From Opitutia bacterium (GTDB lineage Bacteria > Verrucomicrobiota > Verrucomicrobiia > Opitutales > Opitutaceae), in the NCBI GenBank assembly GCA_947472765.1, contig CANJCM010000013.1, positions 1-64,000 on the forward strand: a DNA stretch of 64,000 nt, given 5' to 3'. This document shows positions 1-64,000 of the stretch, piece by piece. The notes below the pieces were generated by a model that was not told where the DNA came from, ran no database searches, and saw nothing but the letters and a program-made list of their open reading frames with translations. The position numbers were made by a program, and so were the translations under genes. Position 1 is the stretch's first letter. Each line of letters opens with the position of its first letter.

Positions 1-14
1 CGGCTCGGTGACTT

Positions 15-51
15 CAGCGTTCCGCGTTCAACGTTGGGCGTTGAGCGTTGG
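15..51 (+). repeat. GTT-type heptanucleotide repeat, copy 1
   Basis: Five consecutive 7-base units end in GTT (AGCGTT, CGCGTT, AACGTT, GGCGTT, AGCGTT with one variable leading base). A near-identical array lies at 7374-7409. It is non-coding and sits about 225 bases upstream of the first gene. The rest of 1-276 shows no convincing gene. Confidence 0.7.
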
Positions 52-276
52 CTCGCTGCGCCCGGCCTCCCTCCCCAAAACACTCCGCACCCCCTTCCCA
101 GCCCGCACGTCTGTACGACGAAATCCCCCAAACTTTGCGGTGGATTGTCTGATCATGGATTGCCACCAGCCGGACTAACGTTTCCCCTCAACCCGCTCCC
201 CACCGGTCGTCCCTTCCGCCCGGCGCGTTCCTTCTGCTCCCTGCCCAATCCCGGCAACCGCCCTTTGCTCCGACGT

Positions 277-3072
277 ATGAACTCCTCGCCGTCCCCCCGC
301 TCCTGCACGCGTCTCCTCGTTGCGACGTTCGGTTCCCTCGTTACGCTGGCCGTGCTCTCCACGGCTTCCCTCCGCGCCGCGACGCTCACCGGCGAGGCCG
401 AGGTCCGTGACTTCACCGATCGCCACTGCTCCTCCTGTCACAACGACGTCGACAAGGAAGGCGGCCTCGACCTCACCACGATCGACTACACGCCGTCCGA
501 CCTGAACAACTTCGCCATCTGGGTGAAGATGCACGACCGCGTCCGCAACGGCGAGATGCCCCCGAAAGAGAAGAAGCAGCCCGCGCCCGCCGATGTCTCC
601 TCCTTCGTCAAGAATCTCTCCACCTCGCTGGTCGCCTCCGAGACCGAGATCCTCGCCACCTCCGGCCGCGCCGCCCGCCGCCGCCTCAATCGCACCGAGT
701 ACGAAAACGCGCTCCGCGATTTGTTCACCGCCCCGTGGCTGCAGGTCCAGGGCACGCTCCCCGAGGACGGTGAGTCCGCCCACTACAACAAGGTCAGCAA
801 GGCCCTCGAGGTGTCGTTCGTCCACATGCAGAAGTACGTCGACGCGGCGAACAACGCCATGCGTCAGATCATGACGACGAAGCTGGTCCGCCCGCCGACC
901 AAGACGACGCGCTATTGGGCGCGCGACGCGGTGAGCTTCAGCAGTCAGGACGGCACGCCCGATCGCGGTCGTTTCCCCGTCCTCAATTCCGGACCTGATC
1001 TCCCTGCCGTCACCCGCACCGGCCCGCTGACCGTCGGTGACGCCGACCCGGAACGCCGTGAACAGGAAGCCATGGCCTGGACCGCGAGTCATTTCCAGAT
1101 CGGCAACAACTACCCGTGGGCCTACTTCGCCCCGGTCACCGGCCGCTACAACCTGCGTTTCAAGGCCCAATCGATCTGGGTCGGCCCCAACGGCTCCCGC
1201 GTCAAGGGCGCCGTCCCCGCCGGCGCGCTCTCCGACGAAAAGGCGATCGCCGAAACCTACGTTGCCCCCGAGTGGTACCGGCCGAATCACGCCGATGTCA
1301 GCCGTGGTCGTCGCTCCGAGCCGATCAAGGTCTACACCAAGACCGGCGGACGCGGCGAAGGCTTCTACGGCGAGGTCGGGCGTTTCGACGTCAACCCCGA
1401 CGTGCAGATCTTCGAGTTGAAGAATGTCTGGCTGCCGCAGGGCGGTAACATCGCGACCGATGCCGTGCGTTTCTTCCGCTCGCGCCCGGGCTTCACCGCC
1501 ATCGACGCCTACACGAATCAGTTTGCCCAGCGCGACGGCATGCCCGGCGTGGCTTTCAACTGGATGGATGTCGAAGGACCCATCTATGACGACGCCACCG
1601 ATGCCGGCTACAAGCTGCTCTTCGGTGACCTCCCACTGCAGCGCTCTTCGGCGTCCAAGGGCGGCGTGCTCCTCGAGGTCTACAATCCGCCCGCCGGCCG
1701 CGGCGGCCGTGTCGCCGCCGGCGGTCAGGAAGGCAGCAGCGGCGCTCCCTCCAACCGCGTGCGCGTCGACGTTGAATCGAAGGCTCCCGATCAGGACGCC
1801 GAGCGGCTCCTCCGGAATTTCCTGGCCAAGGCGTATCGTCGTCCGGTGAAGGACAAGGACGTCGCCCTCTTCGTCGGCCTCTTCAAGAAGTGGAACGCCG
1901 AGGGCCTCGGCTTCGCCGGCTCGATGCTCGCCTGCTACCAGGCCGTCCTCGCCTCCCCGGGCTTCATCTATCTCGACGAGAAGCCGGGCCGCCTCGACGA
2001 CTTCGCGCTCGCCGATCGCCTCGCGTTCTTTCTTTGGAATTCCCCGCCCGATGCCGCCCTCCGCGAGCGCGCCGCCAAGGGCGAACTCCATCAGCCGGCC
2101 GTGCTGAAGTCCGAGACGCAGCGCCTGCTTTCCGACCCGAAGTCCCAGCGCTTCGTCAACGCGTTCCTCGACTACTGGCTTGATATCCGCCGCGTCGACG
2201 AAACCTCCCCGGACCTTTCGCTCTACAACGATTACTTCATCGATGACGCCCTGAAGGAGGCGGCGCTCGAGGAGCCCCGCCTCTTCTTCGCCGAACAGGT
2301 GCGCCACAACCTGCCCGCCCGCACGGTCGTCGATTCCGATTTCACCTTCCTCAACGACCGCCTCGCCGAGCACTACAAGATCTACGGCGTCCACGGCGTC
2401 GACATGCGCAAGGTGACGCTCCCCGCCAAGAGCGTGCGCGGCGGTCTCATGACCACCGCCATCGTCCTCAAGGTCACCGCCAACGGCAGCACCACCTCGC
2501 CCGTCCTCCGCGGCAAATGGATCATGGAACGCATCGTCGGCTACGATCTCCCGCTGCCGCCGGCCGCCGTTCCCGCCGTCGAGCCCGATATCCGCGGCGC
2601 CGTCACGATTCGCCAGCAACTCGACAAGCACCGCGCCGACGAGAGCTGCGCGCAGTGCCATCGCAAGATCGACCCGCCCGGCTTCGCGCTCGAGAGCTTC
2701 GACGTCTTCGGCGGCTATCGCACCCGCTACCGTGCCCTCGCCGCCGCCGGCCAGACGCCCGTCACCGGTTTCGGCCACAACGGCTGGCCCCTCGCCTTCT
2801 ACAACGCCCTGCCCGTCGACCCGAGCGGCGCCCTCAACGATGGCCGGGAGTTCAAAGACGTGCGCGACTTCAAGCAGCTCCTCCTGAAGGACGAGGCCCA
2901 AATCGCGCGCAACCTCGTGAAGCAGCTCTCGATCTTCGCCACCGGCGCCCCAGTCCGCTTCAGCGACCGCGCCAGGATCGAGCAGATCCTCGAGAAGGTC
3001 CGCCCGGGCCAATACGGCGTTCGCAACATTGTGGAGGAGATCGTCCAGAGTGACCTCTTCCTGAACAAGTAA
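277..3072 (+). CDS. DUF1592/DUF1588/DUF1585 cytochrome-type secreted protein
   Basis: A 931-residue exported protein of the large PVC-bacterial family built from planctomycete cytochrome-like modules. The ATG at 277 is chosen because it begins a signal peptide (hydrophobic stretch about residues 12-35); an open frame continues upstream but looks non-coding. In order: a cytochrome-like N-terminal domain with CSSCH at 51-55, a DUF1587-like stretch (RRLNRTEYENALRDL), DUF1595/DUF1592 in the centre (YRRPV, DRLAFFLWNSPPD), DUF1588 with a second haem-like motif CAQCH at 791-795, and C-terminal DUF1585. The DUF1552 gene follows 40 bases downstream, the usual partner. The biochemical role of the family is not established; periplasmic or surface polysaccharide-related electron transfer has been proposed. 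Family assignment is firm, function is not. Confidence 0.93.
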   Translation: MNSSPSPRSCTRLLVATFGSLVTLAVLSTASLRAATLTGEAEVRDFTDRHCSSCHNDVDKEGGLDLTTIDYTPSDLNNFAIWVKMHDRVRNGEMPPKEKKQPAPADVSSFVKNLSTSLVASETEILATSGRAARRRLNRTEYENALRDLFTAPWLQVQGTLPEDGESAHYNKVSKALEVSFVHMQKYVDAANNAMRQIMTTKLVRPPTKTTRYWARDAVSFSSQDGTPDRGRFPVLNSGPDLPAVTRTGPLTVGDADPERREQEAMAWTASHFQIGNNYPWAYFAPVTGRYNLRFKAQSIWVGPNGSRVKGAVPAGALSDEKAIAETYVAPEWYRPNHADVSRGRRSEPIKVYTKTGGRGEGFYGEVGRFDVNPDVQIFELKNVWLPQGGNIATDAVRFFRSRPGFTAIDAYTNQFAQRDGMPGVAFNWMDVEGPIYDDATDAGYKLLFGDLPLQRSSASKGGVLLEVYNPPAGRGGRVAAGGQEGSSGAPSNRVRVDVESKAPDQDAERLLRNFLAKAYRRPVKDKDVALFVGLFKKWNAEGLGFAGSMLACYQAVLASPGFIYLDEKPGRLDDFALADRLAFFLWNSPPDAALRERAAKGELHQPAVLKSETQRLLSDPKSQRFVNAFLDYWLDIRRVDETSPDLSLYNDYFIDDALKEAALEEPRLFFAEQVRHNLPARTVVDSDFTFLNDRLAEHYKIYGVHGVDMRKVTLPAKSVRGGLMTTAIVLKVTANGSTTSPVLRGKWIMERIVGYDLPLPPAAVPAVEPDIRGAVTIRQQLDKHRADESCAQCHRKIDPPGFALESFDVFGGYRTRYRALAAAGQTPVTGFGHNGWPLAFYNALPVDPSGALNDGREFKDVRDFKQLLLKDEAQIARNLVKQLSIFATGAPVRFSDRARIEQILEKVRPGQYGVRNIVEEIVQSDLFLNK

Positions 3073-3112
3073 ACCTCCCCGCTTTTCCAAAAACTGCCTC
3101 CGCCCCCCACTC

Positions 3113-4447
3113 ATGAAAAAGACCCCTGCCCAATCCGGTCCGTTCATCTCCACCCGCACGCCGCTTTCCCGCCGCCACTTCCTGCGCGGTACGGGCGTTG
3201 CCCTCTCCCTCCCGCTGCTGAACGTGATGCTGCCCTCGTTCGCCAAGGGGCAGTCCGCGGTTGCCGCCGCGGCCGCCAAGCCGCGCCGGATGTTCGCCGC
3301 GAACACCAACCTCGGCCTGCTCGTGGACCAGTTTGCGCCGAGCGGCGTCGGCCGCGAGTACGTCGCCTCGCCCTACCTCAAGCTGCTCGCCGACCATCGG
3401 AATGAGTTCACGGTCTTCACCGGCGTCTCCCTGCCGTCCGTGAGCAACAGTCACTCGACCGAGGTCTGCTGGCTGACCGGCGCGCCGGGCTCCGGCAGCG
3501 GTTCCTTCAAGAACACCATCTCGCTCGACCAGATGATCGCCGAAAAGCTCGGCATCGAAACCCGCCTCCCCTCCCTCACCCTCGCGGTGAACGGCAACAC
3601 CCCGCTCTCCTACACTCGCAGCGGCGTGGCGATTCCGCCCGAGCAGAGCCCGTCGGCCGTCTTCAAGCAGCTCTTCATTCAGGGCGACCAGGCTGAGGTC
3701 GAGGCGCAGATCCAGCAGCTCGCCGTCGGCCGCAGCATCATGGACACCATCACCGAGCAGGTGAAGGGACTCGAGCGCGACCTCGACGCCACCGACCGTG
3801 ATCGCATCGACCAATATCTCACCAGCGTCCGCGACCTCGAGAACCGGCTGAAGGTCTCGCAGGGCTGGGAGAAGACCCCGAAGCCGACCGTCAAGGTCGC
3901 CGCGCCAAATGACGAGACCAACGCCGCGCGTTTCGTCGAGAAGGTGAAGCAGATGATGGACCTCACCCGGCTTGTTTTCGAGACGGACTCCTCGCGGGCC
4001 GTCACGCTCTTCATCAGCGCCGCCAGTACCCCGGTCGTCGAAAGCCCCGTCGGCGTCGCCATCACCGAGGGTTACCACGGCCTCTCTCACCACGGTAAGT
4101 CGGAGTCGAAGCTCGCGCAGCTCCGCGCACTCGACACGGCCCAGATCAAGGCGCTGAACAACATGCTCACCGGCCTGAAGAGCGTCAGCGAAGGCGGCGA
4201 GCCGCTGCTCGACCGCACGATGGTCCTCTTCGGCTCGAACCTGAGTGACGGTAATTCGCACGTGACGAAGAACCTCCCGGTCATCTTCGCCGGCGGCGGC
4301 TTCAAGCACGGCCAGCACCTCGTGTTCGACCGGGAGCGCAATTACCCGCTCACCAATCTCCACCTCACGATGCTCCATCGCATGGGCATCACGGTCGACA
4401 AGTTCTCCTCCTCCACCGGCACGATGCGCGGCCTGGAAATGACCTGA
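3113..4447 (+). CDS. DUF1552 domain secreted protein
   Basis: A 444-residue DUF1552 protein, the usual genomic partner of DUF1592 proteins in Planctomycetes and Verrucomicrobia. The N-terminus carries a twin-arginine signal (SRRHFLRGTG at about residues 19-28, then a hydrophobic run to SFAKG), so it is probably exported folded. The body shows family features such as MFAANTNLG near the mature N-terminus, SHSTEVCWLTG, FGSNLSDGNSH near residue 370 and a C-terminal GLEMT. It follows the DUF1592 gene by 40 bases and precedes a small exported protein by 25 bases, suggesting one transcript ending at the hairpin at 5183. DUF1552 has a sulfatase-like (DUF1501-like) appearance, but no activity is known. 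Confidence 0.92.
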   Translation: MKKTPAQSGPFISTRTPLSRRHFLRGTGVALSLPLLNVMLPSFAKGQSAVAAAAAKPRRMFAANTNLGLLVDQFAPSGVGREYVASPYLKLLADHRNEFTVFTGVSLPSVSNSHSTEVCWLTGAPGSGSGSFKNTISLDQMIAEKLGIETRLPSLTLAVNGNTPLSYTRSGVAIPPEQSPSAVFKQLFIQGDQAEVEAQIQQLAVGRSIMDTITEQVKGLERDLDATDRDRIDQYLTSVRDLENRLKVSQGWEKTPKPTVKVAAPNDETNAARFVEKVKQMMDLTRLVFETDSSRAVTLFISAASTPVVESPVGVAITEGYHGLSHHGKSESKLAQLRALDTAQIKALNNMLTGLKSVSEGGEPLLDRTMVLFGSNLSDGNSHVTKNLPVIFAGGGFKHGQHLVFDRERNYPLTNLHLTMLHRMGITVDKFSSSTGTMRGLEMT

Positions 4448-4472
4448 GCGCTGACCTCAACCCTTCCCGCTC

Positions 4473-5159
4473 ATGCCTCTCATTTCCCGCCTGCTCGGCT
4501 CCTGTCTCGCCGCCGCGCTCCTCCTCGCCCGTCCCGCGCTGGCCGCTGAGGAAGCCGCGCCCGCCGCTGAAGATCACACTGCCGACTTCAAGGTTCTCAC
4601 CACGGACTTCCAGCGCTTGGACGCGATCTTCGCGACCTTCACGGATCCCGTGCACAAGATTCCGACCTCCGGTTTCATCTACCTGCTCAAGCAGCGGGCC
4701 ACCCTCCTCGGCTGGAAGCCGCCGCAAGGCATGCTGATGGGCGGCGGTGGTGGCCGCGGCGCGGGTGGTGGTGGCGGCATCCCCGGCTACGGTGGCCGCG
4801 GACCGGCCGCGAAAGTCGAATTCGACCAGGTGAAGTACGACGAACTGCGCTACGACATTAACCTCCAGTATCAGCGCATCGCGTCGTATCTCGCACCGCT
4901 GCGCACGGCGCCCCCGTTGAGCGAGCCGACGGTTTCGATCGAACTGCGCAACCTCTCGATCGACCCCGCCAACCCGGCCGAAGTCAAAGCTGCGCTCGCC
5001 ATCCTCGACATGGAGATCAAGCGCGCCTCGACCCGCACGACCTCGCCCGCCGAAGTCGCCCGCCTCGAACGCCTGAAGCAACGCCGCGCCCAACTCGCCC
5101 AGCAATTCACCACCGCCCGCTGGGACGAACTCCTCGCCGAGTTCGCCCCCGCCGAGTGA
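4473..5159 (+). CDS. Exported Gly-rich protein of unknown function
   Basis: A 228-residue protein I do not recognise. The first 25 residues form a clear signal peptide (hydrophobic core AAALLLARPALAAEE). The centre (about residues 88-110) is a glycine-arginine low-complexity insert with runs of GGGG, flanked by two predicted helical segments; the C-terminal third is charged and likely coiled (LERLKQRRAQLAQQF). It is the last gene of the DUF1592/DUF1552 transcript, 25 bases after the previous stop, and a strong terminator follows 23 bases after its own stop. Its place suggests an accessory periplasmic role with the two larger proteins. This is inference from position only. Confidence 0.8.
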   Translation: MPLISRLLGSCLAAALLLARPALAAEEAAPAAEDHTADFKVLTTDFQRLDAIFATFTDPVHKIPTSGFIYLLKQRATLLGWKPPQGMLMGGGGGRGAGGGGGIPGYGGRGPAAKVEFDQVKYDELRYDINLQYQRIASYLAPLRTAPPLSEPTVSIELRNLSIDPANPAEVKAALAILDMEIKRASTRTTSPAEVARLERLKQRRAQLAQQFTTARWDELLAEFAPAE

Positions 5160-5182
5160 TCGGTTTTCACCTCCTCCCCAAG

Positions 5183-5209
5183 AGCGCCGCCGACCGCGGC
5201 GCTTTTTTT
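5183..5209 (+). terminator. Rho-independent terminator of the DUF1592 operon
   Basis: A perfect 8-bp stem AGCGCCGC/GCGGCGCT with a 5-base loop is followed directly by seven T. It lies just after the stop at 5159. Confidence 0.9.
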
Positions 5210-5242
5210 GTGCCCACATCGCAACGTCACGACGCACCTCAA

Positions 5243-5490
5243 TGTAGGGCCGGCGCTCGCCGCCGGGCCTGTTCTCGAATGAGAGCCGCGGCCCGGCGAC
5301 TAGCGCCGGCCTTACACCGATCCGTGGACGTTCCGTCGCACGTTAGGCATCCCTGGACGGTGGGGGCACCGTCCCTCCAGGAATTGCTCTTTGAGAGGAG
5401 CGCGAACGGGAGTCTGACCGATCCGCCTACCCTGGAGGGCGGGTGCCCACACCCGCCGATTTCGTTCCACTGCATCGTTCCGGCTCGAGC
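5243..5490 (+). repeat. Composite hairpin module, copy 1 (REPIN-like)
   Basis: A module of about 250 bases paralogous to 22162-22400. It starts with two 27-base elements in inverted orientation (5243-5269 begins TGTAGGGCCGGCG; 5290-5316 ends CGCCGGCCTTACA), a REPIN-like doublet. A hairpin follows at 5352-5381 (GGACGGTG/CACCGTCC) and another at 5431-5457 (GGAGGGCGGGTG/CACCCGCC). The rest of 5210-5628 shows no convincing gene. Confidence 0.8.
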
Positions 5491-5628
5491 GGGGTGGCGC
5501 GCAGCCGTTCGACATGCTCACGGCCTGACGTTCGCTTAAAATAAAGGCTCTGAGCTAGTCGATGAGCGCCGGGGTGTGTTGCCTTCTCTGCCCCCGCGGG
5601 GCCGGCGCCAGCCGCCGACCTCCACTCG

Positions 5629-5656
5629 AAAATCCAAAATCCAAAATCGAGAATCC
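5629..5656 (+). repeat. ATCCAAA heptad repeat
   Basis: Four heptads (AAAATCC, AAAATCC, AAAATCG, AGAATCC) form a permuted copy of the 31-base element repeated at 58-61 kb. It is AT-rich within GC-rich surroundings and abuts the inverted repeat at 5657. Confidence 0.75.
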
Positions 5657-5696
5657 CATTATTTGCCGCCGCCCCGCCGGTCGCCGGCAAATAATG
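5657..5696 (+). promoter_or_regulatory. Long inverted repeat upstream of purA
   Basis: Perfect 12-base arms CATTATTTGCCG and CGGCAAATAATG enclose 16 GC-rich bases, ending 83 bases before the purA start. It could be a transcript hairpin (leader control) or a repeat-family member. There is no T-run, so it is not a standard terminator. Confidence 0.5.
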
Positions 5697-5779
5697 TTGC
5701 CCTTCCCCCGCCGGTCGCGTTTTCCCTCTTCGGCAACAGGGGTTTTTCCTCCGATTGATTCCGGTTGCCGCACGCAACC

Positions 5780-7330
5780 ATGTCCCTGCTCCCCTTCTCC
5801 AGCCAACTGATCGCTGATGTGGGCATTTCCCTCGGCGACGAGGGCAAAGGCCGGCTCATTCCCGAAGTCGCCGAAGAACTGCGCGGCACCCGCGCCCCCG
5901 TCTCCGTCGTCCTCAAGGTCAATGGCGGCGCCAACTCCGGGCACACCGCGGGCGGCATCAAACTCAACCTCCTCCCCGCCGGCGTCGTGGTCCATGACGC
6001 CGCCTACCTCTGCATCGGCAGCGGCGTCGTCGCCGATCCTCGCAAGGTCTGGTGGGAAACCCGCCCCCTCGAGAAGAAGGGCTACACTGTCCTGAGCCGC
6101 CTGCGGATCGACGAACGCACCCTCGTCTCCGACGTCTCGCACCGGCTGCTCGACCTCGCCTGGGAGGACTACCGCGTCAACGTCCTCGCCGAGGAAGCCC
6201 GCGGCTCCACCGGCCGCGGCATCACGCCGGCGTACCTCGATGAGGTGGGCCAGCAGCAGATCACATTTTCCGACTTTCTCGGCGGCCCGAATTACTTCGC
6301 CCGCAAACTCGCCCAGCGCGCCGACCGCGCCTGCCGCACCATCCAGCATGTCTGCCGCGTCAGCGCAAAAACCTGGAGCGAGTTCTTCGACAAGCTCACG
6401 GCCGCCGAGCTGCGCGCCAACGCCGAGGCGATCGAACTCGGCGTGTTCACCAAGGAGGAGTTCGACTTCACCCGCTTCCGGGGCACGGAGCCATTCACGT
6501 TGAACATCGACGCGCTCACCGCCGCCTACTGGCAGGCCGGCACCGCGCTCGCTGCGCAGATCGGCGAAGTCCGCGAACTGATCCTCCGCGAAGTCGCCGC
6601 GGGCCACACCATCATCGGCGAATTCGGCCAGGCCTACTGGCTCGACAAGCGCCACGGCTTCTCGCCCAACGTCACCGCCTCGCACACCTACACGCCCGAG
6701 TTTTTCGAGAGCGCCGGGATTCCGGTGCAGCGGATCCACACCTTCGGCGTCGGCAAGGCCTACGACACGAAGGTCGGCACGCACACGTTTCTCACGCAGA
6801 TGGACGACGCCCATCCGCTCACCGGCATCCTCAAGCAACTCGAGTTCGGCACGAGCACCGGCCGCCAGCGGATGGTGGGCTGGTACGACGCCGTCGAGAA
6901 GGGCGACGTCCTCCGCTACGGTGGCTTCCAGGACGTGATGCTCAACAAGCTCGACGCCCTCACCCACAGCGGCGCGTGGCGCGGCGAACTGCAGATTTGC
7001 GTGGCCTACGCCGGCCCGGATGGGCGCCGCTACCACCACGTGCCCCGCAATGAAGCCGTGCGGAAATCGCTCCGTCCCGTCTACACGCAGCACCCCGGCT
7101 GGACCGCGGACATTTCCGGCGTGCGGAAATTCGCCGACCTGCCCGTCGAAGCGCAGCGTTACGTCGCCGCGATGGTGAAGAGCATGCTGGATGTCGCGTA
7201 CGAAGGCGGCACCTGGCCCGCCGCCGACAAGCTTCCGAATCTTCGCTACCTCGGCGTCGGCCCGCTCCCCTCGCAGATCATCAAAGACGTCCCCGCGACG
7301 ACCGACCTGATCCGCCTCGCTCCCGTCTGA
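5780..7330 (+). CDS. purA: Adenylosuccinate synthetase, long divergent form
   Basis: Predicted to join IMP and aspartate using GTP to make adenylosuccinate, the first committed step to AMP. The ATG at 5780 is preferred over an in-frame TTG at 5765. Family landmarks are present: the GTP/catalytic loop GDEGKG at residues 19-24 with catalytic Asp20, GHT with His55 (in NSGHT, usually NAGHT), [11 protein letters not shown] (usually GRGIGPAYEDK), and [13 protein letters not shown] for the IMP/aspartate site. The protein has 516 residues against about 430 usually, with extra sequence spread through the C-terminal half. Retention of Asp20 argues against the phage PurZ variant. The gene stands alone, downstream of a repeat-rich leader. 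Confidence 0.85.
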
Positions 7331-7373
7331 CGCCGCCGCTTGCCGCAGCCCTGAACGCACGAGCCTAAAACTT

Positions 7374-7409
7374 GAGCGTTCCGCGTTAAACGTTCGGCGT
7401 TGAACGTTG
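7374..7409 (+). repeat. GTT-type heptanucleotide repeat, copy 2
   Basis: Five heptads ending in GTT (AGCGTT, CGCGTT, AACGTT, GGCGTT, AACGTT), nearly identical to the array at 15-51. It lies 43 bases after the purA stop. Confidence 0.7.
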
Positions 7410-7440
7410 TCCGGGTTCGATCACCCACCGCGAAATTCCT

Positions 7441-7472
7441 TCCCTGGAGGGCCGGTGCCCTCACCGGCCACG
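7441..7472 (+). repeat. GGAGGG hairpin element
   Basis: Perfect arms GGCCGGTG/CACCGGCC (7450-7469) preceded by CCTGGA, the same type of element as 5431-5457 and 22342-22372. Confidence 0.65.
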
Positions 7473-7505
7473 GTGCATTCCTCCGAGCATTTTGGGCCGC
7501 CGGCA

Positions 7506-7538
7506 TTGAACCCCAAACTCCAAACGCCAAACTCCGCC
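7506..7538 (+). repeat. AACTCC-type heptad repeat
   Basis: Heptads of AAACTCC type, beginning GAACCCCAAACTCCAAA. The same 17 bases, apart from the last few, also occur in the insertion inside hemL at 52816-52851. Confidence 0.65.
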
Positions 7539-7574
7539 CCCTCAGACAGGCGCGCACGACGTCTGCCGTAAGAC

Positions 7575-7619
7575 CCTTCGTAGGGGCGCACCTCGTGTGC
7601 GCCCGGCTTGCGCTTCGAA
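7575..7619 (+). repeat. REP-like palindrome (TTCGTAGGGGCG type)
   Basis: Inverted arms GGGCGCAC/GTGCGCCC (7584-7604) in a longer element starting TTCGTAGGGGCG. A related copy in opposite orientation lies at 9216-9262. The remaining DNA between purA and vapB (7331-7809) holds only these repeats. Confidence 0.65.
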
Positions 7620-7809
7620 ATTCCCGCAGCCCTCGTCCGCGCCGGTTCCCCGGCTCGGACGTTGTCCTCGCGCTGTGGCCCTCGGCCAGCCGGAGCCGCC
7701 CAAAAAGGGATCATCAGTTGTTTGACGAGCCGCGGGCGAAGCTTCTGGCAGAACTTGCTGAGACGCAGGCCGCTTGACCCGGGGACCGGGGTAGATACCA
7801 AATATAGCT

Positions 7810-8064
7810 ATGACGACCGCCAAAATCTTTCAGCACGGAGGCAGTCAGGCTGTCCGCCTGCCGCGGGCCTTCCGCTTCGAGGGCACTGAGGTGCGGATCG
7901 AGAAACAGGGTGACGATGTCCTGCTCAAACCAATGCCGGCGCAGAAATTCCGGTCGTTCACCGAGATCGCCCGCCACCTCGCGGAGAAGTTTCCCGACCC
8001 CGCCGATTTTCCGACACCCCCGCCCCGGCCCAGAAAACACGAGCGCGCGATTCCCTCATTTTGA
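7810..8064 (+). CDS. vapB: VapB-type antitoxin (AbrB/SpoVT fold)
   Basis: An 84-residue antitoxin. Residues 1-50 match the swapped-hairpin AbrB/MazE DNA-binding fold of VapB proteins ([21 protein letters not shown], then a basic and hydrophobic strand pair). The C-terminal 30 residues are proline-rich and would thread into the toxin. The stop codon overlaps the TTG start of the PIN gene by four bases, so the pair is translationally coupled. A short palindrome (TATAGCTA) lies just before the start and could be part of the autoregulatory operator. Pairing with the PIN protein makes the call secure. Confidence 0.9.
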
Positions 8065-8471
8065 TCCCGCGCCTCGTGAAGCCGTCGTTTCTCCTCGATT
8101 CCAGCGCGTGCATTCCTGTGCTGCGCAACCAGGCCGGTCTCGGGAAATTGCCGGATCCTGCGCTCACCGGAGTCTCCGTCATTGTCGCCGCCGAACTCTG
8201 GACCGGAGTGAAGAAAAATCTCGCCACGCATCCCCAGCAGGCAAAGCGGCTCGAAGCTTTCCTCAGCTTCTTCCGGCTCGCGGACTTCACGCTCGACGCC
8301 GCGCTCCACTATGCCGATATCCGCGCCACCCTCGAAACCGCGGGCACCCCCATCGGCCCGCTCGATCTCCTGATTGCGGCCCAAGCCCGCAGCCTCGGCG
8401 CGACGCTCGTGACCGCCAACGTCGGCGAATTCAAACGTGTCAAAGGCCTGAAAGTCCTCGTCTGGAAGTGA
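8061..8471 (+). CDS. vapC: VapC-type PIN domain ribonuclease toxin
   Basis: A 136-residue PIN-domain toxin, by family a Mg-dependent RNase acting on tRNA or rRNA when its antitoxin is degraded. Acidic positions typical of the active site are visible: Asp in FLLDSSACI near the N-terminus, Glu in AAELW, and Asp in GPLDLLIAA. The distal [11 protein letters not shown] segment has Asn where Asp is common, seen in many active VapCs. The TTG at 8061 gives a four-base overlap with vapB; a GTG at 8076 is the alternative start and would still keep the whole PIN fold. Confidence 0.88.
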
Positions 8472-8647
8472 ATCCCGTTCGCCATCCGGACTCACTTCTC
8501 GCAACCAGCCGGCCAAAACCGCAGCGACCTCCTTCGCGGACACTTCGCTTCTCGACGTCTGCTCATTTAACTCGGCGGTTCGAATCGCCGCGCTCTCACT
8601 GCACTTCGTCCATCCGACCACGGATGGTTTCTTAATACTTCCTTCTC

Positions 8648-9091
8648 ATGCCCATCACCGCTCCCGATCTCACGCTCCATTCACCTCGCAGCCCTCGGAT
8701 CCGCCTGGGCGGATACGTGCACCTGCCCCGTCTCCTCGACAAGGCGAGGGCCTTCGCCGTCGGCAAGGCCGGGGAATTCAATTATAACTGCACCCTCGAC
8801 GAGCAGTTCTTCGGATTCACCGGCATCAGCCCAAAAGCGTTCCTCACCGCGGTGAAGTCCGGTAAATCCGACACCGCCATGCTGGCTTGGGTCAGCGCCC
8901 GGACCAAGCGCCAGCCACTGGAAATTGTGCAATGGTCCACCTGGATGGAGAACCGTTCCCCCGGTAGCGGGCTGGCCCACGGTCGGTTCCAGGAATCGAT
9001 TGCGCAGCTCGCGCCCGAACGGACGGACATCGCCACTTTCTTCGAACGGCTCGATCTCGACGACTACGTCAGTTTCGGCGGGCAGGGCTGA
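8648..9091 (+). CDS. DUF5069 domain protein
   Basis: A 147-residue DUF5069 protein. Diagnostic features are PRIRLGGYVHLPRLLDKARA near residues 15-35, the NYNCTLDEQFFGFTGI segment, SDTAMLAWV, and FFERLDLDDYVSFGGQ at the C-terminus. The family is widespread in Verrucomicrobia and has no known function; it looks soluble, with no signal peptide or membrane segment. The gene stands alone between the vapBC pair and the chemosensory operon and is not obviously linked to either. Confidence 0.85.
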   Translation: MPITAPDLTLHSPRSPRIRLGGYVHLPRLLDKARAFAVGKAGEFNYNCTLDEQFFGFTGISPKAFLTAVKSGKSDTAMLAWVSARTKRQPLEIVQWSTWMENRSPGSGLAHGRFQESIAQLAPERTDIATFFERLDLDDYVSFGGQG

Positions 9092-9215
9092 GCGGGGGTC
9101 GCGAAGCGTCCCTGAGGACGGAGGGCCGCGTCGAAGGCGCGAACGCCTCGGCCGGTCTGAATGACACGAGGACAATGTCCGAGCGTGGCAAACCGCGCGC
9201 AGGCGGCTCGCTGTC

Positions 9216-9262
9216 TTTTCGAAGGCCCTTCGGGCGCGGACGAGCCACGCCCCTACGAAGCA
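9216..9262 (-). repeat. REP-like palindrome, opposite-orientation copy
   Basis: Read on the minus strand it gives TTCGTAGGGGCG, then CTCGT, then CGCGCCCG, matching the layout at 7575-7619. The whole 9092-9608 gap has no gene I can support; it presumably contains the promoter of the chemosensory operon. Confidence 0.6.
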
Positions 9263-9608
9263 ACTTCAGGCGAGCCTCGGGCGCGCCCTGGCTCGGTGGA
9301 TTGGGGGATCGGTTTTTGCGCCTTCTGCGCCTTTTTGCGGCCATCAAAACCAAGGAAGAAGTAAGAAGGCAGAAGGAAGAAACGGAACCGAAGTCCGTTT
9401 CGGAGGCTGCCGCGTAGGCCGCCGCTACTTTCGAGGGAGCAGTCGAATTTCAAAGTCCGGCGCCCCTTCCGTGCGGTGGCGGCCGAATGTCGAACCTCTC
9501 GGCCTCAATGGCGGCTTTTGCATCACACCAGGGTAAGCAAAGCGTAGTTCCTCCTATGGCCATGAGGCGTGGTCCCTGTACGGTGAATCTTCCGCCCCCC
9601 GCGGCAAT

Positions 9609-10124
9609 ATGCCTCAACACCTTCTCGAGCCTTCTTATCGACCAGGAAGCTCCCCGTTGAAGGGGGATAGGAGCATTCTTTGCTTCACGCTGGATACGCA
9701 CCTATGCGGCGTGTGGCTTGATGTCGTGGAGCGCGTTTTGCCCGCGATGGAGCTAGTGCCGTTACCCTCCGCGCCCGCGATCGCGATCGGCGTCTTCAAT
9801 CTCGAGGGACGGATCATCCCCGCCTTCGACCTTCGCCGGCGATTCGGTCTGCCGGAGCGCGAACTCGCGGTGACCGACCAATTCATCGTTGCGCGAACGC
9901 GGGGACTAACGGTGGCCATCGTGGTCGACGACAGCCATGGGCTGGTCCCCTGCGATCCCGAGCGCCTCACCAACGCCGACTCAATTCTTCCGGGACTGCC
10001 CTTGGTGCGTGGTGTCCTGCGCCACGGAGACGCCCTGATTCTGGTCCATGACCTCGGCGATTTCCTGTCGCTGGAAGACACTCGGCAACTTGATGTCGCG
10101 CTGCAGGGCGTATGGCACCCTTGA
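9609..10124 (+). CDS. CheW-like adaptor (WspB position)
   Basis: A 171-residue single-domain CheW protein that should couple the methyl-accepting receptor to the CheA kinase. The CheW fold runs from about residue 22 (ILCFTLDTHLCGVWLDVVERVLP) through IGVFNLEGRIIPAFDLRRRFGLP, the usual hydrophobic groove region, to LGDFLSLED. The first 20 residues are an unstructured extension. It is the first gene of a seven-gene operon; its last 13 bases overlap the CheR start. Position and partner order match WspB of Wsp-like systems. Confidence 0.9.
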   Translation: MPQHLLEPSYRPGSSPLKGDRSILCFTLDTHLCGVWLDVVERVLPAMELVPLPSAPAIAIGVFNLEGRIIPAFDLRRRFGLPERELAVTDQFIVARTRGLTVAIVVDDSHGLVPCDPERLTNADSILPGLPLVRGVLRHGDALILVHDLGDFLSLEDTRQLDVALQGVWHP

Positions 10125-11617
10125 CGCTCACACTCCAACGCCTGGCCGCGGTCAGCGATGTTATCGAGAAAGCCTTTGGCCTTCACTACCCTCCCGATCG
10201 AGGCGTGGACCTGCAGCGGCTGCTCACCCGGGCGAGCAAGGCGTCAGGCGGAGTGGGCCTGGAAGCTTTTGTCGAATCTCTCCTCGCCGGACCGCTGTCG
10301 GCGGAGCAAAGGGCCCTGCTGATCGATACCCTGACAATCGGCGAAACCTACTTTTTCCGCGAACCGCAGGTGTTTAACACCCTCGCGTGGCATTTTGGCG
10401 GCGCCCATGCGAATCCCGCCGATGCCAGCAACGCGCTTCGCGTTTGGAGCGCGGGGTGTTGCACGGGCGAGGAAGCCTATTCCTTGGCCATTATGTTTGA
10501 CCGCCACCGTGCCCGCTTTCCCCAGAGGCGGATCGAACTGCTGGCAACGGATATCAACCCGCGGTACTTGCAAGAGGCCAAGAGCGCCATCTATGGACCA
10601 TGGTCCTTCCGCGGCGCACCGCCTTGGCTGCAGGCCAGGTATTTACACCCGCTCGGTGACGGCCGGCATCAGGTGTGTGCGGAGATCCGCGCCGCCGTGA
10701 AGTTCGCGCAGGTAAACCTCACGACGGACGACTATCCGTCGATCAAAAACGGTACACTCGGGCACGATCTGGTTCTCTGCCGCCACGTGCTGATGTATTT
10801 TTCGCCGCAGGAGTTCGCCCGGGTCATACACCAGTTAGCCGCTTGTCTGCGGGAGGGCGGCTGGCTGGTGGTGAGCACGGCGGAAGTCGGCCAGGTTAAC
10901 GATCCATCCCTCGTCCCCATCCAGATCGAAGGGGTGACGGTTTTTGTGAAACGCAGCCACCGGCCGGGAGCTACCGCGGTGGCGACCCCGAGGCACAACG
11001 GCCACGAAGACGCTTTTTCCATCTCGGCCCCATCGCCAGTCCCCCCGCCACCGCGGGTGACCAAGCCCGCCACGATGTCGCCGGCTCAACGTGCGCCAAG
11101 ACCGCCCAGCCCACCGGATGCCCACCACCTCCCGGGCCCGCAATTAAATGCCGCCCTGCTGTCCACGGCGCTGACGCACGCTGACCAGGGAAACCTTCCT
11201 GCCGCGCTCGAGATCTGTGATCATTTACTGCGACAGGATAAACTCCAAGCGTTGCCCCATTTTCTGCGCGCCTCGGTGCTAAGCGAGATGGGCGATCCGC
11301 GGGAAGCCATGCATTCCCTCAGTCGCGCAATCTACCTCGAGCCCGACTTCATTGCCGCACATCTACTCCTTGCCAGTCTGGAGAGATTGGACAAACGCGC
11401 TGATGCCGCGGAGCGCCACTGGCGAACAGCCCGTGGGCTCGCGACCCGGATCCCGCCAGCTACGCTCCTGCGGGAAGCTGCTGAGCTGACCGCCGGGCAG
11501 CTGCTTGCGCTCCTCTCAGCCGTAACCGAGGAACCCGCGAAGCCAAGTCCTCGGCCCCATCCCGCTAGCGCCTCACGACGGCGCCGTCTGGCGGGCAATG
11601 CTGTTCTCCCCGGATGA
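10112..11617 (+). CDS. CheR methyltransferase with C-terminal TPR (WspC-like)
   Basis: A 501-residue chemoreceptor glutamate methyltransferase using S-adenosylmethionine. The helical CheR N-terminal domain includes LTIGETYFFREPQVF near residue 75. The Rossmann domain has WSAGCCTGEEAYSLA (SAM loop), ELLATDINPRYL, then DLVLCRHVLMYF and LREGGWLVVSTAE. After a proline-rich linker (about residues 290-345) come TPR-like helices to residue 470 (ALEICDHLLRQDKLQALPHF, AIYLEPDFIAAHLLLASLERL). This CheR-TPR fusion is typical of WspC. It overlaps the gene before by 13 bases and the gene after by four. Confidence 0.92.
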   Translation: MAPLTLTLQRLAAVSDVIEKAFGLHYPPDRGVDLQRLLTRASKASGGVGLEAFVESLLAGPLSAEQRALLIDTLTIGETYFFREPQVFNTLAWHFGGAHANPADASNALRVWSAGCCTGEEAYSLAIMFDRHRARFPQRRIELLATDINPRYLQEAKSAIYGPWSFRGAPPWLQARYLHPLGDGRHQVCAEIRAAVKFAQVNLTTDDYPSIKNGTLGHDLVLCRHVLMYFSPQEFARVIHQLAACLREGGWLVVSTAEVGQVNDPSLVPIQIEGVTVFVKRSHRPGATAVATPRHNGHEDAFSISAPSPVPPPPRVTKPATMSPAQRAPRPPSPPDAHHLPGPQLNAALLSTALTHADQGNLPAALEICDHLLRQDKLQALPHFLRASVLSEMGDPREAMHSLSRAIYLEPDFIAAHLLLASLERLDKRADAAERHWRTARGLATRIPPATLLREAAELTAGQLLALLSAVTEEPAKPSPRPHPASASRRRRLAGNAVLPG

Positions 11618-12162
11618 ATTTCCACTCCAACCTGGACCGCCAAGCCATCCTGCGGAGGCGGGCCGCCGCCTTCGCCCGCCCGCCGGCACTGAGCACGGCG
11701 CCGACCGATGTGATTGATGTCGTCGAGTTCTCTATCTCTGGCGAGCGCTACGCGGTCGAGACCGCCTGCGTCAGCGAGACCGCCGTGCTCACGCACCTCA
11801 CGGCCCTGCCCTGCACCCCGAATTTCGTGGTCGGGATCGTGAATATCCGGCACCACATCCGGCACGTCATCGACCTGCGCGAATTCTTCGAGCTACCACC
11901 GCGCGGGATCGTGGACCTCCACCATGTGGTATTTATCCAGCACGGTGAAATTCACCTCGGCCTTCTCGCTGATCAGGTGACCGGCCTGCGGCTGCTGCCG
12001 CGCGCGAGTTTGCAGCTCCCGCCCCCGACCTTCGCGGGCCTTCGCGCCGACTACTTCAAGGGCATCACCTCCGATGGCCTGGCCGTGCTCGACGCCGTCC
12101 GCATCATCACGGATCGCCGCCAGATCGTGCAGGAAAAAGTCGATCTCCCGCCCACCTCCTGA
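11614..12162 (+). CDS. Second CheW-like adaptor (WspD position)
   Basis: A 182-residue CheW protein. The domain starts near residue 38 ([21 protein letters not shown]), continues with [22 protein letters not shown] and [13 protein letters not shown], and ends in [15 protein letters not shown]. The N-terminal 35 residues are charged and probably disordered. It is translationally coupled to the CheR-TPR gene through an ATGA overlap and lies 32 bases before the receptor gene. Two CheW genes flanking a CheR-TPR gene is the Wsp arrangement. Confidence 0.9.
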
Positions 12163-12194
12163 CCCTTTTTTCAAGCACACGCATTTTTACCCTT

Positions 12195-13838
12195 ATGAAC
12201 TGGATTAACAACCTCTCCACCCGCGCCAAACTGTTCGCCAGTTCCGGCGTGCTGCTGCTAATCATGCTGGGGATCTTCGGGTTCTCGATCTGGTCGCTGA
12301 ATAGAATCAGAGCCGACCAGCAGGAAATGTCAGTCTACGACCTCGAAGTCCTGAACGCCATCGCGGAACTACGCGAGAAAGAGGACTGGCAGCGTATTCG
12401 CATTCTCGATGCAATGATTGCAAAAGAGGCATCTTTCCGGGAACGGCTCCTCGCCGAAATCGAGCAGAACGTCTCCGGGGTGAATCAGCAGATCGAAATC
12501 CTCGAAAAAAAGTTCGCCGCGGATAGCCAAACCACCAGCCAGACCATTAGCCGCATGGCCGAATTTCGGACCGTGCTCGAGGCCTACCGCCAGACGCGTC
12601 GCGAACAAATCAAGATGATCTTGGCTGGCCATCTGGACCAGGCGGCGGCCGTGGCCGAAATTCAGGAACCACGCTTCATTCGCATGACCGCCATCCTGAG
12701 CGAAATATATGAGGGTTCCTTTCAACACGTGCGCGAATCCTCCGCGCATTTAATCTCGCTGACCGCGAAGGTCACCTCAGTCATTACGGTAGCTGGAGTC
12801 GCGGCCATAATTCTGGCCATCATCATCGCGCTTATCCTGAGCCGCTCGATCGCGGAACCGCTGCGCCGCTTCGCGGCCCTCGCTGACCGCGCTGCGGCGG
12901 GAGATCTTTCCGTCAACGAGGCCCCGCTGCAACGCGCAGACGAGGTCGGCATCCTGTCCCGCGCGCTCGGCCGGCTGCTGGAGAGCCTCCGGATCCAGAT
13001 TCGTAATATTACCGAGGGCGTAAACGTTGTAAGTGCGTCCGCGGCGGAAATCTCGGCCGCCACCAACCAACTCGCCGCCACCGCGGGCCAGACTGCCGCT
13101 GCAATCAGCGAGACGACCACCACGGTGGAGGAATTAAAGCAGACCGCCGGCGTCTCCAGCCAAAAGGCCAAGACGGTTGCGGAAAGCGCAGAGAAATCAT
13201 CCGATGTCGTCCAGCGGGGGCGCATAGCCATCGATGATACCGTCGTCGCCATCAACCGCATCCGCGAGCAGATGGAAACGATCGCCGACCGCATGGTGCG
13301 GCTCAAGGATCAGTCGCAATCCATCGGGCAGATCGTGACCACAGTTCAGGACTTGGCGGCCCAATCAAACATGCTCGCCGTCAATGCCGGGATCGAGGCC
13401 GCTCGAGCCGGCGATCAGGGCAAGGGCTTCGCTGTCGTCGCCCAGGAAGTGCGCAATCTCGCCGATCAGTCGAAGCAGGCCACGGTGCAGGTGATGGCAA
13501 TCCTCGGTGAAATCGAGAAGGCCGCGAGCTCCGCCATGCTGGCCACCGATCAAGGTGGCAAGACGGTCGAGGCTGGCGTCTACGAGGCGTCGCAGGCCGG
13601 CCAGGCCATCCTCCAGCTCGCTTCGAGCTTTACCGAATCCACTGCCTCAGCCGCGCAGATCGCCGCGTCGAGCCAGCAGCAGCTCATTGGCGTGGAGCAA
13701 GTCGGGATGGCGATGCAGGAACTGAAGGACGCGGGCCTGCAAAATGCGGACGGCGCCAAACAGCTCGAAGGGTCGGCCCGGAACCTGCAGGATCTGGGCG
13801 AGCGCCTGCGGGGCCTGGTGCAGCACTACAAACTCTGA
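12195..13838 (+). CDS. Methyl-accepting chemotaxis protein (WspA-like receptor)
   Basis: A 547-residue inner-membrane receptor. TM1 lies at about residues 12-34 ([19 protein letters not shown]), followed by a periplasmic four-helix-bundle-type sensor of about 155 residues. TM2 is at about 193-217, then a HAMP domain ([23 protein letters not shown]) and a coiled signalling domain. The hairpin tip that contacts CheA and CheW is clear near residue 390: [20 protein letters not shown] followed by [17 protein letters not shown]. It is the only receptor in the operon and presumably its dedicated input. The ligand or stimulus is unknown; WspA proteins respond to surface or envelope stress. Confidence 0.93.
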
Positions 13839-13863
13839 ATCTCCCGTTCACGCCCCGCCGGCC

Positions 13864-16212
13864 ATGACCCCAAAGGAGCAGGAGTTTCTCACGCGTCTGC
13901 GCGTCACCTTTCGTCAGGAGGCGTCCGAATACCTGCAAGCGATGGGGGAGGAACTGCTGACCCTCGAAAAGGCAACGCCGGCGGATCGCCGTCCCGAGGC
14001 GTACGAACCCATCTTCCGCACGGCCCACAGCCTGAAAGGCGCCGCCCGCGCGGTCGGGGCCAAGGAAATTGAGACCCTCTGCCACCCGCTTGAGAGCGTT
14101 TTCGCCGCCGGCAAACAGGGGTGCTGGAATCCTGACCCCGCTGCGTTCGACGCGCTGCACGGCGCACTCGATCTCCTGAACCGGGTGCTGGCTGCGACCG
14201 GCCCCGAGCACGCCGGTGCCATGGCCGAACAGGTCGCCGCTGGGATGCGGAGGCTGGAAACTCTCGCGGCCGAGGCGAAAACCGTTCGATCTTCCGCCCC
14301 CGTTGGACCGGCCAGGGATCCGGCTCCGCCGCCACCCCTGCCGGTCCCGGCGCCAGCTCGCGCCTTCCCCTCCACCCCTGCCGCCTCCCCCCGTGCCGGC
14401 GAGTCAACCGCTCCGGCCGCGGCGACCATTCGCATCCCAGTCGAAAAACTGGATCTGGTGCGGCACCACACCGAGGAGTTACTGACCCTCAAACAGACTG
14501 CGCACCATCTCACGAGCGAGTTGCTGGAAATGATGGATCGATACGCGCAATGGGACCGCCGCCGTGACCAGCTGCGGCGCGCCCAGCGAACCCTGCAGCA
14601 GTTGCAGCGGGACCACGCCGACGCCACCACGGCGCAAGCGCATCCCACCTTGGCCGCAACCCGCGAACTGCTCGAGTTTCTGGAATGGGAATCGCGCCAT
14701 CTCAGGACGCTCGGAAACCAGATCAACGCGCTCCACCTGACCACCCGCCGTGACAGCCACACCGCAGCGAAGCTGGTCGACGGGGTGCTCGACGCCACCA
14801 AACAACTCCTGCTCCTGCCATTCGGCACGATCACCGATGCACTCCCCTTGATGGTCCGCCAACTCGGCCGCGATCAAGGCAAGCCTGCCGAGCTCATCCT
14901 GCGCGGCCTCGAGGTCGCCCTGGAGAAACGCATCCTCGATGAGATGAAGAATCCGCTGGTCCACCTCGTGCGCAACGCCATCGACCACGGCATCGAGTCT
15001 GCCCCGGATCGCGCCCGCGCGGGCAAGCCACCCGTCGCCACGCTCACCCTGAGCGTCAAGCTGATGGAAGGTGGCAAGGTGGAAATTACGCTGGCCGATG
15101 ACGGCGGGGGCATCGACGCCGCCCGCGTCAAGCAGGCGGCCATAAACCGGGGAATCATCTCCGCCGACGAAGCCGCCACGATTGATCACAGCCGCGCCCT
15201 CGCGCTGATTTTTCATTCGGAGGTGACCACGAGCCCAATCGTGACCGACCTGTCCGGCCGCGGTCTTGGCCTCGCCATCGTCCGCGAGAAAGCCGAGAAT
15301 CTCGGCGGCGAGGTGCAGGTCGAAACCGTGCACGGCCAGGGCACGCGGTTCCGCCTGGTCCTGCCCATGACCCTCAGCGCCTTTCGCGGTCTGGTGATTC
15401 GGGTGTCGGGCCATCCGTTCGTGGTGGCGCTCTCGGCCATCGAACGCGTCGCCCTCATCCGACCGGCGGAAATTTCCACCGTGGGCAACCGCGCCACCCT
15501 CTCGCTCGGCGGGCAGGCGCTGCCGGTGGTTTTCCTCGCGAAGGTGCTGGAGCTGCCCGACGAACAGCCACGCCAGCCGGCTCCCACCACGCGCCCCGTC
15601 GTGGTACTGGGGCCGCCGGACGCCCGGGTGGCATTTCTGGTCGACGAGGTCATCCGCGACGAGGAAGTCCGCTTCGAAGCCCTCGCCGCCCCACTCGTGC
15701 GGGTGCGAAACATCGCCGGCGCCACCATCCTCGCTTCGGGGGAACTCGTGCCCGTGCTCAACGCTAACGATCTCCTGCGCTCGGCCCTGAGAGCGACTGC
15801 CGGCCCACGCCTCGCACGACGAACCGAAACTGACCGCCAAACCGCCACCGCCAAGTCGATCCTCGTGGCGGATGACTCGATCACCTCACGCACGCTGCTG
15901 AAGCACATCCTTGAGTCGGCGGGCTTCAAAGTAACCACCACGGTTAACGGCCTTGAGGCGCTCGAGGCGCTGCGCTCCAACTCCTTCGATCTCGTGCTTT
16001 CGGACGTGCAAATGCCGCGTCTCAGCGGCCTCGACCTTACCGCCCGGATCCGCGCGGACCAGCGCCTCGCCCATCTGCCGGTGGTGCTGATAACCGCGCT
16101 CGCCTCGCCGGAAGACCGCGCCCGCGGCGTTGACGTCGGTGCCAATGCCTACCTGGTGAAAAGCGATTTTGACGAGACCAGCCTGTTGGAAATCGTTCGC
16201 CGGCTCGCATGA
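13864..16212 (+). CDS. CheA-REC hybrid histidine kinase (WspE-like)
   Basis: A 782-residue CheA fused to a receiver. The ATG at 13864 begins the HPt domain; the reading frame is open upstream only as overlap with the receptor gene. In order: HPt with phosphoacceptor His55 (TAHSLKGAARAVG), a proline-rich linker (about 145-180), a dimerisation helix pair, the ATPase with N-box HLVRNAIDHGIES and G-box GRGLGLAIVREKAENLGG, a CheW-like regulatory domain from about residue 500, and a C-terminal receiver (ILVADDSITSRTLL) with phosphoacceptor Asp714 in LSDVQMP. No P2 domain is evident, as expected where the receiver is fused. The gene overlaps cheB by four bases. Confidence 0.93.
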   Translation: MTPKEQEFLTRLRVTFRQEASEYLQAMGEELLTLEKATPADRRPEAYEPIFRTAHSLKGAARAVGAKEIETLCHPLESVFAAGKQGCWNPDPAAFDALHGALDLLNRVLAATGPEHAGAMAEQVAAGMRRLETLAAEAKTVRSSAPVGPARDPAPPPPLPVPAPARAFPSTPAASPRAGESTAPAAATIRIPVEKLDLVRHHTEELLTLKQTAHHLTSELLEMMDRYAQWDRRRDQLRRAQRTLQQLQRDHADATTAQAHPTLAATRELLEFLEWESRHLRTLGNQINALHLTTRRDSHTAAKLVDGVLDATKQLLLLPFGTITDALPLMVRQLGRDQGKPAELILRGLEVALEKRILDEMKNPLVHLVRNAIDHGIESAPDRARAGKPPVATLTLSVKLMEGGKVEITLADDGGGIDAARVKQAAINRGIISADEAATIDHSRALALIFHSEVTTSPIVTDLSGRGLGLAIVREKAENLGGEVQVETVHGQGTRFRLVLPMTLSAFRGLVIRVSGHPFVVALSAIERVALIRPAEISTVGNRATLSLGGQALPVVFLAKVLELPDEQPRQPAPTTRPVVVLGPPDARVAFLVDEVIRDEEVRFEALAAPLVRVRNIAGATILASGELVPVLNANDLLRSALRATAGPRLARRTETDRQTATAKSILVADDSITSRTLLKHILESAGFKVTTTVNGLEALEALRSNSFDLVLSDVQMPRLSGLDLTARIRADQRLAHLPVVLITALASPEDRARGVDVGANAYLVKSDFDETSLLEIVRRLA

Positions 16213-17303
16213 CTGAATCCACTTCCAAAATCCGCGTGCTGGTGGTGGACGACTCGGACGTCGACATCATGCGGCTGGTCAACCTCTTCAACTCGGACGC
16301 GCGGTTCCAGATCGTCGGCACCGCCTCCAGCGGCGCCGAGGCCATCTCCTTTAACAAGCAGCTGGCACCTTCTATCATCGTCATGTCCGTCACCATCGGT
16401 GGGAGGAGCAGCGTCGAGACAACTGAGCGCATCATGCACACCAGGCCGGTGCCGATCGTGCTCTGCGCCGGGCTGTCGACCAGCGACGCCGACCTCTCCT
16501 TTCGCGCAATGGCGGCGGGCGGGCTGGCCGTAGTCGGAAAACTGAGCGCACCGCTCCACCCGGATCATTCGGCGCAAGCGCGGAAGATAAAGGACACCGT
16601 GGTCAACATGGCGGAGGTCAAGCTCGTCCGACGCTGGCACCGCGCCAAAACGCATACTCCCAGCGTGGACCGAAACGCCGCACCCGCGCCTCGGGCCGCC
16701 AACCGCCTGAATCTGGTGGTGATCGGCGCCTCGACCGGTGGCCCCCCCGCCTTGACCAAAATCCTGTCGCTGCTGCATCCAGATTTTCCGCTGCCCATTT
16801 TGGTGGTGCAGCACATCGCGCCGGGCTTTCTCGCGGGCATGGCACACTGGCTGCAACAGACTTCCCGCCGCAAGGTTCACATCGCTGGTGAGAAAGAGCG
16901 ACCGCTGCCCGGTGAGGTCTACCTCGCGCCCGACGATTGTCACATGGAGGTTGACGCAGACGGCATGATCGTTCGTCAGTCGCGCACGAAGACCAATATC
17001 TACTGCCCCGCGGTTGCCCGACTCTTCCAGTCAGTGGCGAAGTCGCGTCTGGCCGATCGCACGATCGCGATGCTTTTGACGGGGATGGGCGCAGACGGCG
17101 CGAAGGAATTGCTCCTGCTGCGGCAACACGGAGCGATCACCATTGCGCAGGACGCGAAAAGCTCGGTCGTCCACGGCATGCCGGGCGAAGCGATTCGCCT
17201 CGGCGCCGCCCTGCACGTCCTGCCTCCTGAGGGCATCGCTGAGCTCCTGACGGAATTGGTGCGAACGCAAACCCCAGCCGCCGTAAAACCCGAATGTCGA
17301 TGA
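16209..17303 (+). CDS. CheB-type methylesterase with degenerate receiver (WspF-like)
   Basis: A 364-residue receptor methylesterase/deamidase. The C-terminal domain is intact, with catalytic Ser175 (GASTGG), His202 (VQHIAPGF) and Asp296 (TGMGADGA). The N-terminal receiver keeps the acidic pair (VVDDSD) and a Lys near 111, but the phosphoacceptor position is occupied by Ser60 (IIVMSVTIGG, where IVLDI-MPGMDG is usual) and the following MPGMDG-type loop is lost. Phosphorylation by CheA is therefore unlikely, so the enzyme may be constitutive or controlled by binding. Its start overlaps the CheA stop and its end overlaps the next gene. Confidence 0.92.
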   Translation: MTESTSKIRVLVVDDSDVDIMRLVNLFNSDARFQIVGTASSGAEAISFNKQLAPSIIVMSVTIGGRSSVETTERIMHTRPVPIVLCAGLSTSDADLSFRAMAAGGLAVVGKLSAPLHPDHSAQARKIKDTVVNMAEVKLVRRWHRAKTHTPSVDRNAAPAPRAANRLNLVVIGASTGGPPALTKILSLLHPDFPLPILVVQHIAPGFLAGMAHWLQQTSRRKVHIAGEKERPLPGEVYLAPDDCHMEVDADGMIVRQSRTKTNIYCPAVARLFQSVAKSRLADRTIAMLLTGMGADGAKELLLLRQHGAITIAQDAKSSVVHGMPGEAIRLGAALHVLPPEGIAELLTELVRTQTPAAVKPECR

Positions 17304-19140
17304 GTTCCACCGTGGACAAAACCTTGATCCTGATTGTTGAAGACAGCCTGACCCAGGCGACCCGACTGCAATTCACTCTCGAGGAGCAAGGCTTTGTCGT
17401 GCACCACGCCCGCAACGGCCTGGAAGCGCTTGACGCACTGGCCCAACAGCGGCCGCTCGCCGTGATTAGTGACGTGAACATGCCGTTGATGGACGGCTAC
17501 GAGCTGAGCCGCCGCGTGCGGGCCGATGAGCGCCTGCGCGACGTGCCCATCCTCCTGCTCACCTCACTCTCCGAGCCGGACGATGTGATGCTCGCACTGG
17601 AGTGCGGTGCGGATTATTTTTTCACCAAGCCTTTCAGCGAGACGATTCTGTTCAAGCGGCTGCGCTACATCCAGGACAACCCACAACTCCATCAGAGCAA
17701 CTGTGAGGCGCATCCCATCGAGGTGCACGTGGGCGGACGCCAGCATCAGTTCGCGACCAGCCACTTCCGGATCTTCAACCTGCTCCTTTCCACCTACGAA
17801 TCCGCCGTGGCCCAAAATCAGCGCCTCCAGCAGACGGAAGCGGAGTTGCGCCAGGTCAACGAGGAGCTCGATGCCCGCGTCCGTACCCGAACCAACGAGC
17901 TGGTCCGGGCCAACGAGGCCCTCCAGGCCGAGAACACCGCGCGACGCCAGATGGAGGATCGCCTGCGCGAGCAAGCTGAACTGCTCGACAAGTCAAACGA
18001 GGCCATCATCACCGCCGATCTAGACAAACGGATCCAGTTCTGGAACCGCGGAGCCGAGCGCATGCTGGGCCTGACCGCCGCCCAGATGCGCGGCAGCCCA
18101 CTGGACGAAGTGCTGTCGGGCGTTGGCGGCGCCGTCCCCGGCCACCCCCCGGAACCATTCGCCAGCCCGGCCGACTGGCGCGGCGAACTGCGCAGTAAGC
18201 GGCGGGACGGTTCTGGCCTAAGGCTCGAAACCGGCGTCACCGTGCTGCGCACCAGCGCCGGCACGCCAGTCGGCTGGTTGATCATCTGCACCGACGTCAC
18301 CGAGCAGAAAATCCTGGAGGAAAATTTCCTCCGCGCGCAGCGGCTGGAAGGCATCGGCATGATGGCCGCCGGCATCGCGCACGACCTCAACAACATGCTC
18401 TCGCCCGTCGGACTCGTCGCCGGGATCCTGCGCATGCGGCTCTCTGCCGCCGCCGACATCAAGTTGATCGACACGCTGGAAAAAAGCGTCGGCCGCTGCT
18501 CTGGCCTCGTGCGCCAGATCCTCGGTTTCGCCCAAGGTGTCAGCGGCGAGCTCCGCATCGTGCAGCCCAACCACTTGTTGCGCGAAATGCTGTCATTCGT
18601 CCGACAGACTTTCCCCAAATCCATCACCTTTACGGACAAGGTGTCCGGCAATCTCTGGCCCATTAGCGGCCAGCCCACCCAGATCCACCAGGTCCTGCTC
18701 AACCTTTGTGTAAATGCCCGCGACGCCATGCCGGAGGGCGGCCGGCTGCATTTGGGCGCTGAAAACCGCCTCCTCGACGAGGCCGCGGCCCAGGCCATTT
18801 CCGGCGCGCGTGCCGGAAAATGGGCGGTGCTCGAGGTCGCGGATTCAGGCAGCGGAATCCCCCCGAGATCCTGGCACGCATCTGGGACCCTTTCTTTACC
18901 ACGAAGCCCGCCGGCAAGGGAACGGGGCTGGGCCTCGCCACCGTGCGCGGCATCATGGCAAACCACCACGGCTTCATCACCCTGGAGAGCACCCTCGGCC
19001 GCGGCACCCGCTTCCAAGCGTATTTCCCCGCGGCTGAAAGTGCACTCGCCACGACTTCCGAGCTCCCCGGCACCGAAAGCAACAGGGGTCGGGGCGATGA
19101 GGCGGGAACTCAACCGCAAGAGCCTGCTGCCGGGTCTTGA
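17294..19140 (+). pseudogene. REC-PAS-histidine kinase, frameshifted
   Basis: Last gene of the chemosensory operon, in the place of the diguanylate cyclase WspR. From the ATG at 17294 (or 17300): a receiver with Asp60 (VISDVNMPLMDG), a long coiled coil (about 175-235), a PAS domain (about 235-335), and a HisKA domain with His363 (GIAHDLNNMLSP). The ATPase begins with NLCVNARDAMPEGG and GSGIPP, then breaks: the continuation [20 protein letters not shown] lies one frame over. A single missing base in the six-C run at 18859-18864 explains it. With the frame restored the protein ends at 19140; uncorrected, it runs out of frame to 19291 and lacks the G-box. Either a real inactivating mutation or a sequencing error. 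Confidence 0.85.
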
Positions 19141-19161
19141 CCAAGGTGCGTTCGAGAATCC

Positions 19162-19503
19162 TTACCCGCCGTTCGAACCCGGCACCAACCTCCGTGTTTT
19201 TGGAGACACGCTGCCCTTCATCCGACGCTCTCCTTCGTCGAACAGCGCCCCAGGAGTTTTAAATTCAGTCCCGAGGTCCGGCCCACGCTGACGGTCCTTC
19301 TGGACATTCGCCATGCGTCTGGCGTGCTTGATTTTCGCATGCTCGAACACCGAGGTTTCCAGAGACCGGAAGGTCGGCGTCCCGTTTACGCTGAACCGGA
19401 AGTAGAAGGTTCCCCGCTTTGTTGCGGGCAGTCCCTCGGGTCGGCGTTCGTAGAGGCACTGAACGGAAGTCTTTTTCCACTCCGATTTTTTTGGCGTCTC
19501 CAT
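19162..19503 (-). pseudogene. Tyrosine-recombinase (integrase) N-terminal remnant
   Basis: About 113 residues on the minus strand starting METPKKSEWKKTSVQCLYER. The segments RGTFYFRFSVNGTPTFRSLE, EHAKIKHARRMANVQKDRQ and GALFDEGERRMKGSVSPKTR match the arm-binding and start of the core-binding region of phage-type integrases. The catalytic domain (Arg, His-x-x-Arg, Tyr) is absent; the frame stops in GSNGG. It lies tail-to-tail with the broken kinase gene and directly upstream of mutS, so it is a scar of an integrated element. Its 5' end shares the spacer that must hold the mutS promoter. Confidence 0.65.
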
Positions 19504-19553
19504 GGTAAAGGAGAGGTTCTGTATCCGTGTATCGGAGGCACGGATCACACGCC

Positions 19554-22097
19554 ATGACCCCGATGATGCAGCAGTACTTCGAGGTGAAGCGCGGGCTTCC
19601 GAAGGACACGCTGCTGCTCTTCCGCCTCGGGGACTTCTTCGAGCTCTTCTTCGACGACGCCGTCATGGCGTCGCGCCTGCTCGGCCTCACCCTGACCAAG
19701 CGCCAGGACCACCCGATGGCCGGACTGCCGGCGCACGCCTGCGACAACTACGTCTCCAAGCTGCTCGCCGCCGGCAAGAAGGTCGCCATCTGCGACCAGG
19801 CCGAACCCGCCAAGGCCGGCAAACTCGTCCGCCGCCAGCTCACGCGCATCCTTTCGCCCGGCACCACCCTCGCCGCCAACCAGCTCGACGCCGCGCGCAA
19901 CCACTACCTCGCGGCGATGGCCTTCGACGCCCGCGGGCTTCACGCGGCGTGGCTCGATCTCTCCACGGGCGAGTTCAGGGTCGCGAGCGATCCGCAGGTC
20001 GCGAATCTGCTGCCCGTGCTCACCGCCCTCGACCCGGCAGAGCTGCTCCTCATCGAGGGCGAACGCGAACGCTGGGCTGCCACGCCGCACGATCAGGCCG
20101 AGGCGCACGCGCTCCACGCCTTCTGCGCGCCGCGTCTTGTCTCCGAGCTGGCGGGATACCACTTCGACACGTCGACCGGCGCACGCACCGTCGTCGACAC
20201 GCTCGGCGTGCTGAACCTCGAGGGCTTCGGCCTCGCCGCCGACCACCCGGGCCTCGGACCGGCCGGCGCTCTCGTCTATTACGCCACCGAGAATCTCTGC
20301 GCGAAGCCGGAGAATCTTCGTTCGCTCCAGGAATATCGCAGCACCCGGACGCTGCTGCTCGACCCGGCCACGCTGCGCAATCTCGAGATTTTCTCCTCCA
20401 GCCGCGGCGAGCGCTCGGGCTCGCTGCTCCACGCCATCAATCGCACCGCGACTTCCGCCGGCGCCCGGCTGCTGGAACGCTGGCTCGCATCACCGACGCT
20501 CGAGCTCGACGAGATTCGACGCCGCCAGTCGCTCGTCGGCGAACTGGTCACGCAGCCAATGCGCCTCGCCGAGCTGCACGAGCAACTCACGCTCGTCCGC
20601 GACATTCCGCGCATTCTCGGCCGCCTCCAGAACCGGCTCCGCAATCCGCGCGAACTCGGCGGCGTCCGCGACACCCTGGCCCAGATTCCGGCGGTTCACG
20701 CGACGCTCGCGGCGTTCGGCGCCGGGGCTCAGCTCGCGCAGGAGCAGAACCGGCTGCATGAATTGCCCGCGTTGCGCACGCTCCTCACCGCGGCGCTCGC
20801 GGACGAGTTGCCCAACGATCTGGCGGACGGAAATTACATTCGTCACGGCTACGACGCCGAACTCGACCGCCTCCAGGCACTCACCTCCGGCAACAAGACC
20901 TGGCTGTCGGAACTCGAGCGCGCCGAGCAGGAGCGCACCGGCATCCGCAGTCTAAAGGTCAGGTTCACGAATAATTTCGGGTACTACATCGAGATCACCA
21001 AGGCCAACCTCCACCTCGTCCCCGCCGATTACATCCGGCGGCAAACGACGGTCGGCGGCGAGCGGTACGTGACCGAGGCGCTGAAGCTGAAGGAAAAGGA
21101 GATCTTCCACGCCGAGGAGAACGCCCTCGCCCGCGAGCTGGAGATTTTCCAGCAACTCGTTGCCGCCGTCCTCGACGAGTCCGTCGCCCTCGCACAAACG
21201 GCCGAGACCCTCGCGGAGCTCGATGTGCTGGCCGGCTGGGCGCTGCTGGCGCGCGAATGCAATTACTGTCGGCCGGAACTCGACGAGAGCGCCGTGCTCG
21301 AAATCACCGACGGACGCCATCCGGTGGTGGAACAGATGCTGGCATCCGGCGACAGTCTGGCGCCGCGCGGGGCGAGTGCGGGCTTCGTGCCCAACGACAC
21401 GATCCTCGCCTGTGACGACGCCCAACTCGCGTTGATCACCGGCCCCAACATGGCCGGTAAATCAACCTACATCCGGCAGGTCGCGCTCATCACGCTGCTC
21501 GCTCAGGTCGGCTGCTGGGTCCCGGCCAAGGCCTGCCGCATCGGCCTCGTCGACCGGATCTTCTCCCGCGTCGGAGCCAGCGACGATCTCGCCCGCGGCA
21601 ACTCGACCTTCATGGTCGAGATGAACGAAACCGCGAACATCCTGAACAACGCCACGGATCGTTCGCTCATCATACTCGATGAAATCGGCCGCGGCACCTC
21701 GACCTACGACGGCCTCGCGATCGCCTGGGCCGTCGTCGAGCACCTGCACCGCGGGCCGGAACGCGGGCCCCGCACGCTGTTCGCGACCCATTACCAGGAG
21801 CTCACGCAGCTCGAGAAGCACCTGCCGCGCCTCCGCAACTTCTCCGTCGCCGTGAAGGAGTGGAACGACGAGATCGTCTTCGTTCGTCGGGTGATTCCCG
21901 GTGCCGCCGACCGCAGCTACGGCATCCAGGTCGCGCGACTCGCGGGTCTGCCACTCAGCGTCATCGATCGCGCCAAGACCATCCTCGCGAAGCTCGAAAG
22001 CGACGACACCACGGTCTCCCTCCCCGCGCCCCAGGCCCGGCCAAAGAAAAAGATCACGGTCGCCCCGCCCGACGATTCGCAACTGAGCTTACTCTGA
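19554..22097 (+). CDS. mutS: DNA mismatch repair protein MutS
   Basis: An 847-residue MutS that recognises mispairs and short loops and recruits MutL. The ATG at 19554 is chosen because MTPMMQQYFEVKR is the family N-terminus. Domain I carries GDFFELF at about residues 26-32, the mismatch-wedge motif (usually GDFYELF; Phe and Glu kept). Connector, core and clamp follow, then the ATPase with Walker A GPNMAGKS at 630-637, Walker B ending in Asp709 (LIILDEIGRGTSTYDG), and FATHYQEL. The C-terminal helix-turn-helix region ends in DDSQLSLL. The last 95 bases have a decayed second copy at about 24645-24734, beyond the next gene. Confidence 0.97.
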   Translation: MTPMMQQYFEVKRGLPKDTLLLFRLGDFFELFFDDAVMASRLLGLTLTKRQDHPMAGLPAHACDNYVSKLLAAGKKVAICDQAEPAKAGKLVRRQLTRILSPGTTLAANQLDAARNHYLAAMAFDARGLHAAWLDLSTGEFRVASDPQVANLLPVLTALDPAELLLIEGERERWAATPHDQAEAHALHAFCAPRLVSELAGYHFDTSTGARTVVDTLGVLNLEGFGLAADHPGLGPAGALVYYATENLCAKPENLRSLQEYRSTRTLLLDPATLRNLEIFSSSRGERSGSLLHAINRTATSAGARLLERWLASPTLELDEIRRRQSLVGELVTQPMRLAELHEQLTLVRDIPRILGRLQNRLRNPRELGGVRDTLAQIPAVHATLAAFGAGAQLAQEQNRLHELPALRTLLTAALADELPNDLADGNYIRHGYDAELDRLQALTSGNKTWLSELERAEQERTGIRSLKVRFTNNFGYYIEITKANLHLVPADYIRRQTTVGGERYVTEALKLKEKEIFHAEENALARELEIFQQLVAAVLDESVALAQTAETLAELDVLAGWALLARECNYCRPELDESAVLEITDGRHPVVEQMLASGDSLAPRGASAGFVPNDTILACDDAQLALITGPNMAGKSTYIRQVALITLLAQVGCWVPAKACRIGLVDRIFSRVGASDDLARGNSTFMVEMNETANILNNATDRSLIILDEIGRGTSTYDGLAIAWAVVEHLHRGPERGPRTLFATHYQELTQLEKHLPRLRNFSVAVKEWNDEIVFVRRVIPGAADRSYGIQVARLAGLPLSVIDRAKTILAKLESDDTTVSLPAPQARPKKKITVAPPDDSQLSLL

Positions 22098-22161
22098 ACC
22101 TTTCGCTGGAACGCCGACCAACGGTTCACTGCCCCATTGGAGCCAGAACGATGCCGTGGCA

Positions 22162-22400
22162 TGTAGGGCCGGCGCTCGCCGCCGGGCCTTTTCTCGAATG
22201 AAGGACGAGGCCTGCCGACGAGCGGCAGCCCTACATCAAACGGTGAACGTTCCGTCGAACGTAAGTAGATCGAGGACGGTGGGGACACCGTCCCTCCATG
22301 GATTGCTCTTTTGCAGGAAGGAAAACGGAACGAATCGCCGGCCATGGAGCGCGGGGGTCTTCACCCGCGGGTTACGTTCTCCTGCATGCTTTCGGCTCAA
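22162..22400 (+). repeat. Composite hairpin module, copy 2 (REPIN-like)
   Basis: Paralogous to 5243-5490 in the same order: inverted 27-base doublet (22162-22188 and about 22209-22235), hairpin at 22273-22301 (GGACGGTG/CACCGTCC), then a third hairpin at 22342-22372 ending in CACCCGCGG. The distal edge runs into the stop codon of the PQQ dehydrogenase at 22397. The other DNA between mutS and that gene holds nothing else I recognise. Confidence 0.8.
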
Positions 22401-24538
22401 GGCAGGGCGAACGCCACATAACTGTCCGCCTTCCTTGTGCCGAGCTTCGTACCACCCGCGGCGACCACGATATACTGTTTCCCTCCCACCGCATAGAGGC
22501 TCGGCGTCGCGAAGCCCGGCGCCGGCAGTTCCGCCCGCCACACTTCTTCTCCCGTTCGCACGTCGAAAGCACGGAGGAGCGCGTCCTTCGTCGCAGCGAT
22601 AAACACCAGTTCCCCCGCGGTCACCACCGGCCCGCCGTAGTTCTCGGTTCCCGTCGCCGGGATGCCTTTCGCCATCAGCTCGGCGTACTCGCCCAACGGC
22701 ACCTGCCAGCGGTGCTCACCCGTATTGAGATCGATCGCCGTCAGCGTACCCCACGGCGGTGAGATCGCGGGATAGCCTTGCGTGTCGATCCAGCGCCGGT
22801 AGCCGTCCAGCGCGAACGGCGCGCGCGGTCCCGTCTCGGCGGGGTTGGTGCTTCCCACGACCTCGCCCGACGGCGCCTCGACCTTTTCGGTCCCGAACAG
22901 AAATTCCAGTAACGCCTCCTTTTCCACCGCCGGCATGCCGGGGAAGCCGGGCATCATTCCCTTCCCCGTCGTGACCTGCAGCGATACCTCCGCCCGCGTC
23001 TTCCTCGCCGCCACGTCGGTGAGCGGCGGCAGATTCGCGCCCGGGTTGCCCTGCCGCTCCGCCCCGTGACATGCCCCGCACATCAATGCATACACGCGCT
23101 GGCCCGGTGTCATCCGGCTGAGCTCGTCCGCACGCGGCGTCGGTTTCAGCCGCGCCATCCACGCCATCTCGTTTGCGTTCACGTAAAGGACGCCGGCCGG
23201 ATCCGCGGCCGTGCCGCCCCACTCCGCGCCGCCGTCAAAACCGGGAAACAGCACGGTCTCGTCCGGCCCGAAAGGCTGGAACGTTCCCTTGCGCGCGGCA
23301 CGAAACCGCTCGCGCAGCGCTGCGCGGTCGGCCGACACCGTGCCAATGTCTTCCTCCTTCAATTCCTGCCGCGTAAATGGCGCCGGCTGCAATGGCACCG
23401 GCTGCGTAGGCCACGCCTCTTCACCGACGAGCGGCGAACGCGGTGCCGGCCGCTCCTCGATCGGAAAGACCGGTTTGCCCGACTCGCGCTCGAAGACGAA
23501 GACATGGCCCGACTTCGTCGTCTGCGCCACCACGTCGATTGTCCGGCCGTCGCGTCGCACCGTCGTCAGGACCGGCGGCGACGGCAGGTCGCGATCCCAG
23601 AGGTCGTGGTGCACGAATTGAAAATGCCAGCGCCGCTTCCCGGTCGCCGCGTCGAGTGCGATGAGGCAGTTGGCGAACAGGTTCGCGCCCTGCCGCGCCC
23701 CACCCCAGAAGTCCGGCCCCGCCGAACCCGTCGGCACGAACACGAGTCCGCGCGTCCCGTCCACCGCCATGCCCGCCCAGCAGTTCGCGCCTCCCACCTC
23801 TAAATTGCGGTGAGCCTCGGCCGGCCAGGTGTCGTGCCCGAACTCGCCAGGACCCGGAATCGTGCGAAACACCCACGCCAGTTTGCCCGTGCGCACCTCG
23901 AAGGCCTGCACGAATCCCAGCGCCGCGTCCGCCGACTCCGAGAGACGCAGGGGCATGATGATGAGGTCGCGATAGAGCGCCCCCGGCGTGGTCGAGATCA
24001 CGAACTTGTTTGCCGCCCCCGGCCCGAGCCCCGTCTTCAGGCTGACCCGTCCGCCGTCGCCAAACGTCTCCACCAGCCGCCCGCTGGCGGGGTCCAAAGC
24101 GAGGAGCCAGGCGCCGGCCGTGACCAGCAGGCGCCGCTCATTGTCCTGCTCCCAATAGGTCAGGCCGCGCACGATCCGCAGGGTGTTGGGGCGCCCCGCG
24201 TCGCCCGAACGATCCGGCTCGAACTTCCAGTGTTCCCGGCCCGTGGCCGCATCGAGCGCGAACACGTTGCCGGCGGCGGTCACGCCGTAGAGCACGCCGC
24301 GGACGACGAGCGGGTTGCACTGCACCTCACCCGGCTCGCCGGTACGATACTCCCACGCGCGCTCAAGCTTCGCGACGTTGCTGCGGTCGATCTGCGCGAG
24401 TGACGAGTAGTGCGTGCGGCCGCTGTCGCCGAGGTATTCGCGCCAGTCGGTGTCAGGCAATGCAGCTCCGTGCGCGACGCGCGCGCCCGCAACGCTCGCG
24501 GTCCACAGGAGAAATTGGGTTAGTTTTCGAGCGGTCAC
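22397..24538 (-). CDS. PQQ-dependent dehydrogenase with inserted cytochrome c domain
   Basis: A 713-residue secreted quinoprotein of the glucose-dehydrogenase type, oxidising an alcohol or sugar with PQQ and passing electrons to its own haem. A signal peptide (about residues 1-25) precedes a beta-propeller: DWREYLGDSGRTHYSSL, then repeated tryptophan-docking strands such as GVLYGVTAAGNVFALDAATG and LIALDAATGKRRWHFQ. A cytochrome c domain is inserted before the last blades, with C487-G-A-C490-H491 (LMCGACHGAER). The propeller resumes with GGPVVTAGELVFIAATKD. The substrate is unknown. It is monocistronic, opposed to mutS, and bracketed by mutS and its decayed 3' copy. Confidence 0.92.
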   Translation of the reverse strand: MTARKLTQFLLWTASVAGARVAHGAALPDTDWREYLGDSGRTHYSSLAQIDRSNVAKLERAWEYRTGEPGEVQCNPLVVRGVLYGVTAAGNVFALDAATGREHWKFEPDRSGDAGRPNTLRIVRGLTYWEQDNERRLLVTAGAWLLALDPASGRLVETFGDGGRVSLKTGLGPGAANKFVISTTPGALYRDLIIMPLRLSESADAALGFVQAFEVRTGKLAWVFRTIPGPGEFGHDTWPAEAHRNLEVGGANCWAGMAVDGTRGLVFVPTGSAGPDFWGGARQGANLFANCLIALDAATGKRRWHFQFVHHDLWDRDLPSPPVLTTVRRDGRTIDVVAQTTKSGHVFVFERESGKPVFPIEERPAPRSPLVGEEAWPTQPVPLQPAPFTRQELKEEDIGTVSADRAALRERFRAARKGTFQPFGPDETVLFPGFDGGAEWGGTAADPAGVLYVNANEMAWMARLKPTPRADELSRMTPGQRVYALMCGACHGAERQGNPGANLPPLTDVAARKTRAEVSLQVTTGKGMMPGFPGMPAVEKEALLEFLFGTEKVEAPSGEVVGSTNPAETGPRAPFALDGYRRWIDTQGYPAISPPWGTLTAIDLNTGEHRWQVPLGEYAELMAKGIPATGTENYGGPVVTAGELVFIAATKDALLRAFDVRTGEEVWRAELPAPGFATPSLYAVGGKQYIVVAAGGTKLGTRKADSYVAFALP

Positions 24539-24644
24539 GTTTCGGAATCCTCACGACTCTCCCGGAGGCGGCAAGCGCCGCGTCACTCGAAATACCTCCA
24601 CGACCGGCGCGCCCGCGATCCCGGTCGCGCACTACGTCCGGACG

Positions 24645-24734
24645 TACGACGCCACCATCTCCCTCCCCGCCCACCGGCCCGGCCGAAGAAAAAATCGCGG
24701 TCGCATCCGCGGACGATTCTTAGCTGAATCTACT
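24645..24734 (+). pseudogene. Decayed duplicate of the mutS 3' end
   Basis: This stretch aligns with the last 95 bases of mutS (22001-22095): shared blocks include TCTCCCTCCCCGC, GGCCCGGCC, AAGAAAAA, ATC-CGGTCGC and GACGATTC in the same order and spacing, apart from short gaps. The frame is broken. The remainder of 24539-24796 shows no gene; it must carry the divergent promoters of the PQQ dehydrogenase and the sulfatase. Confidence 0.7.
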
Positions 24735-24796
24735 CCAGCCCCCGCAGGCACCTGCGCCCCGCGGCAGTCTCGTTCCCCTTCGAGCCTCCTCTCCCT

Positions 24797-26593
24797 ATGA
24801 AGTTGTTCTCATCCCTGATCGGCCTGGTCCTCGCCTTTTTCGCTGCCGTCCCACTCAGGGCCGCGTCCGCGTCGCGTCCCAACGTCGTCATCCTCCTCGC
24901 CGACGACGCCGGCTGGGGTGACTACAGCGCCTCGGGCAACCTTCAGGTCCGCACGCCCAACATCGACTCGATCGGCCGCGCGGGCGCTTCGCTCGATCGC
25001 TTTTTCGTCTGCCCAGTCTGCTCGCCGACCCGCGCCGAATTCCTGACGGGGCGCTACTATCCACGCACCGGGGTCCGCGGTGTCTCGAGTGGCACGGAAC
25101 GTTTCAGCCCCAGCGAGCGAACGCTGGCCCATGCTTTCAAGGACGCCGGCTATGCCACGGGCGTCTTCGGAAAATGGCACAGTGGCGGGCAGTGGCCCTA
25201 CCATCCCAATGCGCGCGGGTTCGACGAGTTCTTCGGCTACTGCTCCGGCCACTGGGGCGAATACTTCGACCCACCTCTCGAACACAACGGCCAGCCGATC
25301 CGTGGCCAGGGTTACATCGTCGACTATCTCACCGACCGCGCGCTCGAGTTCATCGATAAAAATCAGGCGCAGCCGTTTCTCTGCTACGTGCCGTTCACGA
25401 CCCCGCATTCGCCGTGGGCCGTGCCGGCAGCCGAATGGGATCGGTTCAAGACGAAGTCGTTCACGCAGACTGCGACTGATCCCGCGAAGGAAGTTCCCGA
25501 CCAGACCCGCGCCGCACTCGCCATGATGGAAAATCAGGACGCGAACGTCGGACGAATCCTGAAGCGTCTCGATGAGCTGAAGCTCTCGGATAACACGATC
25601 GTCGTCTACTTCACCGACAACGGTCCCAACACCGCCCGCTGGAATGGCGGCATGAAGGGAATCAAGGGCAGCACCGACGAGGGTGGCATCCGCTCCCCCC
25701 TCTTCCTGCGCTGGCCCGCCAAGGTTACCGCCGGGCGTACCGTGAAAGAAATCAGCGGGGCGATGGATCTGCTCCCGACGTTGACGACGCTCGCCGGCAT
25801 CCCGCTCCCGGGCGACGAACCGCTGGATGGCATCGACCTCTCAACGCGCATCCTCGGTGCCCAGACGACCGCGCCCTACCGGATGATTTTCTCGACCTGG
25901 AACGGGGGCTTCAGCGTCCGGACCCCAACGCATCGACTCGGCTCCGATGGCGAACTTTACGACATGCTGGCCGACCCCGGTCAGACCAAATCCATCACCG
26001 CGCAGGATCCGAAACTCGCGGCCCGGCTCTCGGCCGCGCTAGCGGCGTGGAAGACGGAAATGTACGGCGCCACGCCCCCGGTTCGTTCGACCACCGATTG
26101 GGGTGACGTCGATCCGCGTCCGCTGACGGTCGGTTACCGCGAGTTTCCCCGGGCGTTCCTGCCCGCGAGCGAAGCCACGCCGCACGGCACCGTGCGCCGC
26201 AGCACCGCCTCGCCCAACTCGTCCTACTTCGTGAACTGGACCAGCCCGGCCGACACGATGGTCTGGGACATCGAAGTTCATACCTCGGGCAAGTATCTCG
26301 TCGAAATCCTGTATACCTGTCCGCTGGCGGACGCGGGCTCGACGATTGAGCTCAGCCACGGCCAATCCCGCCTCACTGGCCAGGTCGCCCCGGGCTGGGA
26401 TCCGCCTCTCTACACGAATCAGGACACGCTGCCTCGCGCGCCCACCCAGTCCAAGATGAAGGAGTTTCACACCCTCAGCCTCGGCACGCTGCCACTCGAG
26501 GCCGGCGCCGGCCCGCTCACCCTCCGGGCCCTGAAGATCCCGGGCCGCCAGGTGATGGATGTGCGCGGCCTCGCGCTCACACTGGCACCGTAA
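24797..26593 (+). CDS. Secreted arylsulfatase-family enzyme
   Basis: A 598-residue sulfatase predicted to hydrolyse sulfate esters, probably from polysaccharides, outside the cytoplasm. A signal peptide covers about residues 1-23. The metal site begins with NVVILLADDAGWGDY, and the formylglycine motif is C75-S-P-T-R followed by AEFLTGR, fitting the C-x-P-x-R maturation signal, so an FGE-type enzyme is needed. Further active-site segments are GVFGKWHSGG, FTTPHSPW and VVYFTDNGPN. The C-terminal 130 residues form an extra beta domain beginning near DVDPRPLTVGYREFP, possibly carbohydrate-binding. Sulfatases are abundant in Verrucomicrobia. The gene is single and not flanked by polysaccharide lyases. 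Confidence 0.93.
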   Translation: MKLFSSLIGLVLAFFAAVPLRAASASRPNVVILLADDAGWGDYSASGNLQVRTPNIDSIGRAGASLDRFFVCPVCSPTRAEFLTGRYYPRTGVRGVSSGTERFSPSERTLAHAFKDAGYATGVFGKWHSGGQWPYHPNARGFDEFFGYCSGHWGEYFDPPLEHNGQPIRGQGYIVDYLTDRALEFIDKNQAQPFLCYVPFTTPHSPWAVPAAEWDRFKTKSFTQTATDPAKEVPDQTRAALAMMENQDANVGRILKRLDELKLSDNTIVVYFTDNGPNTARWNGGMKGIKGSTDEGGIRSPLFLRWPAKVTAGRTVKEISGAMDLLPTLTTLAGIPLPGDEPLDGIDLSTRILGAQTTAPYRMIFSTWNGGFSVRTPTHRLGSDGELYDMLADPGQTKSITAQDPKLAARLSAALAAWKTEMYGATPPVRSTTDWGDVDPRPLTVGYREFPRAFLPASEATPHGTVRRSTASPNSSYFVNWTSPADTMVWDIEVHTSGKYLVEILYTCPLADAGSTIELSHGQSRLTGQVAPGWDPPLYTNQDTLPRAPTQSKMKEFHTLSLGTLPLEAGAGPLTLRALKIPGRQVMDVRGLALTLAP

Positions 26594-26618
26594 GGAAAAG
26601 ATCGGGGCCGGCCGCGCG

Positions 26619-27038
26619 TTATTCCACCAGTGGAATTTCCAGGAAGCGCGCCGCGGCCCGCATCCGGACGTCCTTGGTGAAGAGCGGGCCGGTGATTACC
26701 GAAAGATACGTCGCGAGGTGGATCGCATCGAGCGTGCGGAGCGGCACGTGAGGATGCACGTCGCGCATGACGTCCTTGGCGCGACGAACGATCGTGCCGT
26801 CGAGATTCGCGAGGTAGATGGTCTCCTCCCGAACCTGGCGCTCAAAATCCGCCCAAAGCAATTCGCGCTGGGCCGAGTTGATTTCCCGGGCGCGCTCCTT
26901 GCGCAGCAAGGTCGAGAACAACTCCCCGTAGGCGAGCTGGGAAGAGACGATTACGGAGCCGGAAACCTTGTCCTGGCAGGACGCGGAATCCGGCTCGTTG
27001 ACGAACAGCTTCGCGAGGACGCAGGAGTCCAGGTACAT
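26619..27038 (-). CDS. PIN domain toxin
   Basis: A 139-residue PIN-fold protein, predicted RNase toxin of a type II pair. Active-site acids: Asp4 in MYLDSCVLAKLF, Glu39 in LAYGEL, Asp104 in TLDAIHLAT and Asp123 in LFTKDVRM, giving a complete quartet. The ATG at 27038 is five bases downstream of the antitoxin stop (27044), so the two are co-transcribed. No membrane or signal features. Confidence 0.88.
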   Translation of the reverse strand: MYLDSCVLAKLFVNEPDSASCQDKVSGSVIVSSQLAYGELFSTLLRKERAREINSAQRELLWADFERQVREETIYLANLDGTIVRRAKDVMRDVHPHVPLRTLDAIHLATYLSVITGPLFTKDVRMRAAARFLEIPLVE

Positions 27039-27043
27039 TGCGC

Positions 27044-27373
27044 TCAGGAGCCGCTGTCGCGCTCGGCCCGGATGGCTGGCGTGGAATCCGAGGTCATGGG
27101 CATGGAGCGCAGCAGGTCCCAATTCGGCGTGTACGGCTTCCCGCGGATGACGGGTTTGTACCGGACGATCATCGCCGTCGGCACGCCGTCGCTCGTGATG
27201 ACGATCTCTTCGCCACCCGCGGCCCGCTGCAGCAGCGAAGACAATTGATCCTTGGCTTCGCGCACGCCGAGCACGTCCCGCCGGAGTCCGTACGCGGCGG
27301 CGTCTTCGCGGAGCTGGGATGCGGTGTCCTTCGCCGGAGTGTATTCCGACTTCGCGGGCTTCTTGCGTTTCAT
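27044..27373 (-). CDS. Phd/YefM-type antitoxin
   Basis: A 109-residue antitoxin. The Phd/YefM fold spans about residues 33-75 (VLGVREAKDQLSSLLQRAAG, then EEIVITSDGVPTAMIVRY), the DNA-binding half. An unusual basic N-terminal extension of about 30 residues (MKRKKPAKSEYTPAKDT) precedes it, and the toxin-neutralising tail follows. The perfect palindrome at 27380-27403, just upstream of the start, is the expected autoregulatory site. This makes two toxin-antitoxin pairs in the window, with unrelated antitoxins and both with PIN toxins. Confidence 0.85.
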   Translation of the reverse strand: MKRKKPAKSEYTPAKDTASQLREDAAAYGLRRDVLGVREAKDQLSSLLQRAAGGEEIVITSDGVPTAMIVRYKPVIRGKPYTPNWDLLRSMPMTSDSTPAIRAERDSGS

Positions 27374-27379
27374 CCCTGC

Positions 27380-27403
27380 GATGTGGCCTCATGCGGCCAC
27401 ATC
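27380..27403 (-). promoter_or_regulatory. Palindromic operator of the Phd/PIN module
   Basis: Perfect 9-bp arms GATGTGGCC and GGCCACATC around a 6-base centre, ending seven bases upstream of the antitoxin start codon. Phd/YefM antitoxins bind such palindromes to repress their own operon. Confidence 0.65.
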
Positions 27404-27419
27404 GTCAAGTCCGTTCCCC

Positions 27420-28463
27420 TCAAACCACCTTCACACCCCGCCGAATCGCCCAGAGTTGCTTCGCCTGGGCAATCGTGTCGGCGAGCACCTCGGGCGTCAG
27501 CGCCTGCTTGGGATCATCACCGATCCCGTGGCTCGGGCTGACATGCGACTCGATGCAGAGGCCGTCCGCGCCGTACGCCACGGCGGCCAGTGCGCAGGCC
27601 GGCACATACGCCGCTTTGCCGACGGAATGAGACGGATCGACGACGACCGGCGCCCAAGTCTTCTCCTTTAGGAGAGGCGTGATGCTCTCGTCGGGATGAT
27701 TGCGGTAGCCGTCGAGCGTCGGCGCGGTGCCGCGCGGGCAGAGAATCACATTCGGATTGCCGAAGGCGGCGATATACTCGGCCGCGGAGATGAACTCGTT
27801 GATCGGCCCCATGTGGATGCTGCGCTTCAACAGCACGGCGGTGTCGCGCTCCGCGATGGCGCGTCCGATGGCGCGGAGCAGCGAGTAATTGAGCGCATTG
27901 CGCGCTCCGACTTGCAGCGCGGTGACGCCGGCGTCGAGGGCGAGCTTGATGTGCCCTTCCTCCATGACCTCGGTGTCGACAGGCAGGCCGGTGCGACGCG
28001 AACCCTCCATGAGGATATCGAGCGACTTCACGTCGCCCTGGAAACTGTAAGGGTTGGTGCGCGGCTTCCACACGCCGCCGCGCAGCATGTTGGCTCCGGC
28101 TTCCTTGATCGCCGCGGCGCTCTCGTAGAAGTAATTCGGATTCTTCGGATCGATCGTGCAGACGCCGGCGATGACGAACAACTCCTCACCCAGCGTCACG
28201 CCGCCGAGGTTGATCCGGTGGCTGGCGAGGTCGGAGCGTTTGTCCATCAGCTTGAAGGGCGACTGGATCCGGTCGATCCGCTCGACGTAGGCCAGGCCCT
28301 CGAGCCGGTTGATCATCAACTCATCGCGCTCGTCCCCCACGATGGCGTAGATGCTCCGCACCGCCCCGACGATGGGCTGAATCTTGCAGCCAAACTCGGT
28401 CACGATCGCGGTGACTTCCTGGAGCTGCTCGGTCGTGAGACGGTTGGATTTCGGGAGGATCAT
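27420..28463 (-). CDS. DAHP synthase, type I-beta like, divergent
   Basis: A 347-residue 3-deoxy-7-phosphoheptulonate synthase joining phosphoenolpyruvate and erythrose-4-phosphate at the head of the shikimate pathway. An N-terminal ferredoxin-like regulatory domain (residues 1-75) precedes the TIM barrel. Core segments: LRGGVWKPRTNPYSFQG, TEVMEEGHIKLA, VGARNALNY, LLKRSIHMG, VILCPRG, VDPSHSVGK and GLCIESHVSP. Metal ligands Cys, His, Glu and Asp are kept, but the first strand reads AGVCTID where GPCSVE is normal and ILCPRG replaces ILCERG. It may be a diverged paralogue or have altered regulation. The gene is alone, followed by the toxin-antitoxin promoter 17 bases after its stop. Confidence 0.85.
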   Translation of the reverse strand: MILPKSNRLTTEQLQEVTAIVTEFGCKIQPIVGAVRSIYAIVGDERDELMINRLEGLAYVERIDRIQSPFKLMDKRSDLASHRINLGGVTLGEELFVIAGVCTIDPKNPNYFYESAAAIKEAGANMLRGGVWKPRTNPYSFQGDVKSLDILMEGSRRTGLPVDTEVMEEGHIKLALDAGVTALQVGARNALNYSLLRAIGRAIAERDTAVLLKRSIHMGPINEFISAAEYIAAFGNPNVILCPRGTAPTLDGYRNHPDESITPLLKEKTWAPVVVDPSHSVGKAAYVPACALAAVAYGADGLCIESHVSPSHGIGDDPKQALTPEVLADTIAQAKQLWAIRRGVKVV

Positions 28464-28603
28464 GGAGCCTGCGATTTAGTGGGAAATGCGGAAATGGACA
28501 GAAGAAAGGCGGAACCGGCGCAGGACCGCGGGCTTCCGCCAATTGCCCGGGGGCAGGCCCACCGGTCAGCGGACACCTCCGGGAACGCGGGCCGGCCCGA
28601 GCG

Positions 28604-29362
28604 TTACACGAACTTTGTGAACTCGGCAGGCAGGGCAGCCTTGGCCGAGAAGGTCTGCTTCGACCCGCCAAACTCGTACTCGAATTCCGTCTCGAGCGAG
28701 TGCAGGAAGAGCCGCTTCGTCGCCGCCAGTCGCGCAAACTCGCGGTTGCGCCCGAAATCCCCGTACGTCTGATCGCCGACGATCGGCACGCCGCGCTTCG
28801 CACATTGAACCCGGAGCTGATGGCTGCGCCCGGTGCGCGGTTCGAGACGGATCAGCGACACCCGCGGTTCGGTCCGCGCCGTTCGCACCACGTTCATCCG
28901 GCTTTCCGCCGGCACGTGACCGACCGTCCCCGTCCGGATGCGCCCGCCCTTTTTCTCCACGGCCAGTAAATCGCGCCAGAGGGCGATCTGCTGCGGCGGC
29001 GCGCCGAACACCAGGGCCTGATAAATTTTCCGCACCCGCTTCCGTTTGAACTGCGCCCGAACTTCGTCGGCGAGCCGGCCGTCGGCTGCGGCCAGGATCA
29101 CCCCCGAAGTGGCGGAATCCAGCCGGTTCAACAGCCACAGGCGACGAGGCGTGATTTCACCCGGAACCGTCCACTCGAAATATTCGCCCTCAATCCGATA
29201 CGGCACGGTCAACAGCGCGCGCGGCTCGTCGGCGGGCGCATTCGGATGCGAGAGGACGCCCGCGGGTTTGGCAAAGGCGGCCAGACCATTCGCGTCATGA
29301 TGGATCAGGGTCACTCCCCGACCGAGCGGAAGCGTGGTCCAGTAGTTCTCCCCGGCGCTCAC
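28604..29362 (-). CDS. RluA-family RNA pseudouridine synthase
   Basis: A 252-residue uridine-to-pseudouridine isomerase acting on rRNA or tRNA. No S4 domain is present. The catalytic Asp82 lies in NRLDSATSG (usually HRLDxxTSG), the FAKPAGVLSHP motif is at about residues 30-40, and RLEPRTGRSHQLRVQ and GVPIVGDQTYG are further family motifs. The start is GTG at 29362. It overlaps by four bases (GTGA) the stop of a short upstream frame ending FTFYYQ, which suggests a formerly coupled upstream gene now lost. Target specificity cannot be told. Confidence 0.88.
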   Translation of the reverse strand: MSAGENYWTTLPLGRGVTLIHHDANGLAAFAKPAGVLSHPNAPADEPRALLTVPYRIEGEYFEWTVPGEITPRRLWLLNRLDSATSGVILAAADGRLADEVRAQFKRKRVRKIYQALVFGAPPQQIALWRDLLAVEKKGGRIRTGTVGHVPAESRMNVVRTARTEPRVSLIRLEPRTGRSHQLRVQCAKRGVPIVGDQTYGDFGRNREFARLAATKRLFLHSLETEFEYEFGGSKQTFSAKAALPAEFTKFV

Positions 29363-29383
29363 TGATAATAGAACGTGAACGTC
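29361..29383 (-). repeat. 23-bp copy of the 3' end of the TonB-like gene
   Basis: Identical over 23 bases to 46402-46424, where it encodes the last residues (FTFYYQ) of the TonB-like protein. Here it ends a short frame that runs into the RluA start. It looks like the remaining tail of a second such gene. Confidence 0.6.
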
Positions 29384-29586
29384 TTCGACTTTCCGGGTCC
29401 CTTCACGTTTTGGGCCGTGTTTCGGGATGTTCCGTACGAGGGAAGTGATGTTTTCATGTTCACCATCGTTTCGTCATTTTTGACCAAATTTGCAGGTTGT
29501 GGGTATCCAGAGTGGGTATCGATCAAAAAACCCCGGCGAAGGTCTTGGAAACACTTTCGCGGCAGGGACGACCGGGCACTCTTACT

Positions 29587-29819
29587 CTCCAGCGCCCGCA
29601 CCTCCGCCGTCGTGACCTCACTCAGTTTCTTCCCGCGCGACTCGCGCACCAACGCCTCGAAAGGCGCATCCGTCACCGTGCCTTCGAGCCCGAGCCTCGC
29701 TGCCGCTTGCCCAAACCACTCGCCGCGAACCTGCCGCTCGCCCTCCGCCCAATAATCGTTTTTGCGGAGATGCTGCGACAGATACGTGCCGCGTTGCGAA
29801 TGACACCGACCGTGATCAT
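29587..29819 (-). pseudogene. MobF/TrwC-type relaxase N-terminal remnant
   Basis: From an ATG at 29819 the minus strand reads MITVGVIRNAA, then breaks frame near position 29785 and continues YLSQHLRKNDYWAEGERQ, EWFGQAAARLGLEG and DAPFEALVRESRGKKL. This order matches the N-terminus of conjugative relaxases (MobF/TrwC: YxxxHLxxxDYYxEG, then WxGxGAxxLGL). The strand then diverges and the catalytic histidine triad is missing. It is non-functional; the rest of 29363-29979 holds no other gene. Confidence 0.6.
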
Positions 29820-29979
29820 CGCTGTTCCATTTTGCACCGCATGGGCTCGCGCCAAGCGCGCGAAACTACCGAATTCGGGGCAGATGCTCGCGCAGGAAAT
29901 ACCCCACACGACCATGGTGGACCAAGATCGACTGAGCGGACGGGGTTGACTGCGTCCGGCACGCGTCTCTGCTGTCGGC

Positions 29980-30504
29980 ATGGGCGAGGCCTCACGCTAC
30001 GACGACGAGATTGTCATTTCCTGGCCGGAACTACACCGCGATGCGCGGTATCTTTCCGCCCAGCTTCACGAGCGGGGGGGCTGGTCGGGCATCATCGCGA
30101 TCACGCGCGGCGGACTCGTGCCCGCGGCACTCGTGGCCCGCGAGTTGGAGATCCGCCTGATCGACACCGTTTGCCTCGCCAGCTACGGCCTCGCCTCCGC
30201 CGACGGAGCCGAACAGCAGCAGACCGCGGTCCGAGTCCTCAAGGGCGTCGCCGGAGACGGCGAGGGCTACCTCATGATCGACGACTTGGTCGACACGGGC
30301 CGGACCGCGCAGGTCGTCCGGCAGATGCTGCCGAAGGCCTACTTTGCCACCGTCTACGCCAAGCCCGCGGGACGGCCCTTCGTCGACACCTGTGTAAAAG
30401 AGTTCAAGCAAAACAAGTGGATCTACTTTCCTTGGGACATCGACTACCGCTTCTCGCGGCCGATCAAGGACAGCGGGCGCGTCGGGCGCGCCCGCGACGC
30501 GTGA
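29980..30504 (+). CDS. gpt: Xanthine-guanine phosphoribosyltransferase
   Basis: A 174-residue purine salvage enzyme converting xanthine or guanine plus PRPP to the nucleotide. The sequence tracks the enterobacterial Gpt closely: WSGIIAITRGGLVPAALVAR, then IRLIDTVCLASYG, the PRPP loop YLMIDDLVDTGRTA and AKPAGRPFVDT, and WIYFPWDIDY for the base-binding tail. The extended C-terminus ends RARDA. Start at the ATG 29980. The gene is monocistronic, between mobile-element remnants and the LacI gene. It might feed on bases released by the neighbouring catabolic cluster, but that is speculation. Confidence 0.92.
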   Translation: MGEASRYDDEIVISWPELHRDARYLSAQLHERGGWSGIIAITRGGLVPAALVARELEIRLIDTVCLASYGLASADGAEQQQTAVRVLKGVAGDGEGYLMIDDLVDTGRTAQVVRQMLPKAYFATVYAKPAGRPFVDTCVKEFKQNKWIYFPWDIDYRFSRPIKDSGRVGRARDA

Positions 30505-30600
30505 GGTGGTGACCCGCCTCGTCGAGGCCGGCTCAGACCGGCTCGAACAGCGGCACAATCCTCATGACGAGCCCGTCGACGAGTAACCTGTCGGCTGGCC

Positions 30601-31629
30601 TCATTGGGGTGCCGGTCCGTCGGACTTGCGTGGCACAAGAACCACGGGCTCAAGGTAGTGAACGTCCGCCGGCTGGATCTCCTTCCGGAGCAGCTGGAGG
30701 AGGGCTCGGCCGACATATCGGCCGTTCTCGAATACCTGGTGCTCCATCGTGGTGAGCGGAGGGTCGCAAAACGCGGACAGGCTCGAATTGCCGTACCCGA
30801 TCACGGACACATCTCTCCCGATGGAAAGACCGGCTTCACGGCACGCCGCGATCGCCCCGAATGCCATCGAATCCGTCGCGCACACAAAAGCGGTCGGGGC
30901 GGGACGCCGAATCAGGAGCGAGCGGCAGAGTTCGTGCCCGGCCCCCTCCGTCAGGTCGCCGTGAAGCATCCACGTCGGATCCGGCTTCAGCTTGCGACTC
31001 GCCAGCGCTCGCACGTAGCCCCGGCGGCGGAACTGGGCGAACGAGTATTCCTCAGGTCCGTTGATCAGCGCGATCCGTCGGTGCCCGAGATCGAGCAGCC
31101 GGGTCGTCGCCAGACGAAACGCTTTTTCGTTATCGGTGTCCACCCAAGCATAGGGTTGGTCCGACTCCGTTCGACCATAGGCGACGAACGGCATTTTCGC
31201 CGCGCGGGCAAGTTCCAGACGCGCATCGTGCACCCGCGTGCGCACGATCAGCAGCCCGTCGACCCAGCCGCCACGGATGAAGTTCTCAAAAAGCGCGGTC
31301 TCGCGGGCGGCGTCGTGCTTCGCCTGCATCGAGGCCAGAAGGTGGTAACCCGCTGGTTCGATCTCGGTCACCACTCCTCCGAGCAGGCTCGAATACATCG
31401 AGTCAACGGCCTGCCCCGTGCTGCCTGCCGCGGGCAGGATGACCCCAATGGCCAAAGTCTTGCCCGCGCCGAGACGGCGCGCGCTGGGGTTGGGTCGGTA
31501 TCCGATAGCCTTGGCGCGGAGGACGACCCGCTCGCGCGTCGCGGCGGAAACGTCTTCGTAGCCGTTGAGCGCACGCGACACCGTCGAGATCGACAGGCCG
31601 AGACTTTTCGCGAGGAGGACGATCGACAT
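30601..31629 (-). CDS. LacI-family transcriptional regulator
   Basis: A 342-residue repressor. The N-terminal helix-turn-helix and hinge read VLLAKSLGLSISTVSRALNG and IGYRPNPSARRLG, then a periplasmic-binding-type ligand domain starts at TLAIGVILPAAG. Effector-pocket segments include FVAYGRTESDQPYAWVDTD and FVCATDSMAFGAIAA. An 18-bp perfect palindrome lies 91 bases upstream at 31720-31737 and a near-identical one at 37396-37413 between two divergent operons. The central CG with A/T flanks is typical of LacI-family operators. It probably autoregulates and controls the 32-45 kb cluster. The inducer is unknown. Confidence 0.93.
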   Translation of the reverse strand: MSIVLLAKSLGLSISTVSRALNGYEDVSAATRERVVLRAKAIGYRPNPSARRLGAGKTLAIGVILPAAGSTGQAVDSMYSSLLGGVVTEIEPAGYHLLASMQAKHDAARETALFENFIRGGWVDGLLIVRTRVHDARLELARAAKMPFVAYGRTESDQPYAWVDTDNEKAFRLATTRLLDLGHRRIALINGPEEYSFAQFRRRGYVRALASRKLKPDPTWMLHGDLTEGAGHELCRSLLIRRPAPTAFVCATDSMAFGAIAACREAGLSIGRDVSVIGYGNSSLSAFCDPPLTTMEHQVFENGRYVGRALLQLLRKEIQPADVHYLEPVVLVPRKSDGPAPQ

Positions 31630-31713
31630 GATTCGGTAAGAATCTGTGAATAGCGGAGATGCGGGGCAGGCAAGGAACCCGTGACTAAACCGCCGAGTTT
31701 CCGGAGGGAGACG

Positions 31714-31737
31714 TTGCTTGACAAAAACGTTTTTGTC
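31714..31737 (+). promoter_or_regulatory. LacI-type operator 1
   Basis: Perfect palindrome GACAAAAACGTTTTTGTC at 31720-31737, inside a 24-base stretch also found at 37390-37413. It contains TTGACA, a possible -35 box, on the plus strand. It lies between the LacI gene and the glycoside hydrolase gene. The rest of 31630-32098 shows no gene. Confidence 0.8.
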
Positions 31738-32098
31738 TAGCCCTCATCTCCGCGTCCATCCCGCCCTTTTTCCCAGATTTCGCCGTTCCGGCAGGGGCAT
31801 TGGGCCGGGGTCGGTGCTCGAATGCCAAAAACGACTTCGCCGTGTGCTTATTGGGTCCGACCAAACCTTCGTCCTGCCTCTAGCTTAGCCTCCGCACCCT
31901 TTCCGAGAGACTCGGGATCTTCCGAGATGACGGCCTGGAGTGGCGCGGCTCGTGGGGAAGATCGCGAAATCGTCCTCCTCAACTGTTGAGCACCAAGAGT
32001 CCATCCGCCGCTCTGCGGGTCAGTCGTGGGTGGTCTGATTTGAGCCGGACACGCTTCAGGTCCGCCTCGGGCAATTAATTCGCGTCACGTCTCCCGCC

Positions 32099-33418
32099 AT
32101 GTTCGCCGCTGCCACCGCCACGCTCGATCGCAATTGGCGCGACGGCTATACGCTGCCGTCGCCAAACCTCTATCCATTTCAGTGGAATTGGGACGCCGGA
32201 TTCATTGCGCTCGGTCTGGCTTACGTGCGGCCTCAACGTGCCATCGCCGAGCTCCGCAGCCTTTTCCGCGGCCAGTGGCGCAATGGCATGGTGCCCCATA
32301 TCGTGTTTCACCGGCCGGCCGATAACTACTTCCCCGGCCCTGACGTCTGGGGTACGGACGGGGTTCCTTCGCGCCCGGCCGGCGTTCGTACGTCAGGCAT
32401 CACCCAGCCGCCGGTCTTCGCCTTCATCATCGAACGAATGTCGTCGCTGCCACTGGGTGCCACTCCGGAGTGGCAGGCATTCCGGCGCGAGATCTTCCCG
32501 GCGCTGATGGCCCAACATCGCCACCTTTACCGAAACCGCGATCCGCTCGGAGAAGGCCTGGTCTATATTCAGCACAACTGGGAGGCCGGTACCGACAATT
32601 CGCCCGTTTACGACGCGGCGCTGGAGGCGATCGACCTGACGCGGGCTCGTGACGTTTCTAGCCTGCGGCGGGACAACCGAACGGTTGCGGCGGCTCATCG
32701 GCCAACCGACGTCAACTATCGACGCTACCTGGCGTTGGTTGATCTCTTCAACGCGTGCGGCTACCAGGACGCGGAGATTGCGGAACGTTCCCCGTTCCTC
32801 ATTCAGGATGTGCTCTTCAACGCGGTGCTCGCGCGTTCAAATCTGGCGCTGCTTTCGCTGGCGCGCGAGCTCAACGCCGATCCGGCGACGGTGAGTGAAA
32901 TTGAGCGGTGGTGTGAAAAGACGTCCACTGCAATCAACAAGAAATTCTGGGATGCGGAGCTTGGCTTCTACTTCCCGTATGATCTGCGCGCGGGACGCCG
33001 GATCACGATCAAGACCTCCTCCGGCTTCATGCCCCTGTTCGCCCGGGTCTGCGATCCCACGCAGCAGCGGGCGCTGGCCCGTCACCTCACGTCCTCGTTC
33101 GCACCGAGTGCGGACTGGCTCCTCTGTCCTTCGGTGGCGACGGACGAGCCCACCTTCAATCCGTTGGGATACTGGCGCGGCCCCGTGTGGGTGAATGTGA
33201 ATTGGATGCTCCATCATGGCTTGCGCCAGGCCGGCTTGGACGATTTGGCCGAGCGAGTAAGGTCCGACACGCTGCGCGCCCTCGGCGCCGCGGGCCGCTG
33301 GGAGTACTTTGACCCGCGGCCTGGCATCGATCCATCCGCGCTCGGCCTCGGCACCGACGAGTTTTCGTGGAGCGCCGCCTTGGCACTCGACTTTCAGCGC
33401 AACCCCGCCGCGCTCTGA
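32099..33418 (+). CDS. MGH1-like (GH63-related) glycoside hydrolase
   Basis: A 439-residue (alpha/alpha)6-barrel protein of the mannosylglycerate-hydrolase-like/GH63 group, predicted to cleave an alpha-linked glucoside or mannoside. Family features: YTLPSPNLYPFQWNWDAGFIA near residues 17-38, NGMVPHIVFH, IQHNWEAGTDNSPVYD (acidic catalytic region), KTSSGFMPLFARV, and YWRGPVWVNVNWMLHHGL near residue 360. There is no signal peptide, so it is probably cytoplasmic. It lies downstream of LacI operator 1 and is transcribed away from the repressor. Why a glycosidase sits in a cluster of amide and ring hydrolases is unclear. Confidence 0.88.
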   Translation: MFAAATATLDRNWRDGYTLPSPNLYPFQWNWDAGFIALGLAYVRPQRAIAELRSLFRGQWRNGMVPHIVFHRPADNYFPGPDVWGTDGVPSRPAGVRTSGITQPPVFAFIIERMSSLPLGATPEWQAFRREIFPALMAQHRHLYRNRDPLGEGLVYIQHNWEAGTDNSPVYDAALEAIDLTRARDVSSLRRDNRTVAAAHRPTDVNYRRYLALVDLFNACGYQDAEIAERSPFLIQDVLFNAVLARSNLALLSLARELNADPATVSEIERWCEKTSTAINKKFWDAELGFYFPYDLRAGRRITIKTSSGFMPLFARVCDPTQQRALARHLTSSFAPSADWLLCPSVATDEPTFNPLGYWRGPVWVNVNWMLHHGLRQAGLDDLAERVRSDTLRALGAAGRWEYFDPRPGIDPSALGLGTDEFSWSAALALDFQRNPAAL

Positions 33419-33485
33419 CGCCGGGCATCCTCGTCGGATGCTGCTCGGTCGGGATGGCGACAAATCCGCCGCGCTGACTCCTCCG

Positions 33486-34298
33486 TCACGCCGACTCTCC
33501 GTCGGCTCTGGCGGCGCGGGCGAGGTCGGTGATCGCGGCGGCATAGGCTGACGCGATCTGGTCGCGCCACGCGTGCCCTTTCTCAGCTGTACCGGCGGTG
33601 GCGTCGCCCATCACGCCGGATCGGGAGAGGTCAGAGGTGATCCACGCCAGGGTGGCAGGGGCGCGTTCGGGACGAAGGTTCCCCGGTGAATCGACGTGAC
33701 CGCAGTACTCGCTGACGGCCAGTGATCTGTCGACGTACTTTGCGGCGGCGGACAGCATCAGGGCGGTTTCCACCGTATTCGCATGGAAACCGTAGGTCAG
33801 TTCCTGCGCGCTCAGGCCGTGATCGACTTTCGGGGCGAGCATTCCGCAACGCAGTCCCAGCGTGGCCGAGATTTCGCGGAGGGTGTAGGTGATGACGGCG
33901 GAGTTTCCGCCGTGCGTGTTGATGACGGCGACGTGGCGGAATCCCCAAGCGCTGAGTTGGCGTGCCTGCGCCAGAAGGAGTCCGCGCAGGGTGTCCTTTG
34001 AGATCGAAAGCGTTCCGGGAAACCCCGTGTGCTCGTTGCTTTTTCCCACGGTAATCGGGGGAGCGACGTAGCAAGACACGTCGCTGGCCAACTTGGGCAG
34101 CGCGCTCTCCAGCCAAACCTGGCCGAGGAAGGAGTCGACGGCAACCGGGAGGTGCGGTCCATGTTGCTCGATTGCCCCGGTAACGATGATCACCGGGGCC
34201 CATTTCTTGTCGGCAAGGCCCGCGATCTGACGCGGCGTCATCGCGGTGAGGTAGCGCGACCGGTAGGAAGGAAAGAGCGTAGTGGGTGGTGAGCTCAT
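33486..34298 (-). CDS. Creatininase-family amidohydrolase
   Basis: A 270-residue member of the creatininase/formamide-hydrolase family. The ATG at 34298 is chosen over an upstream start because MSSPPTTLFPSYRSRYL begins the domain. Metal-ligand positions are conserved: Glu44, His46 and Asp55 in GAIEQHGPHLPVAVDS, plus NTHGGNSAV and HANTVETALM further on. Such enzymes open cyclic amides or cleave formamides (creatinine, FAPy deaminase products and others). It is the last gene of the leftward operon, 13 bases after its diverged paralogue. Family is firm, substrate is not. Confidence 0.88.
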   Translation of the reverse strand: MSSPPTTLFPSYRSRYLTAMTPRQIAGLADKKWAPVIIVTGAIEQHGPHLPVAVDSFLGQVWLESALPKLASDVSCYVAPPITVGKSNEHTGFPGTLSISKDTLRGLLLAQARQLSAWGFRHVAVINTHGGNSAVITYTLREISATLGLRCGMLAPKVDHGLSAQELTYGFHANTVETALMLSAAAKYVDRSLAVSEYCGHVDSPGNLRPERAPATLAWITSDLSRSGVMGDATAGTAEKGHAWRDQIASAYAAAITDLARAARADGESA

Positions 34299-34311
34299 GG
34301 TGGCGGCACCT

Positions 34312-35085
34312 TCAGGGTTGCTCGGGAAGGATTTTCCCTCCGTTGGCCAGGGGAGCACGGACGTCGATCTCGCCGAGCAACCCGATCAGTTTTCCGGCCG
34401 CCGCGGCAAGGAGCGATGCCCCCGCGTCGCGCGCCACCGCCAGCGGCACCGGAGCGTCCAGGAGTGGATGCACGCTCTCGTCACCCCAGCGACGCGCAGC
34501 GGGACCGGCCGCACCGCCCGCGGGCGTCTCGGGCTCCCGGCCCGTCAGGGCGGTGACGAGGGTCTGAAATTGTCCACGCGTCTGGCTGCGCGTCGGGTGG
34601 AGGTCGAGTCCCAGGCCGCTGAGGCTGATACGAAAGATCTGGAGGCCCAGCGCGATCCGGTTGTCGCGCGCGACGGCGGCGATGAATTCCTCGTTCCACG
34701 GGCTGGAGTTGTACAGGACGACCTTGCGGAAGCCGGAGGCGGAGACGGAGGCGAGGAGTTCCGCCAGCAGGCCGTGGGCCAGAGGCGGATCCACCGCGAA
34801 CGCGCAACCGGCATCCGGCCCGAGGACAAAACGCACGGGAGGCAGCACCAGCAGTGTGAGATCCGATGGTCGCTGCAGTGAGGCCTCGCGAAGCACGCTC
34901 ATGAGCACGATTTCCTCGGCATCCATCGGGTGGCCGAGGCCCCAGTCGGCGCTCCCGGCCAGGGGGATCACGACGAGCGTACGCTCGCGATCGGGCCAGC
35001 GGTGAAACTCGGGCCAGCGGCGCCACGGCCAAAACGTCGCGTCGTCGGCGATGCAGAGCGGGGTGACGGGGGTGGGCGAGCTCAT
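34312..35085 (-). CDS. Creatininase-like protein lacking metal ligands
   Basis: A 257-residue protein I read as a degenerate creatininase paralogue. Around residue 45 LAGSADWGLGHPMDAEE aligns with the GAIEQHGPHLPVAVD metal motif, but the first His is gone and Glu is Asp. VLYNSSPWNEEFIAAVARD replaces the NTHGGN motif. Overall length and order resemble its neighbour at 33486-34298. It may be an inactive subunit of a hetero-complex or a neofunctionalised enzyme. The start overlaps the RidA stop by four bases, so it is co-translated. Confidence 0.6.
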   Translation of the reverse strand: MSSPTPVTPLCIADDATFWPWRRWPEFHRWPDRERTLVVIPLAGSADWGLGHPMDAEEIVLMSVLREASLQRPSDLTLLVLPPVRFVLGPDAGCAFAVDPPLAHGLLAELLASVSASGFRKVVLYNSSPWNEEFIAAVARDNRIALGLQIFRISLSGLGLDLHPTRSQTRGQFQTLVTALTGREPETPAGGAAGPAARRWGDESVHPLLDAPVPLAVARDAGASLLAAAAGKLIGLLGEIDVRAPLANGGKILPEQP

Positions 35086-35480
35086 GAGGCGGCCGTGATC
35101 TCGATCTCGACGCAGCAGCCGGGGCGCGCGAGTCCCTTGACTTCGATCAGGGTGCTCGCGGCCATCGATCCCCCGAGGTACCGGTTGCGCACCGCGGAGA
35201 ACTTGGGGAAGTCGTCCATGTTGGTCAGATAGGTCTGCGCGCGCACGACGTGATCGAACGTCATTCCGGCGGCCTGAAGAATCTCCCCCAGCAGCTTGAA
35301 CACGTACTCGCTCTGCTCGGTCGCGTCGCCCGGAGCGATGACGTTGCCGGAGGGGTCAACCGCGAGTTGCCCGGTCGCATAGAGGGTCCGGGTGCCCGCA
35401 TGCTGCAGCAGGATGCCAGGGCTGTAGGCACCGCGTGGCTTGGCGAAGCCGGTGGGGTAGACGATGGTCTTCTTCAGCAT
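35082..35480 (-). CDS. RidA-family enamine/imine deaminase-like protein
   Basis: A 132-residue RidA/YjgF/RutC-type protein. The fold is indicated by PRGAYSPGILLQHAGTRTLY, the ATGQLAVDPSG segment, QSEYVFKLLGEILQAAG, and the C-terminal LARPGCCVEIEITAAS. The ARPG loop keeps the family Arg near residue 119 that binds the substrate carboxylate. Family members hydrolyse reactive enamines or imines, and RutC acts in pyrimidine breakdown. Here it lies between DUF2165 and the creatininase-like gene, fitting removal of a reactive nitrogenous intermediate. Confidence 0.88.
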   Translation of the reverse strand: MLKKTIVYPTGFAKPRGAYSPGILLQHAGTRTLYATGQLAVDPSGNVIAPGDATEQSEYVFKLLGEILQAAGMTFDHVVRAQTYLTNMDDFPKFSAVRNRYLGGSMAASTLIEVKGLARPGCCVEIEITAAS

Positions 35481-35517
35481 GGTGGCGTGGGTTGGGGCGG
35501 AAGAGTTGGGAGCTTCG

Positions 35518-36012
35518 TCAGCCGACGTCGTCGTCTCGCTGGTTCAGAAACACGAGGATCAGGGCGAAGACGGTGAACATCCGAGCCGCGGCAGTCTGAC
35601 CATTCCACGTGTTCGACTGCCACATCAGAAACCACTCGCCGCCGACGATGATGAAGGCGATGAACCATTGCAGAAGGCTAATCGTGAGGCCCGCCACGGC
35701 GAGGGAGGTGGCCTTCCGCCAGGCGTCCGCCGACTTGGCGCGCGCACGCCACATCCGAACCGCGGCCACCGCCAGCAGGGCTCCGGCCGCCAGTTCCCAC
35801 ACGATGATCATGGCGTAGAAGGCATGGTGGACGATTGGTGACGTGAGTGCCCGCCACATCCCGCGGTTGCCCGGGAACGTCGTGTCCATCGAAAGCACGT
35901 GGCGCACGAACTCGAAGTTCGACCCGTAGTCGGTCAGGTTGTTGAAGACAACCAGCAGCAGGAAGAAGGCGGAGGAAGCCACCAGTGAAACCTTGGCGAG
36001 ACGAATGAGCAT
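35518..36012 (-). CDS. DUF2165 membrane protein
   Basis: A 164-residue inner-membrane protein with about four transmembrane segments (about 8-28, 62-82, 100-122, 135-155). Start at ATG 36012. Features of DUF2165 are NNLTDYGSNFEFVRHVLSMD after TM1, then a TFPGN loop, and QWFIAFIIVGGEWFLMWQS near residue 125. The family is unassigned; its position suggests a transport or accessory membrane role for the leftward operon. It lies 13 bases after the amidohydrolase gene. Confidence 0.82.
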   Translation of the reverse strand: MLIRLAKVSLVASSAFFLLLVVFNNLTDYGSNFEFVRHVLSMDTTFPGNRGMWRALTSPIVHHAFYAMIIVWELAAGALLAVAAVRMWRARAKSADAWRKATSLAVAGLTISLLQWFIAFIIVGGEWFLMWQSNTWNGQTAAARMFTVFALILVFLNQRDDDVG

Positions 36013-36025
36013 GGAGCGAGAAGGT

Positions 36026-37324
36026 TTACCGATCGTTGAGCTCCGCGAAGTTGGGGGCGTGCGCGCGGTGAATCTCCTCGGCATCGATGCAGAGCCGGGA
36101 CGCGCTTGGGCGGCTCAGGAGTTCGCTGAATCGGTGGGCCTCGAGCACGACCAACTGCGCCGCCGCCCCCGGCGCGATCCGGCCATGGTCGGGGAGGCCG
36201 AGCAGATCGGCGGCGGTGCTGGTGACGACGCGAACCGATTCCTCCAGGCGTGAATCGAGATGCGCCAGTCGCACGCTCTGCGCGTAGACCTCGGCGAGGT
36301 TGTAGTCGCCGAACGCGTGGAACGCGTCCCGGACGTTGTCGCTGGCGCACGCGACGGCGATCCCTGCATCCATGAGATCATGCACCAGCGTGATCCCCCG
36401 CCAAAGCGGGGTGCGGGGAAACGGAGCCGCCGCGTCCCGTCGATCCTGGAGGTACAAATTGCATTCGGGCAGAGAGATGATGCCGATGCGCGCCTCCCGG
36501 ACCAGCGCGATCGTGGATTGGGCGCGGGCGTGATCCTGAACCGCCAGGCTGCAGCAATGGCCACAGGCCACGGGCAGGCTGAAACCAGACCTCAAGACGG
36601 CCTCGGCCACCAACCGGAGGCATTCCGCCTGGGGGTTGCCGCTTTCGTCCACGTGCAGATCGATCCCGACGCCGCGCTCGCATGCAAGGGCGAGCATGCG
36701 GTCCAGTTGAGCGGGAAGCTCGGCGGACATCGTCAGAAACCCTCCCAGCGCGCTCGCGCCGTGGCGCAGCGCGAGGTCGGCGAGCTTTGCGCCCTCGGCG
36801 GTCAGGTAGTCGCTGCCGCCGCACAGTGGGACGGTCTGAAGCGTGATGCGACCGGCCCATTCCCGTCGGAGCTCCGCCATCACGGAGTGACTGCGTTCCC
36901 CCCATTGCGGGCTGGTGTCCACATGCGTCCGGATCACGCGCGTGCCGTGCGCCCACGCGGAGCGCAGCGCGAAGCCGGCGCGACGATGGAGATCGTCCTC
37001 GGTCCAGTGCTCCTTATCCTCCGCCAGGGCTTGCAGTGCACCCATGAACGTGCCGGACCGGTTGGGCGCGCGGTGCCACGTGTGGGTCTTGTCCAGATGC
37101 ACGTGGGCGTCGACAAAGCCGGGAAACACCAGCGAGCCACCGGCATCGAACTCGCGGGCCGCGGGGTGAGGTCCAAGGTGCCCGGCGGAAACGACCGTCG
37201 TGATCCGGCTTCCTTCGATGGCCAAATCGCAGAGCACGGCCGGCTCGAGAGGATCGATCTGCGCGCCCGCGGGACGAGCGGGCAGCAGGGACGCGGGAAC
37301 GCGGGCGCGGCGGACAATGAGCAT
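36026..37324 (-). CDS. Cytosine-deaminase-like amidohydrolase
   Basis: A 432-residue metal-dependent amidohydrolase of the CodA/AtzC type, predicted to deaminate or hydrolyse a nitrogen heterocycle. From ATG 37324: a beta-sandwich strand set, then FPGFVDAHVHLDKTHTW (HxH metal site), RTHVDTSP, GIDLHVDESGNP (the HxxE-type region), ACGHCCSLAVQDH (second His), and ACASDNVRDAFHAFGDYN (catalytic Asp and CodA-like loop). The C-terminus completes the composite sandwich. It is the first gene of the leftward operon, with LacI operator 2 lying 66 bases upstream of the start. Cytosine, creatinine or related cyclic ureas are possible substrates. Confidence 0.88.
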   Translation of the reverse strand: MLIVRRARVPASLLPARPAGAQIDPLEPAVLCDLAIEGSRITTVVSAGHLGPHPAAREFDAGGSLVFPGFVDAHVHLDKTHTWHRAPNRSGTFMGALQALAEDKEHWTEDDLHRRAGFALRSAWAHGTRVIRTHVDTSPQWGERSHSVMAELRREWAGRITLQTVPLCGGSDYLTAEGAKLADLALRHGASALGGFLTMSAELPAQLDRMLALACERGVGIDLHVDESGNPQAECLRLVAEAVLRSGFSLPVACGHCCSLAVQDHARAQSTIALVREARIGIISLPECNLYLQDRRDAAAPFPRTPLWRGITLVHDLMDAGIAVACASDNVRDAFHAFGDYNLAEVYAQSVRLAHLDSRLEESVRVVTSTAADLLGLPDHGRIAPGAAAQLVVLEAHRFSELLSRPSASRLCIDAEEIHRAHAPNFAELNDR

Positions 37325-37389
37325 CGGGATGGGTGCAGCAGCGCGAATGCCACGCCGCCGATGGTGGCCAAAGGTGGGTCGCGGGGAGG

Positions 37390-37413
37390 TTGCTTGACAA
37401 AAACGTTTTTGTA
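37390..37413 (+). promoter_or_regulatory. LacI-type operator 2 with overlapping promoter
   Basis: GACAAAAACGTTTTTGTA at 37396-37413 matches the first operator with one mismatch; the shared stretch is 24 bases from GTTGCTTGAC. TTGACA (37394-37399) with 17 bases to TGTTCA (37417) could be a rightward promoter that the repressor would occlude. It is shared by two divergent operons. The remaining 37325-37590 shows nothing else. Confidence 0.78.
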
Positions 37414-37590
37414 CAGTGTTCAATTTTCTCCCTCGCCACCGCCTTTGCGAAAGCACTCCAATCAAATCCGCGTCCGTACCGCGCTCCCCGCACCTCCTCC
37501 ACGTTTCGGAAGGTTTTTGAGTTTTGGCATCAGACGTGCCGCTGGTGGGTTTGACCAACTCGAACTTTGCTCCCGCGAAATAATGCCCCA

Positions 37591-39015
37591 ATGATCCCCC
37601 TCCCTGATTTCCTGCTGGTCGAGTTGCGTGCCTTGCTCGGGGCCGAACATGTGATCGACGGAGGGGATGCGCTGGAGGGCCTGTCAAAGGACTTCTTCTG
37701 GTATTCCCCGGTGCTGCGGCGCCAGCTGGAGGGCAAGCGGGCCGATCTCGCGGTGCGTCCGGGCTCGATTGACGAGTTGCGCGCGGTGATCAGGGCCTGC
37801 TTTCGCGCCGGGGTGCCGATTGTGCCGCGCGGTGCCGGTACCGGAAACTACGGCCAATGCGTTCCACTCTACGGCGGTGTGGTGGTCGACTTCGCGCGGC
37901 TTGATCGCATCCACTCGGTGGAAGGAGGCGTGGTGCGGGCCGAGGCCGGCGCGCGACTGGGCACGATTGAAGCCGTGGCCCGGGCTTCAGGGTGGGAGCT
38001 GAGGTGCATTCCGTCGACTTGGGTCAAGAGCACGATCGGGGGATTTTTCTGCGGAGGATCCGGTGGCATCGGATCCATCACGTGGGGCGGCATCAACGCC
38101 GGCGACAACGTCAAGTCGGTCACGGTGATGTCCTGCGAGGAGGAGCCGCGGCTGATTCGGTTGGAGGAGCGTGACTCGATCCGGGCGCTCCACACCTACG
38201 GAACCACGGGCTTCATGGTGGAGGTCGAGATGCGGCTCGCACCGAAAGCCAACTATGAGCAACTCATCTTCAGCTCACGCGACTGGGGGCGGCTGCTGGA
38301 TTGGACCGACCTTGCGGCGCGGAACGACGCCTGGCATAAGCGGCTCGTCACCCAGTTTGAGTGGCCCATCCCGTCGTACTTCAAGCCGCTCGCGAAGCAC
38401 CTCAAGTCCGATGAACATGCGTCCTTTCTGCTCGTGTCTCGCGATCAGGCGGATGAGGTGATCGCTTCGGCCTCGGCCGCGGGTTTGAACGGCGTCTACC
38501 GCCAGCCGCTGTCGGATCCGCCGAGGCCCCCGTTCATCACGGACTACACGTGGAACCACACCACGCTGTGGGCGCTGAAAGCTGATCCCTCGATCACCTA
38601 CCTTCAGTCCGGCTTCGGGACCAATTTCCGCGACCAGTTCGCTGAACTTCATCGCCGGTTTCCGGGTGAGATCCTGTTCCATCTGGAATGGATGGCCGGA
38701 GGGATCAAGTTTGTGGCGGGCGGTGGTCCAAGCAGTGCCGGAAGTCACATTGTGGTGGCAGGGATTCCGTTGGTTTTCTTCAAGAGTGAGGAGCGCCTGG
38801 CGGAGATCATCCTGGTTTGTAGTGAAATCGGCGTTGGGATCGCCAATCCCCATACCTTCTTCTTGGAGGAGGGGGGCAGGCATCCCAACATCGCCGAGAA
38901 ACGCGCCCTGAAGGCCGAGGTTGATCGGGCCGGTCTGCTCAACCCGGGAAAGATGAAGTCGTTCCCGGTCAACCCGTTTGAGCCTGCCCTTTCGGGTGAT
39001 GTCCCACGCCGATGA
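37591..39015 (+). CDS. FAD-linked oxidase (PCMH-type, GlcD-like)
   Basis: A 474-residue flavoprotein with an FAD-binding PCMH domain in the N-terminal half. ATG 37591 gives MIPLPDFLLVELRALLG. FAD contacts: VRPGSIDELRAVIRACF, then PIVPRGAGTGNYGQCVPLYG, and STIGGFFCGGSGGIGSITWG. The C-terminal cap is shorter than in GlcD and ends in the usual NPGKMKSFP. The electron acceptor is unknown; a cytochrome c and a Rieske protein lie in the same cluster. First gene of the rightward operon; the ABC ATPase follows after seven bases. Family is clear, substrate unknown. Confidence 0.87.
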   Translation: MIPLPDFLLVELRALLGAEHVIDGGDALEGLSKDFFWYSPVLRRQLEGKRADLAVRPGSIDELRAVIRACFRAGVPIVPRGAGTGNYGQCVPLYGGVVVDFARLDRIHSVEGGVVRAEAGARLGTIEAVARASGWELRCIPSTWVKSTIGGFFCGGSGGIGSITWGGINAGDNVKSVTVMSCEEEPRLIRLEERDSIRALHTYGTTGFMVEVEMRLAPKANYEQLIFSSRDWGRLLDWTDLAARNDAWHKRLVTQFEWPIPSYFKPLAKHLKSDEHASFLLVSRDQADEVIASASAAGLNGVYRQPLSDPPRPPFITDYTWNHTTLWALKADPSITYLQSGFGTNFRDQFAELHRRFPGEILFHLEWMAGGIKFVAGGGPSSAGSHIVVAGIPLVFFKSEERLAEIILVCSEIGVGIANPHTFFLEEGGRHPNIAEKRALKAEVDRAGLLNPGKMKSFPVNPFEPALSGDVPRR

Positions 39016-39022
39016 TCGAAGG

Positions 39023-39784
39023 ATGAACGCGGCTCCCGTAGTCAAGATCAGCGGGCTGAACAAGCGCTTCGGTACCGGACCGCGGGTGCTGGATGGCATC
39101 GATCTGGAGGTGAGCCAGGGAGAGTTCGTCAGTTTCATCGGACCCAGCGGCTGCGGCAAATCTACTCTTCTTCGGCTGATTGCGGGTCTCACGTCCGCCA
39201 GTGAGGGCCGGATCACGATCGATGGCATGGAACCGGAGAAGGCGCGGGAAAAGATGTTCTTCGTGTTTCAAGACGCCACGCTCATGCCTTGGCGGCGGGT
39301 GGCGGAGAACGTGGAACTGCCGTTGCTGTTGCGCGGGGATGCTCCCGCGCACCGCCACGAGCGCGTCGGCCGGATGCTCGAGATCGTTGGCCTGGCGGGT
39401 GCGGCGGAGAAGTTTCCATGGCAACTTTCCGGCGGCATGAGGATGCGGGTTTCGATCGCGCGAGCGCTGAGCGTGGCGCCGGAGATCCTGTTGCTCGATG
39501 AGCCCTTCGGGGCGCTGGATGAAATGACGCGTGACCGGCTCAACGAAGACCTGCTCTCGATTCGCAGCCGGGACCCCTTCACGGGCTTCTTCGTGACGCA
39601 CTCGGTCGCGGAGGCAGTCTTCCTGTCCTCGCGAATCGTGGTGCTGGGCGCTAATCCCGGCCGCGTGACTGCAGTGATCGACGTCCCGTTTCCGTACCCG
39701 CGGCAGTCGGAATTGCGGGAGACGCCGGCGTTCCTGCGCCTGCTGGCCACGACCGCGCAGGCACTGCGCGCGGTTCGTTCCTGA
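39023..39784 (+). CDS. ABC transporter ATPase, nitrate/sulfonate/taurine type
   Basis: A 253-residue ATPase energising the adjacent permease. ATG 39023 is chosen because MNAAPVVKISGLNKRFG starts the domain. Walker A GPSGCGKST, Q-loop FFVFQDATLMPWRR, signature LSGGMRMRVSIARAL, Walker B ILLLDEPFGALDE and H-loop FFVTHSV are all intact, and the TLMPWR after the Q-loop is typical of the SsuB/TauB/ThiZ group. Operon position between the FAD oxidase and the permease. Confidence 0.94.
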   Translation: MNAAPVVKISGLNKRFGTGPRVLDGIDLEVSQGEFVSFIGPSGCGKSTLLRLIAGLTSASEGRITIDGMEPEKAREKMFFVFQDATLMPWRRVAENVELPLLLRGDAPAHRHERVGRMLEIVGLAGAAEKFPWQLSGGMRMRVSIARALSVAPEILLLDEPFGALDEMTRDRLNEDLLSIRSRDPFTGFFVTHSVAEAVFLSSRIVVLGANPGRVTAVIDVPFPYPRQSELRETPAFLRLLATTAQALRAVRS

Positions 39785-39788
39785 ACGA

Positions 39789-40586
39789 ATGAACGCCTCG
39801 CTCCGACCCCGTCTCACCGCCTGTCTGCTGCCCGCGGTCACGGCAGCGGCGCTGATCGTCCTCTGGTACGTCATCAAGGCGGCATTCCGGGTGCCGACGT
39901 TCGTGCTGCCGGCCCCCCATGAGATTCTGGTGGCCGCCTGGGAAGAACGGGCGTTTCTCTGGCCGGCGGCCCTGGTGACCGTCCGCGGCGCGCTGCTCGG
40001 CTTCTCGGCTGCGGTGGGCGTCGGCTTTCTGCTGGCCATGGCGCTCGGATTTTCGCCGCGCATCAAGGCGTCGTTCTACCCGCTGATTCTGGTCCTGCAG
40101 ATGATGCCGGTCACGATCCTCGCGCCCATCTTCGTGCTCTGGCTGGGGCAGGGTCTGCCGAGCATCGTGGCGATCACCTTCATGATCGGTTTTTTCCCCA
40201 TCGTGGCGAACACGACGATGGGCTTCATCTCCGTCGACCGAAACCTCCGGGAACTCTTCGTCATGTGCAACGCGACCCGCGCGCAGGAGGCGCGCTACCT
40301 GCGGATCCCGGGCGCGATGCCGTATTTTCTCACCGGCATGAAGATCGCCGGCACGCTTGCGCCCATCGGGGCGATTGTCGGCGATTTTCTCGCCGGCAGC
40401 GCACAGGGCGGGGTGGGTGGGATCGGGTACATGACGATCTCGTATTTCTCGCAGCTCAAGACGCCTGCACTCTTCGCGACCGGTCTGGTCGCCTGCTTGA
40501 TGGGTTTCCTGTTCGTCGGCGGAGTCAATTGGCTCCATTGGCGCCTGCTCCACACTTGGCACGATTCGATGGTGAAAAAGGAATGA
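39789..40586 (+). CDS. ABC transporter permease, SsuC/ThiX-like
   Basis: A 265-residue inner-membrane permease with about six transmembrane segments (TM1 about residues 12-32). The ATPase-docking segment lies near residues 160-180 (NATRAQEARYLRIPGAMPYF), the EAA-like loop of the family. It starts five bases after the ATPase stop and overlaps the binding-protein start by four bases (ATGA). No missing parts are evident. Confidence 0.93.
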   Translation: MNASLRPRLTACLLPAVTAAALIVLWYVIKAAFRVPTFVLPAPHEILVAAWEERAFLWPAALVTVRGALLGFSAAVGVGFLLAMALGFSPRIKASFYPLILVLQMMPVTILAPIFVLWLGQGLPSIVAITFMIGFFPIVANTTMGFISVDRNLRELFVMCNATRAQEARYLRIPGAMPYFLTGMKIAGTLAPIGAIVGDFLAGSAQGGVGGIGYMTISYFSQLKTPALFATGLVACLMGFLFVGGVNWLHWRLLHTWHDSMVKKE

Positions 40587-41614
40587 ATACCTCTCGCAAC
40601 CCCATCCATGCCGGCGCCCTCCTCGCCGCGCTGGCGGCCATCGTCCTTTCCGGCTGCGGCGATCAGCGCTCCAGTGCGCCCGCTCCCGCGCAGGTCAAGT
40701 TGGAGAAGGTCATCCTGCAGACGGACTGGTACGCGCAGCCGGAGCACGGCGGATTCTATCAGGCTCAGGTCAAGGGCTACTATCGCGACGTGGGGCTCGA
40801 CGTGGAGATCCTGCAGGGCGGGCCCAACGCCATTCCCACCCAGAAGGTGGCGCTGGGGACGGCACAGTTTGCCGTGGGACGCACGGACGAGCTGATCATC
40901 GCCGCCGGCCGAGGCATCCCCGTGGTCGCATTGGCGGCGCTCATGCAGCGCGATCCCCAGGGCGTGATGTTTCATCCGGAGTCCGGTATCCGTGACTTCA
41001 AGGATCTTGACGGCCGCAGCGTGATGACGGTGCCCGGGGCCGCTTGGTTGACCCTCGTTCAATTGAAGTATGGGATCAAGATGTCGGTCACGCCGCTGGA
41101 CTTCGGGCTGAGCCGGTTTCTCGCCGACAAGCGTCTCGTCCAGCAGTGCTTCATCACGAACGAGCCCTTCTACATCCGCCAGCAGGGCGTTGATGTCGGG
41201 GTCCTCCTGCTGTCCGAGGCCGGCATCGACCCCTACCGCATCTGGTTCACGAGCAGCGATTACGCCGCGCGACGTCCGGAGGTGGTGCGCGCCTTCACGG
41301 CGGCCTCGATCCGCGGCTGGCGCGACTACATCGACGGCGACCGTCGAGACGCCGACGTGCGCATTGGCCAGCTGAACCAAAAAATGACACCCGAATTCAT
41401 CGCCTTTAGCGTTGAGGTGATGCGAGCCAACCGGCTTGTGCACGGGGATCCGGCGAAGGGGGAGCTTCTCGGTCGGATCGACCCGGCGCGTCTCGGTGCC
41501 GAGATCAAGCGGCTGTCCGCGATCGGCGTTCTGGGCCGAGCGGTGACGCTCGCCGAGGTCTTTGACGGGAAATTCCTGCCGGAGGACGTGAGGGTGGTTG
41601 CGACCGGGAAATGA
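40583..41614 (+). CDS. ABC substrate-binding lipoprotein, THI5/NMT1-like
   Basis: A 343-residue binding lipoprotein. Signal peptide with lipobox LSGC (Cys25). The mature part belongs to the SsuA/THI5-like superfamily: VILQTDWYAQPEHGGFYQAQ, GYYRDVGLDVEILQGGPNAI, then FAVGRTDELIIAAGRGIPVV and YGIKMSVTPLDFGLSRF. Members close to this group carry thiamin pyrimidine precursors, riboflavin or other aromatic and heterocyclic solutes, which fits the hydrolases around it. It completes an importer with the two preceding genes. A weak 46-codon frame begins at the overlapping ATG 41611 but I do not call it a gene. Confidence 0.9.
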   Translation: MNTSRNPIHAGALLAALAAIVLSGCGDQRSSAPAPAQVKLEKVILQTDWYAQPEHGGFYQAQVKGYYRDVGLDVEILQGGPNAIPTQKVALGTAQFAVGRTDELIIAAGRGIPVVALAALMQRDPQGVMFHPESGIRDFKDLDGRSVMTVPGAAWLTLVQLKYGIKMSVTPLDFGLSRFLADKRLVQQCFITNEPFYIRQQGVDVGVLLLSEAGIDPYRIWFTSSDYAARRPEVVRAFTAASIRGWRDYIDGDRRDADVRIGQLNQKMTPEFIAFSVEVMRANRLVHGDPAKGELLGRIDPARLGAEIKRLSAIGVLGRAVTLAEVFDGKFLPEDVRVVATGK

Positions 41615-41774
41615 GCGCCGGTGCCAACGACCCAACGGATCGTCCGTCGGCCGGGCCGCTCGACGGAGTAGCCGATCGAGGCGACGCACACGTCTTCGTA
41701 TCCACCGCATCGAACTGTTCCTCCGACTCCAAAGGCAGTTCGAAAGAGTAAGGCCCTTTTCCCCGCTCCCTCTG

Positions 41775-41867
41775 ATGCACCCTCAAAAACGTCTGTTGCT
41801 CGGGCCAGGCCCGAGTCCTGTCTCTCAGCGTGTCCTGCGCGCGCTGGGCGCGATGATCAACAAGTGA
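41775..41867 (+). pseudogene. Class V aminotransferase N-terminal stub
   Basis: A 30-codon frame reads MHPQKRLLLGPGPSPVSQRV then LRALGAMINK and stops. This is the N-terminus of alanine/serine-glyoxylate or ureidoglycine-glyoxylate type aminotransferases (LLxPGPSPVxPRVLxAM..xMINH). The other 350 or so residues, including the PLP lysine, are missing. It suggests deletion of a pathway gene from the rightward operon. The remaining 41615-42112 has no supported gene. Confidence 0.6.
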
Positions 41868-42112
41868 GTCCGGAGATCCACGTGCGCTGCCAACCGCGGG
41901 TTTTTTGACTGTCATGGCCTCCCCTATGTCGTTTGGAACGCATGCCCCGACCGGAGCAAACCGTGCGTCGGCTGGTGCGTTGCGATGCTCGATGCGCCCC
42001 TGGGCGAACGTTGCGCATCGGGCGTCCCCCATCCCGTCCGGCCCCGCCTCGATCCCGGGTCGCACGTCTCACTGAAGGGCCCTCGGGTCGATTCCTCGCC
42101 TCCTCCTCTACC

Positions 42113-42544
42113 ATGGCGCGCCATCCTGTCCTGAAACTGAGTGATCTGCCGCCTGGCTCGCGTAAAATCGTGAAGGTGGCGGGAATTGAGATCGGCCTCT
42201 TCAACGTGGCCGGCCAGGTCCACGCCTACCGCAACGTCTGCCCGCATGGCGGCGCGCCCGTCTGCCTTGGTAAAGTGACCGGTACGACCCTGCCGTCCCG
42301 GGTCTATGAGTACGAATACGGGCTCGACGGCTGCATTCTGCGCTGTCCGTGGCACGGCTGGGAGTTCGACCTCCGCACGGGAGAGCACCTCGTGGATCCC
42401 GAAACGAGACTGAAAAAAATCCGCGTGGAATCTGACGGTAATCCGGCGGCCGGTCTGGAGAATCTGGATCGCTTCCCGGTCGAGTCGGACGGCGATTTTC
42501 TCTGCGTCGTGCTGCCCGGAGGCAATGCCGGCGTGCAATCCTGA
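42113..42544 (+). CDS. Rieske [2Fe-2S] ferredoxin-like protein
   Basis: A 143-residue Rieske protein. The cluster ligands are Cys43-Pro-His45 (NVCPHGGAPVC) and Cys78-x-x-His81 (LRCPWHGWEFDLRTGE). There is no signal or transmembrane segment, so it is a soluble electron carrier of the oxygenase or nitrite-reductase small-subunit type; no oxygenase alpha subunit is nearby. ATG 42113 is chosen over upstream in-frame starts, which lie in sequence unlike coding DNA. It is followed by the metal-dependent hydrolase gene 13 bases on. Confidence 0.88.
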   Translation: MARHPVLKLSDLPPGSRKIVKVAGIEIGLFNVAGQVHAYRNVCPHGGAPVCLGKVTGTTLPSRVYEYEYGLDGCILRCPWHGWEFDLRTGEHLVDPETRLKKIRVESDGNPAAGLENLDRFPVESDGDFLCVVLPGGNAGVQS

Positions 42545-42557
42545 CCCCGATATCCCC

Positions 42558-43658
42558 ATGCCAGAAGATACCCCCGCCGTCTCCGCTCGACCGCGCATCA
42601 TCGACACGGACGTGCACAACGCCTTCGCGGACGTGCGCGCGGAACTCAAACCCTATTTGTCGCGGGCCTGGCAGGCCTATGCTGACCACCACGGGATCGT
42701 GATGCCGGGAACCGGCTACAACTCCTCGGTCGGAGTGCAGCGGCAGGACGCGCGCACGCCTTCAGGAGGCATGGCCGGGAGTGATCCCGACTTCATGATC
42801 ACGGATCACCTCGATCGCTTCGGCATCGACTTCGCGATCCTGACCGGGTCGCACGTCCTGGGAGTTTCCGTGCATACGGATCCCGACTGGGGCAACGCGC
42901 TTGCCACGGCCTACAATCGCAACCTCGCGGAACGCTGGCTCAGTCGCTCCCCGCGTTTTCGGGGCTCCATCGTGGTGAACCACTCGGACCCCGAGGCCGC
43001 CGCGCGCGAGATCCGGCGTTGCGCACCCGACAAGCGTTTCGTCCAGGTTCTGATGGCGAGTGGTTCGTCCCGGTTGTTCGGGCAGCGCTTCTTTCATCCC
43101 ATCTTCGAGGCCGCGTGCGAGTACAACCTGCCGGTGGCGGTGCATCCCGGAACTGAGGGTGCCGGCACCGCCGGCCCGGCGACGCCGGCTGGATCCCCGA
43201 CCCGATACTTTGAGTGGCACAACATCGTTCCCCTGAATTTCATGGGACACGTCAACTCGCTCGTGTGTGAAGGGGCCTTCGAAAAATTCCCCCAGCTGAG
43301 GTTCGTCGCCATCGAGGGCGGTCTGGCGTGGCTGCCCCAGCTGATGTGGCGGATGGACAAGAACTACAAGGCGCTGCGTTCAGAGGCCCCCTGGCTGCGG
43401 CACCTCCCCAGCCAGTACATCCGCGATCATGTGTTCGTGACGACGCAGCCCGTCGAGGAGCCGGAGCAACCCCAGCACTTCCTCCAGATCCTCGAGATGA
43501 TCAACGCGCCGGGCAACGTCATGTATTCAAGCGATTACCCACACTGGGACTTCGATAATCCGCGAATGACTCTGCAGTTTCTCCCGAAGGAGTGGAAGCA
43601 GCGCATCTTCCACGATAATGCAGCCGCGCTCTACGGGTTGGCCGCTCGTCCGGCGTGA
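42558..43658 (+). CDS. Amidohydrolase-2 (ACMSD-like) metal-dependent hydrolase
   Basis: A 366-residue TIM-barrel hydrolase or decarboxylase. Residues IIDTDVHNAF near the N-terminus give only one His of the usual HxH, as in several family-2 members. VAVHPGTEG (about residue 195), HVNSLVCEGAFEKFPQLRF, AIEGGLAWLPQLMWRMD and MYSSDYPHWDFD (metal Asp) complete the core. Related proteins are ring-cleavage hydrolases or decarboxylases of aromatic acids. The pairing with a Rieske protein 13 bases upstream suggests action on an oxidised ring product; this is inference. Confidence 0.85.
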   Translation: MPEDTPAVSARPRIIDTDVHNAFADVRAELKPYLSRAWQAYADHHGIVMPGTGYNSSVGVQRQDARTPSGGMAGSDPDFMITDHLDRFGIDFAILTGSHVLGVSVHTDPDWGNALATAYNRNLAERWLSRSPRFRGSIVVNHSDPEAAAREIRRCAPDKRFVQVLMASGSSRLFGQRFFHPIFEAACEYNLPVAVHPGTEGAGTAGPATPAGSPTRYFEWHNIVPLNFMGHVNSLVCEGAFEKFPQLRFVAIEGGLAWLPQLMWRMDKNYKALRSEAPWLRHLPSQYIRDHVFVTTQPVEEPEQPQHFLQILEMINAPGNVMYSSDYPHWDFDNPRMTLQFLPKEWKQRIFHDNAAALYGLAARPA

Positions 43659-43699
43659 TGGATTTCTTCTTCACCACCCTAATCGTTGCACGAATCCCC

Positions 43700-44287
43700 A
43701 TGAAGAACCTAAGCCCTCTCCTGCCGCCCTCACTGCATGCCGGCCTCGTGGTCCTGCTCCTCCTGTCCGTGTCGCCCGCGATCCTCGCGTCCAGCGGTGC
43801 AGCGCCCGCGGCGGGTACTGCGCCGGTCGCCGCCGGTGGCACGACTAGCATCATCGCCGGCCTGTCGGCGCCGTTGACGGATGAGAAAGGAGAAAAATGG
43901 CTCCCCTCCCGCGATTTCCTCGATGGGGACACGATGGTTCGCCCCGAGCTCTCGATCGCGAACACCGAAATCCCATCCGTTTACTGCTCGGAGCGGTTTG
44001 GCATGACCCGTTTTGTGCGGCGGATTCCGAACGGGAACTACCTGGTGAAGCTGCACTTCGCGGTCACCTACAAGGCGATCGACGGACCCCGCCAATGTGT
44101 ATTTAGCTTTGATGTCGAGGGGCGCGCCTTCAAGGACTCAGACCTCTTCGCGCGGGCCGGCGGGGATCTCAAAGCTTACGTTGAGTCAATTCCGGTGGCG
44201 ATCAGGGATGGCGATCTCGAAATCAAGTTCACGGGTCTGTCCGGAAATCCCACCATCAGCGCCATCGAGATTGTCCCCCAACCTTGA
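43700..44287 (+). CDS. Secreted malectin-like domain protein
   Basis: A 195-residue exported protein. ATG 43700 starts a signal peptide (about residues 1-36, hydrophobic GLVVLLLLSVSPAILA). The rest resembles a malectin carbohydrate-binding domain: DEKGEKWLPSRDFLDGD, YCSERFGMTRFVRRIPNGNY, LVKLHFAVTY, FSFDVEGRAFKDSDLF and DGDLEIKFTGLSGNPTISAI. It probably binds a sugar in the periplasm or at the surface. An upstream in-frame ATG at 43655 overlaps the previous stop but would disrupt the signal peptide. The cytochrome gene follows after four bases. Confidence 0.8.
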   Translation: MKNLSPLLPPSLHAGLVVLLLLSVSPAILASSGAAPAAGTAPVAAGGTTSIIAGLSAPLTDEKGEKWLPSRDFLDGDTMVRPELSIANTEIPSVYCSERFGMTRFVRRIPNGNYLVKLHFAVTYKAIDGPRQCVFSFDVEGRAFKDSDLFARAGGDLKAYVESIPVAIRDGDLEIKFTGLSGNPTISAIEIVPQP

Positions 44288-44291
44288 AGCC

Positions 44292-45323
44292 ATGATCGCT
44301 TGGTTCCGCGAAGCGGGTGCAGCCGGGCGACCGGACCGATCAATGTTCCCCGTCCACCTGCTTTCCCGGCCCGGCGCCCTCGCGCGTCGGATCGCCTCAC
44401 GCTGGTCACGGCGCCGGCGCGGCGCAGACTCGCGGGTCGCTCCGGCCGGACCCTCCGAGAATCGTCGCGTCCGGACCCTGGCGCTGGTCCTGCTGCTACC
44501 GTCCTTCGTTCTGGGAGCGAAGGCGCGGGAGCTGCCCCTCCATGCCGATCGCGCCTCGAACTTGGATCTCGCCCTCACAGGCCTGCTCGCGGGAACCGAG
44601 CCGGGAGCCAAGCGCTACGCACGCTGGGCGGACGTCGCGCAACTGCCGCGGACCAAACTCCGTGTGAACGGGGAATTCGTCCCCGGGGAGCAGGAGGTCA
44701 CGGTCGTCTTCCTGTCCGACCTATGGGCGGCGCTGCCCGTGCGGGAGGGAGCCGACGCACTGCTGGCGACGTCCTCAGATGGCTACGCCGCGGTCTACGG
44801 GACTTCGTTCATCCGAGACTACCGGCCGTTCCTCGTCTTGGAAATCAACGGGCAAGGTCCGGAAAAGTGGCCTCCGGCGGGACTGCGGTTCAATCCCGGA
44901 CCTTACGTGATCAGTGTGGCCGCCTCGGTGGTCCCCGCGGTGGCGAAGCTGATCGATGCGGGGCACAAGCGTCCGTGGGGCGTGACGACCATCGAGATCG
45001 CCCGCCTCGAGGGCCGTTTCGACGCCTTCTTTAGCGACCCGTGGGCCGGGGCCGGCGCGGCGGTGCGCCAGGGGCGCGAGCTCTGGATTCACTCCTGCTC
45101 CAGTTGCCACCGCGGCCCGGGCGAGGTGTTCGGCGGGACGAAGGGGGATCGCCCCTTTGCGTTGCTGGCCGCGCAGGCCCGCCACACGCCGGCCTATTTC
45201 CGGCGGTACATCACGGCCCCCAAGGAACTCGTGCCGACCGCCAGGATGGAGGCGCACCCGCACTACACGGAGGCGCAGCTTGATGCCTTGACGGCGTTCG
45301 TCGCCCTTGGGGTAGCGCCGTAG
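44292..45323 (+). CDS. Exported c-type cytochrome with unassigned N-terminal domain
   Basis: A 343-residue protein. The first 55 residues are very Arg-rich, with a hydrophobic segment at about 61-75 (TLALVLLLPSFVLGAKA), so translation may start at a later codon such as ATG 44343. Residues about 90-235 form a beta-rich domain (LRVNGEFVPG, SSDGYAAVYG, GVTTIEIARLEG) faintly like a sulfite-oxidase-type fold. A single-haem cytochrome c follows with C269-S-S-C272-H273 and a probable distal Met in MEAHPHYT. As last gene of the rightward cluster it may accept electrons from the FAD oxidase. Confidence 0.8.
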   Translation: MIAWFREAGAAGRPDRSMFPVHLLSRPGALARRIASRWSRRRRGADSRVAPAGPSENRRVRTLALVLLLPSFVLGAKARELPLHADRASNLDLALTGLLAGTEPGAKRYARWADVAQLPRTKLRVNGEFVPGEQEVTVVFLSDLWAALPVREGADALLATSSDGYAAVYGTSFIRDYRPFLVLEINGQGPEKWPPAGLRFNPGPYVISVAASVVPAVAKLIDAGHKRPWGVTTIEIARLEGRFDAFFSDPWAGAGAAVRQGRELWIHSCSSCHRGPGEVFGGTKGDRPFALLAAQARHTPAYFRRYITAPKELVPTARMEAHPHYTEAQLDALTAFVALGVAP

Positions 45324-46399
45324 GAATCTTTCTCGTGCTGAGCCGGTCCGGCGGCCGGCGGGCGGGGCAAAGTTTGCGAAAGTCCAGCGACAACCGCTGA
45401 ACCCAAAATTCGCAGTTGAAAGTCGGGAAAGAGTGAACTCCGCAAGCCAACCGTTGCAGCGCGAGTGCCGCGTGCCAATTGATGAAAAAGCGGGTTGAGC
45501 AGCTTCTCGGTTGCAACCCTCTATTGTTGCAGGAGCGAAGCTCACCGACGTCTGACTGCCACCCCAACGGCTTGCGCGGATCGTGCCGCTTGTTCATCCG
45601 CGATGAGCCTGAGGAAAATGAAGTAGGGCTGCGACCGTCCGAGCTATGACTCGACATTTCTTCCGATTGTCAGCTAGTGCCGCAACGCGAATTCGGTAGG
45701 GGGCCGACGACGCAATTGCAGTCCAGGTGATGGGGCGCGCCCCACACGGTTTAGCAGCGTCGAATTCACCGACGGGATCGCATCCGTTTTCGGCACCCCA
45801 GCGCGGCACCGAGCCACCGCCGCCTGCCCTCCCCACTTGCTCTTTTTTCTACAGCCGCAAAACCCTTATGCGTTCATAACGCAGGCGGTCGGGTGAAGGC
45901 GCGCCATCCAGCACGAGCGACGCGAACCGTCGTTTCCCTGATGGCGGGCCCCGCCAGGCTTTACGCGCATGCGGCTACGCGGGGCCGTAGTGTCACCGTT
46001 CGAAGTCGCCAACCGCATGGCCGAGTTTCCCCTGAGGTGGAACCATGCCGAACTCGCGGTCAGACTTGCGATGGAGGATCGCGACAAGATGATCGCAATG
46101 ATCGGACGTTGGGATTATCTACCCCAATAGAACTTCCAAACGGTGCTTGATTTCCCAGAGTCGGACGAGGATGTCACCAGTCGGGTAATTATGCGGAACT
46201 CGGCATAGCAACCCGACCGCTGACACCGAGGCGCAGTAGCGACCCATCGCCGACCGCTGTACGTGGTGGCAGAAACCTCCAGACGAGGCCGACCGGCATA
46301 TCTGCGATGATTTTTTGACTCCGACTCGCCTTTTTCCACTGCTAATAGGCTCGGGTGGGTATCCGTCACCCAAAACCGTCCTCTTTCAAGAGGTAGAAA
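45324..46399. other. 1.1-kb gap without a convincing gene
   Basis: Both strands are broken by frequent stops and the composition is less GC-biased than the neighbours. The only stretch that looks protein-like is the short frame at 45969-46130. No terminator, tRNA or repeat of the window's families was seen. It may be the scar of a deletion between the catabolic cluster and the TonB operon. Confidence 0.5.
45969..46130 (+). CDS. Possible small protein or gene remnant
   Basis: A 53-codon frame from ATG 45969 to TAG 46130. Its last 45 codons read plausibly, with WNHAELAVRLAMEDRDKMIA and GRWDYLPQ at the end, amphipathic and charged. An in-frame stop lies 30 bases upstream. I recognise no family. 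It could be the C-terminal remnant of a lost gene. Confidence 0.25.
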   Translation: MRLRGAVVSPFEVANRMAEFPLRWNHAELAVRLAMEDRDKMIAMIGRWDYLPQ

Positions 46400-47524
46400 C
46401 TACTGATAATAGAACGTGAACGTCATAACCTGCTGCTCGCCCAGGATGGCCTTCATGTCATCCGTCCAGGGACCGTAGGGGGCGCGATCGGTGATGCCGC
46501 TGACGCATGCACGCGATGCCTGATCTGTGGAGTGATTCTCCACCTCGGTGATTTGCGCAATCCGGCCCTCGGAATTCAGGATGAAGCGGACGGTCACGGT
46601 GCTGCCGGACGGCGGGTAAGTTTTGCTCTCGATCAGGATGCGCTCCCATTGCACCTGGACGGTGTCGATCATCCGCTGCAGGTAGGCGCCGTAGTTGCTC
46701 CACTTCGCGTCGACCGCGATGTTGCCGATGTTGGAGGTGCCGAATTTGTTTTCGGTGAGGATGGCGGGCCGGACCTGCTGTTGTTTGACGACCTGCGGGC
46801 GCGGGCGCGGACGCTTCGGGTCGATGGCGGGCTGGAAGGCGGTGGCGGTATCGATCAACGGCACATCGCGAGCGCCCTCGACCTTCTCCGGCACGGGGCG
46901 GGTCGGGCCGTCGATCACTTTCGCGATGTTGGTGCCGAAGCCATCCTTGCTGTCGCCCTCCTTCTTCTCAAATCCGGGCAGCGGGTTCTGTTCGGCCTTC
47001 GGGGGCGCAACGACCGTCTCTGCGGGTGGCGTCTCGACGGGCGGCGGCTGGGCCTCGATGTGCTCGATGGGCTTGGAGAGCTGGCCGCTGACGATCTGCG
47101 TGGGCGGCGTGTCGGACTTCTTCCCGTCGAGCGCGGGCATGTCGCTCTTGCCGTCGGGCGTGGGCTTCTCCTGCGCGACCTGCTGGTTTTGCGCGGCGAA
47201 GTTATTCGTCTTGTCGGGGATGTTTTCCGGGGCGTCCGGGTTCGTTTCCACGAACCGGTTGGGCGGCGGGGGCGTCACCGGCTTGGCGAACGTCTCCGGC
47301 GCGAGCTCGATGCTGAACGTCCGGGGGGCGGCATGCGGCCGATCAACGCCAGTGATGGCATCGAAGCGGAAAATATGGGGCGCAATCAGCCAGAGCAGCA
47401 GGTGGATCAGCAGCACACCCAGCAGCCCAATCAGCGTCGAACGCGACTCCGGCTCCTCCCACAGGCGTGCCAGATAGGCGCGCGCCGTGGCGGCAGGCGA
47501 AGGCGTGACAATGGTATGGCTCAT
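46400..47524 (-). CDS. TonB/TolA-like energy-transducing protein
   Basis: A 374-residue inner-membrane protein with one TM segment at about residues 29-51 (STLIGLLGVLLIHLLLWLIA), a long proline-rich periplasmic spacer (about 85-255, with runs such as KPVTPPPPNRF), and a C-terminal TonB/TolA-type domain starting near WSNYGAYLQRMIDTVQVQWE with VTVRFILNSEGRIAQITEVE. It would link the proton motive force to outer-membrane transport. No ExbB or ExbD genes are nearby. It is the third gene of a leftward TolC-Maf-TonB set. Its 3' 23 bases recur at 29361-29383. Confidence 0.85.
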   Translation of the reverse strand: MSHTIVTPSPAATARAYLARLWEEPESRSTLIGLLGVLLIHLLLWLIAPHIFRFDAITGVDRPHAAPRTFSIELAPETFAKPVTPPPPNRFVETNPDAPENIPDKTNNFAAQNQQVAQEKPTPDGKSDMPALDGKKSDTPPTQIVSGQLSKPIEHIEAQPPPVETPPAETVVAPPKAEQNPLPGFEKKEGDSKDGFGTNIAKVIDGPTRPVPEKVEGARDVPLIDTATAFQPAIDPKRPRPRPQVVKQQQVRPAILTENKFGTSNIGNIAVDAKWSNYGAYLQRMIDTVQVQWERILIESKTYPPSGSTVTVRFILNSEGRIAQITEVENHSTDQASRACVSGITDRAPYGPWTDDMKAILGEQQVMTFTFYYQ

Positions 47525-47564
47525 TTCGTGGGTTCGCCGGATAGACGCACTCCGGCCGGGGAAG

Positions 47565-48167
47565 TCATGCCAGCAGACCGCAGCGCGTCAAAATTTGTTT
47601 CGTCGTTTCCACCGGCAGCCCAACGATATTCGTGAAGGATCCCCGGTAGCCCGCGACGATGAGCTCGCCGTGGTCCTGAATTCCGTAACCACCTGCCTTG
47701 TCGAGCGTCGGCACCCGCGCGAGGTAGGTTTCGATCGTAGGTTCATCGAGCACCCGGAACGTGACTTCGCTCGTCACGCCTTCGTCGATTCGGAGGCCAT
47801 CCTTGGCCCGCCGCACCGCCAGACCGGTGAAAACGGTGTGCGTCCGCCCGCTCAACCGCCGCAACATCGCCCGCGCATCGGCGGCATCGCGCGGCTTGTT
47901 CAGGGCATGACCGTCGAGAAACACCGTCGTGTCCGCACCCAGCACGATCGCGTCGGGATGCCGCGCCGCGACCCAATCCGCCTTCAAGGCCGCATTGTGG
48001 GCAACCATCACGCGCGGATCGGTGGACGACTCCTCGTGCTCGGTCACCTCAGCCACCACGACCTCGAAGGGAACACCCAACCCGGCGAGCAATTCGCGCC
48101 GGCGAGGGGACGCCGAAGCCAGGATCAGTCGGGCCGGACGGGCGGTGCCGTCACCGCCGTCGCTCAC
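47565..48167 (-). CDS. maf: Maf-type nucleoside triphosphate pyrophosphatase
   Basis: A 200-residue house-cleaning enzyme that hydrolyses modified or non-canonical NTPs. LILASASPRRRELLAGLGV is the phosphate-binding N-terminus, and the catalytic region includes VLGADTTVFLDGHALNKPRD with the Asp conserved in the family, then GGYGIQDHGELIVAGYRGSF near the C-terminus. The start is GTG 48167, overlapping the TolC stop by four bases (GTGA), so the pair is translationally coupled. The TonB-like gene follows after 40 bases. Confidence 0.93.
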   Translation of the reverse strand: MSDGGDGTARPARLILASASPRRRELLAGLGVPFEVVVAEVTEHEESSTDPRVMVAHNAALKADWVAARHPDAIVLGADTTVFLDGHALNKPRDAADARAMLRRLSGRTHTVFTGLAVRRAKDGLRIDEGVTSEVTFRVLDEPTIETYLARVPTLDKAGGYGIQDHGELIVAGYRGSFTNIVGLPVETTKQILTRCGLLA

Positions 48168-49474
48168 GGGCCCTTTTCCGAAAGGATGGTGCGAACCTCG
48201 CCCTTGGCCCGGGCCAGCTCGAGCCGGCTCAGGTTGTATTGGTACACCGCTTCGACGAGATTGTCGTCCGCGATGGCGAGGCGGTTGTACGCTTCGACGA
48301 CCTCGCGGTTGTCGGCGACGCCCTGCTGGTAACGCTGCTGGGCGAGACGCAGTTCTTCCTGCGCCAGGCGAACCGACTTTTCGGCCACGACCATCTGCGC
48401 GTTGCGCGAGGACGCGTCCTGCACCGCCAGCCGGACTTCCGCGGAAATCTGGAGTTCGAGATTGTGGACCCGCGCCTCCTGGGCGCGCTGCCGGGAGAGA
48501 GCGATCCGCTTGTCGGCGCCGGCGCGCAGGCCGTCGAAGATCGGCATCGAAAGGACGATGCCCGAGGACCAGGTGTCGCCCTTGTTGGAGTCGTCGAAGT
48601 ACTGGGACGCCTTGCCGAACTGGCCGGTGAGCGCGAGCGACGGGAGCCGGGTGTTCGACGCCGTGCGCACATCCACCTTCACCTGCTCGAGCGACTTCTG
48701 CGCCGAGAGAAAATCGGCGCGACGTTCGAAGGCACTCTTCTGGTCACTGAACGTGAACATGTTCGGGTCGACCCGCTTCACCTGGAAGTCGGCGAGCCGC
48801 AGCTCCCCGCCGGTGTCGAGGTCGAGCAGCCGCTTCAGCAGCAGTTCGCTCTGATAGAGCACGGTAACCTGCTGCAGCCGGGACTGCTCGGCGAGCGAGA
48901 GAACCGAATCCGCGCGCGTCACGTCAATCTGCGTCGCGACGCCGGCGGCGAGCTGGTTGCGGGCGAGTTCGAGGAGCGACTTGGCGCGCACGATCGCGGC
49001 ATCGAAGACCGCCAGTCGGCGGTTGTTCCGGAGGTGGGCGAAATAGGTCTGCGCCACCGTGGTCAGCGCCGTCTGCACCGCGCCGGTATAATTGAACTGC
49101 GCGACCTCGTAGCCGACTCTCGAGCCGCGAAGGGCGGAGAGGCGGTTGAAATCGACGAGCGAATAGCTGGCAGACAGCTGGGCGTCGAACCGGCTGGCCG
49201 GAGTGCCGCTGACGGCCACGCCGGCGGTGCTGACACCCTGGGAGCGTCGCTGGGCCAGGCTGCCCGTGATGATGGGAAGGACGCCGGCGCGCTGCTGGCG
49301 GGTCTGTTCGAGCGCCTGTGCGGCCAGCTCGCGGCTGAGCAGCACGTTCACGTTGACGGATTCCACGGCGGCGAGCGCCTGTTCCAGCGTGAGGGTCGGA
49401 GCGGGGTCCGCAGCCCGCGCGGTGCCGGCCAGAAGGATGAGGACCAAAACCAATCTTAAACCCGGGAATCGCAT
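48164..49474 (-). CDS. TolC-family outer-membrane efflux protein
   Basis: A 436-residue outer-membrane channel subunit. Signal peptide at about residues 1-21 ([16 protein letters not shown]). Two OEP repeats: [20 protein letters not shown] followed by long helices, and the second half starting near [20 protein letters not shown]. Strand and helix signatures include [20 protein letters not shown] and [20 protein letters not shown]. No inner-membrane pump or adaptor genes flank it, so its partner is elsewhere. It shares an operon with maf and the TonB-like gene. Confidence 0.92.
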
Positions 49475-49576
49475 AGGGAAAATACCAGCAAATCCTGCGC
49501 CGCCGGTGGAGCGCAAGCCCGGTGTTGCAAAGTGTCTCGCATGACAAAGAAGTTCTCCGTAACTTTTTCGTTTTTC

Positions 49577-51241
49577 ATGCGCCTCGGCTTTGCCCAATTC
49601 AATCCCACCGTGGGCGATCTCCCGGGGAATCGCCGGAAAATCATCGCGGCGTACACCACGCTGGTGGCCCAAGGCGCCGAACTGGTGATTTTCCCCGAAC
49701 TCGCAGTTTGTGGATATCCGCCGCGCGACCTTCTCTTCAAGCGTCGTTTTGTCGCCGATGTGGCGGAATCGCTGGCGGAAATCGCCGCGGCGGCGGGTGC
49801 CGTGCCCGCGCTGGTCGGGACCGTCGAGGCCAACACCACCGGCCGCGGCCGGCCCTTCTTCAACTCCGCCGCCTTCTGCTATCGCGGCAAGGTCGGCGCC
49901 GTTGCCCGCAAGTGCCTGCTGCCGACCTACGACGTCTTCGACGAGGACCGCTATTTCGAACCCGCGACGCAGCCGGCCGTGATCGAGCACGCCGGCCGGC
50001 GCATCGGGATCACGATTTGCGAGGACATCTGGACGCATCCGATGATCAGCACGCGCCGGCTCTACAGCGGCCGGATGCCCGTGGAGCAACTCGCCGATCA
50101 GCGTTGCGATGTCATGATCAACCTTTCCGCGAGCCCCTGGCACGCGACCAAGGACGACGTCCGCCACACGCTCGTCGCCGAGGCGGCGCGGTCGTTGCGG
50201 TGCCCCGTCGCGTACATCAATGCCGTCGGCGGAAACGACGAATTGATCTTCGACGGCCGCAGCTTCGCGTGCGACTCCCAGGGGCGGATTCTTGGCGGAC
50301 TGGCGGCGTTCACGGAAGAATGCCGCGTGATCGACGTCACGCCGATCAGCACGAACACGCCCTTCGAGTCCCCCGCCCTGCCGGCCTCCTTCGCACAGGA
50401 TGAACTGAAGGATCTTTTCGAAGGCCTCGTGCTCGGCCTGCGCGACTACGCGCACAAGAGCGGCTTTCATCGCGGGCTCATCGCGCTGTCGGGCGGCATC
50501 GACTCCGCGGTGGTCGGCGTCATCGCCGCGGCGGCGTTCGGCCCGGAGAACGTCATCGGAGTGTCGCTGCCATCGGCCATCTCGTCGCAACACTCGCGGG
50601 ACGACGCGCGCATCCTCGCGGCGAACCTCGGCCTGCGCTTCGAAACGATCGCGATCGCCGACGCCGTCAGCGCCGTCGAAACGTCGCTGGCGCCGCTGTT
50701 CGCCGGCCGTCCGCGCGATGTCGCGGAGGAAAACATCCAGGCCCGCGTCCGCGGCGTGTTGATGATGGCGATTTCAAACAAGTTCGGCTCGCTGCTGCTC
50801 ACGACCGGCAACAAGAGCGAGATGGCCGTCGGGTATTGCACGCTCTACGGCGACATGTGCGGCGGACTCGCGGTGATCAGCGACGTATTCAAGACCCAGG
50901 TCTATGCCCTCGCCCGCTGGATCAATCGGGAGAAGGAAGTCATCCCGGTCTCGTCGATCGAGAAGCCGCCGAGCGCCGAATTGCGGCCCGACCAGACCGA
51001 CCAGGACAGCCTGCCGCCGTACGATGTGCTCGATGCGATTCTGAAGGGCTATGTCGAGGAAGGCCTCTCCCGCCGCGACTTGATCGCGCAAGGCTTCGCT
51101 GAAGCCGTGGTCAACGACGTCGTGCGGAAGGTCGACCTCAACGAGTACAAACGGAAGCAAGCCGCCCCCGGTTTGAAAACCACTCCCCTCGCCTTCGGTG
51201 TCGGCCGGCGGATCCCGATCGTGCAGAAGTACGTGAGCTGA
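49577..51241 (+). CDS. nadE: Glutamine-dependent NAD+ synthetase
   Basis: A 554-residue two-domain enzyme making NAD from deamido-NAD, ATP and glutamine. ATG 49577 ([14 protein letters not shown]) is preferred over ATG 49541, as family members begin MRIALAQ. The glutaminase (nitrilase) domain has Glu41 ([15 protein letters not shown]), Lys112 ([15 protein letters not shown]) and Cys148 (ITICEDIW). The synthetase domain begins at SGGIDS (305-310), with [18 protein letters not shown], then [19 protein letters not shown]. All catalytic residues are present. Divergent from tolC. Confidence 0.95.
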
Positions 51242-51248
51242 GTGTTTA

Positions 51249-51283
51249 ACCACTGATTTTCACTGATTGGCCACTAATCAGGG
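51249..51283 (-). repeat. TTAGTG triplet repeat, first copy
   Basis: CACTGA/CACTAA units at 51251, 51261 and 51272 (spacing 10 and 11; 11 then 10 when read on the minus strand). It lies eight bases after the nadE stop. See 51780-51991 for the next group. Confidence 0.75.
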
Positions 51284-51300
51284 GACATCCTTTACCGGAC

Positions 51301-51726
51301 CTATCCGACGACGAATCGCCGCCATTCCAATTTAGGGTGTGAGCCAAAGTTGATCAGGTAGCCGATGCGGCAGCCGGTTGCCCTAAGATAGTTGATGAGC
51401 TGGGCTTCGTGTTCTGGTGCGAGCGATTTTGCCGCCTTTAACTCCACCACAATCCCCGAGCCGACCAACAGGTCCGGAGTGTAATGTCGGGTTAGAACTT
51501 CGCCGCGATAGGCAATGGTGATTCTTGGATGCGTACGCCAGGGAATCGAGTGCCGCGTGAGTTCGCGTTCGAGGCACTCATGGTAAACCTCCTCGAGGAA
51601 TCCGGGGCCCATTTCGTTATAAATCTCAAAAGCTGCTCCCATCAGTTCATATCCTTCATCGGCAGACTCATTGGTTTTCACCCTCCCAGACTGATCGAAG
51701 CCAACCACCATTAGTAAGACGCGCAT
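51301..51726 (-). CDS. GxxExxY family protein
   Basis: A 141-residue protein of the GxxExxY family: GPGFLEEVYHECLEREL is the name-giving motif, followed by HPRITIAYRGEVLTRHYTPD, LVGSGIVVELKAAKSLAPEHE and QLINYLRATGCRIGYLINFG. The fold looks nuclease-like (VVELKAAK, resembling the PD-(D/E)xK core), but no activity is established. It is scattered, often next to repeats, and is thought horizontally mobile. Here it lies between two TTAGTG repeat groups. Start ATG 51726; ATG 51711 is an alternative. Confidence 0.85.
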   Translation of the reverse strand: MRVLLMVVGFDQSGRVKTNESADEGYELMGAAFEIYNEMGPGFLEEVYHECLERELTRHSIPWRTHPRITIAYRGEVLTRHYTPDLLVGSGIVVELKAAKSLAPEHEAQLINYLRATGCRIGYLINFGSHPKLEWRRFVVG

Positions 51727-51779
51727 CCACCCAATCTATGGGCCTCGCCTAAAACGCAGGTGGTCGCGTAGAAAGCCCA

Positions 51780-51991
51780 TCAGTGTCCAATTAGTGCCAA
51801 TCAGTGGTTACCAGCTCCGTGGTTTGAAGAAACGAAAGTGATCGAGTCAGCGTCCAATCAGCGCCAATTAGCGGTTCCCATCTCCCGGGTTTGGAAATCC
51901 GAAGCGATCGAGTCAGTGTCCAGTTAGTGCCCAATAGTGGTTCACCAATTCAGCGGCTTGGAAGTTTGAAGGTTTCACCAAGAATTAGTGG
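51780..51991 (+). repeat. Cluster of TTAGTG triplet repeats
   Basis: Three full triplets: TCAGTG/TTAGTG/TCAGTG at 51780, 51791, 51801; TCAGCG/TCAGCG/TTAGCG at 51847, 51858, 51868; TCAGTG/TTAGTG/ATAGTG at 51913, 51924, 51934. A single unit is at 51985. The spacing is 11 then 10 in each triplet. The 51727-52030 gap contains nothing else I recognise. Confidence 0.8.
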
Positions 51992-52030
51992 TTCCCAATC
52001 CTCAGTCATTCCGCCACTGAAACTGGACCC

Positions 52031-53371
52031 ATGACCCAGTCCGAAAAGCTCTTCGCCCGCGCCAAGGAACTAATCCCCGGCGGCGTCAACTCCCCCGTCC
52101 GCGCCTTCCGGTCCGTCGGCGGCGCACCGTTCTTCGTCAAGGCCGCCCACGGCGCGACCCTGACCACGGCCGACGATCGCGAACTCATCGACTTCGTCTG
52201 CACCTGGGGTCCCGCCATCCACGGGCACAACCACCCGCGCATCAAGGCCGCCATCGCCACCGCTCTCGAGGCGGGCACGTCATTCGGCACGCCCAATCCT
52301 TACGAGGTCGAAATGGCCGAGCTCATCGTCCGCTTCGTGCCATCGATCCAAAAGGTCCGCATGTGCAACAGCGGCACCGAGGCCACGATGTCCGCCATCC
52401 GGCTCGCGCGCGGATTCACCCGCCGTGACAAGATCATCAAATTCTCCGGCTGCTATCACGGCCACTCCGACTCGCTCCTGATCAAAGCCGGCTCCGGCGC
52501 CCTCACCCACGGCAATCCTGACAGTGCCGGCGTGCCCGCGTCGTTTGCCCGGGAAACCGTGGTCCTCCCCTACAACGATCGCGCCGCCCTCGACGCCGCC
52601 TTTGCCGCCAACCCAGGCGAGATCGCGTGCGTGATTATCGAACCCTACTGCGGCAACGTCGGTTTCATCATGCCCGACGCGGGTTACCTGCAGTATCTCC
52701 GCGAGATCACCGCGAAGCACGGCACGCTGCTGATTTTCGACGAGGTCATGACTGGCTTCCGCCTCCATCTCGCGGGCGTGCAGGGGCTGCTCAACGCCGG
52801 GCGCGCGAGCGCCACAACTCCGAACTCCGAACCCCAAACTCCAAATTCTCCGCCTCCCTTCGCCCCGGACCTCACCTGCCTCGGCAAGATCATCGGGGGC
52901 GGCCTTCCCGTTGGCGCGTTCGGTGGACGCGCGGACATCATGGACCATCTCGCGCCGCTCGGTCCCGTCTATCAGGCCGGCACCCTCAGCGGAAATCCGC
53001 TCGCGATGGCCGCGGGCATTTCCGCCCTCCGTCTCCTCGAGGAACTCAATCCCTACGCCCGCCTCGACCAACTCGGCCGCCAGCTCCGCGACGCCGTCCT
53101 GGCGGCGTGTCGCACCAAGGGCCTGCCCGTCCAGGTGCCGCAGTCGGGTTCGATGTTCAGCATTTTCTTCACCGACACGCCCGTCCGCGATTACGCCACG
53201 GCCTTGAAGGGCGACGCGAAAATTTTCGGCCGCTTCTTTCACGCCTGTCTCGATCGTGGCGTGTATCTCGCCCCGAGCGCCTACGAAGCCGGCTTTCTCA
53301 GTACGGCCCACGAAGGCGCCGCAATCGCCCGCGCGTGCGAGGTTCTCACGACGGCAGTTCGGGAGATTTGA
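52031..53371 (+). CDS. hemL: Glutamate-1-semialdehyde 2,1-aminomutase
   Basis: A 446-residue PLP enzyme of tetrapyrrole synthesis, converting glutamate-1-semialdehyde to 5-aminolevulinate. Features: [20 protein letters not shown] at the start, [59 protein letters not shown], and the PLP lysine Lys286 in [18 protein letters not shown]. The protein is about 20 residues longer than usual because of a Pro/Thr/Ser/Asn-rich insertion just before the lysine strand, at [16 protein letters not shown]; this is encoded by an in-frame heptad repeat at 52816-52851. Activity is probably retained. Confidence 0.95.
52816..52851 (+). repeat. AACTCC heptad repeat inside hemL
   Basis: Units AACTCCG, AACTCCG, AACCCCA, AACTCCA within the coding sequence, in frame, encoding an NSxPxTP-like loop. 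The same unit type is intergenic at 7506-7538. Confidence 0.75.
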
Positions 53372-53418
53372 GTTCTCGCCAATTCAGAAAAGGGTTCAAT
53401 GCTGCGGTCGTTCAATCG

Positions 53419-55158
53419 ATGCGCCTCCTCCTCGGTTTAATTGCGATCTTCGGCGCCCTGCTCAGCGCCGCCGTGGGCCAGCCCACCGGAGCCGCAATTT
53501 ATCCGCTCGATGAACTGAAGCCCGGCCTGCAGGGCGAGGTTTGGACCGTCTTTCAGGGTACGCAGCCCGAGGCCTTCACCGTCGAAATCACCGGCGTCCT
53601 GCGCAACGCCCTCGGACCCGGCAAGTCGCTGATCGTTTGCCGGCTCACCGATCCACGCGTGCAGAAGATGGGCGCCGTCGCCGGCATGAGCGGCAGTCCT
53701 CTCTACATCGAGGGCCGGCTCGTCGGCGCCCTGAGTTACCAGATCCAACGCTTCGAGACGGAACGCTTCGCCGGCTTCACTCCCGCGGCCGATCTCGCCG
53801 AGGTCAACGATCGCGCCCCGCGCAACTCGCAGCCGGCCGACCTCGTCGCCGCCCACTCCACCGAGACACCCTTCAAGGCGCTCAACCCCGTCTTCACGCT
53901 CGGCGGGCTCAGTCCCGTCGTGTCCGATCTCTTCGCGCCCCGCTTCGCCGCCCTCGGTTTGAACGCGAGCGCCCTCGGCGGCAGCACGCAGTCGGCTTCC
54001 GACCATGCGTCCGCCGCTCCGGCCGCTCCGTTGCGCCCCGGCTCCGCCGTCGGCGTCGCCCTCGCGACCGGCGATATCACCATGGCCGGCACCGGCACGG
54101 TCTCGAGCGTCCAGGGCAGCACCGTGACCGCCTTCGGCCATCCGATGCTCTCGCTTGGTGACGTCGCCCTGCCGATGTGCGCCGCCGAAATCGTCGCCAT
54201 CCTGCCGTCCCAGATGCAGTCGGTGAAGATCGCCAACACCGGCGCGGTGATTGGAACCATCACGCAAGATCGCCTCTCCGCCGTGTCGGGCGTGCTCGGC
54301 GCCGGCCCCGCGATGACCGAAGTCGAGGTCTCGGTTAACACCCAGCACGGCGCCGGCCGGAAACTGAAATTCTCCGTCGCCCGCCAGCAGCAACTCACTC
54401 CGGCCCTCGTCGCCGCCGGCGTCAGCCAGGCCATCCTCGGCTCGAACGACGCCGGGCTTGCGAACGGTTTCCGCGTCAGCAGCAACGTCAGCTTCCCGGC
54501 CGCGCAACGGATCACTTTCCAGACGCTCTACTCCGGCCCGCAGGGCTTCGCCCAAGGCCTGAACGATTTCGTCCAGGGCCTTTCCGCCAATCTCCAGAAT
54601 CCCTACGCGAAGACGTTCCCGGATCACGTCGCGTTCACCGTCGAGCCGCTCGATGACAACCCGGCCGTCACGCTCGATCTCTTCCAGGTCTCCCGCACCA
54701 CCGCGCGGGCCGGGCAGGCGTTGCAGGTGACCATCGCCTGGCGCAACTGGCAGGGCGAAGCCCACCGCGAGACCGTTGAATTGAACATCGACCCGGCCTG
54801 GGTCGGCCGGCAGCTCGAGGTCGTTCTCGCCCCGGGTCGCGCCCTCGACGAACTCACCGGCCGCCCGCGCGTCATCGCCGCTTCCGAGCTCCGCAGCTTC
54901 GAGGCTTATCTCGCCGCGATGCGCGACGAACGCCCCACCGACGGCGTCTGTCTCGCCGTCGTGGAAAAAACATCGCTCTTCAGCGACCAAACCGTCGCCA
55001 CGCCCGAGACGCCCGGCTCGATCGAACGCATTGCGCGATCCGCCGATGAATCCCGCTTCCGCCGCCGCGACGCCCTGCTCCCGCTCTGGGAAAAGCATCT
55101 GCTCCCCGGCAAGCTCCTAGGTGCGGTCATCCGCCGCCCGCTGACGGTCGTGGAATAG
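53419..55158 (+). CDS. Secreted protein with SpoIVB-type S55 peptidase domain
   Basis: A 579-residue exported protein. ATG 53419 starts a signal peptide (about residues 1-20, LLLGLIAIFGALLSAAVG). The N-terminal part resembles the S55 (SpoIVB) serine peptidase: YPLDELKPGLQGEVWTVFQG and GAVAGMSGSPLYIEGRLVGA with the catalytic-type serine in GMSGSP (Ser91/Ser93), then VTAFGHPML, the His-containing segment. The C-terminal half is of unknown type. In sporulating bacteria SpoIVB triggers a signalling protease; here the role is unknown and the family is common in Verrucomicrobia. It follows hemL by 47 bases and might be co-transcribed. Confidence 0.8.
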   Translation: MRLLLGLIAIFGALLSAAVGQPTGAAIYPLDELKPGLQGEVWTVFQGTQPEAFTVEITGVLRNALGPGKSLIVCRLTDPRVQKMGAVAGMSGSPLYIEGRLVGALSYQIQRFETERFAGFTPAADLAEVNDRAPRNSQPADLVAAHSTETPFKALNPVFTLGGLSPVVSDLFAPRFAALGLNASALGGSTQSASDHASAAPAAPLRPGSAVGVALATGDITMAGTGTVSSVQGSTVTAFGHPMLSLGDVALPMCAAEIVAILPSQMQSVKIANTGAVIGTITQDRLSAVSGVLGAGPAMTEVEVSVNTQHGAGRKLKFSVARQQQLTPALVAAGVSQAILGSNDAGLANGFRVSSNVSFPAAQRITFQTLYSGPQGFAQGLNDFVQGLSANLQNPYAKTFPDHVAFTVEPLDDNPAVTLDLFQVSRTTARAGQALQVTIAWRNWQGEAHRETVELNIDPAWVGRQLEVVLAPGRALDELTGRPRVIAASELRSFEAYLAAMRDERPTDGVCLAVVEKTSLFSDQTVATPETPGSIERIARSADESRFRRRDALLPLWEKHLLPGKLLGAVIRRPLTVVE

Positions 55159-55244
55159 TCCGCGGCCCTCCTCGCGGAAGTTCCGGTCGGGACCAACCGG
55201 GCCAAACGCCCGCTCTAAGGGCACTCATTCACGGCTCGACGCCG

Positions 55245-56210
55245 TCACTCCAGCCCGCAGGCCCGCCGTGCGCGGTGCAGGACCCCGTCGGCAACCGCCC
55301 CGGCCCGCTCCGCGCCATCGCGCAGGATCGCCTCGACGTGATCGAGATTGGCCGCGAGCTCCGCCCGACGCGCCCGCGCCGCCGCGAAGTAATTCCAATA
55401 GTGTTCGAACAGCGCCTTCTTCAGATCGCCGTAACCGAGTCCGCCGGCCCGCAGCCGGTTCTCAAAGTCGGCCGCGACATCCGCAGGTGCCACGAGCTTC
55501 AGCAGGATGAGCGCGAGATTTTTTTCCGCATCCGGCTTCGGCTCCGCCGACGTCCGCGAGTCCATCACGATCCCCATGATCTTCTTCCGCGTCGCCTTCT
55601 CCTCGCCGAAGATGTCGATCGTGTTGCCGTAACTCTTGCTCATCTTTTCACCGTCGAGGCCCGGGACCAGTGCGACGTCCTCGCGAATCTCGGACTCCGG
55701 CACGACCAGCGTCTCGCCGTAGGTCTGGTTGAACTTGATCGCGATATCGCGCGTCATCTCGAGATGCTGCTTCTGGTCCTTGCCGACCGGCACTCGGTTC
55801 GTATCGAAAAGCAGAATGTCGGCGGCCATCAGCACGGGATACGCGAAGAGTCCAAAGTTCGGCGACACGCCCTTCGCGGTCTTGTCCTTGTAGCTGTGCG
55901 CGCGCTCCAGCAGGCCCATCGGCGTCAGTGAACCGATGAGCCAAGTCAGCTCCGTCACCTGGGGAACGTCACTCTGCCGCCAGAACACCGAGTGCTTCGT
56001 ATCGAGTCCACACGCCAGCCAGTCGAGTGCCGCCTCGGTCACATTCTTCCGGCGCTGCGCCGGATCGAAAAGTGACGTCATCGAGTGATAATCCGCGATG
56101 AAGTAGAAGCATTCGCCGCGCGCCTGCGCCTCGATGGCCGGCCGCATGGCGCCGAAATAATTCCCGATGTGCAGGGAGCCGGAAGGTTGGATGCCGGTGA
56201 GGGTGCGCAT
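55245..56210 (-). CDS. trpS: Tryptophanyl-tRNA synthetase
   Basis: A 321-residue class Ic synthetase charging tRNA-Trp. PSGSLHIGNYFGAM carries the HIGN motif (14-17), ADYHSMTSLFDP and FAYPVLMAADILLFDTNRVP are family motifs, and GLDGEKMSKSYGN carries KMSKS at 189-193. Length and order are normal. Convergent with the S55-like gene; start ATG 56210. Confidence 0.96.
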   Translation of the reverse strand: MRTLTGIQPSGSLHIGNYFGAMRPAIEAQARGECFYFIADYHSMTSLFDPAQRRKNVTEAALDWLACGLDTKHSVFWRQSDVPQVTELTWLIGSLTPMGLLERAHSYKDKTAKGVSPNFGLFAYPVLMAADILLFDTNRVPVGKDQKQHLEMTRDIAIKFNQTYGETLVVPESEIREDVALVPGLDGEKMSKSYGNTIDIFGEEKATRKKIMGIVMDSRTSAEPKPDAEKNLALILLKLVAPADVAADFENRLRAGGLGYGDLKKALFEHYWNYFAAARARRAELAANLDHVEAILRDGAERAGAVADGVLHRARRACGLE

Positions 56211-56224
56211 GGTGCTCGTGAATT

Positions 56225-56487
56225 CTTGTTCGTGCTCGTGTTAGAACCGCAGAGAGAGAACGAGAACGTTTCCGAGAACGAGAACGTTCGCCGAGTTTTT
56301 TAAACCACTAATTGAGGCTAACTGGTTCCCAAGCCTCGGACTTTTGAACCACTAATTATCACTAATGGGACACTAATTTCAGACCAACTCTCCCGGAGTA
56401 GTCCGGACCCTGGCTCGGGTTAGTGTCCCGTTAGTGGTTCTAAACCCTGCCCCGGATTAGCGTACGATTCGTGTCAATGAGTGGTTC
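56225..56487. repeat. Repeat-rich spacer: GAGAACG direct repeat and TTAGTG triplets
   Basis: Upstream of trpS, an AACGAGAACGTT unit occurs twice (about 56259-56287). Then TTAGTG-family units follow on the minus strand at 56306 (degenerate) and 56350, 56360, 56371 (full), and on the plus strand at 56420, 56431 and at 56457, 56468, 56478. The minus and plus copies face each other and could pair. There is no gene between 56211 and 56518. Confidence 0.7.
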
Positions 56488-56518
56488 ACAAGCTCCGGCC
56501 CTTCAACGCCACTCGCGG

Positions 56519-57199
56519 TCAATCCCGGCGCGGCAGGAATTTTGTCACCGGTCGGCTGTGTGCGATCGTCGCCGCCGGCAGTTGTCCGCCGAAAGCCATG
56601 GTCGGCATCACCAGCGAACGCGGCCCGAGCAGCGTGCCGGGATTCAACACCGCATTGCAGCCCACCTCAGCGTGATCGCCGATGATCGCGCCGAATTTCC
56701 GCAGGCCCGTCTCATACGTGGCGTCCGTCCCGCGGACCGTGACGGGTTTCTGATCGAGCCGGAAGTTGGAGCAAATCACGCCCGCGCCGAGATGCGCGCC
56801 GCTGCCGAGAATCGAGTCGCCGACGTAGCTGAAATGCGGGACCTGCACGTTATCCATCAGGAGGCAGTTCTTGAACTCGCACGCGTTCCCCAGCACGCAG
56901 CCTTCGCCGACAATCACGTTGCCGCGAATATACGCCCCGGGGCGAATTTGCGTCCCCTCGCCGATCCAGATCGGCCCAATGAGCGTCGCATAGGCGGGCA
57001 GCTTCACCGACGGATGGAGCCAAACGCCTCCCTCGATGTGCACCCCTGCCGGATGCTGGACCACGGGCGGATCGCCCCCGAGTGCCGCCAGCGCCGGCGC
57101 AATCCGCGGCAGCCATTCCCAGGGCAGCGCGTCCGCCGGGAAATGCGCGGCAAAGTTCGCGAGCGACGGCGGCAGGGTGAAAAATTCAGCGGCCTTCAT
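56519..57199 (-). CDS. Left-handed beta-helix nucleotidyl/acyltransferase-like protein
   Basis: A 226-residue protein dominated by hexapeptide repeats (VHIEGGVWLHPSV, IGPIWIGEGTQIRPGAYIRG, VIVGEGCVLGNACE, AIIGDHAEVGCNAV), i.e. a left-handed beta-helix as in GlmU and UDP-sugar acyltransferases. The nucleotidyltransferase domain of full GlmU is absent; the N-terminal 60 residues are short and helical. It may be the acetyltransferase partner of a sugar-nucleotide pathway. Start ATG 57199. The segment HFSYVGDSILGSGAHLGAG resembles the acetyl-CoA region of GlmU. Assigned to fold, not to substrate. Confidence 0.82.
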   Translation of the reverse strand: MKAAEFFTLPPSLANFAAHFPADALPWEWLPRIAPALAALGGDPPVVQHPAGVHIEGGVWLHPSVKLPAYATLIGPIWIGEGTQIRPGAYIRGNVIVGEGCVLGNACEFKNCLLMDNVQVPHFSYVGDSILGSGAHLGAGVICSNFRLDQKPVTVRGTDATYETGLRKFGAIIGDHAEVGCNAVLNPGTLLGPRSLVMPTMAFGGQLPAATIAHSRPVTKFLPRRD

Positions 57200-57279
57200 G
57201 CGTCAGGGTGCGACAGGGATGCGGAACCCGCCCTCGAACGCAACCGAAACGCTTTGAATCACTCTTGTATTCAAACCAC

Positions 57280-57466
57280 TTGAACCACTGATTGACACTA
57301 ATCGGCCACTGATTTTCCCGAGCCGTTTGGACCATTCACTCCCACTCGTTGATCACTTGTTCCGGACTGGGTTCAAATTCCCCGGGGCCCGGGCTAGCGT
57401 CCATTTAGTGAGCGTGAGTGCTTCGCCTCGGGATCGGATTAGTGCCCAATCAGTGCTAATTAGTGG
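57280..57466. repeat. TTAGTG triplets flanking an inverted arrangement
   Basis: Minus-strand triplet at 57286, 57296, 57307; plus-strand triplets at 57394, 57405, 57415 and at 57439, 57450, 57460. All keep 11/10 spacing. It ends about 40 bases before the M20 gene start. There is no gene in 57200-57504. Confidence 0.78.
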
Positions 57467-57504
57467 TTCCCCACCCACCGAAATCCGGCTCCATAAATCT
57501 TGTC

Positions 57505-58686
57505 ATGAATTCCCGTTTCGCCGCCTCCATCGCCCGCCACCTCCCGGAAATCATCGCGCTGCGCCATGAGCTGCACACGCACCCGGAGATCGCCTTCGAG
57601 GAGAAATGGACCTCGCAACGAATCGCCCAGTACCTCGAGTCCCACGGCATCCCGGTCCAACGCGGACTCGCCAACGGCACCGGGCTCGTCGCCACCGTGG
57701 CCGGCCGCGGCGACCGCACCATTGCCCTCCGCGCTGACATCGACGCGCTCCCGATCCACGAACTCACGGGCCTCCCCTACGCCTCGACCATCCCCGGCCG
57801 GATGCACGCCTGCGGCCACGACGGTCACAGCGCGCTGATGTGCGGCGTCGCCCGCGTCCTCCACGAGAACGCCTCCTCCCTGCCGGGCACGGTGAAGTTT
57901 CTCTTTCAACCCGCCGAGGAAATCACGAGCGGCGCCCCACTCATGGTCCGCGACGGTGCCCTCGACAACGTGTCCGCCGTCTTCGGTCTCCACGGCTGGC
58001 CCGAGTTGCCGCTCGGCCACGTCGGCGTCCGCAACGGCTGCCTGATGGCGAGCACCTGCAACTTCTACATCGAGATCACGGGCCGCGGCAGCCACGGCGC
58101 GAATCCGGGCGCGAGCATCGATCCCGTCGTCGTCGCCGCCCATCTCACGACCGCTTTGCAATCCATCGTCAGCCGCGAAACGAATCCGTGGGAGGCGGCC
58201 GTCGTCACGGTCGGCAAGATCGAGGCCGGCACGACCACGAACATCATTCCCGAGACCGCCCGGCTCATCGGCACGTTCCGCACCCTCACCGCCCCGCTGC
58301 AGCGACACATCCGCGAGGCCATCGCCCGGATGGCCGAACACGTCGCCGCGGCCTTCCGCGCCAAGGCCGAGGTGAAGTTCAGCGAGATTCCCTGCCCGCC
58401 CCTGCTGAACGATCCGGCCGCCACCGATCTCGTGCGGCAGACGATCGATGCCACCCTCGGACGCGACAAACGCATCGAGATCCCGCATGCGAGCATGGGC
58501 GCCGAGGACTTCGCGTACTACCTTGCCGAGAAGCCTGGCAGCTTCGTCTTCCTCGGCTTCCACAACGGCAACGAAGGCACCTACCCGCTCCTGCACAACG
58601 CGCGCTTCGACTTCAACGACGCCGCGCTGACGCCCGGCATGGCCGTGATGGCGGAGCTGGCCGTGCGCAGTCTTCAGTCGTCCTGA
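57505..58686 (+). CDS. M20 family N-acyl-amino-acid amidohydrolase
   Basis: A 393-residue di-zinc amidohydrolase of the HipO/IAA-amino-acid hydrolase type. ATG 57505 (MNSRFAASIARHLPE) is chosen over an upstream frame through the repeat. Metal and catalytic positions: ALRADIDALPI, Cys103 and His105 in HACGHDGHSALMCG, FLFQPAEEITSGAPLM, and SMGAEDFAYYL near the C-terminus. The dimerisation domain contains GRGSHGANPGASIDPV. It likely hydrolyses N-acyl amino acids in the cytoplasm. Single gene between repeats. Confidence 0.92.
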   Translation: MNSRFAASIARHLPEIIALRHELHTHPEIAFEEKWTSQRIAQYLESHGIPVQRGLANGTGLVATVAGRGDRTIALRADIDALPIHELTGLPYASTIPGRMHACGHDGHSALMCGVARVLHENASSLPGTVKFLFQPAEEITSGAPLMVRDGALDNVSAVFGLHGWPELPLGHVGVRNGCLMASTCNFYIEITGRGSHGANPGASIDPVVVAAHLTTALQSIVSRETNPWEAAVVTVGKIEAGTTTNIIPETARLIGTFRTLTAPLQRHIREAIARMAEHVAAAFRAKAEVKFSEIPCPPLLNDPAATDLVRQTIDATLGRDKRIEIPHASMGAEDFAYYLAEKPGSFVFLGFHNGNEGTYPLLHNARFDFNDAALTPGMAVMAELAVRSLQSS

Positions 58687-58697
58687 CGGACGACTGC

Positions 58698-58728
58698 ATT
58701 TTGGATTTTGGATTCTCGATTTTGGATT
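58698..58728 (-). repeat. 31-base heptad element, inverted arm 1
   Basis: Reverse complement of the 31 bases at 58842-58872, identical over all 31. It starts 12 bases after the M20 stop codon. Confidence 0.85.
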
Positions 58729-58841
58729 CTTCCGGCGCACAGCGGTTGCACCGCTCGCGTTTTCGGCTCCCGCCATCGAGGCATTGTGGTTTCCGCTCGG
58801 ACCAAGGCGATTCAACCGGGTTGAGTTTGGGCTTTTCCGGC

Positions 58842-58872
58842 AATCCAAAATCGAGAATCCAAAATCCAAAAT
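58842..58872 (+). repeat. 31-base heptad element, inverted arm 2
   Basis: Heptads ATCCAAA, ATCGAGA, ATCCAAA, ATCCAAA after a leading A. It ends six bases before the ATG at 58879, occupying the ribosome-binding region. The two arms could form a long hairpin around 113 bases. Confidence 0.85.
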
Positions 58873-58878
58873 CTTCCC

Positions 58879-60099
58879 ATGCTTCGCACGCTCGCCGTCC
58901 TCACCCTCGCCGCCACCTCACTCACTGCCGCACCGGCCAAAGTCGCCGGGCTGCTCGAGTCCGGTGAGCGGCCGGTGAAGATCGTCTGCCTGGGCGACAG
59001 TATCACGGGCGCCTACTACCACAGCGGCGGCCTGCGCGCTTACCCGGAACTGCTCGAACTCATATTGCGGCGGACCTTTCCGAAGGCACAGCTGACGGTC
59101 TTCAACGCCGGCATGAGTGGCGAGACGACGGTCAACGGTCTCGCGCGGCTCGAACGCGACGTCATCGGCCGTCAGCCGGACCTCGTCACCGTCATGTTCG
59201 GCATGAACGACGTCGTGAAGGTTCCGATCGATGAGTTCCACCGCAACCTCGTCGAGATCTGTACCCGCATCCGCCAGGCAGGTGCCGAGGTTCTCCTCTG
59301 CACGCAGAACTCCGTCACCGACACCGAGCCCCGCCCCGGGACCAAGCTCGCCGTTTACACGGAAGTGAGTCGCGAACTCGGACGCACCGAAGGAATCCCG
59401 GTCGTCGACATTCACGCCCGGTTCGAAGCCATCCGCGCCCAAAACCCGCTCGCGTGGACCCAGCTGGCGAGCGATGAGATTCATCCGAACTTCGATGGTC
59501 ACCGCCTCATTGCCACGCTGATCGCCCAGTCGATCGCGGAAAGGGAAATGGCCGTCGCCGAATTCGCGCCGCCGGCCGCCTCACTGGCACACGTCCGCGC
59601 CCGTCTCGCTGCCGACCAGCCGGTAAAAGTCCTCGCGATGCCACCGCTGGACACGCTGATCGGCCCGGCCCTGACGCGGCTTCATCCCGGCGCCGACATC
59701 GAGCTGACACCGTGGCCGACCGAAGGCCAGACGCTCAGCCAAATCGAAACCGCCGCGAAAGAGGTACGCGCGAAGGCCTACGACCTCGTCCTCCTCGCCG
59801 TACCCGCCAGCGCCGGCCGCGAACTCGACGAGGCGGAGTTCCACCGCCGGTACACGTGGGTTCTGAACTGGTCGATTCACTTCGCGGCGCCCGCCTGGGA
59901 CACGATCGTCTTCCCGCCCTCCGCGCTCTCCACTGGACTCAGCTCCGCCGACCTTCGCGAAGACCACCGCGCCCGCCGGGTCATCGCGGGCAAAGACCTC
60001 GCTCCGATCTCACGCGCACCGACTGACCGCGCCGCCCTGACCGACTGGTTTGGCCGCTGGCTCGGCGAAACCCTGGCGCGAGCTAACGCCTCAAAGTAA
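58879..60099 (+). CDS. Exported SGNH/GDSL-type hydrolase
   Basis: A 406-residue protein with a short signal peptide (about residues 1-18, LRTLAVLTLAATSLTAA). The SGNH esterase/acetylhydrolase core: block I GDSIT at 39-43 with Ser41, block II with NAGMSGETTVNG, block III GMNDVVKVP, and block V DEIHPNFDGH with Asp and His. The last 190 residues add a second domain of unknown kind. Likely deacetylates a carbohydrate in the periplasm. No Shine-Dalgarno is seen because a heptad repeat abuts the start codon. Secretion and fold are firm; substrate is unknown. Confidence 0.88.
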   Translation: MLRTLAVLTLAATSLTAAPAKVAGLLESGERPVKIVCLGDSITGAYYHSGGLRAYPELLELILRRTFPKAQLTVFNAGMSGETTVNGLARLERDVIGRQPDLVTVMFGMNDVVKVPIDEFHRNLVEICTRIRQAGAEVLLCTQNSVTDTEPRPGTKLAVYTEVSRELGRTEGIPVVDIHARFEAIRAQNPLAWTQLASDEIHPNFDGHRLIATLIAQSIAEREMAVAEFAPPAASLAHVRARLAADQPVKVLAMPPLDTLIGPALTRLHPGADIELTPWPTEGQTLSQIETAAKEVRAKAYDLVLLAVPASAGRELDEAEFHRRYTWVLNWSIHFAAPAWDTIVFPPSALSTGLSSADLREDHRARRVIAGKDLAPISRAPTDRAALTDWFGRWLGETLARANASK

Positions 60100-60167
60100 G
60101 ACACGCCTTTGATTTCTATCCCGGATTTTCGACTACTGTCCCGGGGTCCGAAGTACCTCGCTCGGAA

Positions 60168-60198
60168 AATCCAAAATCGAGAATCCCAAATCCAAAAT
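60168..60198 (+). repeat. 31-base heptad element, one mismatch
   Basis: Same element as 58842-58872 with one changed base (ATCCCAA for ATCCAAA). It ends two bases before the stop codon of the minus-strand gene at 60201. Confidence 0.85.
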
Positions 60199-60200
60199 CC

Positions 60201-60443
60201 TCAAAGTCCCATCTGCTTCAGATCGATCAGGCCATCCAGCATGAGCACGACCGCCTGGACCGTGGGACAGGGCGGGCAGGAAAAGCGGACCCGGTCGCGG
60301 ATGTAGGCGATATCCTCGACCGGCAATTTCTTCATCTCGTCGTTGATCAACGCCGCCAGTGCGTCGTCGCGCATATCCTGCGGTCCGGCCGCCAGCTGGC
60401 GCAGGGCTTGTTTGACGCGAGGATTCAGGTCACGGGAGTTCAT
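60201..60443 (-). CDS. Small conserved-looking protein of unknown function
   Basis: An 80-residue protein from ATG 60443 (MNSRDLNPRVKQALRQLAAG). The frame is open further upstream to 60530, but that extension reads through a heptad repeat and looks non-coding. The sequence is helical and charged, with DDALAALINDEMKKLPVEDI and RFSCPPCPTVQAVVLMLDGL; two cysteines in CPPC might bind metal or form a disulfide. No homology recognised. Coding potential is supported by codon pattern, and I judge it real. Confidence 0.6.
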   Translation of the reverse strand: MNSRDLNPRVKQALRQLAAGPQDMRDDALAALINDEMKKLPVEDIAYIRDRVRFSCPPCPTVQAVVLMLDGLIDLKQMGL

Positions 60444-60479
60444 CAAGACGAATCCCGGGAAAGTGCACACTCCGGGGGA

Positions 60480-60501
60480 ATTTTCGATTTTGGATTCTCG
60501 C
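60480..60501 (-). repeat. Partial heptad element
   Basis: The segment TCGATTTTGGATTCTCG matches the heptad element in reverse orientation, about 18 bases of the 31. Confidence 0.6.
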
Positions 60502-60544
60502 TTTTTTTCGGCCGAACGAACGATCGCCATGTGCGGCCTCGGAG

Positions 60545-60768
60545 AGTTAGTGAGCCGTTAGCGAAAGTTAGTGGTGAATAATCCAAACCGGAGGAACCAC
60601 TAACCCGCACTAACCGGACACTAACACGGACCTTGTCATTCTGAGCGCAGCGAAGAATCCACGAAGACCGCCGGAGGCTTCACCACTAATTGGCGCTAAT
60701 TCGGATTCGGAAAAGACGTCCACAGCTCAGTCTGAATCAGTGTCCCATTAGTGAGCATGAGTGGTTCA
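60545..60768. repeat. TTAGTG triplet group
   Basis: Plus-strand triplet at 60547, 60558, 60568; minus-strand at 60598, 60608, 60619; minus-strand pair at 60684, 60694; plus-strand at 60737, 60748, 60758. The pair at 60547 and 60598 face one another. The 60444-60842 gap has no gene apart from these repeats. Confidence 0.78.
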
Positions 60769-60811
60769 ACGGATTGCGTCTGGCGCCGCCGTTCCGAGGA
60801 GCGGCTCGAAC

Positions 60812-60842
60812 AATCCAAAATCGAGAATCCAAAATCCAAAAT
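60812..60842 (+). repeat. 31-base heptad element, perfect copy
   Basis: Identical to 58842-58872. It ends directly at the stop codon (60843-60845) of the minus-strand sugar-transferase gene. Confidence 0.85.
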
Positions 60843-62264
60843 TCAGTACGCCGTCGCCGGCGGCCGAATCACCTGCAGCAGCGTTCGCGCGGTGATCTGC
60901 ACGTCGAGCCAGACGGACCAGTGCGTGATATAGTAGACGTCCCAGTGCACGCGGCGGCGCAGCATCTCCTGCTCCAGAATCTCGCCGCGGAAGCCGAGGC
61001 TTTGCGCGAGGCCGGTGATGCCGGGCTTCACGAGATGCCGCGTCCGGTAGCCGCGGGTCTGGCGGCGGAATTCCTCGTCGAGCAGCGGCATGTAGGGACG
61101 CGGGCCAACGATGCTCATGTCACCGCGCAGCACGTTCCAGAACTGCGGAAACTCATCGAGACTGCGCCGCCGCATGAACCGGCCGAACGGGAAAATCCGC
61201 GCGTCCTCCGGCTGCGCCTGCCGCGACTCCGCCGCCGCATTGGACGTCTCCACCCGCATCGAGCGAAACTTCAGCATGTGAAACGTCTCCCCGCGCTGTC
61301 CCCGCCGTTCGCGAATGTGGAAGAGCGGCCCCGGCGCTTCCCGCCGCTGCATGATCCACACCCACGCACAAAGCCAGGGCAGCACCAGCACGACCACCGG
61401 CAGCGCCAGCGCGACATCGTAGGCCCGTTTGATCAGCCGGTTGAACGGATCCTCCAGCGGCTCCTCCTGCAGCGTGTAGAAGTGGCGTCCCTCCTCGATC
61501 ATCGGGACGAGCGGATGCGTGTATCGCTCGGCGAGATTGTTGTGAATCAGCAGCCGGCAACCTTGCTCCTGGCAGACCGAAATGAGCGCCCGGGCCTCCG
61601 CATCGGAGGCGGGCAATTCCATCAGGATGACCTGACCGATGGTCCGCTCGGTCAGGACGCGGGCGAGGTCGTCGACCCGTCCGAGGAAATCCGCCGGCAG
61701 ATCAGTCGAAGTAGCGGCATCGGGATCGTCCGAGAGGACTCCGACGGGATGCACGCCGAAGGCCTCGCGCGTGGCGACCCACTGCCGCACCTCGCGGAGG
61801 CTGGCGATGCGGCCGATGAACACGGTCGGCAGCCGGTGGCCGCGTTGGAAGACCAGCCGCGCCAGAAACCGGGGCAGCCACACGTTCAACATCGCGAGCC
61901 CGAGCCAGCTCCAGACCAGGAAGGTGCCAAGAAAGAGACGGCTGATGCTGCGATCCTGGGTCGCGAACATCATCGCGAAGGTCAGCAGCGCCATGAGCAC
62001 CACCTGCCGGCCGGCCACCCGGGCCGCCTCGCCGAGGTCGAGCAGGTGGAAACGCGTGGCCAGTTGCGAGAGGTCGCGCGCCGACAGCGCCATGCCACCC
62101 ACGACGCAGAGGAAGTACGGCAGCAGGTTGACCTCCGGGCTGAGCCGCACGACTGGGACCCAGGCCATGATGAACGCAGCGTACACCCAGAAGAAAACGC
62201 CGATGATCAGGGTCGAGGCTCCCGCGTGGAGATTGGCCAGTCCGCGCGCCCGGGTGGTGATCAT
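60843..62264 (-). CDS. Undecaprenyl-phosphate sugar phosphotransferase (exopolysaccharide initiator)
   Basis: A 473-residue polyisoprenyl-phosphate hexose-1-phosphate transferase, which starts repeat-unit assembly of an exopolysaccharide on the lipid carrier. An N-terminal region with four to five membrane helices (residues 20-135) precedes a CoA-binding-like middle domain and a further membrane helix near 270-295 (VALALPVVVLVLPWLCAWV). The catalytic cytoplasmic domain follows: FHMLKFRSMRVETSN, FMRRRSLDEFPQFWNVLRGD, MSIVGPRPYM, LVKPGITGLAQ and WDVYYITHWSVWLDVQI. Start ATG 62264. Likely part of a capsule or EPS locus outside the window. Confidence 0.92.
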   Translation of the reverse strand: MITTRARGLANLHAGASTLIIGVFFWVYAAFIMAWVPVVRLSPEVNLLPYFLCVVGGMALSARDLSQLATRFHLLDLGEAARVAGRQVVLMALLTFAMMFATQDRSISRLFLGTFLVWSWLGLAMLNVWLPRFLARLVFQRGHRLPTVFIGRIASLREVRQWVATREAFGVHPVGVLSDDPDAATSTDLPADFLGRVDDLARVLTERTIGQVILMELPASDAEARALISVCQEQGCRLLIHNNLAERYTHPLVPMIEEGRHFYTLQEEPLEDPFNRLIKRAYDVALALPVVVLVLPWLCAWVWIMQRREAPGPLFHIRERRGQRGETFHMLKFRSMRVETSNAAAESRQAQPEDARIFPFGRFMRRRSLDEFPQFWNVLRGDMSIVGPRPYMPLLDEEFRRQTRGYRTRHLVKPGITGLAQSLGFRGEILEQEMLRRRVHWDVYYITHWSVWLDVQITARTLLQVIRPPATAY

Positions 62265-62620
62265 GGACGGCCGTTATGAAAGGACCGTAACGGCGCTGCA
62301 AGCGCGGGGGACGGAGTTGGCGATTGGCGAGTGCCGGGTGCCAAATTGCGGACGACTATTAATGGGGACGTTTCGGCTCTCCCGCGGATCGTGCACACCA
62401 ATCCGGCTCAATCCGGTTTGGAGCCTGAAGCCAGGAAACCCGGAATCGAACACCCGGGCCGGACAGTCAGTCGGTTTTCTGATCGGCTCGTGCGCCACTC
62501 GCTTACGCTCGCAGCCACAAGTTGGTCCACCGACTGATCCCATGCCTGGAAGTCGCGAGCCACCTTGATTTCGCACCACTCGATATCCTCGGCAGGCAGC
62601 GGAGGAACCACTGCACTTAC
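62265..62620. other. Gap with a possible decayed frame
   Basis: A minus-strand frame at 62408-62611 includes EWCEIKVARDFQAWDQSVDQ, which reads protein-like, but no family is recognised and no start or neighbours support it. No repeat of the window's families was found here. Confidence 0.4.
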
Positions 62621-63796
62621 CTAGCCGCCCGCGCAGACCCGCCGGTAAAGCGCCTCGTACTGGGGCACGATCACGTCCGCCGAGAAGATTCCGCGCGCCC
62701 GCCGCTGGGCCGCCCGCCCCATCCGCTTCCGCAACGGCGCGTCCTGCAACAGCGTCTCCACCCCGCGCGCCAGCGCCACCGCGTCCCCCGGCGGCACAAG
62801 CAGGCCTTCCCGGCCCGAGGTCATGACTTCCGGGATGCCGCCCACCTGGGTCGAGACACTCGGACAGCCGAACCACATCGCCTCCAGCAGGCTCAGGCAA
62901 AAACTCTCCGTCTCGGAAGAAAAGAGCCCGAGGTCCGCGGCCTGCAGGTAATCCTCAATGTCGTTCACCTTCTCCCGCACCACCACCCGATCCTCGATCC
63001 CGAGCCGCCGCACGTGATCCACGAACGGGGTGAAGTCGGCCCCCGCGAGAATCACCAGCTTGAACGCCTCCCGGGGCCGGACCCGCGCCGCGGCATCGAG
63101 CAGCAGGTCGACCCGCTTCACCGGCCGGAGGTTCGAAAGGTGCAGCACCATCGCTTCGCCGTCGCGCAGGCCGAGTTCGCGGCGAACTTCCTCGCGGGAC
63201 CGCCGCGGCTTCCGCGGGGCAAAGAAATTATGAATGACATCGATCGGACGCCGGAGCTGCAGCAACTCCATCGTCTCATCCCGCAGCCAGGCGGACACCG
63301 CGGTCACCGCGTCGGACTTCTCGAGGGCGTGCCGGATGGCGGGAGCGTAGCCGGTGTCGCGGCCAAGCAGGGTCGTGTCGGTGCCGTGCAGGGTCGTCAC
63401 GACTTTTGGCTGGCGCTCCCCGTCCAGCATGGAGCGCGCGAGAATCGCGGCCGTCGCATGCGGCACCGCGTAATGCACATGCAGCACGTCGAGCCGACAC
63501 TGCCGGCTCACCTCGGCCATCTTGACCGACAGCGGCAGCGTGTAATCGGGATACTTGAAGAGGCCGTAGTCGTTGATCGCGACCTGATGAAACTGCACCC
63601 CTGTCCACGCCTCGGTCATGCGAAACGGCCGCTCGTAGCTGATGAAGTGAACCTGATGTCCCCGCTGCGCCAGTTCCCAGCCGAGCGTTGAGGCGAGCAC
63701 CCCGCTGCCGCCGACCGACGGATAGCAGGTGATCCCAATGGCGAGCGGTTTGGGGCCGCGCCGACGGGCCCGGGCGGACGGAGACGCGACCGCCAT
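62621..63796 (-). CDS. bshA: N-acetyl-glucosaminyl-malate synthase-like glycosyltransferase
   Basis: A 391-residue GT4-type glycosyltransferase. It matches BshA, the first step of bacillithiol synthesis (UDP-GlcNAc plus malate). Start ATG 63796. Key segments: AIGITCYPSVGGSGVLASTLG near residue 20, HFISYERPFR, LDVLHVHYAVPHATAA, KVVTTLHGTDTTLLGRD, IDVIHNFF, HLSNLRPVKRVD, and the donor-site SETESFCLSLLEAMWFGCPS near 300. It follows a partial BshB-like gene by two bases, which strongly supports the assignment. Confidence 0.88.
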   Translation of the reverse strand: MAVASPSARARRRGPKPLAIGITCYPSVGGSGVLASTLGWELAQRGHQVHFISYERPFRMTEAWTGVQFHQVAINDYGLFKYPDYTLPLSVKMAEVSRQCRLDVLHVHYAVPHATAAILARSMLDGERQPKVVTTLHGTDTTLLGRDTGYAPAIRHALEKSDAVTAVSAWLRDETMELLQLRRPIDVIHNFFAPRKPRRSREEVRRELGLRDGEAMVLHLSNLRPVKRVDLLLDAAARVRPREAFKLVILAGADFTPFVDHVRRLGIEDRVVVREKVNDIEDYLQAADLGLFSSETESFCLSLLEAMWFGCPSVSTQVGGIPEVMTSGREGLLVPPGDAVALARGVETLLQDAPLRKRMGRAAQRRARGIFSADVIVPQYEALYRRVCAGG

Positions 63797-63798
63797 GT

Positions 63799-64000
63799 TC
63801 AATACCTCCGCGCCCCGCGGCCCATCGCCGCGAGCGAGGAAAACACCAACGGATCGTTCGGGAAGAGTGGGATCGCGAGCCGCACGCCCGCGCGCTGGCC
63901 ATTCACGGCGGCCCGCGCGAGTTGGAAGTCGGCGTAGCTGCGTGTCTGCATCTGCGAGGCATGCGCCTGCATGGCCGCCGTCCACGCCTGCGCGACGGCC
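63799..64000 (-). CDS. BshB-like deacetylase, 3' end only
   Basis: The last 66 codons of a gene truncated by the window edge. It reads AVAQAWTAAMQAHASQMQTR, then SYADFQLARAAVNGQRAGVR and LFPNDPLVFSSLAAMGRG, ending RRY. The closing segment suits the C-terminus of PIG-L/LmbE-type deacetylases that remove the acetyl group from GlcNAc-malate in bacillithiol synthesis. Context with bshA two bases downstream is the main support; the catalytic AHPDD region is outside the window. Confidence 0.6.
   Translation of the reverse strand, partial: AVAQAWTAAMQAHASQMQTRSYADFQLARAAVNGQRAGVRLAIPLFPNDPLVFSSLAAMGRGARRY

What the first reader, a model, noticed from the sequence alone, without database searches (positions are those of the whole stretch)
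31714..37413. Paired 24-base LacI operators define a regulon
31714-31737 and 37390-37413 are the same 24 bases around a palindrome with a central ACGT. One precedes the LacI gene and a glycosidase, the other lies between two divergent operons. TTGACA lies inside the operator. This predicts a single switch for at least three transcripts.
Basis: partly seen in the sequence, partly recalled or inferred. Interest (0 to 1): 0.6.

Follow-up and report, generated by a model that had tools for sequence, protein, structure and literature searches.

The report
LacI repressor's two-site sugar-plus-nitrogen regulon
Two identical DNA landing sites, the only ones in this bacterium's genome, almost certainly let one sugar-sensing repressor protein control both its own sugar-splitting enzyme and a neighbouring cluster that in related bacteria exists without that repressor, so a known kind of switch appears to have taken over an older set of genes.

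Summary
In detail: a perfect palindrome (core ACAAAAACGTTTTTGT) lies at 31721-31736 and 37397-37412. The shared 24-mer is really 31713-31736 = 37389-37412, one base left of the stated coordinates. No other site with up to 3 mismatches exists in the 4.97 Mb assembly.

The LacI reading is supported by comparison. Ten of 252 family genomes carry this LacI (at least 61% identity) and all ten have the operator by lacI. Only 5 of 242 without it have any copy, one of them an unrelated repeat. All six genomes with both LacI and the codA cluster keep the codA-side operator. In one, a TonB receptor moved to another contig has its own exact copy.

Across phyla this LacI sits beside an MGH1-like glycosidase, so it is a sugar-type regulator with a conventional LacI operator. 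The codA/creatininase/RidA | FAD-oxidase/ABC cluster occurs without LacI or operator in relatives (codA in 34 such family genomes, ten inspected), mostly with divergent sigma-54-like elements. In the window lineage the operator lies between these divergent operons, and the FAD-oxidase-side element has decayed.

A real regulon: new member of a known kind, with regulator capture as the interesting part. Binding and inducer are untested.

The parts
30601..31629 (-). LacI-family repressor gene (342 aa); HTH residues 7-47, sugar/effector-binding domain 177-336
   Evidence: Pfam LacI 36.6 bits, Peripla_BP_3 117.8 bits; orthologs in 10 of 252 family genomes; recognition segment LSISTVSRALNGY invariant in all ten
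31713..31736 (.). Operator O1 of the lacI-glycosidase region; core ACAAAAACGTTTTTGT 31721-31736; TTGACA 31718-31723 points at the glycosidase
   Evidence: conserved upstream of lacI in the other nine orthologs at 0-1 mismatch
31825..31840 (.). Degenerate auxiliary operator O2 (CCAAAAACGACTTCGC, 5 mismatches), 104 bp from O1
   Evidence: same place as intact or near-intact second sites in G021 (104 bp), G253 (106), G032 (111), G264/G271 (114), G001 (121)
32099..33418 (+). MGH1-like glycoside hydrolase (GH63 type), predicted target transcript
   Evidence: Pfam MGH1-like_GH 331.6 bits; best solved relative T. thermophilus TTHA0978 chain 2z07/4wva-c E 5.7e-95, then the mycobacterial hydrolase 6g3n/5ohc E 1e-62
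33486..34301 (-). Creatininase-family amidohydrolase 1 (codA operon)
   Evidence: Pfam Creatininase 186 bits
34312..35085 (-). Creatininase-family protein 2 (codA operon)
   Evidence: Pfam Creatininase 33.3 bits, just over the cut-off
35082..35480 (-). RidA/YjgF-family protein (codA operon)
   Evidence: Pfam Ribonuc_L-PSP 85 bits
35518..36012 (-). DUF2165 small membrane protein (codA operon)
   Evidence: Pfam DUF2165 203 bits
36026..37330 (-). Cytosine-deaminase-like amidohydrolase, first gene of the codA operon
   Evidence: NCBIfam NF005759 476.8 bits against cut-off 403; solved relatives CodA and AtzC
37337..37352 (-). Sigma-54-like element pointing at codA (TGGCATTCGCGCTGCT)
   Evidence: GG-N10-GC at the equivalent place in most LacI-less codA loci
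37389..37412 (.). Operator O1 of the codA | FAD-oxidase divergent region; core 37397-37412; TTGACA 37394-37399 points at the FAD-oxidase operon
   Evidence: GCTTGACAAAAACGTTTTTGT invariant in six species and at the relocated TonB gene of G267
37505..37520 (.). Remnant of the second operator (TTCGGAAGGTTTTTGA), about 108 bp from O1, damaged
   Evidence: aligned with near-intact copies 109-112 bp from O1 in G254, G120, G253
37525..37540 (+). Degenerate sigma-54-like element pointing at the FAD-oxidase gene (TGGCATCAGACGTGCC)
   Evidence: score 7.1 against 15.9-23.9 in LacI-less relatives
37591..39015 (+). FAD-binding oxidase/dehydrogenase, first gene of the rightward operon
   Evidence: Pfam FAD_binding_4
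38978..41614 (+). ABC importer: ATPase 38978-39784, permease 39789-40586, NMT1/THI5-like binding protein 40583-41614
41933..45323 (+). Rieske protein, amidohydrolase-2, malectin-domain protein and cytochrome c ORF; possibly the same or a separate transcript
   Evidence: synteny conserved in G021, G267, G253

Best explanation
The two palindromes are the high-affinity operators of the neighbouring LacI-family protein, which most likely represses lacI itself, the MGH1-like glycosidase, and both arms of the codA | FAD-oxidase divergent cluster until a glycoside or its product binds the repressor. The regulator's ancestral partner is the glycosidase. In this lineage the lacI-glycosidase unit sits beside a catabolic cluster that also exists independently, and its operator lies between that cluster's divergent operons, so both now answer to one signal. 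Shown: the sites, their uniqueness in the genome, their co-occurrence with this LacI, conservation of both placements, and the relocated target with its own operator. Inferred: protein binding, repression as the sign, a sugar effector, the direction of evolution (operator gained here rather than lost elsewhere), and which promoter type is blocked.
For: Only two sites with up to 3 mismatches in 4.97 Mb. LacI ortholog present in 10/252 family genomes, all ten with the operator, against 5/242 without (Fisher p about 1e-14, not corrected for shared ancestry). Operators 87-147 bp upstream of lacI in all ten. In six species across four genera the codA-side operator has 21 invariant bases inside diverged flanks. 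In G267 the TonB receptor, which in G021, G254, G120 and G253 lies between this operator and the FAD-oxidase gene, sits on another contig with its own exact operator. Orthologs in MAGs labelled Gammaproteobacteria and ANGP1 (65-66% identity) keep the same operator and an MGH1-like gene. An even palindrome with a central CG is the canonical LacI-family site (PMC4052901). The 34 family genomes with codA and without this LacI have no operator within 1 mismatch; the ten inspected carry most of the same cluster.
Against: No binding or expression data. No sigma-70 -10 element is recognisable beside either TTGACA, so the repressed promoter is not identified. The second operators that relatives have are degenerate in the window. 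The cluster's sigma-54-like elements suggest another input, so LacI may not be the only control. Co-occurrence is partly one horizontally moved island (LacI 91-97% identical in five genomes whose RpoN is 74-83%), so the ten genomes are not ten independent cases.
Confidence: 0.88

Rival explanations
1. The palindrome serves lacI and the glycosidase only; the copy between codA and the FAD-oxidase gene is a bystander that arrived with a duplicated or moved promoter fragment and has no role.
For: The codA cluster exists without this operator in many relatives and has its own sigma-54-like elements.
Against: The codA-side copy is kept exact in six species while its flanks diverge, and the TonB gene that lies outside the cluster in G267 has an exact copy.
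Confidence: 0.07
2. A different transcription factor (another LacI paralog) binds these sites.
For: LacI-family proteins share related CG-centred palindromes (PMC4052901).
Against: Family genomes with many other LacI-like candidates lack the site unless this ortholog is present.
Confidence: 0.03
3. The palindrome is a repeat element, recombination site or terminator rather than an operator.
For: One relative, G222, holds eight copies inside a much longer perfect palindrome with unrelated flanks, showing that such sequences can be repeats.
Against: In the own genome there are only two copies; the copies here lack the longer arms; position upstream of genes and tracking with lacI are specific.
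Confidence: 0.02

Closest known systems
Local LacI-family sugar-utilisation regulons (Ravcheev et al. 2014, PMC4052901)
   Same: Even palindrome with central CG, autoregulatory position near the regulator gene, a few local operons including a glycosidase and transporters
   Different: Regulon also covers an amidohydrolase/creatininase/RidA cluster not obviously about sugar; the word Verrucomicrobia does not occur in that paper
Mannosylglycerate/glucosylglycerate hydrolase genes (T. thermophilus TTHA0978; mycobacterial hydrolase 5ohc/6g3n; enzyme names from general knowledge)
   Same: The glycosidase is a clear homolog over its whole length
   Different: Scores below the curated glucosylglycerate hydrolase cut-off (356.8 against 550 bits), so substrate is not assigned
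PurR, CytR and other LacI-family regulators of nucleobase/nucleoside genes
   Same: LacI-family fold; a target resembles cytosine deaminase; best NCBIfam hit is CytR, far below cut-off (173 against 436 bits)
   Different: Orthologs' constant partner is a glycosidase with sugar-type transporters, not nucleotide genes

Membership tests
LacI-family transcription factor | N-terminal LacI HTH plus periplasmic-binding-protein-like effector domain | tested here: met
   PF00356 36.6 bits (cut-off 27) at 7-47 and PF13377 117.8 bits at 177-336
LacI-family operator | Even palindrome of 16-22 bp with central CG, usually 30-140 bp upstream of a start codon | tested here: met
   18 and 16 bp, central CG, 91 bp from the lacI and 66 bp from the codA start; criteria from PMC4052901
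LacI-family operator | Sequence-specific binding by the cognate protein | not testable with these tools
   needs gel shift or footprint
Autoregulated local LacI regulon | Operator next to the regulator gene conserved among orthologs | tested here: met
   10 of 10 family orthologs and four more distant ones
Glucosylglycerate hydrolase (NF047898) | Curated score cut-off 550 bits | tested here: not met
   356.8 bits
Cytosine deaminase-like NF005759 | Curated score cut-off 403 bits | tested here: met
   476.8 bits; enzymatic activity not tested
CytR or PurR regulators | Curated score cut-offs 436 and 501 bits | tested here: not met
   173.3 and 140.4 bits
Sigma-54 promoters at the codA | FAD-oxidase region | GG-N10-GC with TGGCA and TTGCW surroundings, conserved in place, RpoN in genome | tested here: inconclusive
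   elements in most of 20 loci and RpoN present, but start sites unknown and implied leaders very short; window FAD-oxidase-side copy degenerate
Sigma-70 promoter with -35 inside the operator | TTGACA plus a TATAAT-like -10 at 16-18 nt | tested here: not met
   0 found in 31600-37700; TTGACA orientation is nevertheless conserved in relatives

The most novel reading that the evidence does not exclude
A sugar-responsive LacI repressor captured a ready-made catabolic cluster by placing its operator between that cluster's two divergent sigma-54-type promoters, the older promoter on one side then decayed, and the combined island spread between genera: a visible switch of control from activator-driven sigma-54 to repressor-driven transcription.
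Probability: 0.4. Interest if true: 0.55.

Novelty: new member of a known kind. Interest (0 to 1): 0.36.

Why it matters
It gives a well-bounded, predictable regulon in a group (Opitutaceae known mostly from metagenome assemblies) for which the literature searches found no described LacI operator, and it ties a cluster of unknown substrate to a glycosidase through shared control, which narrows what that cluster may degrade. The comparison with 34 family genomes that hold codA without this LacI (ten clusters inspected) offers a natural before-and-after series for studying how a repressor takes over an existing pathway.

Tried and rejected
A sigma-70 promoter at the operators: the consensus scan found none, so I do not claim one in the window. 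TonB receptor as a hidden third target in the own genome: no ortholog found (best 27% over a part). Repeat-element reading prompted by G222: rejected, since those copies sit inside a longer palindrome with unrelated flanks. Nucleobase regulator (CytR/PurR) reading suggested by the codA-like gene: rejected as family membership and because orthologs go with glycosidases. Activators of sigma-54 next to the cluster: the own genome has several, none on the window's contig. Literature searches for an Opitutaceae LacI operator or for a creatininase/codA/NMT1 cluster found nothing. Substrate of the codA cluster: not resolved.

Full report
Observation. The palindromic core is ACAAAAACGTTTTTGT (18 bp perfect at site 1, 16 bp at site 2). 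Chance is excluded: 0.01 matches expected in the window, 2 seen, and the whole assembly of 4.97 Mb holds these two and no others with up to 3 mismatches.

Setting. lacI (30601-31629, minus) lies left of site 1 and an MGH1-like glycoside hydrolase (32099-33418, plus) right of it. Site 2 separates a minus-strand operon (cytosine-deaminase-like amidohydrolase, DUF2165, RidA, two creatininase-family proteins) from a plus-strand operon (FAD-binding oxidase, ABC ATPase and permease, NMT1-like binding protein), followed by Rieske, amidohydrolase-2, malectin and cytochrome c ORFs.

Co-occurrence test. In 57 genomes (own and relatives) the exact core occurred only in the four with this LacI. In the family (252 genomes), ten have the LacI at 61-100% identity, the own one included, and all ten have the site at up to 1 mismatch; five of the other 242 have a site. 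Fisher p is about 1e-14, without correction for relatedness. One of the five, G222, has eight copies embedded in a longer perfect palindrome with unrelated flanks, a separate repeat family.

Placement test. The operator stands 87-147 bp upstream of lacI in all ten. Several relatives have a second site 104-121 bp further on; in the window it survives only as a degenerate copy at 31825-31840. On the codA side, six species in four genera keep GCTTGACAAAAACGTTTTTGT unchanged in diverged surroundings, again with a second site about 110 bp away in three and a damaged remnant in the window. In G021, G254, G120 and G253 a TonB-dependent receptor gene lies between this operator and the FAD-oxidase gene; in G267 its 80-82% identical ortholog sits on another contig with an exact operator of its own. 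That relocated target is the strongest single argument for a functional regulon. The receptor was not found in the own genome.

What the regulator is for. The constant partner of LacI orthologs is the MGH1-like glycosidase: with a TonB receptor, a sodium symporter and a PQQ protein in G001, fused to a GH65 protein in G032, G264 and G271, and with symporter, GH65-like or ABC genes in Gammaproteobacteria, ANGP1 and Burkholderiales loci. The glycosidase's nearest solved relatives are the Thermus TTHA0978 protein and the mycobacterial hydrolase, which from general knowledge are mannosylglycerate and glucosylglycerate hydrolases; it scores below the curated glucosylglycerate cut-off, so the substrate is open. 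A sugar-type effector is inferred.

The captured cluster. A codA ortholog is found in 40 family genomes, 34 of them without this LacI and without an operator within 1 mismatch. Ten of the 34 were inspected: most carry the codA, DUF2165, creatininase, RidA, FAD-oxidase and ABC genes, mostly in the same divergent layout, with some rearranged or cut by contig ends. Thirteen of the 14 LacI-less loci examined show a GG-N10-GC element (TGGCA..YTGCT) pointing at the FAD-oxidase gene, and most also one pointing at codA; RpoN is encoded in the own genome. In operator-bearing genomes the FAD-oxidase-side element scores lower (7.1-15.8 against 15.9-23.9). This fits takeover of a sigma-54-driven cluster by a repressor, but transcript starts are unmapped and implied leaders are very short, so I hold it at 0.4. 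LacI is 91-97% identical in five genomes whose RpoN is only 74-83% identical to the own one, which points to horizontal movement of the island.

Promoter. TTGACA overlaps the lacI-proximal operator in every family ortholog and points away from lacI, as a -35 box would, yet no acceptable -10 is found in the window. The blocked promoter is therefore not identified.

Verdict. A genuine, local LacI regulon with conventional operators; novelty lies in its reach over a second, formerly independent cluster.

Noticed in passing
window 37337-37352 (-) and 37525-37540 (+); loci L166-L179: Sigma-54-like GG-N10-GC elements flank the codA | FAD-oxidase intergenic region in most LacI-less relatives, with very short implied leaders; the FAD-oxidase-side one is degenerate in the window.
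   Followed up: partly
L063:7968-7983 (G267 contig C6): TonB-dependent receptor separated from its usual cluster carries its own exact operator.
   Followed up: yes
L068-L075 (G222): Eight copies of a long near-perfect palindrome (about 36-40 bp, ..GCACATTTAGACAAAAACGTTTTTGTCTAAATGTGC..) with unrelated flanks: a repeat family of unknown nature that contains the same 16-mer.
   Followed up: partly
L011:15242-18889 and L066:8306-12064: GH65-type protein fused in one reading frame to the MGH1-like glycosidase (about 1215-1252 aa) behind two operators.
   Followed up: no
window 29980-30504 (+): Phosphoribosyltransferase gene ending close to and convergent with lacI; not near the operators.
   Followed up: no
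window 34312-35085 (-): Second creatininase-family protein matches the family only weakly (33.3 bits, cut-off 31.3) and only over its first part.
   Followed up: no
L086-L089: LacI orthologs of 65-66% identity with the same operator in MAGs labelled Gammaproteobacteria and Terrabacteria ANGP1, suggesting transfer between phyla or mislabelled bins.
   Followed up: partly
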